A stretch of 47,895 nt of DNA from NCBI GenBank assembly GCA_030605765.1, contig JAUWHP010000009.1:1-47895 (forward strand), in the 5' to 3' direction. A program made the translations under genes and the position numbers. Below, piece after piece: positions 1 to 47,895 of the stretch (its first letter is position 1; every line of letters begins with the position of its first letter). The stretch is from Dehalococcoidia bacterium. GTDB taxonomy: Bacteria; Chloroflexota; Dehalococcoidia; GIF9; AB-539-J10. Below the pieces are notes generated by a model. The model made no database searches and was not told where the DNA came from. It saw only the letters and a program-made list of their open reading frames with translations.

Positions 1-741
1 TGCTCTATGTTTGTCTCCTGGCCAGGTATCGGGGATGTTTCTTTAATCGTGGCGAAGTATCTAAAAGAAAAGTCAGGCGCTGTGGAAATAGGGGAAATTG
101 AACCTGTCAACTTCTTTGAGCCAGTGGGTGTCACGGTGGAGGGTAATGTGGTTGAAAGTCCCCGGTTTCCTGAGAGCAAGTTTTACTATTGGCAGGATAA
201 GGAGACCGGCAAAGGCTTAGTGTTATTTATTGGCGAGGAACAGCCTAGTTCCAAGGGGTATGAGCTGGTTAATTGCATTCTGGATGTAGCTCAGAAGCTT
301 AAGGTAGAAAGGATATATAGTTGTGCTGCTGCTGTGACAAGGATTCATCATAGCGAGGAACCGAAAGTATGGGGGGTGGCCACGAAACGAGAGCTAATCG
401 GGGAGTTAAGCAAATACAATGTTATTCTTAGAGGGAATCTTCGCATTGCCGGACTAAATGGGTTGGTATTGGGGATAGCTAAGGAACGAGACATCGAAGG
501 CATCTGCCTGCTAGGGGAAGTGCCGACGTACGGTACTCAAATAGCAAACCCTAAAGCCTCCTTGGCTGTGCTTGAGGTGCTAACCAGAATGCTGGGAATT
601 GATATTGACTTAACTGAGCTTAGCAATTTGGCTAAACAGACAGATGAAGAGATGGAATTCATAGCCAAGCGAGCCACAGCTGAATTTATTGGCCGTTTCA
701 CTGAGCCTATCTGGGAGCAGGATGAGTACGAGGAGGAGTAA
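1..741 (+). CDS. PAC2-family protein (proteasome-assembly-chaperone-like), 5' end cut by the window
   Basis: The reading frame is open to the left edge and the first in-frame ATG is at 7. Family members usually carry a few residues before the conserved N-terminal strand, here FVSWPGIGDVS, so the true start probably lies upstream of the window. The family has the PAC2 fold of archaeal and eukaryotic proteasome assembly chaperones. In bacteria without proteasomes the function is unknown. A later segment, CAAAVTRIHH followed by GLNGLVLGIA and LLGEVPTYG, fits the second half of the PAC2 domain. The C-terminus is acidic (EQDEYEEE). It lies 48 bp before the uracil-DNA glycosylase gene on the same strand. 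Family assignment is fairly sure; the cellular role is not known. Confidence 0.75.
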   Translation, partial: CSMFVSWPGIGDVSLIVAKYLKEKSGAVEIGEIEPVNFFEPVGVTVEGNVVESPRFPESKFYYWQDKETGKGLVLFIGEEQPSSKGYELVNCILDVAQKLKVERIYSCAAAVTRIHHSEEPKVWGVATKRELIGELSKYNVILRGNLRIAGLNGLVLGIAKERDIEGICLLGEVPTYGTQIANPKASLAVLEVLTRMLGIDIDLTELSNLAKQTDEEMEFIAKRATAEFIGRFTEPIWEQDEYEEE

Positions 742-789
742 CATAGTGCAAATTGAATACCAAAGGTGGGCGTGGTATCATCAGGTTAG

Positions 790-1392
790 ATGTCAGTCTT
801 AACTGAGCTTTACGAGGAGATAGCGAATTGCCGGGATTGTGAGCTAGCTAAGCATCGCACTAAAGTGGTGCCTGGTGAGGGGCCTGAGGATGCTGAGTTA
901 CTTTTTATCGGTGAAGCGCCAGGGTGGTATGAAGACCAACAGGGCCGCCCTTTTGTGGGACCAGCGGGGGCATTTCTGAATCAGTTGTTGTCCTCGATTG
1001 GCTTATCACGAGAGCAAGTTTACATTGCTAATGTAATTAAGTGTCGCCCCCCGGGAAATCGTGATCCTTTGCCGGCTGAGGTACAGGCTTGTCGTAAATG
1101 GCTTGACCACCAAATAGAAATAATCCAGCCAAGAATAATTATTACTTTGGGTCGTTATTCTCTAGCAAGGTATTTTCCTAACGAAAGTATAAGTAAGATT
1201 CACGGGAAGGCGCGTAAGGAAGGCAAAGTTGTTTGTTATCCTATGTATCATCCAGCCGCTGCCCTTCACCAAGGTAGTCTGCGCCAAATTATCGAGGCTG
1301 ATATGCTTAGGATTCCGGAAATATTACAGCAAGCGGAAAGTATGGCCGAGGCCCCTGCTGCAGCTCAGCAATTAAGACTTACTTTAGACTAA
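790..1392 (+). CDS. Family 4 (iron-sulfur) uracil-DNA glycosylase
   Basis: This enzyme removes uracil from DNA after cytosine deamination, starting base-excision repair in the cytoplasm. The 200-residue length is normal for family 4. The N-terminal NCRDCELAKHR supplies the first two cysteines of the [4Fe-4S] cluster. Motif A is GEAPGWYEDQQGRPFVGPAG at about residues 41-60, with the uracil-contacting stretch that defines the family. A third cluster cysteine lies in NVIKCRPPGNRDP, and motif B is MYHPAAAL near residue 154. RNase J starts 4 bp after the stop, so the two genes are probably co-transcribed. The last 20 residues are Ala/Gln-rich and probably disordered. Confidence 0.92.
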   Translation: MSVLTELYEEIANCRDCELAKHRTKVVPGEGPEDAELLFIGEAPGWYEDQQGRPFVGPAGAFLNQLLSSIGLSREQVYIANVIKCRPPGNRDPLPAEVQACRKWLDHQIEIIQPRIIITLGRYSLARYFPNESISKIHGKARKEGKVVCYPMYHPAAALHQGSLRQIIEADMLRIPEILQQAESMAEAPAAAQQLRLTLD

Positions 1393-1396
1393 AGCT

Positions 1397-3055
1397 ATGC
1401 CAACACAAAAACTGAAGGTAATCCCTCTGGGTGGGCTAGGTGAGATTGGCAAGAACATGATGGCCCTGGAGTATGAGGATGACATTATTGTCATTGATGC
1501 TGGGCTTATGTTCCCCAGTGAAGAAATGCTGGGGGTCGATTTACTTATCCCAGATATCAGCTATCTTCTGCAAAGACAGCAAAATCTAAGGGGTATTATC
1601 ATCACTCACGGGCATGAGGATCATATTGGTGCTTTGCCTTACGTTTTACCCCAGCTCGCGCTTCCTGTTTATGCTACCAAGCTTACCGGAAAGCTGATTC
1701 TTGCTGAGCTTAAACAACGGGGGGTGAAAAGTAAGACAAAGATGAATGTAGTTCACGCTGGCAGTAGGATTACTCTGGGTGATTTTACAATAGAGTTTTT
1801 CCCTGTCTGCCATAGTATCCCTGATGCTATGGGACTAATCATTCATACCCCGGTAGGTATTGTGGTTCATAGTGGTGACTTTAAGCTTGATTATACTCCT
1901 GTGGTCAGTGAGCCGACTGATCTGAGTCGCCTAGCCTGGCTGGGCACGAAAGGGGTTTTACTTCTCCTTTCTGACTCCACTTATGTTGAACTTCCTGGGT
2001 ATACCCCTTCTGAGAGGGTGGTTAGTGAGGCTCTGGACCATATTATGATGGGCGCTTCGGGGAGGGTCATCATAACCACCTTTTCGTCTCTTATCGCTCG
2101 AATTCAGCAGGTGATTGATGTCGCTGCCAAGCATAATCGTCGTGTATTTATCACCGGTCGCAGTATGGAAGAGATAGTGCCCTTGGCAATGGAGACTGGC
2201 TATCTTACAATTCCTTCAGGTGTTCGTTGCCGCTCTGATGAACTTGAGCATTTGCCTCATAATCGGGTAGTTATTTTAACTACGGGAAGCCAGGGTGAGC
2301 CCACCTCTGCTTTGGTGCGCATAGCTGGTGGGCGCCATGGGCAAGTCCAAATTGTCCCTGGGGACACGGTGGTAATATCAGCTACTCCCATTCCTGGCAA
2401 TGAGGCGTTAGTTGGGAAAACTGTAGATGGCCTTTTTCGACAAGGTGCTAACGTAATTTATGAGAAATTGTCTCGAGTTCACGTTCATGGGCACGGCAGC
2501 CAGGAAGAGTTAAAGCTTTTAATCAGTTTGGTTAAACCTAAGTTCTTTGTGCCTGTTCACGGTGAGTATCGTCATTTGAGCCTGCACGCCAAGTTAGCCC
2601 AGAGCTTGGGCATGCCAGGTGATAATACCTTTGTTCTTGAGGATGGAGATATACTTGAGCTGGGGCAGGAAGATGGGAACGTTGTTGGAAAAGTTCCTAC
2701 AGGCAATGTCTATGTGAATGGCTTAGTAACCGGGGAAATAGATAGTGTGTTACTTCGCGACCGCAAATTGCTTTCACGAGATGGTATTGTAATAGTAACC
2801 CTGGTTGTTGATACCCAAAAAGGTGGATTGATAGGAAGGCCTCGCATTATGGCACGAGGTTTTATCGATACTTATGGGAGCGGTGCCTTAATGGAGAAAA
2901 GCCAAGAGGTGGTGATGGCTGCTGTGAATCATAAGAGAAAACACTTATTTGAGCGAAGCAATATTGAAGCCAAAGTAAGGAATTCTCTGATCAAATTCCT
3001 CTATGAGCAGACTCATCGAAGGCCTATTATTGTCCCTGTAATTGTGGAGGTGTAG
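1397..3055 (+). CDS. rnj: Ribonuclease J
   Basis: This metallo-beta-lactamase/beta-CASP ribonuclease has 5'-3' exonuclease and endonuclease activity in mRNA decay and rRNA maturation. The 552 residues match the usual length. Visible motifs are the metal-binding THGHEDHIGALPY at about residue 70, the following HSGDF strand, the beta-CASP segment TTGSQGEPTSALVRIAGG, and the later HVHGHGSQEEL and VPVHGEYRHL metal and phosphate sites. The C-terminal domain ends in RRPIIVPVIVEV. The start at 1397 lies 4 bp after the glycosylase stop and has no strong ribosome-binding site. The stop is 4 bp before the ftsK ATG, and the GGAGGT serving ftsK lies inside the last codons of this gene. Confidence 0.95.
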   Translation: MPTQKLKVIPLGGLGEIGKNMMALEYEDDIIVIDAGLMFPSEEMLGVDLLIPDISYLLQRQQNLRGIIITHGHEDHIGALPYVLPQLALPVYATKLTGKLILAELKQRGVKSKTKMNVVHAGSRITLGDFTIEFFPVCHSIPDAMGLIIHTPVGIVVHSGDFKLDYTPVVSEPTDLSRLAWLGTKGVLLLLSDSTYVELPGYTPSERVVSEALDHIMMGASGRVIITTFSSLIARIQQVIDVAAKHNRRVFITGRSMEEIVPLAMETGYLTIPSGVRCRSDELEHLPHNRVVILTTGSQGEPTSALVRIAGGRHGQVQIVPGDTVVISATPIPGNEALVGKTVDGLFRQGANVIYEKLSRVHVHGHGSQEELKLLISLVKPKFFVPVHGEYRHLSLHAKLAQSLGMPGDNTFVLEDGDILELGQEDGNVVGKVPTGNVYVNGLVTGEIDSVLLRDRKLLSRDGIVIVTLVVDTQKGGLIGRPRIMARGFIDTYGSGALMEKSQEVVMAAVNHKRKHLFERSNIEAKVRNSLIKFLYEQTHRRPIIVPVIVEV

Positions 3056-3059
3056 TTCT

Positions 3060-5246
3060 ATGCCTCGGGCAAGACAGAAGACCGTATCCAGACCAAAGCG
3101 GGTTAGGGCAAAAAACTCACTGGTAGGTAAACGCTTTCCCCTTTTTGTTGCCTTAGCCATCATTGTAATAGGGCTACTATATTACTTTGGGCCTCGCCTG
3201 ATTTCCCTGGCTACTGTAGCATGGGAAGACATCCTTACTTTGTTTGGCCTTGGCTTAATTATAGTAGCTGTTGCTCTGGGCGTGATAATCTGGGTGATAT
3301 GTGGAAGGCACCTCTCCGCCTCAGTAAGGCGGTGGAACTGGTTTGTGGGAGGAGCTATTCTGGCTTTAACCGCATGGGGAGTGTTCCCCCTTTTCTGCCC
3401 TGGCCAAGATATTCTAAGCCGAATTACATTAGGAGGCCGGATTGGCCAAAGTATAAGGGAAAACGTAATAGGGGTTGTCGGCACTATGAATGTTGTGGGC
3501 GGCCTCCGGCTGGCTGGGCTTGTCCTTTTAGGTATCATTTTCATAGCCCCTCGTAGATCCTGGGGCCTAGTGAAGAGAGTTGTTAGAAATGGTCAGCGGT
3601 TCTGTCTCAAAGTTCTTCCACCCCATCCCAGAGTTGCACCGCTTAAAGGCCTCTTGCCTCAACTTCCTCTGCCTGAAGCTACTCCATCTGGGGAACGCAC
3701 TGGCGTTACCGGGATGACAGCAAAAACCATGGCACCCCCCTTTTCTGTTATTGCAGACCGAACCCCTGAACGTAGTGAAGGGGCAGCGTGGCAACCTCGA
3801 CGCGAGCCAATTCTTACTCCCGGTGGCTGGAAGCTTCCTCCTATTGATATTCTGGATAAACCAAAAGAGGTAGAACTGAACAGAGATGACATTAATAAAC
3901 GGGCTCGGCTGGTTGAAGAAGCTTTAACCAGCTATGGTGTAGAAGCTAAGGTTGTGCAAATAAATGTAGGCCCCACTGTAACACAATTTGGCGTTGAGCC
4001 TGGCTGGGGCAGGAAATATAGGAAAATCATAGATAGAGGGCAAGAACGGCTGGAAGAAGTATCTAAGACCAGAATCAGAGTGGACCGGATTACTTCTTTG
4101 GCTAATGACTTGGCTTTGGCTTTAGCTGCTCCTAGTATTAGAATTGAAGCTCCCGTGCCAGGTAAATCTATAGTTGGCATTGAGGTTCCCAACACAACGT
4201 TTGGTTCAGTTTCCCTGCGCAGCGTGATAGAGTCTGCTGCCTTTCAGAAGATCAGAGCAAGGTCGGATCTGGCTATTGCGTTGGGCAAGGGTGCTGGTGG
4301 CGAAGCGGTCTCAGCGGACTTAGGCAAGATGCCTCATTTGCTTATTGCTGGAGCTACTGGTAGCGGCAAGACTGTTTGCCTCGATTCTATCATTTGTTGC
4401 TTGCTTTTACATAATACTCCTGATGACGTCCGATTCATTATGGTTGACCCCAAGAGAGTAGAGCTCGTGGTTTTTAACGGGTTACCTCATTTAGCTGCTC
4501 CTGTGGTTGTGGATAGTGATAAAGCCGTAAAGGCGCTGCGATGGCTTAATTATGAAATGGATAATCGCTATCACCAGCTTGCCCAAGCTGGAGCCCGCAA
4601 CATTGAGAATTACAACAAAGACCGCTCCCCTGGTGATAAGCTGCCATACTTGGTGCTGATCATTGATGAGTTGGCTGACCTGATGATGACAGCCTTTGAC
4701 GAAGCAGAGCATACCCTTTGTCGATTAGCTCAGTTAGCGCGAGCTACAGGTATTCATCTCATTGTGGCTACTCAACGACCTTCAGTAGATGTGGTTACTG
4801 GTCTCATTAAAGCTAATTTCCCTACTCGTGTTAGCTTCGCAGTCACCTCTCAGGTAGATTCACGTACTATCCTGGATTCAGTTGGTGCCGAGAAGCTGTT
4901 GGGAAGAGGTGACATGCTTTATATGCCCAGTGAAGCCAGTAAGCCTAAACGTCTCCAGGGATGCCTTATTTCCGATACTGAAATCGAGAGGCAGGTGTAT
5001 TTCTGGGGCAACCAGCGTGATGTGAAGGTGAATTATGTTGACTTTGATGAGGTAGCTGAGTCTGTCAGTTTAAGTCAGAGGATAGCTTCAGCTTCAGACC
5101 CTCTCTTGGAGGAGGCAAAACGTTTAGCACAGGAGCATAAGCATATATCTACCTCTTTCTTGCAGCGGCGCCTTCGTGTTGGCTACCCCCGCGCCGCTCG
5201 TCTTATGGAAACCTTGGAACAGGAAGGCTTGGTGGGAACTGATTAA
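3060..5246 (+). CDS. ftsK: DNA translocase FtsK/SpoIIIE
   Basis: This is the hexameric ATPase that pumps chromosomal DNA at the division septum. The start is placed at ATG 3060 because GGAGGT (3047-3052) sits 7 bp upstream; an in-frame TTG at 3042 would overlap rnj. The 728 residues comprise a basic N-terminus, about four membrane segments in the first ~170 residues, a short Pro-rich linker, and the motor domain. The motor has Walker A AGATGSGKT near residue 430 and Walker B YLVLIIDELADLM near 528, followed by ATQRPSVDVVTGLIKANFPTR. The last ~65 residues form a gamma winged-helix domain (STSFLQRRLRVGYPRAARLME), the part that reads orienting DNA sequences. It converges with apgM, with 19 bp between the stops. 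Confidence 0.95.
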   Translation: MPRARQKTVSRPKRVRAKNSLVGKRFPLFVALAIIVIGLLYYFGPRLISLATVAWEDILTLFGLGLIIVAVALGVIIWVICGRHLSASVRRWNWFVGGAILALTAWGVFPLFCPGQDILSRITLGGRIGQSIRENVIGVVGTMNVVGGLRLAGLVLLGIIFIAPRRSWGLVKRVVRNGQRFCLKVLPPHPRVAPLKGLLPQLPLPEATPSGERTGVTGMTAKTMAPPFSVIADRTPERSEGAAWQPRREPILTPGGWKLPPIDILDKPKEVELNRDDINKRARLVEEALTSYGVEAKVVQINVGPTVTQFGVEPGWGRKYRKIIDRGQERLEEVSKTRIRVDRITSLANDLALALAAPSIRIEAPVPGKSIVGIEVPNTTFGSVSLRSVIESAAFQKIRARSDLAIALGKGAGGEAVSADLGKMPHLLIAGATGSGKTVCLDSIICCLLLHNTPDDVRFIMVDPKRVELVVFNGLPHLAAPVVVDSDKAVKALRWLNYEMDNRYHQLAQAGARNIENYNKDRSPGDKLPYLVLIIDELADLMMTAFDEAEHTLCRLAQLARATGIHLIVATQRPSVDVVTGLIKANFPTRVSFAVTSQVDSRTILDSVGAEKLLGRGDMLYMPSEASKPKRLQGCLISDTEIERQVYFWGNQRDVKVNYVDFDEVAESVSLSQRIASASDPLLEEAKRLAQEHKHISTSFLQRRLRVGYPRAARLMETLEQEGLVGTD

Positions 5247-5265
5247 CCTGAGGGAGAAAATTGCT

Positions 5266-6474
5266 CTAGGCGCCAAACTTGTCCATCTTTAAGGCGTTGG
5301 CCATAGCCAGGGGCATAATCTCTGTAGCGGGAAAGCGTCCTAAACCGCCTTCAAGACAAGCTCGTTCTGAAAATTCGCTTACCCTATCAGGCAAACACCA
5401 TCTGGACAGCAACATGAAAGGTACTGGGTGCCAACTATGCATAGCAAGGGATGCTGGAGTGGAATGGTCTCCAGTGATAACGAGAACATCAGGATTCAAA
5501 GTGAGCAAGCCAGGAAGAGCGCTATCGACTTCCTCAATAGCTTGAACCTTAGCCTCGAAGTTGCCATCCTCTCCTCTGGAATCAGTGTTCTTAAAGTGAA
5601 TAAAGAAGAAATCATAATCTCTATAATGCCGATGCAAGCTTTCTAGCTGGTCTCTTATATTGTTGCCTGCTGGCAGTATTTGCATTCCTACTAACCTTGC
5701 CAAGCCACGATACATAGGATATATAGCGATAGCAGCAGGCCTTAGCTTGTAAATCTCAGTCATGGAGGGGATGTCAGGGTGCTGAGAGAACCCTCGCATA
5801 AGCACCATATTGGCAGAAGGTTCATTCTTCAGGCAGTTTCTCGCCTGCGCAATACATTCGTTGACTATTTCCATCGTTCTCTGCGCTTGTGGCGAGAGAG
5901 CCTGTATCTTCTTGGGGGCTAACCCTATTTGCTGAGGATCAGAATCCGTTAGTTCGGGTGATAGGCCTTCGCCTCGCAGGATCAATACAAACCTGTGTTC
6001 CTTAACTGGTCTAACTAGTATCTCTACCGCAGCGATAGCAATTTTTTCATTCAGTAGCCGACATAGCTTGGCATTTTTCTCCGTGCTAATACGCCCTGCC
6101 CTTCTATCAGCAATGATTCCTTCGGTATCAAGGGTACAGAAATTGCCACGGGCTGCAATATCCTTTGGCTTCAGCTCCAAATCTATTCCTAGAGCCTCAA
6201 CGATTCCCCGCCCAACATTGTATTTGATGGGGTCATACCCGAAAAGCGCTAGGTGTCCCGGTGCACTTCCCGGTGTAATTCCAGGACTCACAGGATCGAT
6301 AAGCCCACAAATTGATTTCCTGGCTATCTGGTTTAGATTTGTCCCCCTTGCTGACTCTAGCTCTGTCGTCGCAGTTTCTGGGTGAGGCAAACCACCCAAG
6401 CCATCGATTACTAAAAGCACTATTCTGGATGGCGATGTGTGGGAGAGCTTCTTAAGGTGTTCAAAGCCAATCAT
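5266..6474 (-). CDS. apgM: Archaeal-type 2,3-bisphosphoglycerate-independent phosphoglycerate mutase (apgM family)
   Basis: Alkaline-phosphatase-superfamily mutase interconverting 3- and 2-phosphoglycerate in glycolysis/gluconeogenesis. The frame stays open to 6741, but similarity begins at MIGFEHLKKL, so the start is set at ATG 6474, giving 402 residues, normal for apgM. Metal and nucleophile motifs are LLVIDGLGGLPHP, then PGITPGSAPGHLALFGYDP, where family alignments place the phosphorylated Ser in the PGS segment. Further metal ligands are FIHFKNTDSRGEDG and VITGDHSTPASLAMHSWHPVP near the C-terminus. No strong ribosome-binding site precedes the start. The 5' end faces the divergent ROK kinase only 76 bp away. 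A related subfamily was once proposed as homoserine kinase, so substrate is not fully certain. Confidence 0.88.
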   Translation of the reverse strand: MIGFEHLKKLSHTSPSRIVLLVIDGLGGLPHPETATTELESARGTNLNQIARKSICGLIDPVSPGITPGSAPGHLALFGYDPIKYNVGRGIVEALGIDLELKPKDIAARGNFCTLDTEGIIADRRAGRISTEKNAKLCRLLNEKIAIAAVEILVRPVKEHRFVLILRGEGLSPELTDSDPQQIGLAPKKIQALSPQAQRTMEIVNECIAQARNCLKNEPSANMVLMRGFSQHPDIPSMTEIYKLRPAAIAIYPMYRGLARLVGMQILPAGNNIRDQLESLHRHYRDYDFFFIHFKNTDSRGEDGNFEAKVQAIEEVDSALPGLLTLNPDVLVITGDHSTPASLAMHSWHPVPFMLLSRWCLPDRVSEFSERACLEGGLGRFPATEIMPLAMANALKMDKFGA

Positions 6475-6550
6475 TATATTCGCTATTCTACCGTTTGAGC
6501 TCACCGTTTGACAAGCCACGCCATTGACACGTAGCATAAGGAACTGGGCA

Positions 6551-7558
6551 ATGTCGGGAAACAAAGAGCAAAAACTCATCCTGGGAGTAGATATTGGTGG
6601 CACTAAGATTGCCACTGCTCTTGCCACTGCCTGTGGAGAGATTGTTGCACCAGGGCGTAACCCTACCCATGCCCAAGCTGGGCCGGATGCTGTAATAAAT
6701 AGTGTATTGAGTACTATTGAGGAAACTATGGCTTCCGGCAAGGTTGACTCATCTCAGCTTTTGGGCATAGGTATTGCTGTTGCCGGTATTATAGACAGTG
6801 ATAATGGCGAGGTTATTTCCTCTCCTAACCTTCCTGGTTGGCATGAGGTGCCTTTGGGGAGTATTGTTCAGCAGCGGTTTGGCATCCCTGTTTACTTGGG
6901 CAATGATGCTACTCTGGCTGCCTTAGGGGAGTGGCATTTCGGCCTGGAAAGAAAAGTCGCCAATCTCGTTTATATTACCGTAAGTACTGGAATTGGTGGT
7001 GGCATTATTGCCAGCGGCAAATTGTATACTGGAGCTTGTGGTGCTGCTGGCGAGATTGGACACATGATCATTGATGTCAATGGACCGCCTTGCAATTGTG
7101 GCAGTGTTGGCTGCTGGGAAACTTTAGCCTCAGGCACTGCCTTGGCTAGGGAAGCAGCGAAGCAAATCGCAGAAGGTGCTAACACATCCATTGCTGAGCT
7201 TGCAGGTGGCGACATGAGCAAGATCGATGCCAAGATCGTTTTCTTGGCAGCTAAGCAAGGAGATGAATTGGCTAAGGAGCTTATCTCTCGCTTGGGATAT
7301 TACTTTGGGGTAGGTTTGGTTAATTTGGTTAATATTTTCAACCCGGAAATAATATTGGTGGGTGGTGGTGTAGCCAAGATAGGTGACTTATTCCTTCGGC
7401 CAGCAATAAAGGTAGTCGAAGAGAGAGCTTTTGGCACACTGGTTGATGTTGTTCATATTAAACCAGCTTTGCTGGGAGATGACTCCGGTGTGCTCGGTGC
7501 AGTAGCCTTTGTTCTAGAGCGTTCTGGAGCACCAAGACTCAATCATAGTGAGCGGTAG
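6551..7558 (+). CDS. ROK-family sugar kinase, glucokinase-like
   Basis: ATP-dependent kinase of the ROK family, probably phosphorylating glucose or a related hexose. Visible are the N-terminal phosphate-binding GVDIGGTKIATAL, the catalytic-region GNDATLAALGEW, STGIGGGIIASGKLYTG, and the ROK zinc motif CNCGSVGCWE preceded by GEIGHMIID. The adenosine-site glycines are in LVGGGVAKIG. No helix-turn-helix precedes the kinase domain, so this is an enzyme rather than a ROK repressor. The start is set at ATG 6551 (335 residues), preceded by AAGGA 8 bp upstream; an in-frame TTG at 6524 adds nine unconserved residues. Family is secure; the exact sugar is not. Confidence 0.9.
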   Translation: MSGNKEQKLILGVDIGGTKIATALATACGEIVAPGRNPTHAQAGPDAVINSVLSTIEETMASGKVDSSQLLGIGIAVAGIIDSDNGEVISSPNLPGWHEVPLGSIVQQRFGIPVYLGNDATLAALGEWHFGLERKVANLVYITVSTGIGGGIIASGKLYTGACGAAGEIGHMIIDVNGPPCNCGSVGCWETLASGTALAREAAKQIAEGANTSIAELAGGDMSKIDAKIVFLAAKQGDELAKELISRLGYYFGVGLVNLVNIFNPEIILVGGGVAKIGDLFLRPAIKVVEERAFGTLVDVVHIKPALLGDDSGVLGAVAFVLERSGAPRLNHSER

Positions 7559-7620
7559 AGGATTTGGGCCTCCGGTCTCCTGTATGTAAAAACAGGTGCT
7601 CTAACTGCTGGCATAGCTCA

Positions 7621-8055
7621 TTAGAGGATTTTTTGAGTGAATACATATTGAGTGGTTGTTTTTAGCATCTTCCTTAGCAGGGCTAATTGTGGTTTATATA
7701 TCGTAATCTTTCCTTGCTCGGGTTTAGTGGGCATATTAAGAATTTTTGATATAACCTTCTCTTCTATATTCGTTTGGCATATTATGGCTGCCTCGACTTT
7801 ATTTGCTCCCAACTCTATGAGCATGGGCAGTAATAATGCCGCTTGCTCATCAATGTTTATAAGGCTAGCAATATACTCAAGCTCCTTTCGTTTAAAGAGG
7901 TGAGTGTCGCCATCGCTACATATTACATGTGGGTATTCTTCACCCAGTAAATCAGATAGCGATTTCCGATTTTGCGGTAGCCCAGCATTTACTACCCTGA
8001 GTTCGCCTTTCAAAGATTCTTGAAGTATTCTTTCATAAGGCAAGTCATTAAGCAT
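7621..8055 (-). CDS. DUF61/UPF0216-family protein at the end of the V/A-ATPase operon
   Basis: About 144 residues of unknown function. The segment NAGLPQNRKSLSDLLGEEYPH followed by DGDTHLFKRKELEYIASLI closely resembles UPF0216 (DUF61), a small family best known from archaea. ATG 8055 is preferred: it lies 4 bp after the stop of atpD, whereas the longer frame begins with a TTG inside atpD. A GAGAG just upstream may act as ribosome-binding site. The position, last gene of a nine-gene ATPase operon, suggests co-transcription, but nothing in the sequence shows a role in the ATPase. The C-terminal 40 residues are Lys- and Thr-rich (KPQLALLRKMLKTTTQ). Confidence 0.7.
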   Translation of the reverse strand: MLNDLPYERILQESLKGELRVVNAGLPQNRKSLSDLLGEEYPHVICSDGDTHLFKRKELEYIASLINIDEQAALLLPMLIELGANKVEAAIICQTNIEEKVISKILNMPTKPEQGKITIYKPQLALLRKMLKTTTQYVFTQKIL

Positions 8056-8059
8056 CGTT

Positions 8060-8689
8060 CTACTCTCGTGCAAGTAACACCTTCACGCGCTTTAATCGTG
8101 CCTTTTCTTCCCTATCCCTTTCTTCAAATTTCATATTCAAGTACTTTATCGTCACCTGTAACGCGGGAATTATCATATACTCTAAGGCGTTGGTTATCCT
8201 TTTTGTCCTGTTTATTTCCATTCCCAATAATTCCAGGCTCCTCTGGAGTTCAGCTAATTCTATAGTAGTTTTGAGACATTTTTCAGATAGTTGAGCTGCA
8301 TGGTCTAACCACGAGGAGGTATCGACCAAACTATAGCCTCTCATTGGGCTTCTAATTTCTCCTAGCTCAAAAGAAGGGATTCTCACCCCTGCTATGTTTC
8401 TTGAGCCGGCAGTGATTCTTAAGTCAGTTTCACTTGCTATTAGTTCCTTTTCCAGAGCTATATATCCGTGATACCCGGTGGCAATTGATAATGCCTTATA
8501 AGCCTCGGAAAAGGCATCGACTAGCTTTCTTTTAGCCTCTACTGTCTCTCTTGCTGTCTGCAAGAATTCCATGGTTAATATTGAAAGTCTATCCTTTACT
8601 ATCTTTTGTACTCTTTGAGCTAATGCGAGCCTACGCTTCAGCTTTACAAGCTCAATCTTTGTAGGTCTAACCCTAATTAATTGCGGCAT
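8060..8689 (-). CDS. atpD: V/A-type ATP synthase subunit D (central rotor shaft)
   Basis: Subunit D forms the long coiled-coil shaft that turns inside the A3B3 catalytic head. The 209 residues start with MPQLIRVRPTKIELVKLKRR, the typical N-terminus, and end with a second long helix containing TKRITNALEYMIIPALQVTI, also characteristic. It starts 6 bp after the atpB stop and is followed 4 bp later by the DUF61 gene. The two long terminal helices and short middle domain agree with the family. Assignment is also supported by the gene order A-B-D. Confidence 0.93.
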   Translation of the reverse strand: MPQLIRVRPTKIELVKLKRRLALAQRVQKIVKDRLSILTMEFLQTARETVEAKRKLVDAFSEAYKALSIATGYHGYIALEKELIASETDLRITAGSRNIAGVRIPSFELGEIRSPMRGYSLVDTSSWLDHAAQLSEKCLKTTIELAELQRSLELLGMEINRTKRITNALEYMIIPALQVTIKYLNMKFEERDREEKARLKRVKVLLARE

Positions 8690-8695
8690 TTTAGC

Positions 8696-10105
8696 TCACG
8701 CTTGGCTCTTTTTTGAGTATTTGGGGAGATACCTCTTGATGAATTTCTCACTAATCAGCTTAAGGTCTTCCTCGGGCAGTGCCGAAAATAGCTCCCAACC
8801 TATGTCCAACGTATCTTCCACCTTTCTTTTCTCAAACTCGCCTTGAGAGATAAATTTTTTCTCAAATTCATCTGCATTCGCTAAATATGTTTTATCCCGT
8901 TCACTTAATGCCTCAGCGCCTATAATAGTTGATATTTCCCTGAGGTAACATCCTTCGGAGTAAGCAGCGTATGATTGCATGAAGACATTGTTGTGGTCTT
9001 CCCTGGTCTTGCCTGGCCCGATTCCCTCTTTCATCATCCGTGAAAGGGATAAGAATACGTCGATTGGTGGATATACCCCTTTCCTTTCCAGGTTTCGTGA
9101 AAGTACGATTTGCCCTTCGGTTATATAGCCAGTAAGGTCTGGTATAGGATGTGTTATATCATCGTCGGGCATGGTCAGAATAGGCATTATGGTTATTGAG
9201 CCTTCTTTTCCAGAAATTCTACCCGCTCGCTCATACATCGTGGCGAGGTCGGTGTACATATATCCAGGATATCCTCTTCTGGATGGTATCTCTTCGCGCA
9301 TGGCGGAAAGTTCACGAAGGGCTTCGCAGTAATTGGTCATGTCGGTGAGGACAACCAGCACATGCAAATTCCGCCTCCAGGCCAGATACTCAGCCGTGGT
9401 TAATGCGAGCCTCGGGGTTGATATTCGCTCTATGGTGGGGTCTGATGCAGTATTGATGAAGGCTACCGTTCTCTCTAAGGCGCCTGTTCTCTCAAGATTT
9501 CTTATGAAAAAGGAGGCGTCGTCGTAACTGATGCCAATAGCACCGAATACTATGGCGAACTTTTCCACCTTGCCTTTAACAGCAGCTTGTCTGATTATTT
9601 GAGCCGCTATTCGATTATGTGGTAGACCTGATCCACTAAATATGGGTAATTTCTGCCCCCTAACCAAAACATTTAAGCCATCTATTGAGGAGATACCTGT
9701 TTCAATAAACTCGGCTGGAGGCATACGAGACGCAGGATTTATGGGCTCACCGTTTATATCCAGATAGCTTTCCGGAATTATGGGGGGGGCGCCATCCATA
9801 GGCTCTCCCATCCCATTGAAGATTCTGCCCAGGATATCAGCAGATACTGCCAGCTTCAGAGTCTCGCCTTTGCACCTTATTTTGCTTCCAAGGAGGTCCA
9901 CCTCACTAACTCCACCAAATACTTGAACCACAGTGGCTTCGTCGCTGATGTCTATTGCCTGACCACTTTTTATTTGACCGCTACTGAGTTGAACGTCAAC
10001 TATCTCGTTAAATTTTATGCCAGGGATGCTTTCAGCTATAATTAGCGCTCCCTTAGCCTTATTGATTGCTTTTCCTTCTTTGATGTAAAGCGAGGGGATG
10101 TTCAT
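8696..10105 (-). CDS. atpB: V/A-type ATP synthase subunit B (non-catalytic nucleotide-binding subunit)
   Basis: Forms the hexameric head with subunit A. The 469 residues are the normal length. At the P-loop position it has [21 protein letters not shown] in place of a GKT motif, which marks it as the non-catalytic B subunit. Other conserved stretches are [57 protein letters not shown] and [21 protein letters not shown]. The start overlaps the atpA stop by 4 bp (ATGA), indicating translational coupling. Confidence 0.96.
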
Positions 10106-11856
10106 GTGATTCCTCCTTTATGGCCTACCAGGTTTTGTTCCATTTCTAGCCATAGCTCCTTGGTCCGCTGTTCGAAGGTATCGTGGGGTATTTCCTTCAT
10201 TCTCGATATCTTGCGGATTACTGGAGATGAGCGGATGGCATCGATACCTGCCCCTGAATTTAGCATCTCCTGAGACAGTTCGTAAAACCTTATTATAGTT
10301 TTAAGCATGAGGCCAGCTTTTACTGGCATGCAGTAGGTATCAACTTCATGATAAGCGCTTTGTTGTAGAAAGTCCTCACGTATCATCCTGGCAACAAGCA
10401 GTAATAATTTGTCTCCATCGGGCAAGGCTTCAGGGCCTACAAGTCTCACGATTTCCTCCAGTTCAGCCTCCTGTTGCAGTATCTTCAAGGCGGTAGCTCT
10501 AGTATTCTCCCAGCCTGGATCAAACTGGTTCCACCAATCTTTAACTGCATCCACATAGAGGCTGTAGCTGGTGAGCCAACTTATGGCTGGGAAATGCCTC
10601 TTGTTTGCCAGGGAAACATCAAGAGCGTATAGAGCATCTACTATCCTGATCGTACTTTGGGTTACCGGTTCGCTAAAATCAGCTCCAGGAGGACTTACTG
10701 CACCACATATTGTTAATGCTCCTTTCCTTTTAGGGCTGCCTAAGCATTCAACCATCCCCGCCCTTTCATAAAAAGAGGCGAGTCGTGAGCCCATGTATGA
10801 AGGGAAGCCCTCTTCTCCTGGCATTTCCTCAAGTCTGCCACCCATCTCTCTCATAGCTTCAGCCCATCTTGATGTTGAATCTGCAACCAACAAAATATCG
10901 TAGCCCATATCCCTGAAGTATTCACCTATAGTAACGCCGACGAAAATGCTTGCTTCTCGTGCTACAACGGGCATGTTAGAGGTGTTAGCCAGGAATATTT
11001 CTTTCTCCTCTAGCATTTTTCCTGTTCTGGGGTCTTTAAGCTGCCTGAAACTATAAAGAACGTCAGCCATTTCGTTTCCTCTCTCACCGCAGCCAACATA
11101 TATGTTCAGATGTGTTTGAGCCCACCTGACTAGCTGCTGCAGAGCAACAGTCTTCCCTGTGCCAAAGCCTCCTGGTATGGCGGCTTTGCCGCCAAGGGCC
11201 AGGGGGAACATATAGTCCAGAATTCTCATGCCGGTGGTGAGAAGGCCTGAGGGATCGAGTCGCTGCTTATAGGCCCTGGGCTTTCTCACTGGCCATTCTT
11301 GCATTAACTTTAGCTCTTTCACCTCACCATTGAATTCCACCCAGGCTATAGGCTCCTCAACAGTATACTCGCCTTTGCGTATCTCTTTTATTCTCCCTTT
11401 GATTCCTGAGGGTAGCATGATTTTATGCTCTATGAGGCTGGTCTCGGGCACTGAGCCTATTATGTCTCCCTCGCTGACAGCATCCCCGACTTTTGCTGTG
11501 GGTGTGAATTGCCATTTCTTATCGCGGGGTAATGCACACGCCTTCGCACCTCGTCGAATAAACGAGCCAGTATTTTCAATCAGAGTAAGCAAAGATTTCT
11601 GAAGCCCATCATAAATAGACGCTACAAGCCCTGGACCTAACTCAGCGCTCAGGATTTTTCCTGTCCCCCTCACCTCTTCACCAATTTTCAATCCCAGAGT
11701 ATCTTCGTGCGCCTGGACTATGGCTTTATTTCGTTCCAGGCCTATTATCTCTCCTACAATTCCCTCCTTCCCTATCTCAACAATTTCATAAACCTGGGAA
11801 CCTTTCATATCATCAGCTATGACCAGGGGTCCCGAAACTCTCCATATTTTACCCAT
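10102..11856 (-). CDS. atpA: V/A-type ATP synthase catalytic subunit A
   Basis: Catalytic ATP-hydrolysing/synthesising subunit of the peripheral head. The 584 residues include the long non-homologous insert typical of V/A type A subunits. The P-loop is [15 protein letters not shown] near residue 228; the usual family form is GPFGSGKT, so two positions differ but the GKT core is intact. Walker B and signature regions are [20 protein letters not shown] and [21 protein letters not shown]. The start ATG is preceded by GAGGAGGTAGTAAACC on the coding strand. It begins 26 bp after the atpF stop. Confidence 0.97.
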
Positions 11857-11882
11857 GGTTTACTACCTCCTCTTAAACAAAC

Positions 11883-12242
11883 TTAGATTTCTACATCAAA
11901 CCCTATAGATTTCCTGATAAATGCTTTGTAATACCCCACAACATCCTTATATTGTGTGCCAAATTTTGATGGAACATCGATGATTACCGGAATGACCCTT
12001 TTCCCTTTCCTGAGGCGGGTCAGTAAATCCTTAACGTATTCTACATAATCTTCCAGTATCACTATTACCCCGACACCAGCTTCATCTATTAGCTCACCCA
12101 GAGCTTTCCGCACGTCTTCACGGGCATTATGCTCCTCCTTTATCACATAATAGCGACTGATCCCCGCTAACCTCAGCCCGCTAACCAGCTCTTCATCCCC
12201 TACAACGGCTATACTTAGGTGTTTAGCCTGTGCCGTGCTCAC
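11883..12242 (-). CDS. atpF: V/A-type ATP synthase subunit F
   Basis: Small rotor subunit that sits on the D shaft. The 119 residues show the F fold pattern: an N-terminal strand with AVVGDEELVSGLRLAGI, then a helix and the strand VGVIVILEDYVEYV, then VIPVIIDVPSKFG. It overlaps the end of atpC by 4 bp. Sequence and position between C and A both support the assignment. Confidence 0.9.
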   Translation of the reverse strand: MSTAQAKHLSIAVVGDEELVSGLRLAGISRYYVIKEEHNAREDVRKALGELIDEAGVGVIVILEDYVEYVKDLLTRLRKGKRVIPVIIDVPSKFGTQYKDVVGYYKAFIRKSIGFDVEI

Positions 12243-13273
12243 AATACTAAGTACTCCTTTATTTCCTCTGGTGAAATACCGTCGGCTATTGCTTTTAGAA
12301 TTAGCCTTAAGTTACGGATTTCAAATTCTTTGAGGATTAGATACCAGGCCATTACCAGTGGAGATAAGGTCTTTGGTGATAATAGTTCCCTAAGCAATCT
12401 GAGCTTATGCTTATCGATAATTCTATCTACAACTGTGATGCTGTTAGTTTTCGAATAGCTATTTAATATTTCCTCGGCCACACGCTGATATTGAGCACTT
12501 TCTAGCCTCTGAGGCATCTCAGTGAGTTTGCACGACAGCAATTCTCTGATGGCTTTATCTGTAATCATATATCCCCCAGAGATGGTGTATCCAGCAGCAT
12601 CCAGCCCTATGCCTTCGATTATGGCTCTTGATACAACTTGTAAGTTTGCCATGTCTATTAAGAGGCCGATGGCTTTTGTAAGGGTGGGACCATCTTTTAT
12701 GCCTCTGGCGATTTCTAACAGGTTCTTGTAGTATTCGCTATCTAACTTAGCTTCAGCCAGGAATTTGGGTTTCGTTTCTCCTGCTGTGGCATATCCTTGT
12801 AGTGCCGGTATATAATTTCCCAGCTTGCATCTGGTAAGTATTTCAGTGATGTTATCCAGGTCTGGGGCGGTAGAAAGCTTGTCGAGGAACCCATTGTTAT
12901 GGATAATACCTATCGGTATCATACGACTCTTTTTGCCCGTCGAAATGTTCTGTAAAGCGGATTTAATATTCAGAACATCATACTTTACTATGTAGGCTCT
13001 CAATAGCTTGAGAACATCTCCTGGAAGAAGCTTAAATGAACCTATGTAGTTTATGCGCTGTACAAAGTATCTCCACAGGTGCTCATCTAAAACATCAAAG
13101 TTTCTGGCATGTAATTCTTCAAAGTAACTTCCTATATCTGTCTGTCTAATGGCTCCCAGAGCATCTTGAATATTAGATGCCATTGACATCCTATTTATAT
13201 GGTCAGAGGTGATGGTTTTAGCCTCTTCGCCCTTCAGGTAAGCTGATATAAAAGGGTATCTTGTGTCAAACAA
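12239..13273 (-). CDS. atpC: V/A-type ATP synthase subunit C (rotor-to-membrane-ring socket)
   Basis: Homologous to V-ATPase subunit d; it joins the central shaft to the membrane K ring. The 344 residues are mostly alpha-helical, with the N-terminal FDTRYPFISAYLKGEEAKTI and internal pseudo-repeats typical of the family. It starts 9 bp after the atpE stop and overlaps atpF by 4 bp. Individual motifs are weak in this family, so operon position contributes to the call. Confidence 0.87.
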   Translation of the reverse strand: MFDTRYPFISAYLKGEEAKTITSDHINRMSMASNIQDALGAIRQTDIGSYFEELHARNFDVLDEHLWRYFVQRINYIGSFKLLPGDVLKLLRAYIVKYDVLNIKSALQNISTGKKSRMIPIGIIHNNGFLDKLSTAPDLDNITEILTRCKLGNYIPALQGYATAGETKPKFLAEAKLDSEYYKNLLEIARGIKDGPTLTKAIGLLIDMANLQVVSRAIIEGIGLDAAGYTISGGYMITDKAIRELLSCKLTEMPQRLESAQYQRVAEEILNSYSKTNSITVVDRIIDKHKLRLLRELLSPKTLSPLVMAWYLILKEFEIRNLRLILKAIADGISPEEIKEYLVL

Positions 13274-13282
13274 AATTGGCTC

Positions 13283-13864
13283 CTACGGAGTTTCGAAAAG
13301 CTCATTGTTTAGTTCAGGCAATAGTATTGGCAGTAGCATCTCAAGTCTGCTTTCATAACTGTTATCTATCCGGAATGTCCCATCAATGCTTTCGGCTATA
13401 ATTCCCCCTGTAAAATTAGCTTCCTTGACTTCCGTTATCCTATTAGCTAATTCCTTGTTGCTTTCAAGGAGCTTTCGGGTGGCGTCTACACTTTTAGGGG
13501 GAACGTAAATCCTTGCCTTATCTGCGCCGATTGCCTCTACTGCCTCCTGGATCAAGGTCATAGAATATTTTTCATTACTTGAAATCTGTGACAGTTCTTG
13601 TCTTACCCTGTCAGTCATTTTATTGATTACCGCATTTTTCGCGCGTGATAGTTCCTGACGTGACTTTATGGAAGCCTGAGCTACGATTCTCGCAGCCTCT
13701 TGCCTTGCTTCTCCCAACAGCTTCTGTTTCTCTTCCTGAAGCTTCACCTCTTGCTGCTTTGTGGCTTTTTCTCTCTCCTCCCGCGCCTTCGCCTCAGCCT
13801 CCCTTATTATATCCAGAGCCTCTACCTTGACTTTACTGATAACAGCTTCGCTTAAGTTTTCCAT
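13283..13864 (-). CDS. atpE: V/A-type ATP synthase subunit E (peripheral stalk)
   Basis: Peripheral-stalk subunit that, with the H/G subunit, holds the catalytic head still. The 193 residues have a charged N-terminal helix of about 90 residues rich in Ala, Glu and Lys, followed by a globular C-terminal domain with EANFTGGIIAESIDGTFRIDNSYESRLE, of which the GGII segment and the following DN are conserved. It lies 12 bp downstream of atpK. Confidence 0.9.
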   Translation of the reverse strand: MENLSEAVISKVKVEALDIIREAEAKAREEREKATKQQEVKLQEEKQKLLGEARQEAARIVAQASIKSRQELSRAKNAVINKMTDRVRQELSQISSNEKYSMTLIQEAVEAIGADKARIYVPPKSVDATRKLLESNKELANRITEVKEANFTGGIIAESIDGTFRIDNSYESRLEMLLPILLPELNNELFETP

Positions 13865-13876
13865 TTTGAGCTTCCT

Positions 13877-14359
13877 TTAAAAAAGTCCCAGCATGTTCAG
13901 GGCCATTATGGTAAATACCAGCCCTAGCACACCTAACAGCTCAACAAACACGGCTAACATCATGGCATTCGTTAGTATCTTCCCCTTTGTCTTGGGTAGA
14001 AGTGAAATGCCCGAGGCGCATACATTGCCCTGGTATATTGCCGAGAATAATTCAGCAAACCCTGCTATGAGGCCGCAAGCGAGAACGGCAAAACCATTGC
14101 TGCCACCAGCATCGGGCATGGCAGCAAGGTTAGGAACCACCCTGGTTAGGATAAGTATCAATACTATGAGCCCGTAGAACGTTTGTGTCATTGGTAGGGA
14201 GACCAGCACTATGACATTTCTAAGCTGTCCAGGCTCTTCTCCCAGTGTGGCTGCTCCGGCAGAGCCAGCAATGCCTAATCCTATTGAAGAGCCTAGCAAC
14301 CCACCGATCAACGCTATAGCACCCCCCAGAGTTGCTAATGAAATTGGATCAACTAACAT
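13877..14359 (-). CDS. atpK: V/A-type ATP synthase subunit K (membrane rotor ring), sodium-type residues
   Basis: Proteolipid of the rotating ring: 160 residues, four membrane helices in two hairpins, a duplicated form as in Enterococcus NtpK. The ion-carrying Glu is only in the second hairpin (VFVELLGVLG, E140). In the first hairpin the same place reads SLPMTQTFYG, so there is one carboxylate per four helices. The residues that bind sodium in NtpK (Leu61, Thr64, Gln65, Gln110, Glu139) correspond to L55, T58, Q59, Q110 and E140, all present. This suggests sodium coupling, although lithotrophs with proton use cannot be ruled out from sequence. An extra acidic residue, E103, lies in helix 3. 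Confidence 0.93.
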   Translation of the reverse strand: MLVDPISLATLGGAIALIGGLLGSSIGLGIAGSAGAATLGEEPGQLRNVIVLVSLPMTQTFYGLIVLILILTRVVPNLAAMPDAGGSNGFAVLACGLIAGFAELFSAIYQGNVCASGISLLPKTKGKILTNAMMLAVFVELLGVLGLVFTIMALNMLGLF

Positions 14360-14381
14360 TTTTATCCTCCCTTTCTTATTT

Positions 14382-16376
14382 TTAAGTCTTACCCCTGATA
14401 GGCACGAGCATGCGCTTCCTCAGTCTAAATGGGCTGTACTCCCTGCCAGTACCATCGTAGAACTTGAGCAGAAATTCCACAAAGCATAGCCTGAGGGAGT
14501 GTACAAAGCACGAGATGGTGCTGAGTAACAGGTTGAATATGTGTCCAAAAAGCAGAATTGTACTCGCTAATAAGATGCCAATAATAAGCCCCCCTGTATT
14601 GGTGGGCATCATGCCCGTTACCAAGTTTGCTATCATATTAAAGACCACAGCAAGGTAATACGTAGCTAGACCAACGCCTGCCAGGCGGCAGTATGACATA
14701 ATGTCTCCCAGAAGGCCTGTTATATCAAATAGCCAGAGAATGATGCCCAAGCCGCGATACTGCATGATGGACGCGGCAATAATTAAGACTACACCGAGAA
14801 GCATGAAGTACAACAAAATAGAGTATACTTGTTCAGCCAGTGGCAGAGCGCCCATACCGAGGAAGTTGAGGATCCATGGGACCCCAGCTATCTCAAGTAT
14901 AAATAAACCAATTTTACTTGTGATTAGTCCTTTGTTTCTTTCCTTTATCCCTCTAACAATTGCTATCACATGGCCTATGTTTACGTGGATGAGGCCTATT
15001 ACTATGGCGAATGCCAGAAAAGCCATGGCGTCTAGAAGGAAGCTTTGAAATCCCGGTGCAAGGGCCAGGCTTTCAATTCCCAGGAACGCAGCACAAAAAT
15101 CACCCAGGTAGTTTCCAGCGAGCAAACCAACAACCAGGGAAACTCCACTGCTTATATAAAGCAGCCTTTGAAATTGCTTGAAGGGTTCGGATTCTGGGTC
15201 ATCCACAGACTTCGGTAGTCCGAACTTCGCTAGCAGCATGAGGCATACGGAGTACACTACATCCCCTAACATGAGGCCAAAGAAAAAAGCAAAAGAGTAA
15301 GATATGACTGGCGTTGGATCCCATTCCCGGTATTTTGGGGTGCCGAATAGATTTACAATGACCTGGAATGGTCTAAATGCCTTTAAGTTTCTTTGTTTGG
15401 TGGGAGGTTGCTCCGCTCCCTCGGGTTTCCTGGTATCAATAAACGCATGGGCTATATTTTCCTTAAATTGAGAAATTGTATCCTCAGCGCTGTTTTCTGG
15501 AATCCATCCCTCGATTAAGGTTACATACTTCGCTTCACAAGCCTTTTCTAAAACTGACAATCTTTCATTTTCTGCAGACAGTGCTTCCCTGAAAAGGATG
15601 AGATTCTGCAAACTCTCTCTAGTCTTGCTTTCAATCTCCCCGTTGAGCTTTGCCAGTTCCGCATCAAGGCTGCAAATCCTACTCTCGGATTCTTCTAAAA
15701 AGCTCCTCAGTGTTAAGTCCTCGTCCGGCACCTGGATGACTCTGCCTCCGTTGTCCTTGATTGTGGTTTCTATGATTCGCTGGTTTTTAGTCTGCGCAAT
15801 TGTGTGGAGAATGGTTTCATTTTCTATTGTCGCTATTGTGCTTCCAAATAGGTACTTCCCCATCTTATCGCGTAGAGTTTCGTATATCTCGGTGGGGAAT
15901 ATAAAAACTCTGGAAAAAAGGTAATCGCCAGAAAAAGCTAAATCTCCTAATTTGACGTTTTCTAGCTGCTCCAGAGGTTCAAGATATTCCTTTAGTTCTT
16001 TAAGTCCTTCAGACTCCTGCTTGAGTTTAGCAGCTCTCTGGTGCATGTTACTGAGCTTGGCACATAGAGGCCTGACTTCACCATCAATTTCGCTGAACGG
16101 TCTGACATATATGACCTCGATATCCTTTTCTAGGTGGATTTTTTCTTCTTCTGGCATGTAAGCCAATACATTGCTGATGGTTGTTAATAACCCGTCAGCC
16201 TGCGCCCTTTCACTTTCAATGGCTTCCTTATCTACAGGCTTCAGCTCTTCGCTTTCCTCAACGTGAAGCGCACCAATTCTATGCAGGGTCTTGAGGGCTT
16301 CAGTGGAATCATCCCTGGTGGTTATTATCCTTGCTTTGACCATAGGGTCAGGTGTATTGAGGAATACAGGCTTCAT
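14382..16376 (-). CDS. atpI: V/A-type ATP synthase subunit I (membrane stator, a-subunit)
   Basis: The 664 residues comprise a cytoplasmic N-terminal half with coiled-coil segments (about residues 1-330) and a C-terminal half with about eight membrane helices. The half-channel arginines are visible in IMSYCRLAGVGLATYYLAV and HSLRLCFVEFLLKFYDG near the C-terminus, followed by the conserved YSPFRLRKR. It converts ion flow into ring rotation against subunit K. The start is 1 bp after the stop of the short H/G-like gene. Length and motifs are normal for archaeal-type I subunits. Confidence 0.95.
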   Translation of the reverse strand: MKPVFLNTPDPMVKARIITTRDDSTEALKTLHRIGALHVEESEELKPVDKEAIESERAQADGLLTTISNVLAYMPEEEKIHLEKDIEVIYVRPFSEIDGEVRPLCAKLSNMHQRAAKLKQESEGLKELKEYLEPLEQLENVKLGDLAFSGDYLFSRVFIFPTEIYETLRDKMGKYLFGSTIATIENETILHTIAQTKNQRIIETTIKDNGGRVIQVPDEDLTLRSFLEESESRICSLDAELAKLNGEIESKTRESLQNLILFREALSAENERLSVLEKACEAKYVTLIEGWIPENSAEDTISQFKENIAHAFIDTRKPEGAEQPPTKQRNLKAFRPFQVIVNLFGTPKYREWDPTPVISYSFAFFFGLMLGDVVYSVCLMLLAKFGLPKSVDDPESEPFKQFQRLLYISSGVSLVVGLLAGNYLGDFCAAFLGIESLALAPGFQSFLLDAMAFLAFAIVIGLIHVNIGHVIAIVRGIKERNKGLITSKIGLFILEIAGVPWILNFLGMGALPLAEQVYSILLYFMLLGVVLIIAASIMQYRGLGIILWLFDITGLLGDIMSYCRLAGVGLATYYLAVVFNMIANLVTGMMPTNTGGLIIGILLASTILLFGHIFNLLLSTISCFVHSLRLCFVEFLLKFYDGTGREYSPFRLRKRMLVPIRGKT

Positions 16377-16377
16377 A

Positions 16378-16692
16378 TCAATTCTGCCCTATGACAATAC
16401 TCACTATACGTTTCACAACCCCATCTGTTTTCTTATCGGCATTGGTTATGATTTCAGAAGCTTTGTTTGTAGCCACTTTATCTTTTTTGTCGGCTTCTAT
16501 CTCGGCGTTACGCACAATCTCCTGGCACTCCGTTTTGACTTCATCCATTGGCAACTGAGAAGAGAGAATTCCTTTAGCCTCCTCTTTAGCTTTGAAGAGG
16601 ATTTTGTTAGCTTTGATCCTGGCTTCCTCCAGTATCTTTTCAGCTTCGCTCTCTATATCCTCTACACTCTTGGAAATTTCCCTCATCGGCAT
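16378..16692 (-). CDS. atpH: V/A-type ATP synthase subunit H/G (peripheral stalk coiled coil)
   Basis: A 104-residue, mostly helical protein with heptad-like charge pattern (EDIESEAEKILEEARIKANK). In this operon position, ahead of subunit I, it is the H/G subunit that pairs with E to form the peripheral stalk. The start ATG 16692 is preceded by AAGAGGTG on the coding strand. This is the first gene of the operon; the promoters lie about 115-170 bp upstream. Short coiled-coil proteins carry little family signal, so gene order is the main evidence. Confidence 0.82.
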   Translation of the reverse strand: MPMREISKSVEDIESEAEKILEEARIKANKILFKAKEEAKGILSSQLPMDEVKTECQEIVRNAEIEADKKDKVATNKASEIITNADKKTDGVVKRIVSIVIGQN

Positions 16693-16811
16693 AATACACC
16701 TCTTTAATGGTCTTTAATGATACCTGTGGTTATTGGTGAGTGGTGTTTACAGACGGGCTTCTTGCACATGAGCATCAAAACTGTTGTCAGAAGTCATCAG
16801 TTGAGTTAGCA

Positions 16812-16866
16812 ATTATGCTAGGATTACCCACCTTTGTCAATACCAACCTTTGCCTTGACCATTATA
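16812..16866 (-). promoter_or_regulatory. Tandem promoter candidates for the V/A-ATPase operon
   Basis: On the minus strand TTGACA (16840-16835) and CATAAT (16817-16812) are separated by exactly 17 bp, a near-consensus sigma-70-type promoter, giving a leader of about 110 nt before atpH. A second element, TATAAT at 16866-16861, has a TGA directly before it, a perfect extended -10. No other gene start uses these sites. Confidence 0.6.
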
Positions 16867-16962
16867 TCAAAAAACTCCCAACCCTAAGTAAAAAGGCCCT
16901 CAAAAAAGTTTTGCGACATATAACATCACAGAAGTTTCTCAATGCCATTTTAGCTTGACTAC

Positions 16963-17331
16963 TTGCCCTGCCACCCTGCTTTGTTAGCTGTTCCATCTTC
17001 CGAGCCAGGCGGGCGGCTTTATCCTCCTCGCCTCACCTCACTGTTTAAGAAAGGGGCGGACATGCCAGGCGGGTTGGTGACAGAGATGCATGCAAGACGG
17101 TTATCCACCAGAGATGTGGAGGTAATGTTTATTGAAGCTTTAGGGCAGCGAGGGCGCGAGCTCATAGGCCGGTTCAAAGACAACTACACCTCAGCTATGA
17201 AATGTCTAAAGGACGATTTGGAGGAGTGCCTTGCCTATCTCAAATTCCCTGAGGCTCATTGGAGAGCTATCCGAACTACCAAGGGGAGTTCACCTCCAAA
17301 GCTGCCAATATGTGAATCAACCGCGGGATAG
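16963..17331 (+). pseudogene. IS256/Mutator-family transposase relic, internally deleted
   Basis: An open frame of 122 codons carries two separated pieces of an IS256-type transposase. The N-terminal piece is LVTEMHARRLSTRDVEVMFIEALG, like the family segment with GLSTRDVE. The C-terminal piece runs from RFKDNYTSAMKCLKDDLEE to CLAYLKFPEAHWRAIRTT, which in intact proteins is followed by NPIER and an Arg-rich tail. Here it breaks off into unrelated residues. The roughly 200 residues between, with the DDE catalytic acids, are missing, so no active enzyme can be made. The first ~35 codons do not resemble the family. Terminal inverted repeats were not identified. Confidence 0.65.
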
Positions 17332-17388
17332 ACTGCCGAAGGACGCACGACACAGTAATACAATCTCTTAATAGGCTTTATAGCTTCT

Positions 17389-20061
17389 CTAAAGTTCCAA
17401 GGTTATCTTGCTTTCCTCTGAGGAATAGTTTTGTATTGTGAAACCAAGCTTTCTAGCCAATCCTATCATCTTCGTGTTGTCATTTGATACGATCCCGTAG
17501 ATACTTTTTGGTCCTTTCTCCTGTGCTATACCCAGTAGCACATCGGACAGTTTTAGCCCCAAGCCATTATTCTGAAAATCGTCAGCAACTAAAATAGCGA
17601 ACTCGCCTTTTTCCCCGCCAGGCTCAATTATTAATCTTCCAACTCCCACATTCCTTTTCTTAACATCCGAACCGTATTCAGCTATAATTGCCATCTCGCG
17701 GTCATAGTCAATGTTACAGAACCTGGTGAGCATACTATGCGTTATGTCTCTAAGCGTATAGAAGAATCTAAATCTAGAGGTATCTTCTGATAAACTCGCC
17801 AGAAGCTCCTTTTGAAGTGGTTCATCCTCAGGCCTTATAGGCCTCAGTAATACGGATCGCCCATCCTTACATACCCATGGTTGTATGTATCTAGTTGGGT
17901 AAGGGGATATTATTAAATGGCCGTATTCCTGCATTCCATTTTGTATCGCCTCTTCATCAAGGACTATCCTTGCGTCCAGAGCGATAATGGCGTTACTGCT
18001 TATTACCAATGGATTAATGTCAATTTCTTTTATCTCTGGGAAATCAATGATTAGATTTGAGACTTTTACCAAGGTCTCGTCCAACAGCCGTAAATTAACT
18101 GGAGGTCTGGTTCTGAATCCTTCGGATAGCATTTTGTAGATTTTGGTTTGCTGTAACACTCCTCTAGCTAATACCTGATTTAGAGGAGGGATCCCTGCCG
18201 CAGTATCTTTGAAGAACTCTGCCCCTGTCCCCCCCACACCAAACATTATTACAGGGCCAAAAGTTGCATCCTTTTTAGCCCCAATAATAAATTCATCATC
18301 ATAATCTGTAATCATCTTCTGAATACCGACCGCTTCGATCCTGGCGTCAGGCTTCCGATGAGTGACATTCTCCATCATCTCGCTGTATGCTCTTTTGGCC
18401 TCTTCAGGTGAGGAAATGTTTAACATTACACCGCCAACATCTGATTTATGAATTATATCGGGAGAGACTATCTTCATTGCTACTGGATATCCAATCTCCG
18501 ATGCTATTGCAATTGCCTCTTCACGCTCTCTGGCAATATGTGGAATTGTAGAGGAAATTCTGTATGCTGTCAGGAACTTTTTTGAATCCTCCTCACCCAA
18601 AAGTGTGTCGCCTCTCTTCAATGCGTTACGGATAAGGATTTTGAGATAGTTTTTAGCAGCTCCTGTCGCTATTGGTAACTCTTCAGGAGTCTCATACAGC
18701 GTCTCCAGATTACGAGCATATTGATACATATATAAGTATGTTTTGATTGCCTGTTCAGGAAATCCATAGGTAGGGATCTTATTGTCATAGAATAGTTGTC
18801 TTGCCTTGGCTACATCTTCCCCACCTATCAAAGCGGTCACAATAGGTTTATTACTTTTCTTAGCATGCTTGATGACAGCCTGCCCTATCTCAATTGAGTT
18901 GCCTCCACCTTGTGGTGTATGCATGACTACGACACCGTTGACCCCTGGGTCTTTAAGGGTAACCTCGATAGTTTGCTCATATCTTTTTGGGTCTGCATCT
19001 TCGAGGATATCAATAGGGTTAGATTTGCTCCAACCGTGCGGCAAGAATCCATTTAGGGCGGAAAGTGTCGCATCACTAAGCTGAGCTAATTTACCACCTC
19101 TGCTTGACAAAGCGTCTGTGGTCAATACCGCTGGGCCACCAGCATTTGTTATCATAGCTAAATTTGGGCCTTTGGGTAATTGAACAGTGTTCAATATGGA
19201 AGCGCAATTGAAAAGGTCTTCAATTTCTTCTACCCTCACGGCACCAGCTCTACGGAAGATAGCATCATAGTATAAGTCCTCTCCCAGTATAGCTCCTGTG
19301 TGGGATTTGGCCATCCTTGCACTTTCCTGGGATTTTCCCGGTTTAAGTATGATCACAGGCTTCGTCCTGGCAAATCCTCTGGTTGCACTTATGAATTTCC
19401 TGACATCACCTATGGATTCTAAGTATATAATTATGCTCCTGGTCTGAGGGTCCCTACCGAGATAGTCTATCAAGTCTCCAAAGGATACATCCATCATAGA
19501 ACCCAATGAAACAAAGCTGCTGAAGCCAATGTTCCTGCTGGCCCCCCAATCAAGGACTGCTGAGCCCAGAGCACCACTTTGCGATAAAAAGGCTACATGC
19601 CCAGGTTTTGGCATCCTCCTAGCGAATGTCGTATTTAAATTAGCGTTAGGGTTAATCACACCCATGCAATTAGGCCCTACTATCCTGATATTATGTTTCT
19701 TGGCTATGTTTGCTATCTTATCTTCGAGCTTCTTCCCCTCTGTTCCTGTTTCCTTAAAGCCGGCTGAAATGATGATCACGGCTTTAACACCAACCTTACC
19801 ACTTTCATCGACTATGTCGGGAACAGTTTTGGCCGGTGTGACAATGACAGCGAGATCAGGAACTTCAGGTGTAGAGCTTGTGTTTGGATAACATTTCAGA
19901 TCGAATACTTTTTCCCTGTTGGGATTCACCGGGTACACTTTGCGCCTATCCTTCGCCAGCAGTAGGTTCTCCAGTATCACCCTTCCCACCGCCCCTTCCC
20001 TGTCTGTAGCCCCTATCAAAGCTACACTGCCAGGATCAAAAAACGACTTCATCCCTTTCAT
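17389..20061 (-). CDS. ADP-forming acetyl/acyl-CoA synthetase (alpha-beta fusion) with C-terminal GNAT domain
   Basis: Converts acyl-CoA, ADP and phosphate to acid, CoA and ATP, or the reverse. Domain order in 890 residues: CoA-binding (SVALIGATDREGAVG), succinyl-CoA-ligase-like with the phospho-His in MAKSHTGAILGED, ATP-grasp with the second His in IIHKSDVGGVML, then GNAT acetyltransferase over the last ~165 residues (LADDFQNNGLGLKLSDVLL region). The GNAT fusion resembles PatZ/Pka protein lysine acetyltransferases, so a regulatory acetylase is an alternative. Both catalytic histidines are present, which favours an active synthetase. ATG 20061 is chosen because GGGAGGTGAGGAG precedes it; an in-frame GTG at 20070 is possible. 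It is divergent from the CODH/ACS operon. Confidence 0.9.
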   Translation of the reverse strand: MKGMKSFFDPGSVALIGATDREGAVGRVILENLLLAKDRRKVYPVNPNREKVFDLKCYPNTSSTPEVPDLAVIVTPAKTVPDIVDESGKVGVKAVIIISAGFKETGTEGKKLEDKIANIAKKHNIRIVGPNCMGVINPNANLNTTFARRMPKPGHVAFLSQSGALGSAVLDWGASRNIGFSSFVSLGSMMDVSFGDLIDYLGRDPQTRSIIIYLESIGDVRKFISATRGFARTKPVIILKPGKSQESARMAKSHTGAILGEDLYYDAIFRRAGAVRVEEIEDLFNCASILNTVQLPKGPNLAMITNAGGPAVLTTDALSSRGGKLAQLSDATLSALNGFLPHGWSKSNPIDILEDADPKRYEQTIEVTLKDPGVNGVVVMHTPQGGGNSIEIGQAVIKHAKKSNKPIVTALIGGEDVAKARQLFYDNKIPTYGFPEQAIKTYLYMYQYARNLETLYETPEELPIATGAAKNYLKILIRNALKRGDTLLGEEDSKKFLTAYRISSTIPHIAREREEAIAIASEIGYPVAMKIVSPDIIHKSDVGGVMLNISSPEEAKRAYSEMMENVTHRKPDARIEAVGIQKMITDYDDEFIIGAKKDATFGPVIMFGVGGTGAEFFKDTAAGIPPLNQVLARGVLQQTKIYKMLSEGFRTRPPVNLRLLDETLVKVSNLIIDFPEIKEIDINPLVISSNAIIALDARIVLDEEAIQNGMQEYGHLIISPYPTRYIQPWVCKDGRSVLLRPIRPEDEPLQKELLASLSEDTSRFRFFYTLRDITHSMLTRFCNIDYDREMAIIAEYGSDVKKRNVGVGRLIIEPGGEKGEFAILVADDFQNNGLGLKLSDVLLGIAQEKGPKSIYGIVSNDNTKMIGLARKLGFTIQNYSSEESKITLEL

Positions 20062-20223
20062 GCTCCTCACCTCCCGCTATTCTTACCGCCCAATAACTAC
20101 CTCCATTAAAGGCTCTACGCAGACATGCTTCGTTTCGCCCATATTATCCATTACAGCGTTCTTATACCAGCTATCAGTAAATGTAGGGAATCCCCTAAAC
20201 ATTGTTAAGGCTTGACACATATA

Positions 20224-20232
20224 ATTATAGCA
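20224..20232 (-). promoter_or_regulatory. Extended -10 promoter candidate for the acyl-CoA synthetase
   Basis: On the minus strand TGCTATAAT (20232-20224) is a consensus extended -10 element about 160 bp before the start codon; no good -35 box is visible. A short palindrome TAGGGAATCCCCTA (20184-20197) lies downstream of it in the leader and could be an operator. Confidence 0.4.
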
Positions 20233-20260
20233 TAAGGAGCAACACGCATTCGGCTCTATA

Positions 20261-20287
20261 TTGATTCGTGTGAAAACGTGATAAAAT
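20261..20287 (+). promoter_or_regulatory. Weak promoter candidate for the CODH/ACS operon
   Basis: TTGATT (20261-20266) and TAAAAT (20282-20287) are separated by 15 bp, shorter than ideal, but TGA before the second box gives an extended -10. The first gene starts at 20336. This is the best match in the 274 bp divergent gap, but it is not strong. Confidence 0.3.
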
Positions 20288-20335
20288 GGTAGGAACCTGG
20301 GGCAAAGAAAGGATAAGCGAAGTTTTCTAGGCACA

Positions 20336-21004
20336 ATGCCCTTTTCGGGAATACAGATAAAGACCGTATCTTTAACGATCGATGGCAAGGAGATAGCTGC
20401 TCCAGAAGATAAGAATCTTCTTTGGGTAGCTCTTGACCATGGTACCTACATACCTAATCTTTGTGCCATTCGGGAAAACCGCGAGCCTTTTGCCTCGTGC
20501 CGCCTCTGTTTTGTAGAGATAGAAGGCAAGGCCAAACCGGTTACGGCGTGTACTGTGCTGGTGGCAGAAGGAATGGTGGTTAATACCAAAGGGGCCAAAG
20601 CCTTGAGTTTAGCCCGGACCTCCTTTGAATTACTCCTGTCAAGCTTACCTGTAGATTGTGCCCACTGCCCGAAGAGTGGCCGCTGTGAAGTGCAGAAGAT
20701 CGCCAAGTATCTTGGTGTAAAACTCAACACAAAGCGTTTCACAAAGATTATACGTGACCTACCTGTGGATTCTAGCAGCCCAGTATTCATTTATAACCCG
20801 AATAAGTGTGTGCTTTGCGGCAGGTGCGTTTGGGTATGCCAGGAGAAACTCGGCCTGGGGGTTATTGATTTTGGCTATCGTGGCTTTAGGCGGGTGGTCA
20901 CCACTTTCGGAAACGTACCTATCGCCGAATCCGGTTGCCCAAGCTGTGGTGAGTGTGTTAAAGTTTGCCCTGTTGGCGCTTTAGTGTTCAAGGAAGCGAG
21001 TTGA
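20336..21004 (+). CDS. NuoG/HoxU-like iron-sulfur electron-transfer protein, first gene of the CODH/ACS operon
   Basis: This 222-residue protein has only the N-terminal iron-sulfur part of NuoG, without the molybdopterin domain. Residues C43, C55, C58 and C72 form the CX11CX2CX13C [2Fe-2S] motif. C108, C111 and C117 (DCAHCPKSGRCE) match three of the four ligands of the next [4Fe-4S] cluster; the His normally four residues before the first Cys is Leu104. Two ferredoxin motifs follow: C158-C161-C164-C168 and C201-C204-C207-C211. With the NuoE- and NuoF-like proteins later in the operon it could make a three-part NAD(P)H:ferredoxin or CODH-linked oxidoreductase (inference). No clear ribosome-binding site precedes ATG 20336. 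Confidence 0.85.
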   Translation: MPFSGIQIKTVSLTIDGKEIAAPEDKNLLWVALDHGTYIPNLCAIRENREPFASCRLCFVEIEGKAKPVTACTVLVAEGMVVNTKGAKALSLARTSFELLLSSLPVDCAHCPKSGRCEVQKIAKYLGVKLNTKRFTKIIRDLPVDSSSPVFIYNPNKCVLCGRCVWVCQEKLGLGVIDFGYRGFRRVVTTFGNVPIAESGCPSCGECVKVCPVGALVFKEAS

Positions 21005-21065
21005 CACGAAAGATATTCTTGCAATCAAATAGTGGGTTTCGTAAATCAAAAGCCTGGTGGGGAAG

Positions 21066-21950
21066 ATGATTATCATCGGTGAGAATATACACGTTATAGC
21101 AGAGGCAGTAAATCAGGCCATAAAAGTGCGTGACTCCAACCCAATCCAGGATTTGGCCAGAGGTCAAGTTCAAGCTGGGGCTGATTATCTCGATTTGAAT
21201 CTTGGGCCATTAACTAAGAATCCTCAAGAGACTATACAATGGGCAATAAGCACAGTTCAAGACGTCACCGACTTGCCTTTGTCCCTTGATACCATGAACC
21301 CTATAGCCATGGAAGCAGGCCTCCTTCTTTGCAACAAAAGATCTTTGATCAACTCTGCTTCCGGGAAGAAAGACTCGAAAGAACAGATGCTCCCCCTGGC
21401 CAAGAAATATGATTGTGATGTGGTAGTTTCGGTTATCAACGACAGTGGCATGCCTCCAGATGTGGAAATGAAGACGGAGAGCATCATGGACACAGTGGCC
21501 TATGCTAACGAGCTTGGAATTCCCAATGAGGACATCTGGGTTGACCCCATAGTTTTGCCTGTAAGCACTGCTGGTGAAGGGCAACGGTTTGCTCAGGCCT
21601 CTCTGGAATTCATCAAAATCATCAGCGAGGTTTTGCCAGGGATTAAATCAACAGTGGGACTGTCAAACATATCAAACGGAGCACCAAAGGAACTTCGCCC
21701 ACTACTCAATCGCACCTACCTGGTAATGCTACAGAGGTACGGGCTCTATTCTACAATCGCTGACCCTCTAGATAAGGAACTTATGAGTTTGATTAGAGGG
21801 GAGATGCCAGACGTGGTCAACCTTATCTATAAAGTTATGGATGGGGGGGAGATAGACCTTTCATCTCTCTCTCAAAAGGAAATTCACTATGTGAAGACAG
21901 CCAGGGTCCTTAGCGGCGAAGTTCTGTACTCCGATGCCTGGCTTGAGTAA
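21066..21950 (+). CDS. acsE: Methyltetrahydrofolate:corrinoid iron-sulfur protein methyltransferase
   Basis: Moves the methyl group from 5-methyltetrahydrofolate to the corrinoid of CdhD/CdhE, joining the folate branch to CODH/ACS. It is a TIM-barrel pterin-binding protein of 294 residues. Numbering from ATG 21066 puts D75, N96 and D160 at the same numbers as the folate-site residues of the Moorella enzyme, and N201 matches its Asn199. This supports ATG 21066 over the GTG at 21057. Signature stretches are DYLDLNLGP, LPLSLDTMNP, LINSAS, WVDPIVLP and VGLSNISNG. It sits 11 bp before cdhD. Presence of acsE implies tetrahydrofolate rather than tetrahydromethanopterin as methyl carrier. Confidence 0.93.
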   Translation: MIIIGENIHVIAEAVNQAIKVRDSNPIQDLARGQVQAGADYLDLNLGPLTKNPQETIQWAISTVQDVTDLPLSLDTMNPIAMEAGLLLCNKRSLINSASGKKDSKEQMLPLAKKYDCDVVVSVINDSGMPPDVEMKTESIMDTVAYANELGIPNEDIWVDPIVLPVSTAGEGQRFAQASLEFIKIISEVLPGIKSTVGLSNISNGAPKELRPLLNRTYLVMLQRYGLYSTIADPLDKELMSLIRGEMPDVVNLIYKVMDGGEIDLSSLSQKEIHYVKTARVLSGEVLYSDAWLE

Positions 21951-21961
21951 GGAGATGGAAA

Positions 21962-22894
21962 ATGGAATATAAAGCGCCAATCGAGTCCAATACCGGGATA
22001 GTAAATGTAGTGACTCTGGGCAAACCAGGAGGGGAAACCGTAAGAATTGGAGGGGAAAATACCTTGCCCTTCCATTTTTTTGATGATGGCTCATGGCCGA
22101 ATCCATCGGTATTTGCTCTACAGATCCTTGACCGGGAGCCACCTGAGGACTTACCCGCCTTTCTATATGAGCCTTTCAAGGATGTGCTGCACGATCCTGC
22201 AAAGTGGGCTAAGAAAGTTGAGGAATTTGATTATGTAGACGCGATACAACTTTATCTCCTAAGCACCGACCCTGCAGATCGGGGTTCAGCTCCTGAAAAG
22301 GCGGCAGAGGTAACAATAAAAGTGGCCGAGGCAACAAGCCTTCCTCTGATTATTTACGGCTCTGGAGACCCTGACAAAGATGCTAAGGTTCTTCCTGCAG
22401 TTTGTGAAGCAGTTGATGGTATGAATTACCTCATAGGGCCAGTGCAAAAGGAAAACTATGAGGTGGTGGGAAAGGCAATTCTAGCTCACGGGCTTTTCGC
22501 CAGCGCACAAACCCCTATGGATATCAATCTACTCAAGGAGCTCAATGTAAAATTGGGCCACTTCTTCCCTTTAGAGAGGATCGTTATTGACCCTTTAAGC
22601 CCAGCATTGGGTTACGGCATAGAATATACTTACAGTCTAATGGAGAGGATAAAGCAGCTTGGAGAAATCATCAAAGATAAGATGACGCAGATGCCCATGA
22701 TTGCTGATTTCGCCACCGAAATCTGGAGATCAAAACAGGCCAGGGAAAATGAAGAACAAGGGATACTCTGGGAAGCAATGACTTCACTCTCCCTCCTCAC
22801 CGCTGGGGCAAATATCCTGACTCATAGGCATCTCAAGTCTATGAAATTAGTAAAGGAAATGTACGAAAGCGAGGTTAAACAATGGCAGAAGTAG
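21962..22894 (+). CDS. cdhD: Acetyl-CoA decarbonylase/synthase delta subunit (corrinoid protein small subunit)
   Basis: Small subunit of the corrinoid iron-sulfur protein; a TIM-barrel partner that cradles the cobamide carried by CdhE. The 310 residues begin with a strand-rich segment (VTLGKPGGETVRIGGENTLPF) and HFFDDGSWPNPSVFALQILD, characteristic of CdhD/AcsD. Later conserved parts are PLIIYGSGDPDKDAKVL and IVIDPLSPALGYGIEYTYSLM. AAGGAGATGG precedes the ATG at good spacing. The end overlaps cdhA by 13 bp, so the two are probably translationally coupled. Confidence 0.93.
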   Translation: MEYKAPIESNTGIVNVVTLGKPGGETVRIGGENTLPFHFFDDGSWPNPSVFALQILDREPPEDLPAFLYEPFKDVLHDPAKWAKKVEEFDYVDAIQLYLLSTDPADRGSAPEKAAEVTIKVAEATSLPLIIYGSGDPDKDAKVLPAVCEAVDGMNYLIGPVQKENYEVVGKAILAHGLFASAQTPMDINLLKELNVKLGHFFPLERIVIDPLSPALGYGIEYTYSLMERIKQLGEIIKDKMTQMPMIADFATEIWRSKQARENEEQGILWEAMTSLSLLTAGANILTHRHLKSMKLVKEMYESEVKQWQK

Positions 22895-25191
22895 TAAAAG
22901 AGCTAACTAGGAAGGAAAAGGAAATTCGAGAGCTCATAAGGGCCGAGATTCCATGGGAGCCTGTCGGCCCTACGCCAATGCCAGAAATCGCAGACCTTAG
23001 ATCATGGGACATGAGGCTGCTTAAGACTTATAAGCCCTGGTATGCCCCATTCTGTGACCTCTGTTGCCTTTGTACCTATGGGAAATGTGACCTTAGCCAA
23101 GGAAGGAGAGGGGCTTGTGGCTTAGACATAGCAACTCAGCAGGCGAGGATTATTCTTCTCGCTTGCTTGATGGGGTGCTCCGCGCATGCTGCTCATGGCG
23201 GTCATATACTGGAGCATTTGATTGAGAAGTATGGCGCTGATAAAAAGATTGATATGGGCACATATATCGAGCTCGAGGCTCCAAATATAAGGACGGTTAC
23301 CGGGCTAAAGCCCGAGACCTTAGGCGACCTTAAGACAGTTATAGAGTATGTATATAAGGAGATCACTCATCTTCTCGATTCCACTCACTTTGGACAAGAG
23401 GGAAGCTATCTGGATTACGAATCGAAAGCTTTACATGCCAGCATGCTTGACCATGTGGGAATGGAGGTAGCAGATATAGCTCAGATCGTGGGCTTCAATT
23501 TCCCCACCTCGGTTGCCGATACCCCTCTGGTAGACATGGGGTGGGCCTCAGTGGATGAATCTAAGCCAGTGATCTTGCTGGTGGGGCATAATCCGGCTAC
23601 TTCGACTACTATTATTGATTATCTACGGGAAAATGACCTTTATGATAAGGTTGAGGTAGCTGGCATTTGCTGCACTGCACTTGAAACAACAAGATACTCC
23701 GATAGGGCAAAGATTGTCGGTCCTCTTTCACGACAGCTCTTCTACGTAAGGACAGGCATTGCCGATGTCATCGTGACTGATGAGCAATGCATAAGAACTG
23801 ATATGCCTATAGAGGCAGATAATGTTGACTCACGGGTTATTGCCACTCTGGACAAAGCCATGTATGGGCTTGAGGATGCCACTGACTGGGATACAGAAGA
23901 GATAGTGAAACAGATGGTGGAGGACAAGAAACACTTTGCTATCTTGAATACCAAGAAAGCAGCTGAGGTGGCAGCCAAAGTTGCTTTGAAAATCGCCCCC
24001 CAGAGAAAGAAGAGATGGATAACAGAAGAGGAAGCCATAGAGCTAGCTAAGAAATGTACTAATTGTGGCATATGTGAAAGAGTGTGCCCTAACCTTATCA
24101 ATATCGGCGATGGTATAACTGAGCTTGCCAAGGGTAGTTTTGATCTGATAAAGGAGCAGTTCAATCAATGTATTGGCTGTGGCAAATGTGAGCAGGAATG
24201 TCCTAATAAAGTTCCCATCTTCAAGATAATGCAGGTGGCTGCGAGCAAGGAGACCTGGAAAATAAGGGCCGGGCGCGGCCCGGTTATGGATACTGAGATA
24301 AGGAATGTTGGAGCGCCAATAACTCTAGGAACGATCCCTGGAGTCCTTGCCTTTGTTGGTTGTAGTAACTATCCCGATATAGACGACGTTGCCGATATGG
24401 TATATGAGTTTGCCCGTAGGAAATATATTGTAACTCTTACTGGCTGTGCTGCTATGGCTGCCGGGATGAAGAAATTTGAAAATGGGAAGACTGTATACGA
24501 GCTATTTCCTCCCGAATTTGATGCTGGAGGGGTGCTGAACGTTGGCTCTTGCGTTTCCAATGCCCATATCTCCGGAGCAGCAATAAAAATAGCCAATATC
24601 TTCGCTGCTCTCCCCTTGAGAGCGAACTATGAGGTAATGGCTGACTATGTGTTCAACCGCGTAGGCGCCTGTGGCGTAGCCTGGGGAGCTATGTCCCAGA
24701 AGGCAGCTTCCATTGGTACAGGGTTTAATAGACTAGGTATCCCTGTGCTACTAGGGCCTCATTCCTCTAAATATAGAAGGCTTTATCTTTCAAGAAAGGA
24801 AGAGGATGACTGGACGGTCATGGATGCCAGGAAGAGGGAGATTGTGGATAGTGGGGAACCTTCCCCTGAGCACTTAGCTTACGTATGCGAAACCAAGGAG
24901 AAAGCTATGGTGATGATTCCTAAGCTTTGTATAAGAAAAAACGATACTCCTCAAGGGAGGTCAATAAAGCTCAATCATTACATTTCCCTGTATAAGAAAT
25001 ATATGGGGGGCGGTCTTCCTGAAGACGTCCATCTCTTTATCAGAAGGGATGCTGATATTCCTCTCGTTTATAAGAAAGAAGTAAGGGCATACTTAAAAGA
25101 AATTGACTGGCAGCCTAAGGAACCTGTCGGACTTCCTACCTTAATCGGGACTTATCCCACTAAGGTTCCTCTGGATGCAGTCATTCATTAA
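22882..25191 (+). CDS. cdhA: CO dehydrogenase, archaeal-type alpha subunit
   Basis: Ni-Fe-S enzyme that oxidises CO or reduces CO2 to CO for acetyl-CoA synthesis. At 769 residues it is the long CdhA type, unlike bacterial CooS/AcsA of about 640. It contains PFCDLCCLCTYGKCDLSQG for the D/B clusters. It also has the archaeal-type insert of two ferredoxin motifs (CTNCGICERVCPN and CIGCGKCEQECPN, about residues 393-441). C-cluster regions are MGCSAHAAHGGHILEHL, GICCTALE, VTDEQCIRTD, FVGCSN, LTGCAAMAAGM and NVGSCVSNAH. It overlaps cdhD by 13 bp and is followed by cdhB, the subunit that accompanies this long form in archaea. Confidence 0.95.
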   Translation: MAEVVKELTRKEKEIRELIRAEIPWEPVGPTPMPEIADLRSWDMRLLKTYKPWYAPFCDLCCLCTYGKCDLSQGRRGACGLDIATQQARIILLACLMGCSAHAAHGGHILEHLIEKYGADKKIDMGTYIELEAPNIRTVTGLKPETLGDLKTVIEYVYKEITHLLDSTHFGQEGSYLDYESKALHASMLDHVGMEVADIAQIVGFNFPTSVADTPLVDMGWASVDESKPVILLVGHNPATSTTIIDYLRENDLYDKVEVAGICCTALETTRYSDRAKIVGPLSRQLFYVRTGIADVIVTDEQCIRTDMPIEADNVDSRVIATLDKAMYGLEDATDWDTEEIVKQMVEDKKHFAILNTKKAAEVAAKVALKIAPQRKKRWITEEEAIELAKKCTNCGICERVCPNLINIGDGITELAKGSFDLIKEQFNQCIGCGKCEQECPNKVPIFKIMQVAASKETWKIRAGRGPVMDTEIRNVGAPITLGTIPGVLAFVGCSNYPDIDDVADMVYEFARRKYIVTLTGCAAMAAGMKKFENGKTVYELFPPEFDAGGVLNVGSCVSNAHISGAAIKIANIFAALPLRANYEVMADYVFNRVGACGVAWGAMSQKAASIGTGFNRLGIPVLLGPHSSKYRRLYLSRKEEDDWTVMDARKREIVDSGEPSPEHLAYVCETKEKAMVMIPKLCIRKNDTPQGRSIKLNHYISLYKKYMGGGLPEDVHLFIRRDADIPLVYKKEVRAYLKEIDWQPKEPVGLPTLIGTYPTKVPLDAVIH

Positions 25192-25221
25192 TTGGCATAG
25201 AGCAAGCTAAAGGAGGGGAAA

Positions 25222-25773
25222 ATGGCGGTAGTACCGTTTCACAGAGTAAACGTCCTCACCGGCATAAAGGCAAGCCGGATAATAGAGGATCCAGTGCAAT
25301 GTGCTGACCTAATCTTGAAAGCCAGGAGGCCTCTGCTTGTCCTCGGTGCGAAGCTGATTGAATGGTCAGTTGATGGAAAGCTCGCCCTAGAGTACGCCTT
25401 AGACATAGCTAGGGCTGCTAGAATTCCTGCGTGCGGTACTGCACATGTTAAGGGGAAGATGGTAGAACTCGGGGTTAGTCCAGACAGCGTCTATGATGTG
25501 GTGGAGATAGTAAATGCACTGAAGGACCCTGATTGGCGAGGCGTAAAAAAGGAGGGAAACCATGACCTGGTTATCTTCCTTGGTGTGAGGAGCGACCTGG
25601 AGGAACAATGCCTTTCCGTTCTCAAACATTTCGCCTACAAGCATTTGAGAACCATGACCCTCGACAAGTATTACTTTCCCCATGCGAATTATTCCCTTCC
25701 CAACTTCAAGAAGGATGAGCAATGGGGGGGGTTTTTGGAAGAATTAATGGCGAATTTGCGAAAGGAGAGATAA
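25222..25773 (+). CDS. cdhB: CO dehydrogenase epsilon subunit
   Basis: The 183-residue epsilon subunit binds CdhA in the archaeal alpha2-epsilon2 CODH; its fold resembles a dehydrogenase nucleotide-binding domain and a flavin-related role has been proposed. Conserved parts are the N-terminal strand-helix with ARRPLLVLGAKLIEW, the segment ARIPACGTAHVKG, HDLVIFLGVRSDLEEQCLSVLKHF and the Tyr-rich tail YYFPHANYSLPN. AAAGGAGGGG precedes the ATG. Classical bacterial acetogen CODH/ACS clusters lack this gene, so it marks an archaeal-type complex. Confidence 0.9.
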   Translation: MAVVPFHRVNVLTGIKASRIIEDPVQCADLILKARRPLLVLGAKLIEWSVDGKLALEYALDIARAARIPACGTAHVKGKMVELGVSPDSVYDVVEIVNALKDPDWRGVKKEGNHDLVIFLGVRSDLEEQCLSVLKHFAYKHLRTMTLDKYYFPHANYSLPNFKKDEQWGGFLEELMANLRKER

Positions 25774-25776
25774 CAG

Positions 25777-27000
25777 ATGGAATGGCATTCAGACATCGGG
25801 CCACAATACGAAGGCGAGGTAGTAAGGAAGGAAGATCTGTGGATCGAGTTTGGTGGCCCTAAAGTAGCTCGCAAGTTCGAGCTTTGCAGATTAAAGAGCC
25901 CCGAGCAGATTGAACATGAGAAGGTAGAAATCATCGGCAAGGATATAAACGAGATGGAGGAAGGAGGGAGTTATCCCATAGCTATTATAGTAGATGTTGC
26001 TGGGGAACAACTTGATGAGGACGCGTTGCCAGTCCTTGAGAGAAGAATCCACATGTTCGCCAGTTATATTGAGGATTGGTATCACATGAATCAAAGAGCA
26101 GATACATGGATAAGAGTGAACAAAACTGCCGCCAAAAAAGGCTGGACTACGTTAAAGGAATTTGGAGAAATACTTAATTTTCTCTACACCTCGGAAATGG
26201 ATATTATCGAGAAAATCCAGATTACTCTCATCACCGACCCAGATTTAATAGAGAAGCTTTACCCTGAGGCTAAAGCAGCCTATGCTGCCAGAGATCAAAG
26301 GGTGCTGACTCTCCATGATGAGGATGTAGATACATTTTACGGCTGCGTTCTCTGTCAAAGCTTCGCGCCAACCCATGTCTCCATCATATCTCCGGACAGA
26401 ATTGGCAATTGTGGGGCCATAAATTGGTTCGATGGCAGAGCAGCCGCCAAAATTGACCCCGAGGGACCTATATTTGCTATCCCTAGGGGGGACCTCATAG
26501 ATCCCACAAAGGGCGAATATGCTGGAGCAAATCAGGTGGAACGCGAAAGATCCCTCGGCACCTATGACAGAGTCTATCTTTACAGCGCTTTTGAGCATCC
26601 TCATACCTCTTGCGGCTGTTTTGAGGCCATCGTTTTCTATATTCCCGAGGTAGATGCTTTTGGAATAGTCCATCGAGCATTTAAGGGTAAGACTGTGATT
26701 GGGGAGACTTTCTCCCACATGGCTGGTGAGACCTCCGGGGGAAGACAGGTGGAGGGGAGGTTGGGAACCGGACTGGAGCAGATAAGGTCGCCCAAGTTCA
26801 TCCAGGCAGACGGGGGGCTTCACAGGATGGTCTGGATGCCGAAGGAAATAAAGGAGAGGTATCGGGAAACGATTGAGGCCAAGGGCCTATGGGATAAGAT
26901 AGCCATCGAGGAGGATGTAGCAGATGTGGACCAGCTTCTAAAATGGCTGGATGAGCATCAACATCCGTGGCTAATGGGGCAAGTTGAACTTCCCACATAA
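25777..27000 (+). CDS. cdhC: Acetyl-CoA synthase catalytic (beta) subunit, CdhC type, with a Ser at one A-cluster ligand
   Basis: Joins CO, a methyl group and CoA into acetyl-CoA at a nickel A-cluster. The 407 residues are the short archaeal form, lacking the N-terminal CODH-binding domain of bacterial AcsB. The A-cluster region is GCVLCQSFAPTHV from C190, with C193 and C212 conserved and C279/C281 forming the C-G-C distal-nickel site. The fourth [4Fe-4S] ligand, Cys201 in methanogen CdhC and Cys518 in Moorella AcsB, is Ser202 (TCC, 26380-26382). Serine can ligate iron, so function may remain, but the substitution is unusual. AAAGGAGAG precedes the ATG, and the gene starts 3 bp after the cdhB stop. 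Confidence 0.93.
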   Translation: MEWHSDIGPQYEGEVVRKEDLWIEFGGPKVARKFELCRLKSPEQIEHEKVEIIGKDINEMEEGGSYPIAIIVDVAGEQLDEDALPVLERRIHMFASYIEDWYHMNQRADTWIRVNKTAAKKGWTTLKEFGEILNFLYTSEMDIIEKIQITLITDPDLIEKLYPEAKAAYAARDQRVLTLHDEDVDTFYGCVLCQSFAPTHVSIISPDRIGNCGAINWFDGRAAAKIDPEGPIFAIPRGDLIDPTKGEYAGANQVERERSLGTYDRVYLYSAFEHPHTSCGCFEAIVFYIPEVDAFGIVHRAFKGKTVIGETFSHMAGETSGGRQVEGRLGTGLEQIRSPKFIQADGGLHRMVWMPKEIKERYRETIEAKGLWDKIAIEEDVADVDQLLKWLDEHQHPWLMGQVELPT

Positions 27001-27024
27001 AAACTTGGCTTAAGGAGGTACACT

Positions 27025-28422
27025 ATGCTGGTTTCAGGATCACAGCTTGTAAAGCTGCTCCCTAACAAGAGACCATGCCGTGACTGCGGTTTTCCCACAT
27101 GTTTTGCCTTTGCCATGAAGCTCGCTTCAGGAGGAGCAACTGTAGATAAATGCCCACACCTCTCTCCTGAAACAAGAGCCAAGATAGAGGAGCTTCTGAT
27201 TCCGCCCATGAAATTCGTTACCATAGGCACTGGCGGGAATAAGCTCGAAATTGGCAATGAAGAAGTGATATACCGTCACGAAAAGACATTTGTCCATGAG
27301 CCGGGGATTGCTTTGCTGGTCTCTGATAAGGAAAGCGATGAGGAGATTCAGGGGGCGATAAGCAGAATAAGGAAACTGCACTATGCCTGGGTAGGGACGA
27401 TGCTACGTGCAAACCTTCTAGCCCCTTACTTCGAATCGGGCGATAAGCCCAGGTTTATAGCGGTAGTGAAGAGACTTCGCGAATCAATTGACTTGCCTTT
27501 GGTTATAATCTCAGAGGATGCGGAGGCTTTATTTGCCGCCAGAGATATATGTGCCGATAGGCAGCCCTTAATCTACCCCATAACCCAAGGAAATATAGAT
27601 ACAGCAATCCCCAAAATCAAAGAAAAACCTACCCCGGTGGGTGTTCGAGCTGAAAGCGTAGAAGGACTGGTGTCTTTAACTACTAAACTAAAGGCTTCGG
27701 GTATCGACGACTTAGTTCTAGACCCTGGTTCTAAGACTATGCTGGAAGCTATAAGAGACCAGACCCTTATTCGCCGAGCAACTCTAAAGCAAACGTTCAG
27801 GCCACTCGGTTACCCCACTATGGCCTTCCCTTGCTTCATGGTTAGAGATAATCCGCTGAAGGAAATGCTTATCGCTTCCTTATATGTAAACAAATATGCT
27901 GGCATTATTGTCCTTTCCAACCTTGATCCGAATCACATGCTTCCGCTTCTAGTGCAACGACTTAATATCTATACCGACCCTCGGTTTCCCATGGCAGTAG
28001 AGGAGAAATACTATGAGATAGGAGAACCCAATGAGGAATCCCCGGTTCTAATGACCTCAAACTGGGCTTTGACTTATTTCGTGGTAAGCTCAGCAATTGA
28101 GTCCACTAAGATTCCGACATTCCTCTTGGTACAGGATGCAGAGGGTCTTGGTATCCTGACCGGCTGGGCAGCAGGCAAGATCAGTGGCAGTACCATAGCT
28201 AAGCTGGTTAAGAATTGCGGAATTGAAGAGAGAGTGAAGCATAGACAGTTAGTCCTCCCAGGGAGAATAGCAAGAATTTCAGGTGCGACAATGGAAGCTC
28301 TGGATTGGAAGTGGGAGGTAACAGTTGGTGTTAGAGAAGCAACTGCAATAGGAGCCTTCCTTCCTAAATATGCTAAGGAACTCAAGGGGAAGATAGCCGC
28401 AGGGAAGGCAGTCCCAGAGTGA
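27025..28422 (+). CDS. cdhE: Acetyl-CoA decarbonylase/synthase gamma subunit (corrinoid protein large subunit)
   Basis: Large subunit of the corrinoid iron-sulfur protein that carries the methyl group to the A-cluster. The 465 residues start with a [4Fe-4S] domain (CRDCGFPTCFAFAMKL then VDKCP, cysteines spaced CX2CX4CX16C), followed by a TIM barrel and a C-terminal cobamide-binding domain (about residue 320 on, with LLVQDAEGLGILTGWAAGKISG). GGAGGTACACT precedes the ATG, and the stop nearly coincides with the start of the NuoE-like gene. All family hallmarks look intact. Confidence 0.94.
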   Translation: MLVSGSQLVKLLPNKRPCRDCGFPTCFAFAMKLASGGATVDKCPHLSPETRAKIEELLIPPMKFVTIGTGGNKLEIGNEEVIYRHEKTFVHEPGIALLVSDKESDEEIQGAISRIRKLHYAWVGTMLRANLLAPYFESGDKPRFIAVVKRLRESIDLPLVIISEDAEALFAARDICADRQPLIYPITQGNIDTAIPKIKEKPTPVGVRAESVEGLVSLTTKLKASGIDDLVLDPGSKTMLEAIRDQTLIRRATLKQTFRPLGYPTMAFPCFMVRDNPLKEMLIASLYVNKYAGIIVLSNLDPNHMLPLLVQRLNIYTDPRFPMAVEEKYYEIGEPNEESPVLMTSNWALTYFVVSSAIESTKIPTFLLVQDAEGLGILTGWAAGKISGSTIAKLVKNCGIEERVKHRQLVLPGRIARISGATMEALDWKWEVTVGVREATAIGAFLPKYAKELKGKIAAGKAVPE

Positions 28423-28436
28423 GGAAAGAGGAGTCT

Positions 28437-28958
28437 GTGACCGAGCAGTTAAAGGGGACATTAACCCCTGATAGAAAAGAAAGGAAGAACTTAATCTCTC
28501 TACTGCAGGAAATCCAGGAAAGCCTGGGATACCTTCCCCGAGAGGCGATGACAGAGTTGGCTAAGTTTTTGGAAATGCCAGCAGTCCGGGTTTATTCAGT
28601 GGCCACTTTCTATAATCAATTCCGGTTCACATCTATAGGAAAATATCCCATCCAGGTTTGCCTGGGAACTGCTTGCCATTTAAGGGGAGGTAAGCTTATC
28701 TTACAGGAATTTGAGAGACAGCTAGGAATTAAGGTAGGAGAGACTAGTCAAGATGGCAATTTCAGCTTGGAAAGGGTAGCTTGCATGGGGTGCTGTATGC
28801 TCGCCCCGGTAGTGAGGATAGGTGACAGAGCTCCAGCAGTAAAAATAGGCGATAAAATCTACCCCAAAATGACACCCTTTAAAGTAGATGAGATCTCAGT
28901 GCCCTACAAGCAGGAAATTGAAAAAGAGCGATCGGAGGAAGAGCAAATTCCGCAGTAG
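28437..28958 (+). CDS. NuoE-like [2Fe-2S] subunit of an NAD(P)H-linked oxidoreductase
   Basis: Thioredoxin-fold ferredoxin like NuoE, HydC or HndA. The four cluster cysteines are in CLGTACHLRGG and ACMGCCMLAP. The N-terminal helical domain has LISLLQEIQESLGYLPREAM and RVYSVATFYNQFRF, both typical. GTG 28437 is preferred because GAGGAAAGAGGAG precedes it, giving 173 residues; an in-frame GTG at 28419 overlaps the cdhE stop. Directly behind cdhE and before the NuoF-like gene, it should form a heterodimer with the latter. The C-terminal 20 residues are highly charged and outside the fold. Confidence 0.9.
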   Translation: MTEQLKGTLTPDRKERKNLISLLQEIQESLGYLPREAMTELAKFLEMPAVRVYSVATFYNQFRFTSIGKYPIQVCLGTACHLRGGKLILQEFERQLGIKVGETSQDGNFSLERVACMGCCMLAPVVRIGDRAPAVKIGDKIYPKMTPFKVDEISVPYKQEIEKERSEEEQIPQ

Positions 28959-28978
28959 ATTCCCCATTATACCCGTCT

Positions 28979-29007
28979 TTGACCTTCAATCCTGGTTAAG
29001 CTACAGT
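28979..29007 (+). promoter_or_regulatory. Internal promoter candidate before the NuoF-like gene
   Basis: TTGACC (28979-28984), 17 bp, then TACAGT (29002-29007) lie in the only sizeable gap inside this operon, 48 bp before the ATG at 29055. The -10 box matches consensus at four of six positions. Confidence 0.35.
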
Positions 29008-29054
29008 TTGCCTAACAAGATGAGGGGCTTCAAGAAACCTGTGGTGATACTAGC

Positions 29055-30989
29055 ATGACTTTCAAGGAGCTCACAAACAGAGCGAAATCCGAGTGGGAAG
29101 CTTTGCAAAGCAGCACTCATATTCTCGTTGGCACAGCTACTTGTGGCAGGGCAGCCGGTGCTATGGAGACTGTTAAAGCATTTGAAGAAGAACTAAAGCG
29201 CCGGAATATCGAAGTTAAGGTTATCGAGGTCGGCTGCATGGGATTATGCTATGCCGAGCCCTTGGTCGCCATCTCTAGGCCTGAGTCCTTGCGTGTGGTA
29301 TACCATCACATGACTCAGGAACTTGTCCCTCGACTTGTAGAAGGCTACATCATCAGCGATGACCCTTGCCTTGAGCTTGCTTTAGGCACGTTTGAGGTGG
29401 GGGAGGAGGGAGAAGCTCCTTATATACCAGAACTCCCCCGATTTGAAAAGGAGCTTCGCCTTGTGTTGCGCCGTTGCGGTTATATTGACCCCGAGAACAT
29501 AAACCACTACCTCGCCAATGATGGCTACAGGGGACTGGAGAAAGCCTTAAAGATGCGGCCTGAGGAGATAATCGAGGAAATTAAGAAATCGGGACTTCGA
29601 GGGCGAGGTGGTGCGGGGTTTCCTACTGGCCTAAAATGGGAAATTTGTCATAGCTACTCTGCTACCCCAAAATATATAGTATGCAACGCTGATGAGGGTG
29701 ACCCTGGCGCCTTTATGGACCGAATTGTTTTGGAAAGCGACCCGCAGCAGGTTATAGAAGGGATGATTATCGGTGGTTATGCCATAGGAGCCGACGAAGG
29801 CTATATTTATATTCGTGCTGAATATCCTCTGGCTGTTGAGCGGGTAAAGGTCGCCTTACAGCAGGCAGAGAAACTGGGTTTTTTGGGAGATAATATACTC
29901 AGCAGTGGCTTTGGCTTCCGTATCAATCTAGCTACCGGAGCCGGTGCGTTCGTCTCTGGCGAAGAAACGGGATTGATGGCTGCCATTGAAGGCGAGACAA
30001 GCGAACCCAGGCCAAGGCCACCGTATCCGGCAGAGTCTGGGTTGTGGGGCAAACCTACTGCTTTGAATAATGTAAAGACCTTTGCCAATATCCATTTGAT
30101 AGTTGAGAGAGGGGCCGATTGGTTCGCTTCAATCGGCACTGAAAAAAGCAAAGGTACGGCGCTGTTTAGCTTGGCAGGTAAGATCAAAGATTCCGGACTC
30201 ACCGAAGTACCTATGGGGACAACGATACGTGAGATAGTTTATGACATTGGAGATGGAATTCTCAATGATAGGGAATTTAAAGCAGTGCAGATTGGAGGCC
30301 CCTCGGGCGGTATGATTCCAGCGAATCTGCAGGACACGCCTATAGATTTTGATTCACTCACCTCAATCGGTTCAATGATGGGTTCAGGAGGATTTATTGT
30401 TATGGACGAGGATGACTGCGCCGTTGATGCAACGTGTTTCTTCGTCGACTTCATCACGAGAGAGTCATGCGGCAAGTGCACCCCGTGTAGAGTGGGCAAT
30501 CTGCAGATGCTCAAAGTTCTAGAGAACATCACAAATGGCAAAGGTAAGATGGAAGATATTGACTTCCTCCTCGAGCTGGCGGAGGATATCAAGGGTGGAT
30601 CCCTTTGTGCCTTGGGAGGAACAGCACCTAATCCTGTTCTCACCTCCATCCGCTACTTTCAAGATGAATACGCAGCCCACGTCTTAGAGAAGCGTTGCCC
30701 TGCGAAGGTGTGCACTAACCTTACAGCTTACTGCATTCTGCAGGATAAATGCGACAGGTCGTGTGAGCACTGTGTCCTAACTTGCCCTACTGAAGCCATC
30801 GGGGGTGGAGTGGGAAAGATCAAGCATATTGACCAGGAAAAATGCGTAAATTGCGGCACCTGTAGGGATGTCTGCCCTCCAAAGTATAATGCGGTAGTAA
30901 AACTGTCACCGATTAGCTCGCTTCCCCTAGAGGATTTTGCCGCCAAAGAAAAGGCAGTGGCTAAAGCCATAGAAGAAAGCGAGACCTAA
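29055..30989 (+). CDS. NuoF-like NAD(P)H- and FMN-binding subunit with extra iron-sulfur domains
   Basis: The 644 residues make a three-domain HydB/NuoF-type protein. Residues 1-110 form a thioredoxin-like [2Fe-2S] domain (TATCGRAAGA, GCMGLCYAEP). The core flavin/NADH domain has GLRGRGGAGFPTGLKWE and ADEGDPGAFMDR, with its [4Fe-4S] site ESCGKCTPCRVG plus GGSLCALGG. The C-terminal ferredoxin domain has two motifs. The first, CDRSCEHCVLTCP, is CX3CX2CX3C, one residue longer than normal; the second, CVNCGTCRDVCPP, is regular. It probably passes electrons between NAD(P)H and ferredoxin or CODH with the NuoE- and NuoG-like partners (inference). The stop TAA runs into the next ATG. Confidence 0.92.
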   Translation: MTFKELTNRAKSEWEALQSSTHILVGTATCGRAAGAMETVKAFEEELKRRNIEVKVIEVGCMGLCYAEPLVAISRPESLRVVYHHMTQELVPRLVEGYIISDDPCLELALGTFEVGEEGEAPYIPELPRFEKELRLVLRRCGYIDPENINHYLANDGYRGLEKALKMRPEEIIEEIKKSGLRGRGGAGFPTGLKWEICHSYSATPKYIVCNADEGDPGAFMDRIVLESDPQQVIEGMIIGGYAIGADEGYIYIRAEYPLAVERVKVALQQAEKLGFLGDNILSSGFGFRINLATGAGAFVSGEETGLMAAIEGETSEPRPRPPYPAESGLWGKPTALNNVKTFANIHLIVERGADWFASIGTEKSKGTALFSLAGKIKDSGLTEVPMGTTIREIVYDIGDGILNDREFKAVQIGGPSGGMIPANLQDTPIDFDSLTSIGSMMGSGGFIVMDEDDCAVDATCFFVDFITRESCGKCTPCRVGNLQMLKVLENITNGKGKMEDIDFLLELAEDIKGGSLCALGGTAPNPVLTSIRYFQDEYAAHVLEKRCPAKVCTNLTAYCILQDKCDRSCEHCVLTCPTEAIGGGVGKIKHIDQEKCVNCGTCRDVCPPKYNAVVKLSPISSLPLEDFAAKEKAVAKAIEESET

Positions 30990-31745
30990 ATGGCTCGAAA
31001 AATTGTTTCTACTGGTAGGGGAGGGGCAGGCAAGTCAACCTTCGTGGCTTTAATTGTTAGATACTTAAAGCCCCCCACACTTCTTGTCGACCTTGACCCT
31101 GACCTTAGCCTGGCCGATATGCTTGGGGCAGATTTCCGTAAGGAAAAGAAAAAGACGGTTTCGGAAGCACTTTATGATGTCATTGAAACAAGAAAAAGAG
31201 GGGCAAAGGTTTCAACGCCCACACATGAGCTGATGGAATCTTTGCTATGGAGCGATTGCTTGTATGAGGATATAGGTTTCGACCTTATCACTCTGGGGAC
31301 AAAGCTGACCGAAGGCTGTTATTGTCCCCCAGATGAGCTGCTTAGGAGAACTATCCCTAAACTAGCTAGGAATTATACCAATGTAGTAATAGATTCACCA
31401 GCCGGGGTGGAGCACTTGAATCGAAATATAGTCTCTGATATAAACGACCTGTTTGTCATCTGTGACCCCTCTGAGAAATCTTTAAGACACATAGGTAGAA
31501 TCAAAGAAATCATGAAGGCAGTAGGGATTAGGTACAATCGCTTTTACCTGGTGGCAAATTACGAATTTGATGAAGGAACAGAGGGCTATCTGCGAAACAG
31601 TGGTGAAATCTATCTCGGCAAGATAGATTATGACGCTAACCTGGAGCAATACAACTTGCAAGGGAAACCTCTTCTAGAACTCCCTGAGGATTCACCTGCT
31701 TGCTTATCTGTAAAGAGGATTTTGACAAAAGGAGGTTACGGATAG
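30990..31745 (+). CDS. CooC-like P-loop ATPase with Arg in place of the signature lysine (copy 1)
   Basis: MinD/ParA-class ATPase of 251 residues, probably for nickel insertion into CODH. The P-loop is STGRGGAGKST; the deviant Walker A signature lysine of CooC/MinD proteins (GKGG) is Arg10 here, while the catalytic Lys15 remains. The metal-binding CXC of CooC is present at C110/C112 (EGCYCPP). Walker A' LLVDLDPDLS and switch IDSPAGVEHLNR are recognisable. It abuts the NuoF-like stop, so it is in the operon. The closest relative in the window is the gene at 32068, with matching motifs throughout, implying tandem duplication. Confidence 0.85.
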   Translation: MARKIVSTGRGGAGKSTFVALIVRYLKPPTLLVDLDPDLSLADMLGADFRKEKKKTVSEALYDVIETRKRGAKVSTPTHELMESLLWSDCLYEDIGFDLITLGTKLTEGCYCPPDELLRRTIPKLARNYTNVVIDSPAGVEHLNRNIVSDINDLFVICDPSEKSLRHIGRIKEIMKAVGIRYNRFYLVANYEFDEGTEGYLRNSGEIYLGKIDYDANLEQYNLQGKPLLELPEDSPACLSVKRILTKGGYG

Positions 31746-31805
31746 TAATGTATTGGTGAGCACAGTAGTATGTGCTTATTATTTTGTCTCACAGAAGCAG
31801 AAAAT

Positions 31806-31987
31806 ATGAAAGAGAAACGCCTATACTGGTGTCCTTTTTGCCATCGTAATGCCTCCTTATAGGAAACGAAAAATGGCAGCTCTTATGCCCTCGATGTGGC
31901 AGAGAAATACTTAAGATAACAGATGATGGCAAGATTGTGACAATTAAGGGGAAGGATTCCCTTAATCAACAAATGGATGCACAGTAA
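31806..31987 (+). pseudogene. Frameshifted small zinc-ribbon ORF between the two CooC-like genes
   Basis: ATG 31806 opens a frame reading KRLYWCPFCHRNASL that stops at 31860-31862. The continuation is found in another frame (from about 31853 to a TAA at 31985-31987) as NEKWQLLCPRCGREILKI plus a short charged tail. Joined by a one-base shift near 31855-31862 the two give a protein of about 60 residues with two CXXC knuckles, a typical zinc ribbon. Either the gene is broken or there is a base error here. The sequence CPFC...CPRC is too regular for chance. No functional assignment is possible. Confidence 0.5.
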
Positions 31988-32067
31988 AAAGCTTGTAGCA
32001 AAGGAAAGGAGCTAGAGAGCGTCCTGGAATTTTCTGAACAAGCACAACTTTGAAAAAGGAACAATAT

Positions 32068-32841
32068 ATGGGCAGAGTAATCGTTTCTACAGGAAGAGGA
32101 GGGGCGGGAAAATCCACCTTTGCGGCCTTGGCCAGTAGCTATTTGAGACCACCGAAGTTGCTCATAGACCTTGATCCTGATGAGAGTCTAGCCAACATGC
32201 TAGGAATAGATTTGAGCGAAAAGGGAAAGAAAACCATCTCAGGCGCACTCCACGACATCTTACACGAGAATAAAACAGTTGGACGCACAGGGTATAATCT
32301 TCTATCAAATATACTGCCGTCCTTGATTCAAAGGGATTGTCTGTATCGGGGACCCGGATTGGACCTTATCACCTTAGGAACAAAATTCACTGTAGGATGT
32401 TACTGTGCCCCGGATGCAGTGCTCAAGGACCTTATCCCTACCCTGGCTAAGGATTACGAAGAGATACTAATAGATTCACCAGCTGGACTGGAACATTTCA
32501 ACCGCAAGGTAGTAATGGATATAGATGACTTATTCATAATTCTGGATCCCTCTGAGAAATCCATAAAACATATAGCAAGAGTCACAGCAATCACCAAGGA
32601 ATTGAAGGTTAGCTATAAGCATCTATACCTCTTGGGGAATTACAGATTTACTAATGACACAGAAGAATATGTGCAAAATTTTGGAGAAGCTTATTTAGGG
32701 AAGATAGAATATGATTCTAATGTAAGACAATACAATTTGGAAGGGAAAACTCTTTTCAAGCTACCTGAAGATTCACCTGCCTCCCTATCTGTGAAAGGAA
32801 TTTTGGTGAAGGCAGGCTATGAAATTAGAGATAGAGAGTGA
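32068..32841 (+). CDS. CooC-like P-loop ATPase with Arg in place of the signature lysine (copy 2)
   Basis: Paralogue of the gene at 30990: 257 residues, the same VSTGRGGAGKSTF P-loop with Arg10 instead of the signature lysine, the same CXC (VGCYCAPD) and the same IDSPAGLEHFNRK switch. ATG 32068 is chosen because AAAAAGGA lies 7 bp upstream; an in-frame TTG at 32050 is less likely. The second half (YLGKIEYDSNVRQYNLEGK and LPEDSPASLSVKGIL) aligns almost residue for residue with copy 1. A role in CODH/ACS nickel-site maturation is inferred from family and position. Confidence 0.85.
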   Translation: MGRVIVSTGRGGAGKSTFAALASSYLRPPKLLIDLDPDESLANMLGIDLSEKGKKTISGALHDILHENKTVGRTGYNLLSNILPSLIQRDCLYRGPGLDLITLGTKFTVGCYCAPDAVLKDLIPTLAKDYEEILIDSPAGLEHFNRKVVMDIDDLFIILDPSEKSIKHIARVTAITKELKVSYKHLYLLGNYRFTNDTEEYVQNFGEAYLGKIEYDSNVRQYNLEGKTLFKLPEDSPASLSVKGILVKAGYEIRDRE

Positions 32842-33019
32842 GCGTCAGGCCTGGCAAGGGAGGGTTGCCTGTAAAAGCGAGAGAGGAGACACTGACTTCA
32901 GATTATGACTTGCTACCATCTCTAAGCCTGCACAACAACACATTGATGGCCCCTGTCCCCGTATGTTAAAATGATTTTTAGGAACTATAAATTGACAAAT
33001 TGCTAAGGAGGTGGCAGCA

Positions 33020-33514
33020 ATGGTGTCGGTTGAGGTGCTAAAACGTTTCCAGTTGTTTGAAGGTTTAGATGAAAATGAGCTAGGGCAAATAGTTGAGCTT
33101 TGTAAGGAGCGAAGTTATGAAGAAGGCTCTATTATTTTCACAGGCGGCATACTTGGCCCGCCCAGCCCAGCAGCAGAAATTTATCTTCTCAAAAATGGTG
33201 CAATTGACATACAGGTTGAATTTGTGATTTATGACCTGGAAGCGAGGATAACCGTCTATACAGTAAAGAAGGGTGAAACCTTCGCCTGGTCAGCTTTGGT
33301 ACCACCATATAAACTGACAGCTTTGGCCAGATGTCGCGAAAAGAGCGAGGTCATCACCATAAACGGCAAAGAATTGATGAATATCCTGGAGAAGAACAAT
33401 TGTATAGGATTCGTGGTCACGCGTAACCTCAGTAAAGTCATAAGTTTAAGATTGGCTGCTACCATGACAGTGCTGAGAAATCAAATCCAGAGAGCCTCTA
33501 CGAGGAAGGCGTAG
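33020..33514 (+). CDS. Stand-alone cyclic-nucleotide-binding-fold protein
   Basis: A 164-residue protein consisting of one cNMP-binding (CAP-type) domain, with LKRFQLFEGLDENELGQIVELC and SYEEGSIIFTGG at the start and KKGETFAWSALV in the phosphate-cassette position. The cassette lacks the Pro-Arg-Ala segment used to bind cAMP/cGMP, so the ligand is unclear. There is no DNA-binding domain; the C-terminus ends in one long helix. AAGGAGG (33005-33011) precedes ATG 33020. It lies downstream of the CODH/ACS operon and could be a sensor acting through a partner, but no function can be read from it. Confidence 0.8.
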   Translation: MVSVEVLKRFQLFEGLDENELGQIVELCKERSYEEGSIIFTGGILGPPSPAAEIYLLKNGAIDIQVEFVIYDLEARITVYTVKKGETFAWSALVPPYKLTALARCREKSEVITINGKELMNILEKNNCIGFVVTRNLSKVISLRLAATMTVLRNQIQRASTRKA

Positions 33515-33521
33515 AAATTCT

Positions 33522-33554
33522 CAGCCCATATTCATTTCTGGGCTGGCAGGTTTT
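33522..33554 (+). terminator. Rho-independent terminator candidate after the cNMP-fold gene
   Basis: CAGCCCA (33522-33528) and TGGGCTG (33539-33545) form a perfect 7-bp stem with a 10-nt loop, starting 8 bp after the stop codon. It is followed by only a short T run (TTTT at 33551-33554), so termination may be weak. Confidence 0.45.
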
Positions 33555-33819
33555 GACACGTGTTTCGTCAAGATAAAGTGTTACCAAAAAGGGTATTGTG
33601 GCGCCATAAGCAAGGTCAGAGCTGTGGCTGATCATATTCAAACTCAGCCCATTTTTGATGTGCCTAAGTTTGCCAAATGGATAGAATTTCTAAGGGGACC
33701 ACGGCATGGATAAGCGACTTCATCTTCCCGCCGGGCTTGCCCCTGTCAAATTAGTAGGAATGGCACGTTACAGGAAGGATTATACTAGAATAGCTTATCC
33801 CCGCCAGATTAGATTATAG
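33555..33819 (+). other. Gap with a possible gene remnant (33555-33713)
   Basis: No intact gene. One frame is open from 33555 to a stop at 33711-33713 and reads like coding sequence (KIKCYQKGYCGAISKV, then DHIQTQPIFDVPKFAKWIEF), but it has no ATG or GTG start. It may be the tail of a decayed gene. I do not recognise the family. The rest, up to the DUF3786 start, shows nothing clear. Confidence 0.3.
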
Positions 33820-34485
33820 ATGGAGAGCCGCCATTCGTCATTGACTGACGGTCAAGAACAAGCTTATAAACTCGCCTGTCAACAACTGGCAAGCAGAAAT
33901 ATAGAAGAACTCTGCCGTAAGACTGGCGCAAAATCCGTGGATTCCAGCAAGATAACTGTCGAGTACCTAAATCAAGCATATCTTGTTACTCTTCCGAACG
34001 GTGAAGTTTCTTCATGGAACAATGACGAAGAAGTGCCGCTAAAGGATAAAATCTTAATGCTGCACTACTTAGTTTCAGCAAGAGGTACTCCAGCTAGTAA
34101 TAGATTGATCACCTTTAAGCAACTGCCAGGTTGCGCCAGTTATTTTCGAGTGTTTTCCCAGATGACTCTGACGCCGTTTTTAGATCACTTCGGCGAGGAA
34201 CCTCTTCTATTAATAAACGCTGGAGCAAACTTGGGAGGTCACAAAGCGGGTTATGGCGACGTATCCATAACTATAAACGCTTTGCCACGTGTGCCTATAA
34301 CCTTTGTCCTATGGCGAGGCGATGATGAATTCTCCCCCAGAGGAAGCATAATTTTTGACAGTAGTATTTCTGATTTTCTACCCACTGAAGATATAAGAGA
34401 TATTTGCGTGGGTATCCTGTCGAAGTTAATCAGAAGCTTACCCTTAGCAACACAACGGCCTCCAAAGGCTCCTCCGGCACATTGA
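33820..34485 (+). CDS. DUF3786-family protein
   Basis: The 221 residues match DUF3786, seen in anaerobes and often near corrinoid or CODH genes. Recognisable parts are SARGTPASNRLITFKQLPGC, then GEEPLLLINAGANLGGHKAGYGD, the segment INALPRVPITFVLWRGDDEFSPRG and the C-terminal FDSSISDFLPTEDIRDIC. Function is unknown. No ribosome-binding site is evident before ATG 33820. The position between a cNMP-fold gene and cooC, just after the CODH/ACS operon, fits a link with one-carbon metabolism, but that is inference. Confidence 0.8.
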   Translation: MESRHSSLTDGQEQAYKLACQQLASRNIEELCRKTGAKSVDSSKITVEYLNQAYLVTLPNGEVSSWNNDEEVPLKDKILMLHYLVSARGTPASNRLITFKQLPGCASYFRVFSQMTLTPFLDHFGEEPLLLINAGANLGGHKAGYGDVSITINALPRVPITFVLWRGDDEFSPRGSIIFDSSISDFLPTEDIRDICVGILSKLIRSLPLATQRPPKAPPAH

Positions 34486-34662
34486 CGCTGTTCCTGCGAA
34501 AGTCGCTAGTACTGCGAAAGCCTGGCTCCCACATGTCAGAAAGCCCGCAATATTAAACCTTCCCGGTCCCTGGACATAGCCCGCCGAAAGGTGCTGGTTA
34601 ATCTGGTGGCATGACGAGAAGCAGAACCTTGTCTATCGAAAGCCTCTATGTCGTCAGGACTC

Positions 34663-35490
34663 TCATATATGCTCTTCGTAACTGGGAGCTTTCGTATCTC
34701 TTTCCTCTCGCTTATCCCCAAAGAATTCATCCAGCTTGCTCTTTATCTGTTTGGCCTGCTCAACACTCTTTGGCGCCGACTGGTAGACGTTAAAGCCCTG
34801 AACATCAGCATAGAGCAAATCAGGGTCGAAATCCAGGAAGCCCAGAATTTGGTAACTCGATAAGTTTTCCTTGATGAATTGGCGTGCTGACTCATTGTTA
34901 GTCTTAGAACCGACTATGAAGCAATGTCTTACCCCCAGTCCTGAAGCAAATTTCTCAATCGTCCGAGCTGTTTGAAAGCTACGCTGCCCCGGTTCGACTA
35001 CAATTATGAAGGCATCCACCCCTTGAGCTGTTCCACGACCCAGGTGTTCTACTCCAGCGTCCATATCGAGAATCAGCAGCTCATCCCGTTCAAGAATGAG
35101 ATGGCTGAGCAACGCCTTCAGCATGGCGCTCTCAGGGCAGACGCAGCCCGCCAGTGGACCTTTGATTGTCCCCATAACCAAAAGCCTAACCGCTTGCCAC
35201 TCCATAGTGAAGCGGTCTGGAATATCATCAACCTTCGGATTTAGTTGGAAGAAGCTGCCAATAGTGCCTGGTTGTGCTCCAGTGCGCTCATAGATTAGTT
35301 CTCCCATTTGGACGATAGGAGTGATATGCTCAGCTAATTCTGGCGGAATGCCTAAAGCCGAAGCCATATTACCGTCCGGGTCAGCATCAACTACAAGAAC
35401 CTTATGGCCACCCTCAGCGTAAGCCATGGCTAAGAGTGCCGCTAGAGTGGTCTTCCCTACGCCTCCCTTTCCTGAAATAGCTATCTTCAT
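34663..35490 (-). CDS. cooC: CooC-type nickel-insertion ATPase for CO dehydrogenase (canonical)
   Basis: ATP-driven accessory protein that loads nickel into CODH. The 275 residues start with MKIAISGKGGVGKTT, an intact deviant Walker A with signature Lys8. Walker A' is VLVVDADPDGN, the CXC metal site is C116/C118 (AGCVCPESAML), close to C112/C114 of Rhodospirillum CooC, and the switch is LDMDAGVEHLGRG. It is on the opposite strand from the CODH/ACS operon and two other CooC-like genes, so it has its own promoter. AAGGG precedes the ATG at short spacing. This is the only one of the three with a complete canonical motif set. Confidence 0.92.
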   Translation of the reverse strand: MKIAISGKGGVGKTTLAALLAMAYAEGGHKVLVVDADPDGNMASALGIPPELAEHITPIVQMGELIYERTGAQPGTIGSFFQLNPKVDDIPDRFTMEWQAVRLLVMGTIKGPLAGCVCPESAMLKALLSHLILERDELLILDMDAGVEHLGRGTAQGVDAFIIVVEPGQRSFQTARTIEKFASGLGVRHCFIVGSKTNNESARQFIKENLSSYQILGFLDFDPDLLYADVQGFNVYQSAPKSVEQAKQIKSKLDEFFGDKREERDTKAPSYEEHI

Positions 35491-35980
35491 TAGCCCTTAA
35501 CCTATAACCAATTCTAACACCTAAGCGAGCAGGCTACTACATTAGCCCCGTACGAAGTTACTGTAAAGATTTAGTAGGCCAGAATTTTAAATGACTAGCA
35601 TTGCCTAATCCCTCATATCTCCATAAGCTAATGCTTGTAATACTTGAGGCTCTTCCAAATACAAGATGAGCCTGAGAGAAGAGGCAACTGGTTTGTGATT
35701 GGGACATGCGACTGATCATGAACGATAGAAATCTACAAACAATAGAACAAGCCAGACAATTAGAATAGACTTAGTTGGTACTCGCTTTTGCGTGTTGCTA
35801 TCCAGCAAGAATGCCAACCTGACTGTTCAGCTATCTTGCCATGCTGTATCTGTGTTTATTTTAAAGGTTTACGCCAAGGATCTTCCCAGGCTGAGTTTGA
35901 GAATGTATATATTACATTGATTTTCCTGAGGTGTTCAGCTTACAATTTTGATAGTTTAGAGGAGGCAAAGTAAAAGCTTA
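35491..35980. other. 490-bp divergent intergenic region
   Basis: No convincing gene. The right part holds the promoter for the MoeB-like gene. Very short open frames such as ATG 35706 to a stop near 35768 (20 codons, MNDRNLQTIEQARQLE at its end) are too small to support. The left part should contain the cooC promoter, but no good box pair stands out. Confidence 0.5.
35917..35946 (+). promoter_or_regulatory. Promoter candidate for the MoeB/ThiF-like gene
   Basis: TTGATT (35917-35922), 18 bp, TACAAT (35941-35946), followed by GGAGG at 35961-35965. Start codon ATG at 35981 is 15 bp past the GGAGG, somewhat far. Confidence 0.5.
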
Positions 35981-36745
35981 ATGAAAGGAACGAAGAGGAA
36001 CATGCTTACGAAGAGCGATCTCAGCAGATATGGACGGCAGCTCTTATATCCAAGTTTTGGTCGGCAGGGGCAAGAGAAGCTTAAGCGCTCCCATGTAGTG
36101 GTGGCTGGGCTTGGTGGGTTGGGAACCAGCGCTTCTACATATTTAGCCTGTGCTGGTGTAGGTCATATTACGCTAGTGGATTGTGACCGCGTGGAGCTTT
36201 CTAATTTAAATCGGCAAATTCTTCATTGGGATGAGGATATCGGAGAGGCGAAGCCATTCTCAGCAGCACGGAAACTGGCTAAATTGAACCCCTCGATAGA
36301 GATTACCCCGCTTTTTGAGAGAATTACTGAGGGGAATGTGCGGGACATTATTATAGGGGCAGATGTGGTAATAGACGGGATGGATAATTTCGAAACCAGG
36401 CTTGTTCTTAACTCAGCATGTGTAGCAGAAAGAACCCCTTTCATCCATGGTGGGGTTTATGGGCTCATTGGTGAGGTTACCACTATAATTCCTGGTGAAA
36501 CCCCTTGCCTTTCTTGCATTTACCCTGCTGCCCCAGAGAATAGAGTAAGGGCATTTCCAGTTTTCGGTGTGACTCCAGCTTTGATAGCTACCCTGCAAGT
36601 TACGGAAGTGATTAAACTCCTCGCTGGCTTCGGTAATTTGCTGACTAACAAGATGTTGTATATCGATGGTGAAAGGATGGAGTTCACCATAGCCGATTTG
36701 GCTAAGAGGCCTGAGTGCAGGGTTTGCGGAGGCAGTGAGCCTTGA
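35981..36745 (+). CDS. MoeB/ThiF-family adenylyltransferase (E1-like)
   Basis: Activates the C-terminal Gly-Gly of a ubiquitin-like sulfur carrier by adenylation; the MoaD-like protein at 39400 is the likely partner. The 254 residues show YGRQLLYPSFGRQGQEKL, nucleotide-binding VVAGLGGLGTSASTYLACAG, LVDCDRVELSNLNRQILH and VVIDGMDNFETR. Zinc cysteines are in CLSCIYP and the C-terminal CRVCGG. ATG 36002, where similarity begins, is an alternative start. There is no rhodanese domain. With the aldehyde oxidoreductase downstream, the role is most likely tungsten/molybdenum pterin synthesis, though thiamine synthesis is an alternative since Thi4 lies 7 kb away. Confidence 0.85.
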   Translation: MKGTKRNMLTKSDLSRYGRQLLYPSFGRQGQEKLKRSHVVVAGLGGLGTSASTYLACAGVGHITLVDCDRVELSNLNRQILHWDEDIGEAKPFSAARKLAKLNPSIEITPLFERITEGNVRDIIIGADVVIDGMDNFETRLVLNSACVAERTPFIHGGVYGLIGEVTTIIPGETPCLSCIYPAAPENRVRAFPVFGVTPALIATLQVTEVIKLLAGFGNLLTNKMLYIDGERMEFTIADLAKRPECRVCGGSEP

Positions 36746-36869
36746 TGCGTGTGAAGGCCAAGTTTAGCTAGCAGCTGAAATTTTGCCTGTGGGCAATTCC
36801 TCATTACCTCGTATTATCCGGGATGGGAGGGGTGATGAAGGGGTTTCTGATTAGGGTGAAAACTAACGC

Positions 36870-36898
36870 TTGACAGCGTCATTGCTCATTGGTACTAT
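36870..36898 (+). promoter_or_regulatory. Strong sigma-70-type promoter before the Rrf2 regulator
   Basis: Perfect TTGACA (36870-36875), 17 bp, TACTAT (36893-36898), giving a start point near 36905 and a ~30-nt leader. The AT-rich stretch around GTCGAC (36918-36923) lies just downstream of the start point and could be the regulator's own operator (inference). Confidence 0.65.
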
Positions 36899-36933
36899 AC
36901 CATGTTGATTCATTTAGTCGACAATATAATGTG

Positions 36934-37416
36934 ATGAAGCTTTCTACTAGAGGGCGATATGGTACGAGAGCGCTTTTAGATTTAGCCTTGCACTCCGATG
37001 AAAGCCCAGTGCCTTTGAAAGATATTGCTCGAAGACAGCAAATTTCTCTGCCGTATCTGGAGCATCTGGTTACGCCTCTCGTAGCGGGAGAGATAATAAG
37101 AAGCATTCGAGGGGCTCACGGTGGAATTTCACTGCTTAAGTCCCCTGAAAAAATTAGGCTTAGTGAGGTAATTCGACTCCTCGAAGGATCGATTGCCCCG
37201 GTAGAGTGTGTTATTCATCCTGATATATGTCCGCGTGTTGGTTCTTGCGCCATGTGTGATATTTGGGATGAGATAAGGAAGGCGATATGCGGGGTTTTAG
37301 AGGGTACGACGTTGCAGGAGTTAGTCGAGCGGCAAAGGCAAAAAGAAGCGAGCCGAAACGGCGAGACGCTCGGGTCAGAGGGAGCTGTACGCGCCGAGCA
37401 GCCAAAGGATACTTAG
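36934..37416 (+). CDS. Rrf2-family transcriptional regulator, probably iron-sulfur
   Basis: The 160 residues start with MKLSTRGRYGTRALLDLALH, the classic Rrf2/IscR winged-helix opening; the frame also runs upstream to 36889, but this ATG is the family start. Recognition region: QQISLPYLEHLVTPLVAGEIIRS, then the wing RGAHGGISLLKSPEKI. The cluster-binding region has cysteines in ECVIHPDICPRVGSCAMCDIW, four in place of the usual three, so a [2Fe-2S] or [4Fe-4S] sensor is plausible. The last ~20 residues are charged and unconserved. It precedes the tungsten oxidoreductase gene and probably controls it or itself in response to iron-sulfur or redox state. Confidence 0.88.
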   Translation: MKLSTRGRYGTRALLDLALHSDESPVPLKDIARRQQISLPYLEHLVTPLVAGEIIRSIRGAHGGISLLKSPEKIRLSEVIRLLEGSIAPVECVIHPDICPRVGSCAMCDIWDEIRKAICGVLEGTTLQELVERQRQKEASRNGETLGSEGAVRAEQPKDT

Positions 37417-37566
37417 TGATGGGAGCAGTAGAACCAAATAGTGTACGCATAGGGGAGAAGCTGGAAATAAGACACAGTTGTAGATTGCCACCAAAGTATA
37501 AGGGCCAAGGGCCAATTGGTGAAAGCAAAAACAGCTAGAAATGCTAATTATGGGAGACGATATGCA

Positions 37567-39357
37567 ATGGAAAAGTATAGGTTGCTAAGGATTAACCTGT
37601 CAGAGGGATTGGTGAAGGAGGAAATAATACCGCCTGAGTTAATACATAAATATGCTGGTGGAAAGGGGTTAGGCGCCTATTATCTCTATAAAGAGTTAAG
37701 GGCTAAGACTGACCCACTGGGGCCTGATAACAAACTTATATTTATGGCTGGCCCCTTAACAGGCATCATGCCCAGTTGTACGCGTTATGCGGTGGTGACG
37801 AAGTCACCCTTGACAGGAGCATACGCCGATTCTTTTTCCGGCGGTAATTTTTCGTATGAGCTAAGGAAGGCAGGATATCTTGGAATTATCATTGAAGGGA
37901 AAAGCCCAAATTTAGTTGCTCTTAAGATAGAGGGGCAAAGCGTGGCGCTGGAAGACGTTTGCTCCACTCTTAAAGGAAAGAGCACTAGGGAGACAAGCGA
38001 ATATTATCCAGGTTTTAGCGTGGCATCGATTGGCCCTGGCGGGGAAAACCTGGTCAAGTTTGCATGTATATTGAACAATGTGACCGGGAGCGGGCGTCCT
38101 GGAGCGGCAGGGCGTTGTGGTGTTGGCGCTGTGATGGGGTCAAAGAACCTGAAGGCAATTGCCATTAAGAGCAACGGGAAACTCGAGATTCCTGAGATAA
38201 CAAAGGAACTCCAGAGGAAACACTTTAAACGCCTTGCCGATAACAAGGACCTCAGGGAGTTTTTCAGTGGCGGTATGTTCACTCCCAATATTGACATGTG
38301 TGACGAAGCACATATTGTACCCACCAGGAACTTTACTGCGGGCTCGTTTGACCAGGTTAGAAATATTAATGAAGCTGCACTGCGACCGCATGTTATAAAG
38401 AAGTCTAGCTGCCATCTGTGCCCCATTGGCTGTGGCAACACAGTAAGGGTGAATGAAGGTCCTTTTGCGGGCACTGAAGCTACAGTATCGTATGAGCCTG
38501 TGGTACTGCTCGGAGCAAACTGTGGGCAGGGGGATTTGAGCACGGTATTAGAATCCATAAGGCTGGCTAATGAATATGGCCTTGACGTAATGTCGTTGGG
38601 AGACGTCATTGCCTTTGCTATGGAATGCTCAGAGAAAGGCCTGATAGATTATGAGATTCACTTTGGCGATTCGGGAAAACAGGTAGAGTTAGTAAAGATG
38701 ATAGCTACCAGGGAGGGAATAGGGGACCTTCTTGCTGAAGGTGTTAAAATGGCCTCAGTGAAAATAGCAAAAGGCTCAGGGGATTTTGCCATTCATGTTA
38801 AGGGACTTGAATTCCCCGGGTACGACCCTAGAGGGTCGAGAGGGATGGCTCTTGCTTATGCCACATCCGATCGAGGTAGTTGCCATCAAAGAGCGTATCC
38901 AACTGCTGCTGAAGTTCTTGACAAAACAGCAGACCCGTTCACTACTACGGGGAAAGCCGCATTGGTGAAGCGATTGCAGGATTACAACGCTGCTGCGTGG
39001 AGCCTTATAACATGCGATTGTGTGCCATATTCGGCAGAGTGGTTGGCAGAGGTGCTTACTTCCCTTGGGCTGGATGCCGATGAAAAAGGATTCATGACTC
39101 TGGGTGAGAGAGTCTACAATGTGACCAGACTATTTAATGTTCGTGAAGGCCTCTCTCGAAAGGATGACACATTGCCCAGGAGATTTACTGAACCCATGGA
39201 AGACACGGGCTGGAGGATTCCGGTGGAGGATTTTGAGAGAATGCTGGACGAATATTATGAGCTTCGGGGATGGGATAGGAAAACGGGAGTTCCCAAGCTG
39301 GAGAAGATTCGGGAGCTTGGGGTAGAGGAACTGGCACCACAGAAAAAAAGCGGTTAG
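37567..39357 (+). CDS. aor: Aldehyde ferredoxin oxidoreductase (tungsten enzyme)
   Basis: Oxidises aldehydes to acids with ferredoxin, using a tungsten bis-pterin cofactor. From ATG 37567 there are 596 residues, a normal length; the frame extends back to a GTG at 37516 that is less likely. GGGAG lies about 10 bp before the ATG. N-terminal signature is YRLLRINLSEG then YAGGKGLGAYYLYKEL. Cluster cysteines are in CHLCPIGCGN near residue 280 and the late TCDCVPYS near 481. Cofactor-binding stretches include GRPGAAGRCGVGAVMGSKNLKAI and GYDPRGSRGMALAYATSDRG. A MoaD-like gene follows and a MoeB-like gene precedes, forming a self-contained cofactor set. Substrate not determinable. Confidence 0.93.
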   Translation: MEKYRLLRINLSEGLVKEEIIPPELIHKYAGGKGLGAYYLYKELRAKTDPLGPDNKLIFMAGPLTGIMPSCTRYAVVTKSPLTGAYADSFSGGNFSYELRKAGYLGIIIEGKSPNLVALKIEGQSVALEDVCSTLKGKSTRETSEYYPGFSVASIGPGGENLVKFACILNNVTGSGRPGAAGRCGVGAVMGSKNLKAIAIKSNGKLEIPEITKELQRKHFKRLADNKDLREFFSGGMFTPNIDMCDEAHIVPTRNFTAGSFDQVRNINEAALRPHVIKKSSCHLCPIGCGNTVRVNEGPFAGTEATVSYEPVVLLGANCGQGDLSTVLESIRLANEYGLDVMSLGDVIAFAMECSEKGLIDYEIHFGDSGKQVELVKMIATREGIGDLLAEGVKMASVKIAKGSGDFAIHVKGLEFPGYDPRGSRGMALAYATSDRGSCHQRAYPTAAEVLDKTADPFTTTGKAALVKRLQDYNAAAWSLITCDCVPYSAEWLAEVLTSLGLDADEKGFMTLGERVYNVTRLFNVREGLSRKDDTLPRRFTEPMEDTGWRIPVEDFERMLDEYYELRGWDRKTGVPKLEKIRELGVEELAPQKKSG

Positions 39358-39399
39358 ACGAAGGGGGAAACGATTTTCGCCTGAATCGCGTGAGCCACA

Positions 39400-39672
39400 A
39401 TGAGCATCAAGGTAAGAATTGCTTGGCATCTGAAGCACTTGACCGGTGATCAGGGATTGGTTGAGACAGAAGGGCGAAATGTTGGCGAGTGCCTTGACAA
39501 CTTGGAGGTGCGGTTTCCTGGCATTAAGGAGGAAATTAGCGTCAGGCAAAGGGAGCTGAGGGGCCTTTACCAGATTTATATTAAATCGACGAATTCGTAT
39601 ACACTGAAACTGGATAGGCCGGTGAAGAAGAATGATGAACTCACTATTCAGTTTATCGTCAGTGGTGGCTGA
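39400..39672 (+). CDS. MoaD/ThiS-family sulfur carrier
   Basis: A 90-residue ubiquitin-fold protein ending in SGG, the C-terminal Gly-Gly that is adenylated and thiocarboxylated. Features: N-terminal strand IKVRIAWHLKHLTG, the NVGECLDNLEVRFPGIKEEI helix and final DELTIQFIVSGG. Standing 42 bp after the aldehyde ferredoxin oxidoreductase gene, it most likely delivers sulfur for its tungstopterin, with the MoeB-like protein as activator. Confidence 0.88.
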   Translation: MSIKVRIAWHLKHLTGDQGLVETEGRNVGECLDNLEVRFPGIKEEISVRQRELRGLYQIYIKSTNSYTLKLDRPVKKNDELTIQFIVSGG

Positions 39673-39771
39673 AATTTGGATGGTAATTTGCTTGCTCGTC
39701 CTTTTTACAGCCCGCCGGGTATCTCGTCCACTGCCTTAGTTAACAGATGAAAAGTTAGCCAGGTTAATCCT

Positions 39772-39802
39772 CAATAGCGAAGCTTTAATGCTAGAGCTAT
39801 TG
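39772..39802. promoter_or_regulatory. Inverted repeat before arsM, possible operator
   Basis: CAATAGC (39772-39778) and GCTATTG (39796-39802) are perfect 7-bp inverted repeats around a 17-nt centre, 26 bp before the arsM start. It could bind a dimeric repressor of the ArsR type or form an RNA hairpin. No arsR gene is visible in the window. Confidence 0.4.
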
Positions 39803-39827
39803 TGGTGCAAATGCCAGGAGGTGAATT

Positions 39828-40586
39828 ATGGAAGAGAAGAAAATCAAGGAAGTGGTGAAGGCGAGATACGCTCAGATAGCTAAGCAAGACCAACAGAACT
39901 GTTGCCCAAGTTGTGCTTGCGGAGCCAGTCCCCTGTCCCAAGCTCAGGCTATCGGATACTTGAGAGAGGATTTGGAACATATTCCAGAAGAGGCGGTTAT
40001 AGGTTTGGGGTGTGGTAATCCCACCGCTATAGCAGACCTGAAACCGGGCGAGGTAGTCCTGGATTTAGGGTCGGGTGCAGGGGTAGATGTATTCTTGGCA
40101 GCTAATAGGGTTGGCTCCACCGGCAGGGTTATCGGAGTTGATATGACGGAGGAAATGGGAGACAAGGCAAAAGGTATCGCCAGGAGTTATGGCTACCATA
40201 ATGTAGAGTTTCGCCTGGCGGAAATTGAGAAACTTCCCATCGAGGATGAATCTGTGGACGTCGTTATCAGTAACTGCGTTATCAATCTATCACCAGATAA
40301 ATCTAAAGCCTTCCGGGAGGCTTACCGGGCTCTGAAGCCCGGTGGAAGGCTCATAGTTTCCGATATAGTTTCCCAGAGAGAACTCCCCGATGAGATAAAG
40401 AATGACCTTGATGCCTGGACAGGATGTATCGCTGGAGCTTTAGAGCAGCAAGAATACTTGGGCGAGGTAAAGAAGGCCGGCTTCGAGGATGTGATGGTGG
40501 TGTCCAGTAGAGAATTCTATATAGAGAGTAAGGGAAACGGAGCTATAGAAAAGCTTTTGAACATTACAGTTAAGGCGTATAAGTGA
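39828..40586 (+). CDS. arsM: Arsenite S-adenosylmethionine methyltransferase
   Basis: Methylates arsenite stepwise to volatile or less toxic species. The 252 residues contain the SAM-binding LDLGSGAGVDVFLAANRVG and PGGRLIVSDIV. Cysteines known to bind arsenite in ArsM match GLGCGNPTAIADL, VVISNCVINLS and WTGCIAGAL. An N-terminal CCPSCACG adds a Cys-rich patch. CCAGGAGGTG precedes the ATG. It begins the arsenic block, 16 bp before acr3. Confidence 0.93.
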   Translation: MEEKKIKEVVKARYAQIAKQDQQNCCPSCACGASPLSQAQAIGYLREDLEHIPEEAVIGLGCGNPTAIADLKPGEVVLDLGSGAGVDVFLAANRVGSTGRVIGVDMTEEMGDKAKGIARSYGYHNVEFRLAEIEKLPIEDESVDVVISNCVINLSPDKSKAFREAYRALKPGGRLIVSDIVSQRELPDEIKNDLDAWTGCIAGALEQQEYLGEVKKAGFEDVMVVSSREFYIESKGNGAIEKLLNITVKAYK

Positions 40587-40602
40587 GAAACTGAGGCGCA
40601 AT

Positions 40603-41691
40603 ATGGCCCAAGAAAGGGAGAGAAGGCTTGGAGTTTGGGAAAAATACCTGAGCCTGTGGGTAGCACTTTGTATTGGTGCCGGGATAGGGATAGGGAAGGT
40701 TTTCCCTAAAATCTCCGACGTATTAGGCGGGCTAACTGTTGCCAATGTCTCTGTCCCGGTTGCTATTTGTTTGTTCCTGATGATCTATCCCATAATGGTG
40801 CAGATAGATTTCAGCCAGGTGAAAAAGGCAGTCAGAACCCCAAAGCCAATAATCACCACTCTTGTTGCCAACTGGGCGGTAAAACCCTTTACCATGGCTT
40901 TCTTCGCCTGGCTGTTCATGGGCGTAGTTTTCAAGGGCTTCTTATTACCCGAGATCGCTCAGGAATACCGGGCGGGAATGATTCTTCTCGGAGTTGCCCC
41001 TTGCACTGCTATGGTTCTGATGTGGAGCTATCTGGCAAAAGGGGATATGGCGCATACGCTGGTAATGACCGCCATAAACTCGCTATCAATGGTGTTCCTC
41101 TATGCCCCGTTGGCTCAGTTTCTCTTGGGAATTTCGGGAATTACTATACCTTGGGCCACGATAGCCTTTTCGGTGGCAGTCTACATTTGTCTCCCCCTTC
41201 TGTGTGGCTATTTCACCAGAACTCAGACGATTAAGCGGAGGGGCATAGCATGGTTTGAATCAAAGTTAATTCCTCCCCTGCGCACCGTGTCGATAATCGC
41301 CCTCCTCGTCACTCTGGTGATCCTATTCAGTCTGCAAGGAAACATAATCACGGAACTTCCGGCAGCCGTGGGCATGATTGCCATCGGGATATTCTGCAAT
41401 ATCCTTCTTGTCTTTGCCCTCACCTACCTTATCTCTAGACCTATTCGCCTCTCCTATGAGGATGCGGCACCAACAGCAATAATCGCTGGAAGCAATCACT
41501 TTGAGGTAGCCGTTGCTGTAGCAACGACCGTCTTTGGCCTCTCTTCAGGAGCAGCGCTGGCTACAGTTGTTGGCGTGCTCACGGAAGTCCCCTTTATGCT
41601 CTTTTTGGTATGGCTCTGTAGAAAGACAAGGGGGTTCTTCTACCAACCACAGCTTCAATACGCCGATGATGAGACCGAGGGAGGTAAGTAA
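40603..41691 (+). CDS. acr3: Arsenite efflux transporter, ACR3 family
   Basis: Membrane carrier that expels arsenite. The 362 residues form about ten membrane helices. The conserved ACR3 segment GVAPCTAMVLMWSYLAKGD contains the essential cysteine, and ALTYLISRPIRLSYEDAAPTAIIAGSNHFEVAVA matches the family's later core. GAGG lies just before ATG 40603. The permease gene follows directly with its TTG start at the base after the stop. Confidence 0.93.
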   Translation: MAQERERRLGVWEKYLSLWVALCIGAGIGIGKVFPKISDVLGGLTVANVSVPVAICLFLMIYPIMVQIDFSQVKKAVRTPKPIITTLVANWAVKPFTMAFFAWLFMGVVFKGFLLPEIAQEYRAGMILLGVAPCTAMVLMWSYLAKGDMAHTLVMTAINSLSMVFLYAPLAQFLLGISGITIPWATIAFSVAVYICLPLLCGYFTRTQTIKRRGIAWFESKLIPPLRTVSIIALLVTLVILFSLQGNIITELPAAVGMIAIGIFCNILLVFALTYLISRPIRLSYEDAAPTAIIAGSNHFEVAVAVATTVFGLSSGAALATVVGVLTEVPFMLFLVWLCRKTRGFFYQPQLQYADDETEGGK

Positions 41692-42198
41692 TTGATAGCC
41701 CGGTTTTTCATCGTATTTAAGGATTATCTCATCGAAGTATTGCCCTTCCTTGCAATAGGGTTCTTCTTGAGCGGCTTGATCCATGAATTTGTTCCTACAG
41801 GGTTGGGGGAAAGACACCTTGGTGGGCGGGGAATAAAGCCTCTCCTCTACTCCACACTTGCCGGGATAGCCCTCCCCATTTGCTGCTTTGGCTCTCTCCC
41901 GGTAGCGATGAGCCTACATCAGAAGGGTGCAAGGTTAGGTTCTGTGTTAGCCTTGCTGGTGGCAACACCGGCTACTTCCATAAGCGCTCTCCTGGTTTGT
42001 TATGCCTTGCTGGGCATAGAGTTCACCGTGTTCATATTCTTTGCTGTGATCTTGATGGGGCTGGTTATGGGCGCTATTGGAAATCTTATCAGGTTTGAGG
42101 CACCACGGGGTCGGGCAGGAGAGCTTGCCACAGACCCTGTCTGTGGAATGAGTGTGGATACGGCGAAGGGATTAAAAACAGAATATGGGGGCAAGTGA
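41692..42198 (+). CDS. Half-size permease (UPF0718/ArsP-like) ending in a cut YHS motif
   Basis: The 168-residue protein resembles the N-terminal half of the two-part UPF0718/SO_0444-type metal permeases: about four helices with LPFLAIGFFLSGLIHEFVP and the core LPICCFGSLPVAMSLHQKGA. Residues 145-168 read DPVCGMSVDTAKGLKTEYGGK, the beginning of a YHS heavy-metal domain, but the stop comes before the YFCS half. TTG 41692 is the start, preceded by GGGAGG. It is either a true half-permease or a truncated gene; no second half is visible in the 300 bp that follow. Confidence 0.7.
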   Translation: MIARFFIVFKDYLIEVLPFLAIGFFLSGLIHEFVPTGLGERHLGGRGIKPLLYSTLAGIALPICCFGSLPVAMSLHQKGARLGSVLALLVATPATSISALLVCYALLGIEFTVFIFFAVILMGLVMGAIGNLIRFEAPRGRAGELATDPVCGMSVDTAKGLKTEYGGK

Positions 42199-42309
42199 GA
42201 AGAAAAGGTATTAGCTACTAAGCGTATGTAATATGAAGGTATTCTTGATGGCGAGCAGGGGGTGTAAAAAATAAAGCATTAAATTCTCAAACAGAAGAAG
42301 GCTAAAAAC

Positions 42310-42465
42310 ATGAAATTTGCAAGCCTGTGCGGAGAAGGATACTGCTCTCCGGTAATCAAGATAACGGATGGGGAAGTGGAAATAGGAGAGAAAGGCGACA
42401 TCTGTGTCGTCACTAAGGAACAGTGGGAGACGTTCAAGGAGAAGATACTAAAGAAAGAACTCTAA
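42310..42465 (+). CDS. 51-residue protein with a Cys-rich N-terminus
   Basis: A small gene from ATG 42310 to TAA 42463-42465. It opens with KFASLCGEGYCSPVIKI and continues with ITDGEVEIGEKGDICVVTKEQW, ending in a Lys-rich helix. The pattern of a short Cys motif followed by a DG-V-IGE-G strand pair and a helix is seen in small uncharacterised proteins of anaerobes. No ribosome-binding site is clear. Reading frame composition and the fit between the permease and CDF genes support it being real; function unknown. Confidence 0.55.
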   Translation: MKFASLCGEGYCSPVIKITDGEVEIGEKGDICVVTKEQWETFKEKILKKEL

Positions 42466-42520
42466 GACAAAAACCAAAAGGCCAAAACCCATAGGCTTCA
42501 CTTGCTCAAGGGGAAAACTT

Positions 42521-43468
42521 TTGCCAAAGCAACCTAGAATGCATTTACCATCGGGAGATAGAAGATTAGGGCTTATATCGAGCATCAATTTGCGTGATCC
42601 TAAAACTTGCACCTTAGTAGGGCTTGTCATCAACGTAATTCTGGCAATTTTTAAGATGCTCGCCGGTATACTCGGTTTCAGCTATGCCATGATAGCCGAC
42701 GCCATTAACTCTATCTCCGATTGCTTGGCCACAGGGATTGTTTATATAAGCCTACGGATTGGAGAAAAACCAGCGGATGAGAGCCATCCTTACGGGCATG
42801 CCAACGCAGTGACTATCGCTGCCTTTCTAGTCGCCCTCATAATCCTTGGTACCGGAGTCTTTGTTGGCGTTTCTGCTGTTCACCTCATTGCCGATAAGCA
42901 TCTCGAAACTCCAGCTATGATTGCTTTGGCAGCGGCTGTTGCTTCCATAGTTATAAAAGAGGGACTGTTTCGTTATACACTCAAGGTAGGGAAAAGAAAC
43001 AATAACCCTGCTGTTATTGCCAATGCCTGGGATCACCGCTCGGATGCTTACTCCTCGGTGGCTGTTTTAGCCGGTATACTTGGAGCCAGATTGGGTTTCC
43101 AATATTTAGACCCTGTAGCCGGCCTTGTTGTTTCCGGCTTCATTGTGAAGATGTCCATTTCTCTCCTGCGTCCAAATATTGGGATCTTGATGGATGAAAG
43201 ACCAAAGTCAGCAGTTCTGGATCGAATTAGAGCCACTGCCCTGGAGGTTGGAGGAATTAAGGCAATTGATAGCCTCAGGGTGCATCGCCGTGGTTCTACC
43301 TACACTATTGATATGGAAATAGCTGTGGATAGCAGACTCACCGTGGAGCAAAGTCATGAGGTAGCCGCTGAAGTAAAAAGCAGACTCCTGAGTGGGATTG
43401 AGCATGTCCAGGATGTTATGGTCCATGTTAACCCTTATCAGCCAGGGCAGACCTCAGGAAAGAAGTGA
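42521..43468 (+). CDS. Cation diffusion facilitator (CDF) transporter
   Basis: Exports divalent metal (zinc, iron, manganese or cobalt) by proton exchange. The 315 residues have six membrane helices and a C-terminal cytoplasmic ferredoxin-like domain. Metal-site motifs are IADAINSISD in helix 2, HPYGHANA after it, and AWDHRSDAYSS in helix 5. The C-terminal domain has IDSLRVHRRG and VMVHVNPYQPG. TTG 42521 has AAGGGG 6 bp upstream and is preferred; ATG 42539 has no ribosome-binding site. Located next to arsenic genes, its metal is not determinable. Confidence 0.9.
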   Translation: MPKQPRMHLPSGDRRLGLISSINLRDPKTCTLVGLVINVILAIFKMLAGILGFSYAMIADAINSISDCLATGIVYISLRIGEKPADESHPYGHANAVTIAAFLVALIILGTGVFVGVSAVHLIADKHLETPAMIALAAAVASIVIKEGLFRYTLKVGKRNNNPAVIANAWDHRSDAYSSVAVLAGILGARLGFQYLDPVAGLVVSGFIVKMSISLLRPNIGILMDERPKSAVLDRIRATALEVGGIKAIDSLRVHRRGSTYTIDMEIAVDSRLTVEQSHEVAAEVKSRLLSGIEHVQDVMVHVNPYQPGQTSGKK

Positions 43469-43533
43469 ACCAAGTCAAAAACTATTCGCCTTAAGAGAAA
43501 AGCAGTGGAACAAAATGCTCGAGATAGGCAAGA

Positions 43534-43577
43534 TTGGAGGAACAGACCAGCACTGTGGCTAGAAAATTAACCTCCAA
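43534..43577 (+). other. Hairpin in the thi4 upstream region
   Basis: TTGGAGG (43534-43540) and CCTCCAA (43571-43577) are perfect inverted repeats enclosing 30 nt. It lies 45 bp before the thi4 start. The conserved TPP-riboswitch core was looked for and not found. Confidence 0.35.
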
Positions 43578-43621
43578 GAAGTGTATACTAATCGAGTTAT
43601 CTCAATTTAGGCGCTTCTCGA

Positions 43622-44395
43622 ATGGATGAAGTCGTTATTTCCAGGGCTATAACGGAAAGCTATATAAAAGACCTGCTTGAGGCAATGGAGCTTGATGTAG
43701 CCATCGTGGGCGCTGGCCCGGCAGGGTTGACTGCTGCTTACTATATGGCAAAAGGAGGGATTAAAACAGCCATATTTGAAAGGAAGTTAAGCATCGGGGG
43801 TGGTATATGGGGAGGTGGCATGATGTTCAACAAAATCGTGGTTCAGGACGAGGGTAAGGAAATTTTAGATGAATTTGGCATTACCACCACTGAATATCAG
43901 CGGGGCTATTATGTCGCCAATGCTATAGAATTAGCCTCAACCCTCTGTTCTCTAGCTGTAAAGGCTGGAGCAAAGATATTCAATCTAATCAGTGTTGAGG
44001 ATGTGGTCATCAGGGAGGCTGATAAGGTTAGCGGGCTGGTGTTAAACTGGAGCTCTGTTCCTCTAGCGAATTTACATGTTGACCCTTTGGCCATGAGGTC
44101 AAAATTGGTGATAGATGCCACTGGGCATGATTGTGAAATTTGCCGTCTGGTCACTAAGAAGACAGGAGGAAGATTAAGAACTGCGACTGGAAATATAATT
44201 GGTGAAAAATCAATGTGGGCTGAGGTGGCTGAAAGGGAGGTTATTGAGAACACCAGGGAGGTTTACCCCGGGTTGATAGTTGCTGGCATGGCCGCCGCTG
44301 CTGTCTTCGGCTCTCCAAGAATGGGGCCGATATTTGGCGGCATGCTGTTATCCGGCAGAAAGGCAGCTAAATTGGCTGTAGAGTTGTTAAAATAA
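43622..44395 (+). CDS. thi4: Thi4-type ADP-thiazole synthase, sulfide-dependent form
   Basis: Makes the thiazole precursor of thiamine from NAD and glycine. The 257 residues have the FAD/NAD dinucleotide fold [18 protein letters not shown], the [17 protein letters not shown] segment and the C-terminal [25 protein letters not shown]. The sulfur-donor Cys of yeast Thi4 is replaced by His152 in LHVDPL, as in the archaeal enzymes that use free sulfide many times. This predicts a catalytic, sulfide-using enzyme and a sulfide-rich habitat. Some archaeal relatives are ribose-1,5-bisphosphate isomerases by annotation error. It is 51 bp before the DUF39 gene. Confidence 0.92.
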
Positions 44396-44446
44396 GAGAT
44401 TCTTCACCCAGATGGCTTAGAATAACAGATAGATTGTTAAGAAATT

Positions 44447-45655
44447 ATGTTAAGAACGATTGCTGAAATTAACGAGAAAATTAAAAGAGGAAAGGCGGTG
44501 GTAGTGACTGCTGAAGAGGTGATTGACATTGCCAGGGAGAAAGGTGTACGTAAAGCGGCGGAGGAAATTGATGTAGTTACTACCGGCACTTTCGGCCCTA
44601 TGTGTTCCTCCGGTGTATTCCTCAATTTTGGCCATTCCCAGCCCAAAATAAAGCTCGGTGGCGGCAAGGCTTACCTCAACGATGTTCCGGTCTATACCGG
44701 TCTGGCTGCTGTAGATGTCTTCCTTGGGGCTAACGCTCTACCCGAGGATGACCCCAGAAATAAATTTCATCCCGGCGAATTTAACTACGGTGGTGGACAT
44801 GTTGTTGAAGAGCTGGTGGCAGGAAAAGATGTCAGGCTGGTAGCCATTGCTTACGGCACAGATTGCTATCCCAGAAAAAAGCTGGAAACCTGGGTTAACC
44901 TTAAAGACATCAATAATGCCATCCTGTTTAATATAAGAAACGCCTATCAAAACTATAATGTCGGCGCGAATCTATCAGATCGAACGATTTATACCTATAT
45001 GGGGGTGTTAAAGCCAAATTTAGGCAATGTCCATTACTCTACCTCGGGGCAGCTTTCCCCTCTTCTAAATGACCCTTATTATAAAACTATAGGCGTGGGA
45101 ACAAGAGTGTTCATTGGCGGTGGCATCGGCTATGTTGCCTGGCACGGTACACAACATAACCCCCATGTTCCCCGAGGAGAAAACGGTGTACCCAGAGAGG
45201 GAGCAGGCTCTTTATCGCTCATTGGTGATTTGAAGCAGATGAAACCAGAATGGCTGGTTGGAACGAGCATGCTTGGCTATGGCTGTACACTGACGGTAGG
45301 TATAGGCATCCCCATACCTATACTATCCGAGGAAATCTTGCGCTACACTACTGTAAGCGATGCCGATATTTTTGCTCCCATTGTGGATTACTCCGAAGCT
45401 TATCCTCAAAGAAGGCCAGAAATTATATGCGAGATTAGCTATGCTGAACTTAAAAGCGGCCACGTGAATATCCAAGGAAAAGATGTGCCCACTGCTTCCC
45501 TATCCAGCTACCCTAAAGCGGTAGAGATTGCCAATATCCTGAAAGGCTGGATAGAAAAAGGAGAATTCTTGCTTACAGAGCCGGTGGCTCCTTTGCCTGG
45601 AGTGGAATCAGGTATAACCTTTAAGCCTCTTAAGGAAAGGCCAATAACTGAGTGA
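44447..45655 (+). CDS. DUF39-family L-aspartate semialdehyde sulfurtransferase (homocysteine synthesis)
   Basis: Family shown in methanogens to convert aspartate semialdehyde and sulfide to homocysteine without an acetyl- or succinyl-homoserine step. The 402 residues include TTGTFGPMCSSGVFLNFGHS with C53 and YGTDCYPRKKLETWV with C140, the two conserved cysteines, one of which is expected to hold persulfide sulfur. Glycine-rich IGGGIGYVAWHGTQHNP is also typical. It is followed 4 bp later by its ferredoxin partner. Some DUF39 proteins carry CBS domains; this one does not. It implies direct sulfide assimilation. Confidence 0.9.
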   Translation: MLRTIAEINEKIKRGKAVVVTAEEVIDIAREKGVRKAAEEIDVVTTGTFGPMCSSGVFLNFGHSQPKIKLGGGKAYLNDVPVYTGLAAVDVFLGANALPEDDPRNKFHPGEFNYGGGHVVEELVAGKDVRLVAIAYGTDCYPRKKLETWVNLKDINNAILFNIRNAYQNYNVGANLSDRTIYTYMGVLKPNLGNVHYSTSGQLSPLLNDPYYKTIGVGTRVFIGGGIGYVAWHGTQHNPHVPRGENGVPREGAGSLSLIGDLKQMKPEWLVGTSMLGYGCTLTVGIGIPIPILSEEILRYTTVSDADIFAPIVDYSEAYPQRRPEIICEISYAELKSGHVNIQGKDVPTASLSSYPKAVEIANILKGWIEKGEFLLTEPVAPLPGVESGITFKPLKERPITE

Positions 45656-45659
45656 TAAA

Positions 45660-46070
45660 ATGGATATCTCCAAGAGAATAGTGCTTCACTTCCCCCCCCA
45701 TGTGACGGGGCAGCCAGTTGTTTATCGCCTGGTCAGAGATTTCAACCTCAATTTCAACATTCTTAAGGCTTCAGTGTCGCCTGGCGAAGAGGGGCTGCTG
45801 ATTATGGAACTGAGCGGCGCTCAGAAAAACTATGACAAGGGCATTCAGTATCTCATCGGTGTGGGTGTAAGAATTCAATCACTCTCACAGGATGTAGTTC
45901 GTGATGAAGTCAGGTGCACCCATTGTGGAGCATGCGTCGCCATTTGCCCCAGTGGCGCTTTTTCTCTGGAACCGAAGACCAGGAGGGTGCTCTTTGACCA
46001 TAATAAATGTGTTGTCTGTGGATTATGTGTTAAAGCTTGCCCACCTCGAGCTATGCGATTGTATTTCTAA
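45660..46070 (+). CDS. NIL-domain ferredoxin, partner of the DUF39 enzyme
   Basis: The 136 residues comprise an N-terminal NIL domain (about 1-75, with VLHFPPHVTGQPVVYRLVRDF) and two [4Fe-4S] motifs, CTHCGACVAICPSG and CVVCGLCVKACPP. In methanogens this protein works with the DUF39 sulfurtransferase, probably supplying electrons for sulfur transfer. The stop overlaps the next start region: the UPF0280 ATG follows immediately at 46071. The three genes form a conserved set. Confidence 0.9.
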   Translation: MDISKRIVLHFPPHVTGQPVVYRLVRDFNLNFNILKASVSPGEEGLLIMELSGAQKNYDKGIQYLIGVGVRIQSLSQDVVRDEVRCTHCGACVAICPSGAFSLEPKTRRVLFDHNKCVVCGLCVKACPPRAMRLYF

Positions 46071-46796
46071 ATGTATGAGCCACGAACCTACCGACACTGG
46101 ATCAAAGACAGCGACTTAGTTTCCTTTAATGTAGTAGTAAAGCAAAGCGACTTATACATTCGGGCTCAGCGTAACCTCAATGGCAAAGCTCTCAAATCTG
46201 TGCTAAAGCACCGCGCATCCCTGGAGAAATACATAGAACACCATCCCCTCTTTCTAACCACATTAGAGCCTTACCCGGTGGAAGAAGATGCTCCAGCTAT
46301 AGTTAGAGAAATGTCCAGGGCATCGCAGTTAGCTGGCGTCGGCCCTATGGCAGCGGTAGCTGGTGCCATGGCTGAAGCTGTAGGCAGAGATTTGCTTTCC
46401 TTTTCACCGGAGATAATTGTGAAAAATGGCGGTGATATTTTCCTCAAAATATCACAGAAAAGATTAGTGGGAATTTACGCCGGGCAATCTCCCTTTACAG
46501 GGAAAATTGCCCTGGAAATTAAGCCACAGGAAACGCCTTTAGGCGTATGTACCTCTTCAGCAATCGTAGGGCATTCTCTAAGCCTGGGCAGCGCTGATGC
46601 TGTTATAGCTCTTTCACCATCAACACCTTTAGCTGATGCTACGGCTACCGCTATGGGCAATGTGGTCAGAGATGTAGAAGATATCCCCGGGGCAATCGAG
46701 AAGGCTCAAAAAATAGAGGGGTTACACGGCATAGTTATTATCAAGGGCGACAAGATAGGGATTTGGGGTAAAGTGAAAATTGTGCCTCTTAGCTAG
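46071..46796 (+). CDS. UPF0280-family protein (ApbE-like fold)
   Basis: The 241 residues match UPF0280/COG2122, which is linked by conservation of gene order to the DUF39/NIL-ferredoxin pair and is needed for homocysteine synthesis in methanogens. Signature stretches are MSRASQLAGVGPMAAVAGAMAEAVG, then NGGDIFLKI and the C-terminal GVCTSSAIVGHSLSLGSADAVI. The fold is related to ApbE flavin transferases, but a flavinylation role is unproven. No gap separates it from the ferredoxin gene. Confidence 0.87.
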   Translation: MYEPRTYRHWIKDSDLVSFNVVVKQSDLYIRAQRNLNGKALKSVLKHRASLEKYIEHHPLFLTTLEPYPVEEDAPAIVREMSRASQLAGVGPMAAVAGAMAEAVGRDLLSFSPEIIVKNGGDIFLKISQKRLVGIYAGQSPFTGKIALEIKPQETPLGVCTSSAIVGHSLSLGSADAVIALSPSTPLADATATAMGNVVRDVEDIPGAIEKAQKIEGLHGIVIIKGDKIGIWGKVKIVPLS

Positions 46797-46818
46797 AGTT
46801 GCCATTTATTCCCTACCT

Positions 46819-47784
46819 TCACTTAAACGTACATGGTGAGCAGCGCACCACTGTGAAAACTATACTCTTACTAACCATACTGCCAGCGGCGTCGGACGCT
46901 GTTACCGTAACTGTAACTTCACCCGCCATATCCGGGGCAGTCCAGGTAATCATAGAGCCCTCCCCAGAAATCTCGCCACCGTCAATTTTATCTCCACTGG
47001 CCAACCACTCATAGCTTAGCTCATCGCCATTAGGATCAACAGCAACACACTCAATGTCACAGCTCATTGTTCTCCCGACCTTGTATCCACCATCGTCTTC
47101 TTTCAAATATTCATGTCCTTTGGGGGTAACAATTAAGCTCTCGATGACCGGTGGTGGATTGAGTGCCACACTAACAGTTAGCATTCTCGTCTCCTCCTCA
47201 CCATGGCCATCAATAACTGCAACTGTGATATTACAAAGGCCCGCTGCGTCAGGAGCAGTCCAGGTAACTACTGAACCTGTGCCAGAAATATCGCCTCCAT
47301 CCGCCGACCACTCATAGCTTAGCTCATCGCCATCGGGGTCTTCGGCCTCACACTTAAGTTGACAACTATTTGAAGGTTTAACCCAACCCATATCGGCCAT
47401 CACGCTGGTAATAGCTGGTGGACGGTTGTCCCTCACACTGATAGTTATAGAGTTAGAAGCTTCTCCGTCGTTGCCATCGGTTACCTTGACCATGATGTTA
47501 TAGATACCTTCGGACTCTGGAGCATTCCAGACAACAATAGCTCCATCACCATCTATGTGGCCATTACCAGCCAACCACTCATAGCTCAATTCATCACCAT
47601 CCTCATCTGAAGCAACGCATTCAATTTCACAACTCCCTGAAGGATAAACCGCCTCCAGTATAGATTTCAGGCTGGTGATGGCTGGCTGGTGGTTAGCTGG
47701 GGCGCAACCGGCCACGAGAAAAACAATGGTCACCAGAATAGCCAGACGAGTTATCCATTCTTTCTTAAACAAATCTAATTCCAT
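46819..47784 (-). CDS. Lipoprotein with three tandem Ig-like (PKD/cadherin-like) repeats
   Basis: The 321 residues start with a lipoprotein signal (RLAILVTIVFLVAGC, lipobox LVAGC, acylated Cys27), so it is anchored at the outer face of the cell membrane. Three repeats of about 90 residues follow, each with an ECVA/KCEA strand, DGDELSYEW or NGDELSYEW, and a WTAPD/WNAPE motif, then a VTV/ITV strand. The first Cys in each repeat pairs poorly with others, so disulfides are not clear. ATG 47784 is chosen for AAAGGAG 6 bp upstream; the frame runs to 47859. It converges with UPF0280 22 bp away. Probable adhesin or surface scaffold; no enzymatic motif. Confidence 0.85.
   Translation of the reverse strand: MELDLFKKEWITRLAILVTIVFLVAGCAPANHQPAITSLKSILEAVYPSGSCEIECVASDEDGDELSYEWLAGNGHIDGDGAIVVWNAPESEGIYNIMVKVTDGNDGEASNSITISVRDNRPPAITSVMADMGWVKPSNSCQLKCEAEDPDGDELSYEWSADGGDISGTGSVVTWTAPDAAGLCNITVAVIDGHGEEETRMLTVSVALNPPPVIESLIVTPKGHEYLKEDDGGYKVGRTMSCDIECVAVDPNGDELSYEWLASGDKIDGGEISGEGSMITWTAPDMAGEVTVTVTASDAAGSMVSKSIVFTVVRCSPCTFK
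47004..47600 (-). repeat. Nucleotide-level repeats inside the lipoprotein gene
   Basis: The 27 bases at 47004-47030 recur exactly at 47307-47333, and again with a few changes at 47574-47600. They encode the DELSYEW segment of each Ig-like domain. The near identity of synonymous positions in the first two points to recent duplication or gene conversion. Confidence 0.75.
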
Positions 47785-47895
47785 TCTAACTCCTTTCCTT
47801 CTGATAAACAGGGCCGAAAATCTAGAAATCTGCTCGGGCAAAACACAAATATAATCCAAACCAAGAAATTAGGCAACTCTCATCCTTGGGGCTAG

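Follow-up and report, generated by a model that had tools for sequence, protein, structure and literature searches.

Models of the A-cluster of acetyl-CoA synthase (ACS) differ, among other things, over the role of its [4Fe-4S] cubane, which may transfer electrons or merely tune nickel. The mechanism of this cluster is still debated (PMC11295191). Described forms of the enzyme are the short CdhC of Methanosarcina (ACDS beta; PDB 9c0s/9c0t, PMC11474084) and the long AcsB of Moorella and C. hydrogenoformans (1oao, 1ru3, 7zkj), in which Cys201 (methanogen CdhC) or Cys518 (Moorella AcsB) occupies one of four cubane ligand positions. A natural Ser-ligated [4Fe-4S] cluster is known from lipoyl synthase (PMC5352715, PMC13232139). 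Here we describe a CdhC with serine at this ligand position, encoded in a 47,895-nucleotide stretch of DNA from a Dehalococcoidia bacterium, which was analyzed as a whole and is called the window below.

Serine at a cubane ligand position of CdhC

The window carries an intact cluster that runs from a HoxU-like subunit through AcsE, CdhD, CdhA, CdhB, CdhC, CdhE, NuoE and NuoF to a CooC-like ATPase:

20336..21004, + strand: HoxU/NuoG-N-like 2Fe-2S/4Fe-4S subunit, first gene of the cluster (NCBIfam/Pfam)
21057..21950, + strand: acsE, methyl-THF:corrinoid/Fe-S protein methyltransferase (NCBIfam below curated cut-off; Pterin_bind above cut-off)
21962..22894, + strand: cdhD, small corrinoid/Fe-S protein subunit (Pfam PF03599)
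22882..25191, + strand: cdhA, archaeal-type CO dehydrogenase alpha subunit, 769 aa (Fe-S ligand motifs kept relative to 8riu_A)
25222..25773, + strand: cdhB, epsilon subunit (Pfam PF02552)
25777..27000, + strand: cdhC, ACS/ACDS beta subunit, 407 aa (Pfam, PDB, AF2, Foldseek)
27025..28422, + strand: cdhE/acsC, large corrinoid/Fe-S protein subunit (Pfam PF03599 and FeS)
28419..28958, + strand: NuoE-like subunit
29055..30989, + strand: NuoF-like subunit with C-terminal ferredoxin domain
30990..31745, + strand: CooC-like (MinD/ParA-type) P-loop ATPase (Pfam AAA_31/CbiA)

Judging from its position, the CooC-like ATPase is possibly a nickel-insertion factor. The window CdhC is the short archaeal-type form without the N-terminal domain of AcsB. 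It matches the Pfam families ACS_CODH_B_C (PF19436, E=1.2e-77) and CdhC (PF03598, E=1.1e-53), and its top PDB match in HMMER is M. thermophila CdhC (9c0s_E, E=1.5e-131). The ACS fold is recovered both by the PF19436 match and by an AF2 model (pLDDT 94.5; local pLDDT about 89-95), which Foldseek matches to truncated ACS (3git, TM 0.93, rmsd 1.8 A) and in which a confidently modelled strand begins at Ser202. The residues of the A-cluster are encoded as follows:

26344..26346, + strand: Cys190, cubane ligand, invariant in the alignment
26353..26355, + strand: Cys193, bridge between cubane and proximal Ni, invariant in the alignment
26380..26382, + strand: codon tcc, Ser202, at the site of the [4Fe-4S] ligand
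26410..26412, + strand: Cys212, cubane ligand, invariant in the alignment
26611..26619, + strand: Cys279-Gly280-Cys281, dinickel site, invariant in the alignment

In HMMER alignments with 9c0s_E and with C. hydrogenoformans AcsB, Ser202 falls on the conserved cysteine after CQSFAPT(N/H)V in a gap-free stretch, and C190, C193, C212, C279 and C281 are all in register, the last two corresponding to Cys278 and Cys280 of M. thermophila. These alignments bear out the first-pass annotation, which had placed the three cubane cysteines and a TCC-encoded serine at these residues and coordinates and had numbered them at a constant offset from methanogen CdhC and Moorella AcsB. We take the role of Cys193 as the cubane/proximal Ni bridge to be the one seen in established ACS structures. 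The bridging cysteine and the Cys-Gly-Cys dinickel motif are thus present, and the four-cysteine cubane set is one short, with Ser202 in place of a cysteine; the whole protein has only six cysteines (37, 190, 193, 212, 279 and 281). Through homology, we assign the window CdhC as an ACS variant and not as a canonical member. Since the four-cysteine signature is not universal, annotation rules that demand all four cysteines would miss such enzymes.

Distribution and inheritance of Ser202

ACS loci were collected from relatives and GTDB contigs (110, later about 195), and 108 sequences were compared after removal of identical ones. Residue 202 is serine in 30 and cysteine in 78 of these, and nothing else; the cysteine sequences take in AcsB and archaeal CdhC. 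All Ser-type sequences come from MAGs, which belong to uncultured Chloroflexota and, in a few cases, to Syntrophia. Whether the serine is lineage-wide had been raised as a check in the first-pass annotation, and the answer is clear: each of the lineage's 30 distinct full-length sequences (68-100% identity) has it, and so does a 99%-identical sister genome, which removes the worry about an error in a single genome. In the group, the serine is encoded by TCC, TCT and TCG, codons one step away from TGY; AGY codons do not occur. Although tcc and tgc are only one base apart, an artefact of sequencing, assembly or alignment has next to no probability and is ruled out, since dozens of genomes assembled independently share Ser202, use three serine codons for it and align without gaps.

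Carriers of the Ser type are the family of the window (f1), one genome of family f53, and bins labelled Syntrophaceae, in whose class the Ser type was present in 4 of 23 sampled genomes (the class of G412). The group received SH-aLRT support of 100 in one tree and 100/100 in another, with the exception of one Cys member (L056), which is placed inside the Ser group or as its first branch in the CdhC tree; a CdhC tree that keeps all Ser sequences in one clade is not rejected by the AU test (p=0.58). Pairwise dN/dS within the group has a median of 0.08, and the two closest genomes give 0.05. The Ser202 swap is a real, inherited trait kept by purifying selection. About 17 positions besides 202 are fixed differently in this lineage. 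A phylum-wide pattern scan for Ser outside the lineage, covering TCN but not AGY codons, returned only members of the Ser group and one further genome (G740), in which no ACS homology was found. Two Ser-type cdhC copies, L117 (G385:C78) and L057, which are possibly the same gene fetched twice, contain one in-frame TAG that could be an assembly error, a pseudogene or recoding.

Operon context and exchange of cdhC types

The gene order AcsE-CdhD-A-B-C-E-NuoE-F is kept across the Ser group, and the ACS is encoded with CO dehydrogenase and corrinoid/Fe-S protein genes both in the window and in its relatives. For the methyl branch, each of the 18 genomes tested had a match to FTHFS (17 of them above cut-off), and 16 had MTHFR above cut-off; no MTHFR above the Pfam cut-off was found in the window genome, a MAG of 87.6% completeness. 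The window genome and its near-complete relatives G010 and G031 have one ACS match each, and no second, canonical ACS alongside the Ser type was found in any of the three. Beside the operon, on the opposite strand (17389-20070), lies a gene for an ADP-forming acyl/acetyl-CoA synthetase-like protein with a C-terminal GNAT acetyltransferase domain, possibly the acetate/ATP outlet of the pathway.

Two genomes of genus g6 offer a natural comparison of the two cdhC types. G027 (Cys) and G007 (Ser) are 94% identical in AcsE, 89% in CdhD, 87% in CdhA and 88% in CdhB, yet only 68% in CdhC, and their DNA identity, mostly 80-100% upstream, falls to 61-75% once the first codons of cdhC are reached. The Cys-type cdhC of G027 (L181, G027:C34, 6737-7954) is embedded in an operon whose other proteins are 87-94% identical to those of the Ser-type relative L045, and the tree built from the other seven proteins of the operon nests G027 within the Ser group (100/99). 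The near-identical flanks, the divergent CdhC and the drop in identity at the start of the gene together indicate that one cdhC type replaced the other in place. By this comparison, the replacement in G027/G007 is xenologous and lies exactly at the gene boundary, and it could have gone in either direction.

L056, from a bin labelled Deltaproteobacteria, differs from this pattern. Its CdhC keeps most marker residues of the Ser group and has Cys at 202, with positions 101, 224, 235, 342 and 367 likewise off the Ser-group state. In the operon tree without CdhC, both Cys members fall inside the Ser group and L056 stands beside Syntrophaceae Ser members (100/100), a placement that favors reversion to cysteine on a Ser-type backbone. 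Judging from L056 and four loci in Syntrophia-assigned bins (L044, L046, L053 and L033), the whole CODH/ACS-NuoEF operon appears to have been exchanged horizontally between Dehalococcoidia and genomes labelled Desulfobacterota or Deltaproteobacteria.

That the Cys and Ser types are found at one position in the operon, next to the same partner subunits, implies that the Ser enzyme takes the usual place of an ACS. At the level of sequence, this is the strongest argument that the Ser enzyme works as an ACS.

The fourth iron of the cubane

We consider it likely that Ser202 is the fourth cubane ligand of a working ACS, in a trait that had one or a few origins, was kept by selection and is tolerated by the enzyme. 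Ligation by Ser202 is the simplest and most likely reading of the alignments, and both the position and the conservation of the residue agree with it. The serine hydroxyl or alkoxide would bind the fourth iron of the cubane, Cys190, Cys193 (which also bridges to the proximal Ni) and Cys212 would hold the other three, and Cys279 and Cys281 would form the dinickel site as usual. A change from TGY to TCY would have occurred once or very few times in the cdhC lineage and then been kept by purifying selection, and the Ser type would be shared with Syntrophia through operon transfer. From general Fe-S chemistry, an oxygen ligand should lower the potential of the cubane and weaken the hold on that iron. 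Serine may be tolerated or used here because acetyl-CoA synthesis does not require the cubane to undergo low-potential cycling. We infer catalytic activity, Ser-iron ligation and the reason for tolerance from these comparisons.

No compensating cysteine beyond the canonical five is common to the 30 members of the Ser group. Cys37 is present in two of the 30 and Cys118 in 22 but not in the window, so that neither serves as a replacement, and no Cys or His has been gained at any of the positions that are specifically fixed in the group. This absence of a newly fixed ligand would also fit a site-differentiated cubane held by three cysteines, in which Ser202 is unbound and the fourth iron carries water or hydroxide, as in aconitase, or is lost to leave a [3Fe-4S] cluster; with Cys193 as bridge and the dinickel site both intact, such an enzyme could still be active as an ACS. 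Serine is a weaker ligand than cysteine, and lipoyl synthase loses its Ser-bound iron during turnover. Nevertheless, we regard a three-cysteine cubane as unlikely, since Ser202 never drifts to Ala, Gly or Thr across a deep and diverse cluster, while the adjacent residue 201 varies freely (V, I, C or L), a constancy which suggests that the hydroxyl matters. As 191 of the 407 positions (about 47%) are invariant in the Ser group, invariance of Ser202 taken alone is modest evidence for ligation.

It is also conceivable, with considerably lower probability, that the Ser enzyme is no longer an ACS and either catalyzes a different reaction or serves the CODH complex only as a structural component. 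Loss of an otherwise invariant ligand and the other differently fixed positions would agree with such a change of function, but the dinickel ligands, the bridging cysteine, the operon and the methyl-branch genes are all kept, no other ACS was found in the same genome, and Cys-type and Ser-type cdhC share a slot in nearly identical operons. A shift of register, in which Cys201 took over the ligand role from position 202, is very improbable. Such a shift could be imagined in members with H-C-S, as Cys is found at 201 in six of the 30, and several neighboring Cys-type enzymes, including that of G027, have an adjacent cysteine pair (H-C-C). Residue 201 is, however, V, I or L in the window protein and 23 other members, so Cys201 does not explain the trait as a whole and is a stepping stone at most; in the window protein itself, Val201 rules it out as a substitute. 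A second thiol at 201 could have compensated when the canonical cysteine was lost, before disappearing in its turn.

With ligation by Ser202 preferred and an open iron as its closest alternative, it is quite likely that a whole lineage runs the carbonyl branch of the Wood-Ljungdahl pathway with a Ser-ligated or open-iron cubane of shifted potential, that Ser and Cys cassettes are exchanged, and that the fourth thiolate is dispensable for ACS. The Ser enzymes and their natural Cys counterparts (G027 versus G007; L056 versus L033) form a ready comparison set and a natural test of the role of the cubane. If the Ser enzyme works with its cubane at a much lower potential, this would weaken models in which the cubane has to act as a redox partner.

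CdhC-like paralogs with in-frame TGA codons

A family of divergent CdhC-like paralogs came up among the loci collected. Those of two class-mates, G105 (two genes) and G190 (one gene), are about 475 aa long and 35-37% identical to the window CdhC, and have an in-frame TGA at one or both distal-nickel cysteine codons with no other stop in the aligned region. The TGA codons lie at about 2745-2753 in L183/L194 (G105:C247), at about 6320 in L184/L190 (G105:C98) and at about 4050-4065 on the reverse strand in L193 (G190:C111), giving the motifs PTTN-U-G-U-FEA, PTTN-U-G-C-FEA and STTN-U-G-U-FEA; homologs in G133 and G147 have C-G-C at this motif. These TGA codons probably encode selenocysteine ligands at the distal nickel, as predicted from the reading frames. 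A full-length SelB above the curated cut-off is present in G190, and none above that cut-off was found in G105 (62% complete). In two selenoproteome reviews, the sole ACS-related entry is the CdhE/HgcA family, and these paralogs are unlisted. Together with L129, L130, L132 and L134, the TGA genes make up one family with the motif FYGCTICKxxAPNHxC...PYCG and without the CQSF motif (the alcove Phe is changed), and the family occurs in genomes of the same class, in some of which its members accompany AcsB or CdhC.

Comparison with known systems

Lipoyl synthase shows that Ser ligation of a [4Fe-4S] cluster is not in itself a novelty. A serine-ligated cubane, if real, had been called new for this enzyme family, and the claim stands for ACS as far as the literature was searched: no such ACS report was found, with the A-cluster cubane and bridging-cysteine papers PMIDs 21626638 and 21103478 lying outside the scope of the search. 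The auxiliary cluster of E. coli LipA (Ser308) has a comparable natural set of three cysteines plus serine, but LipA is an unrelated radical-SAM enzyme that expels the Ser-bound iron when sulfur is inserted. Bacterial AcsB shares the C-terminal ACS fold and the A-cluster motif with the window CdhC and differs in its long three-domain form and in having Cys518 where the window has serine. Methanosarcina CdhC is closer, as another short ACS without the N-terminal domain, with about 50% identity, the same cysteine pattern for the bridge and dinickel site and the same partners (CdhA, B, D and E); its cubane ligand is Cys201 and not a serine. Closest of all are the Cys-type CdhC proteins of Dehalococcoidia (families f2 and f46, relatives of Dehalococcoides, and G027 of the window's own family), which are 58-69% identical and encoded in the same operon, but which have cysteine at 202, in several cases directly after another cysteine.
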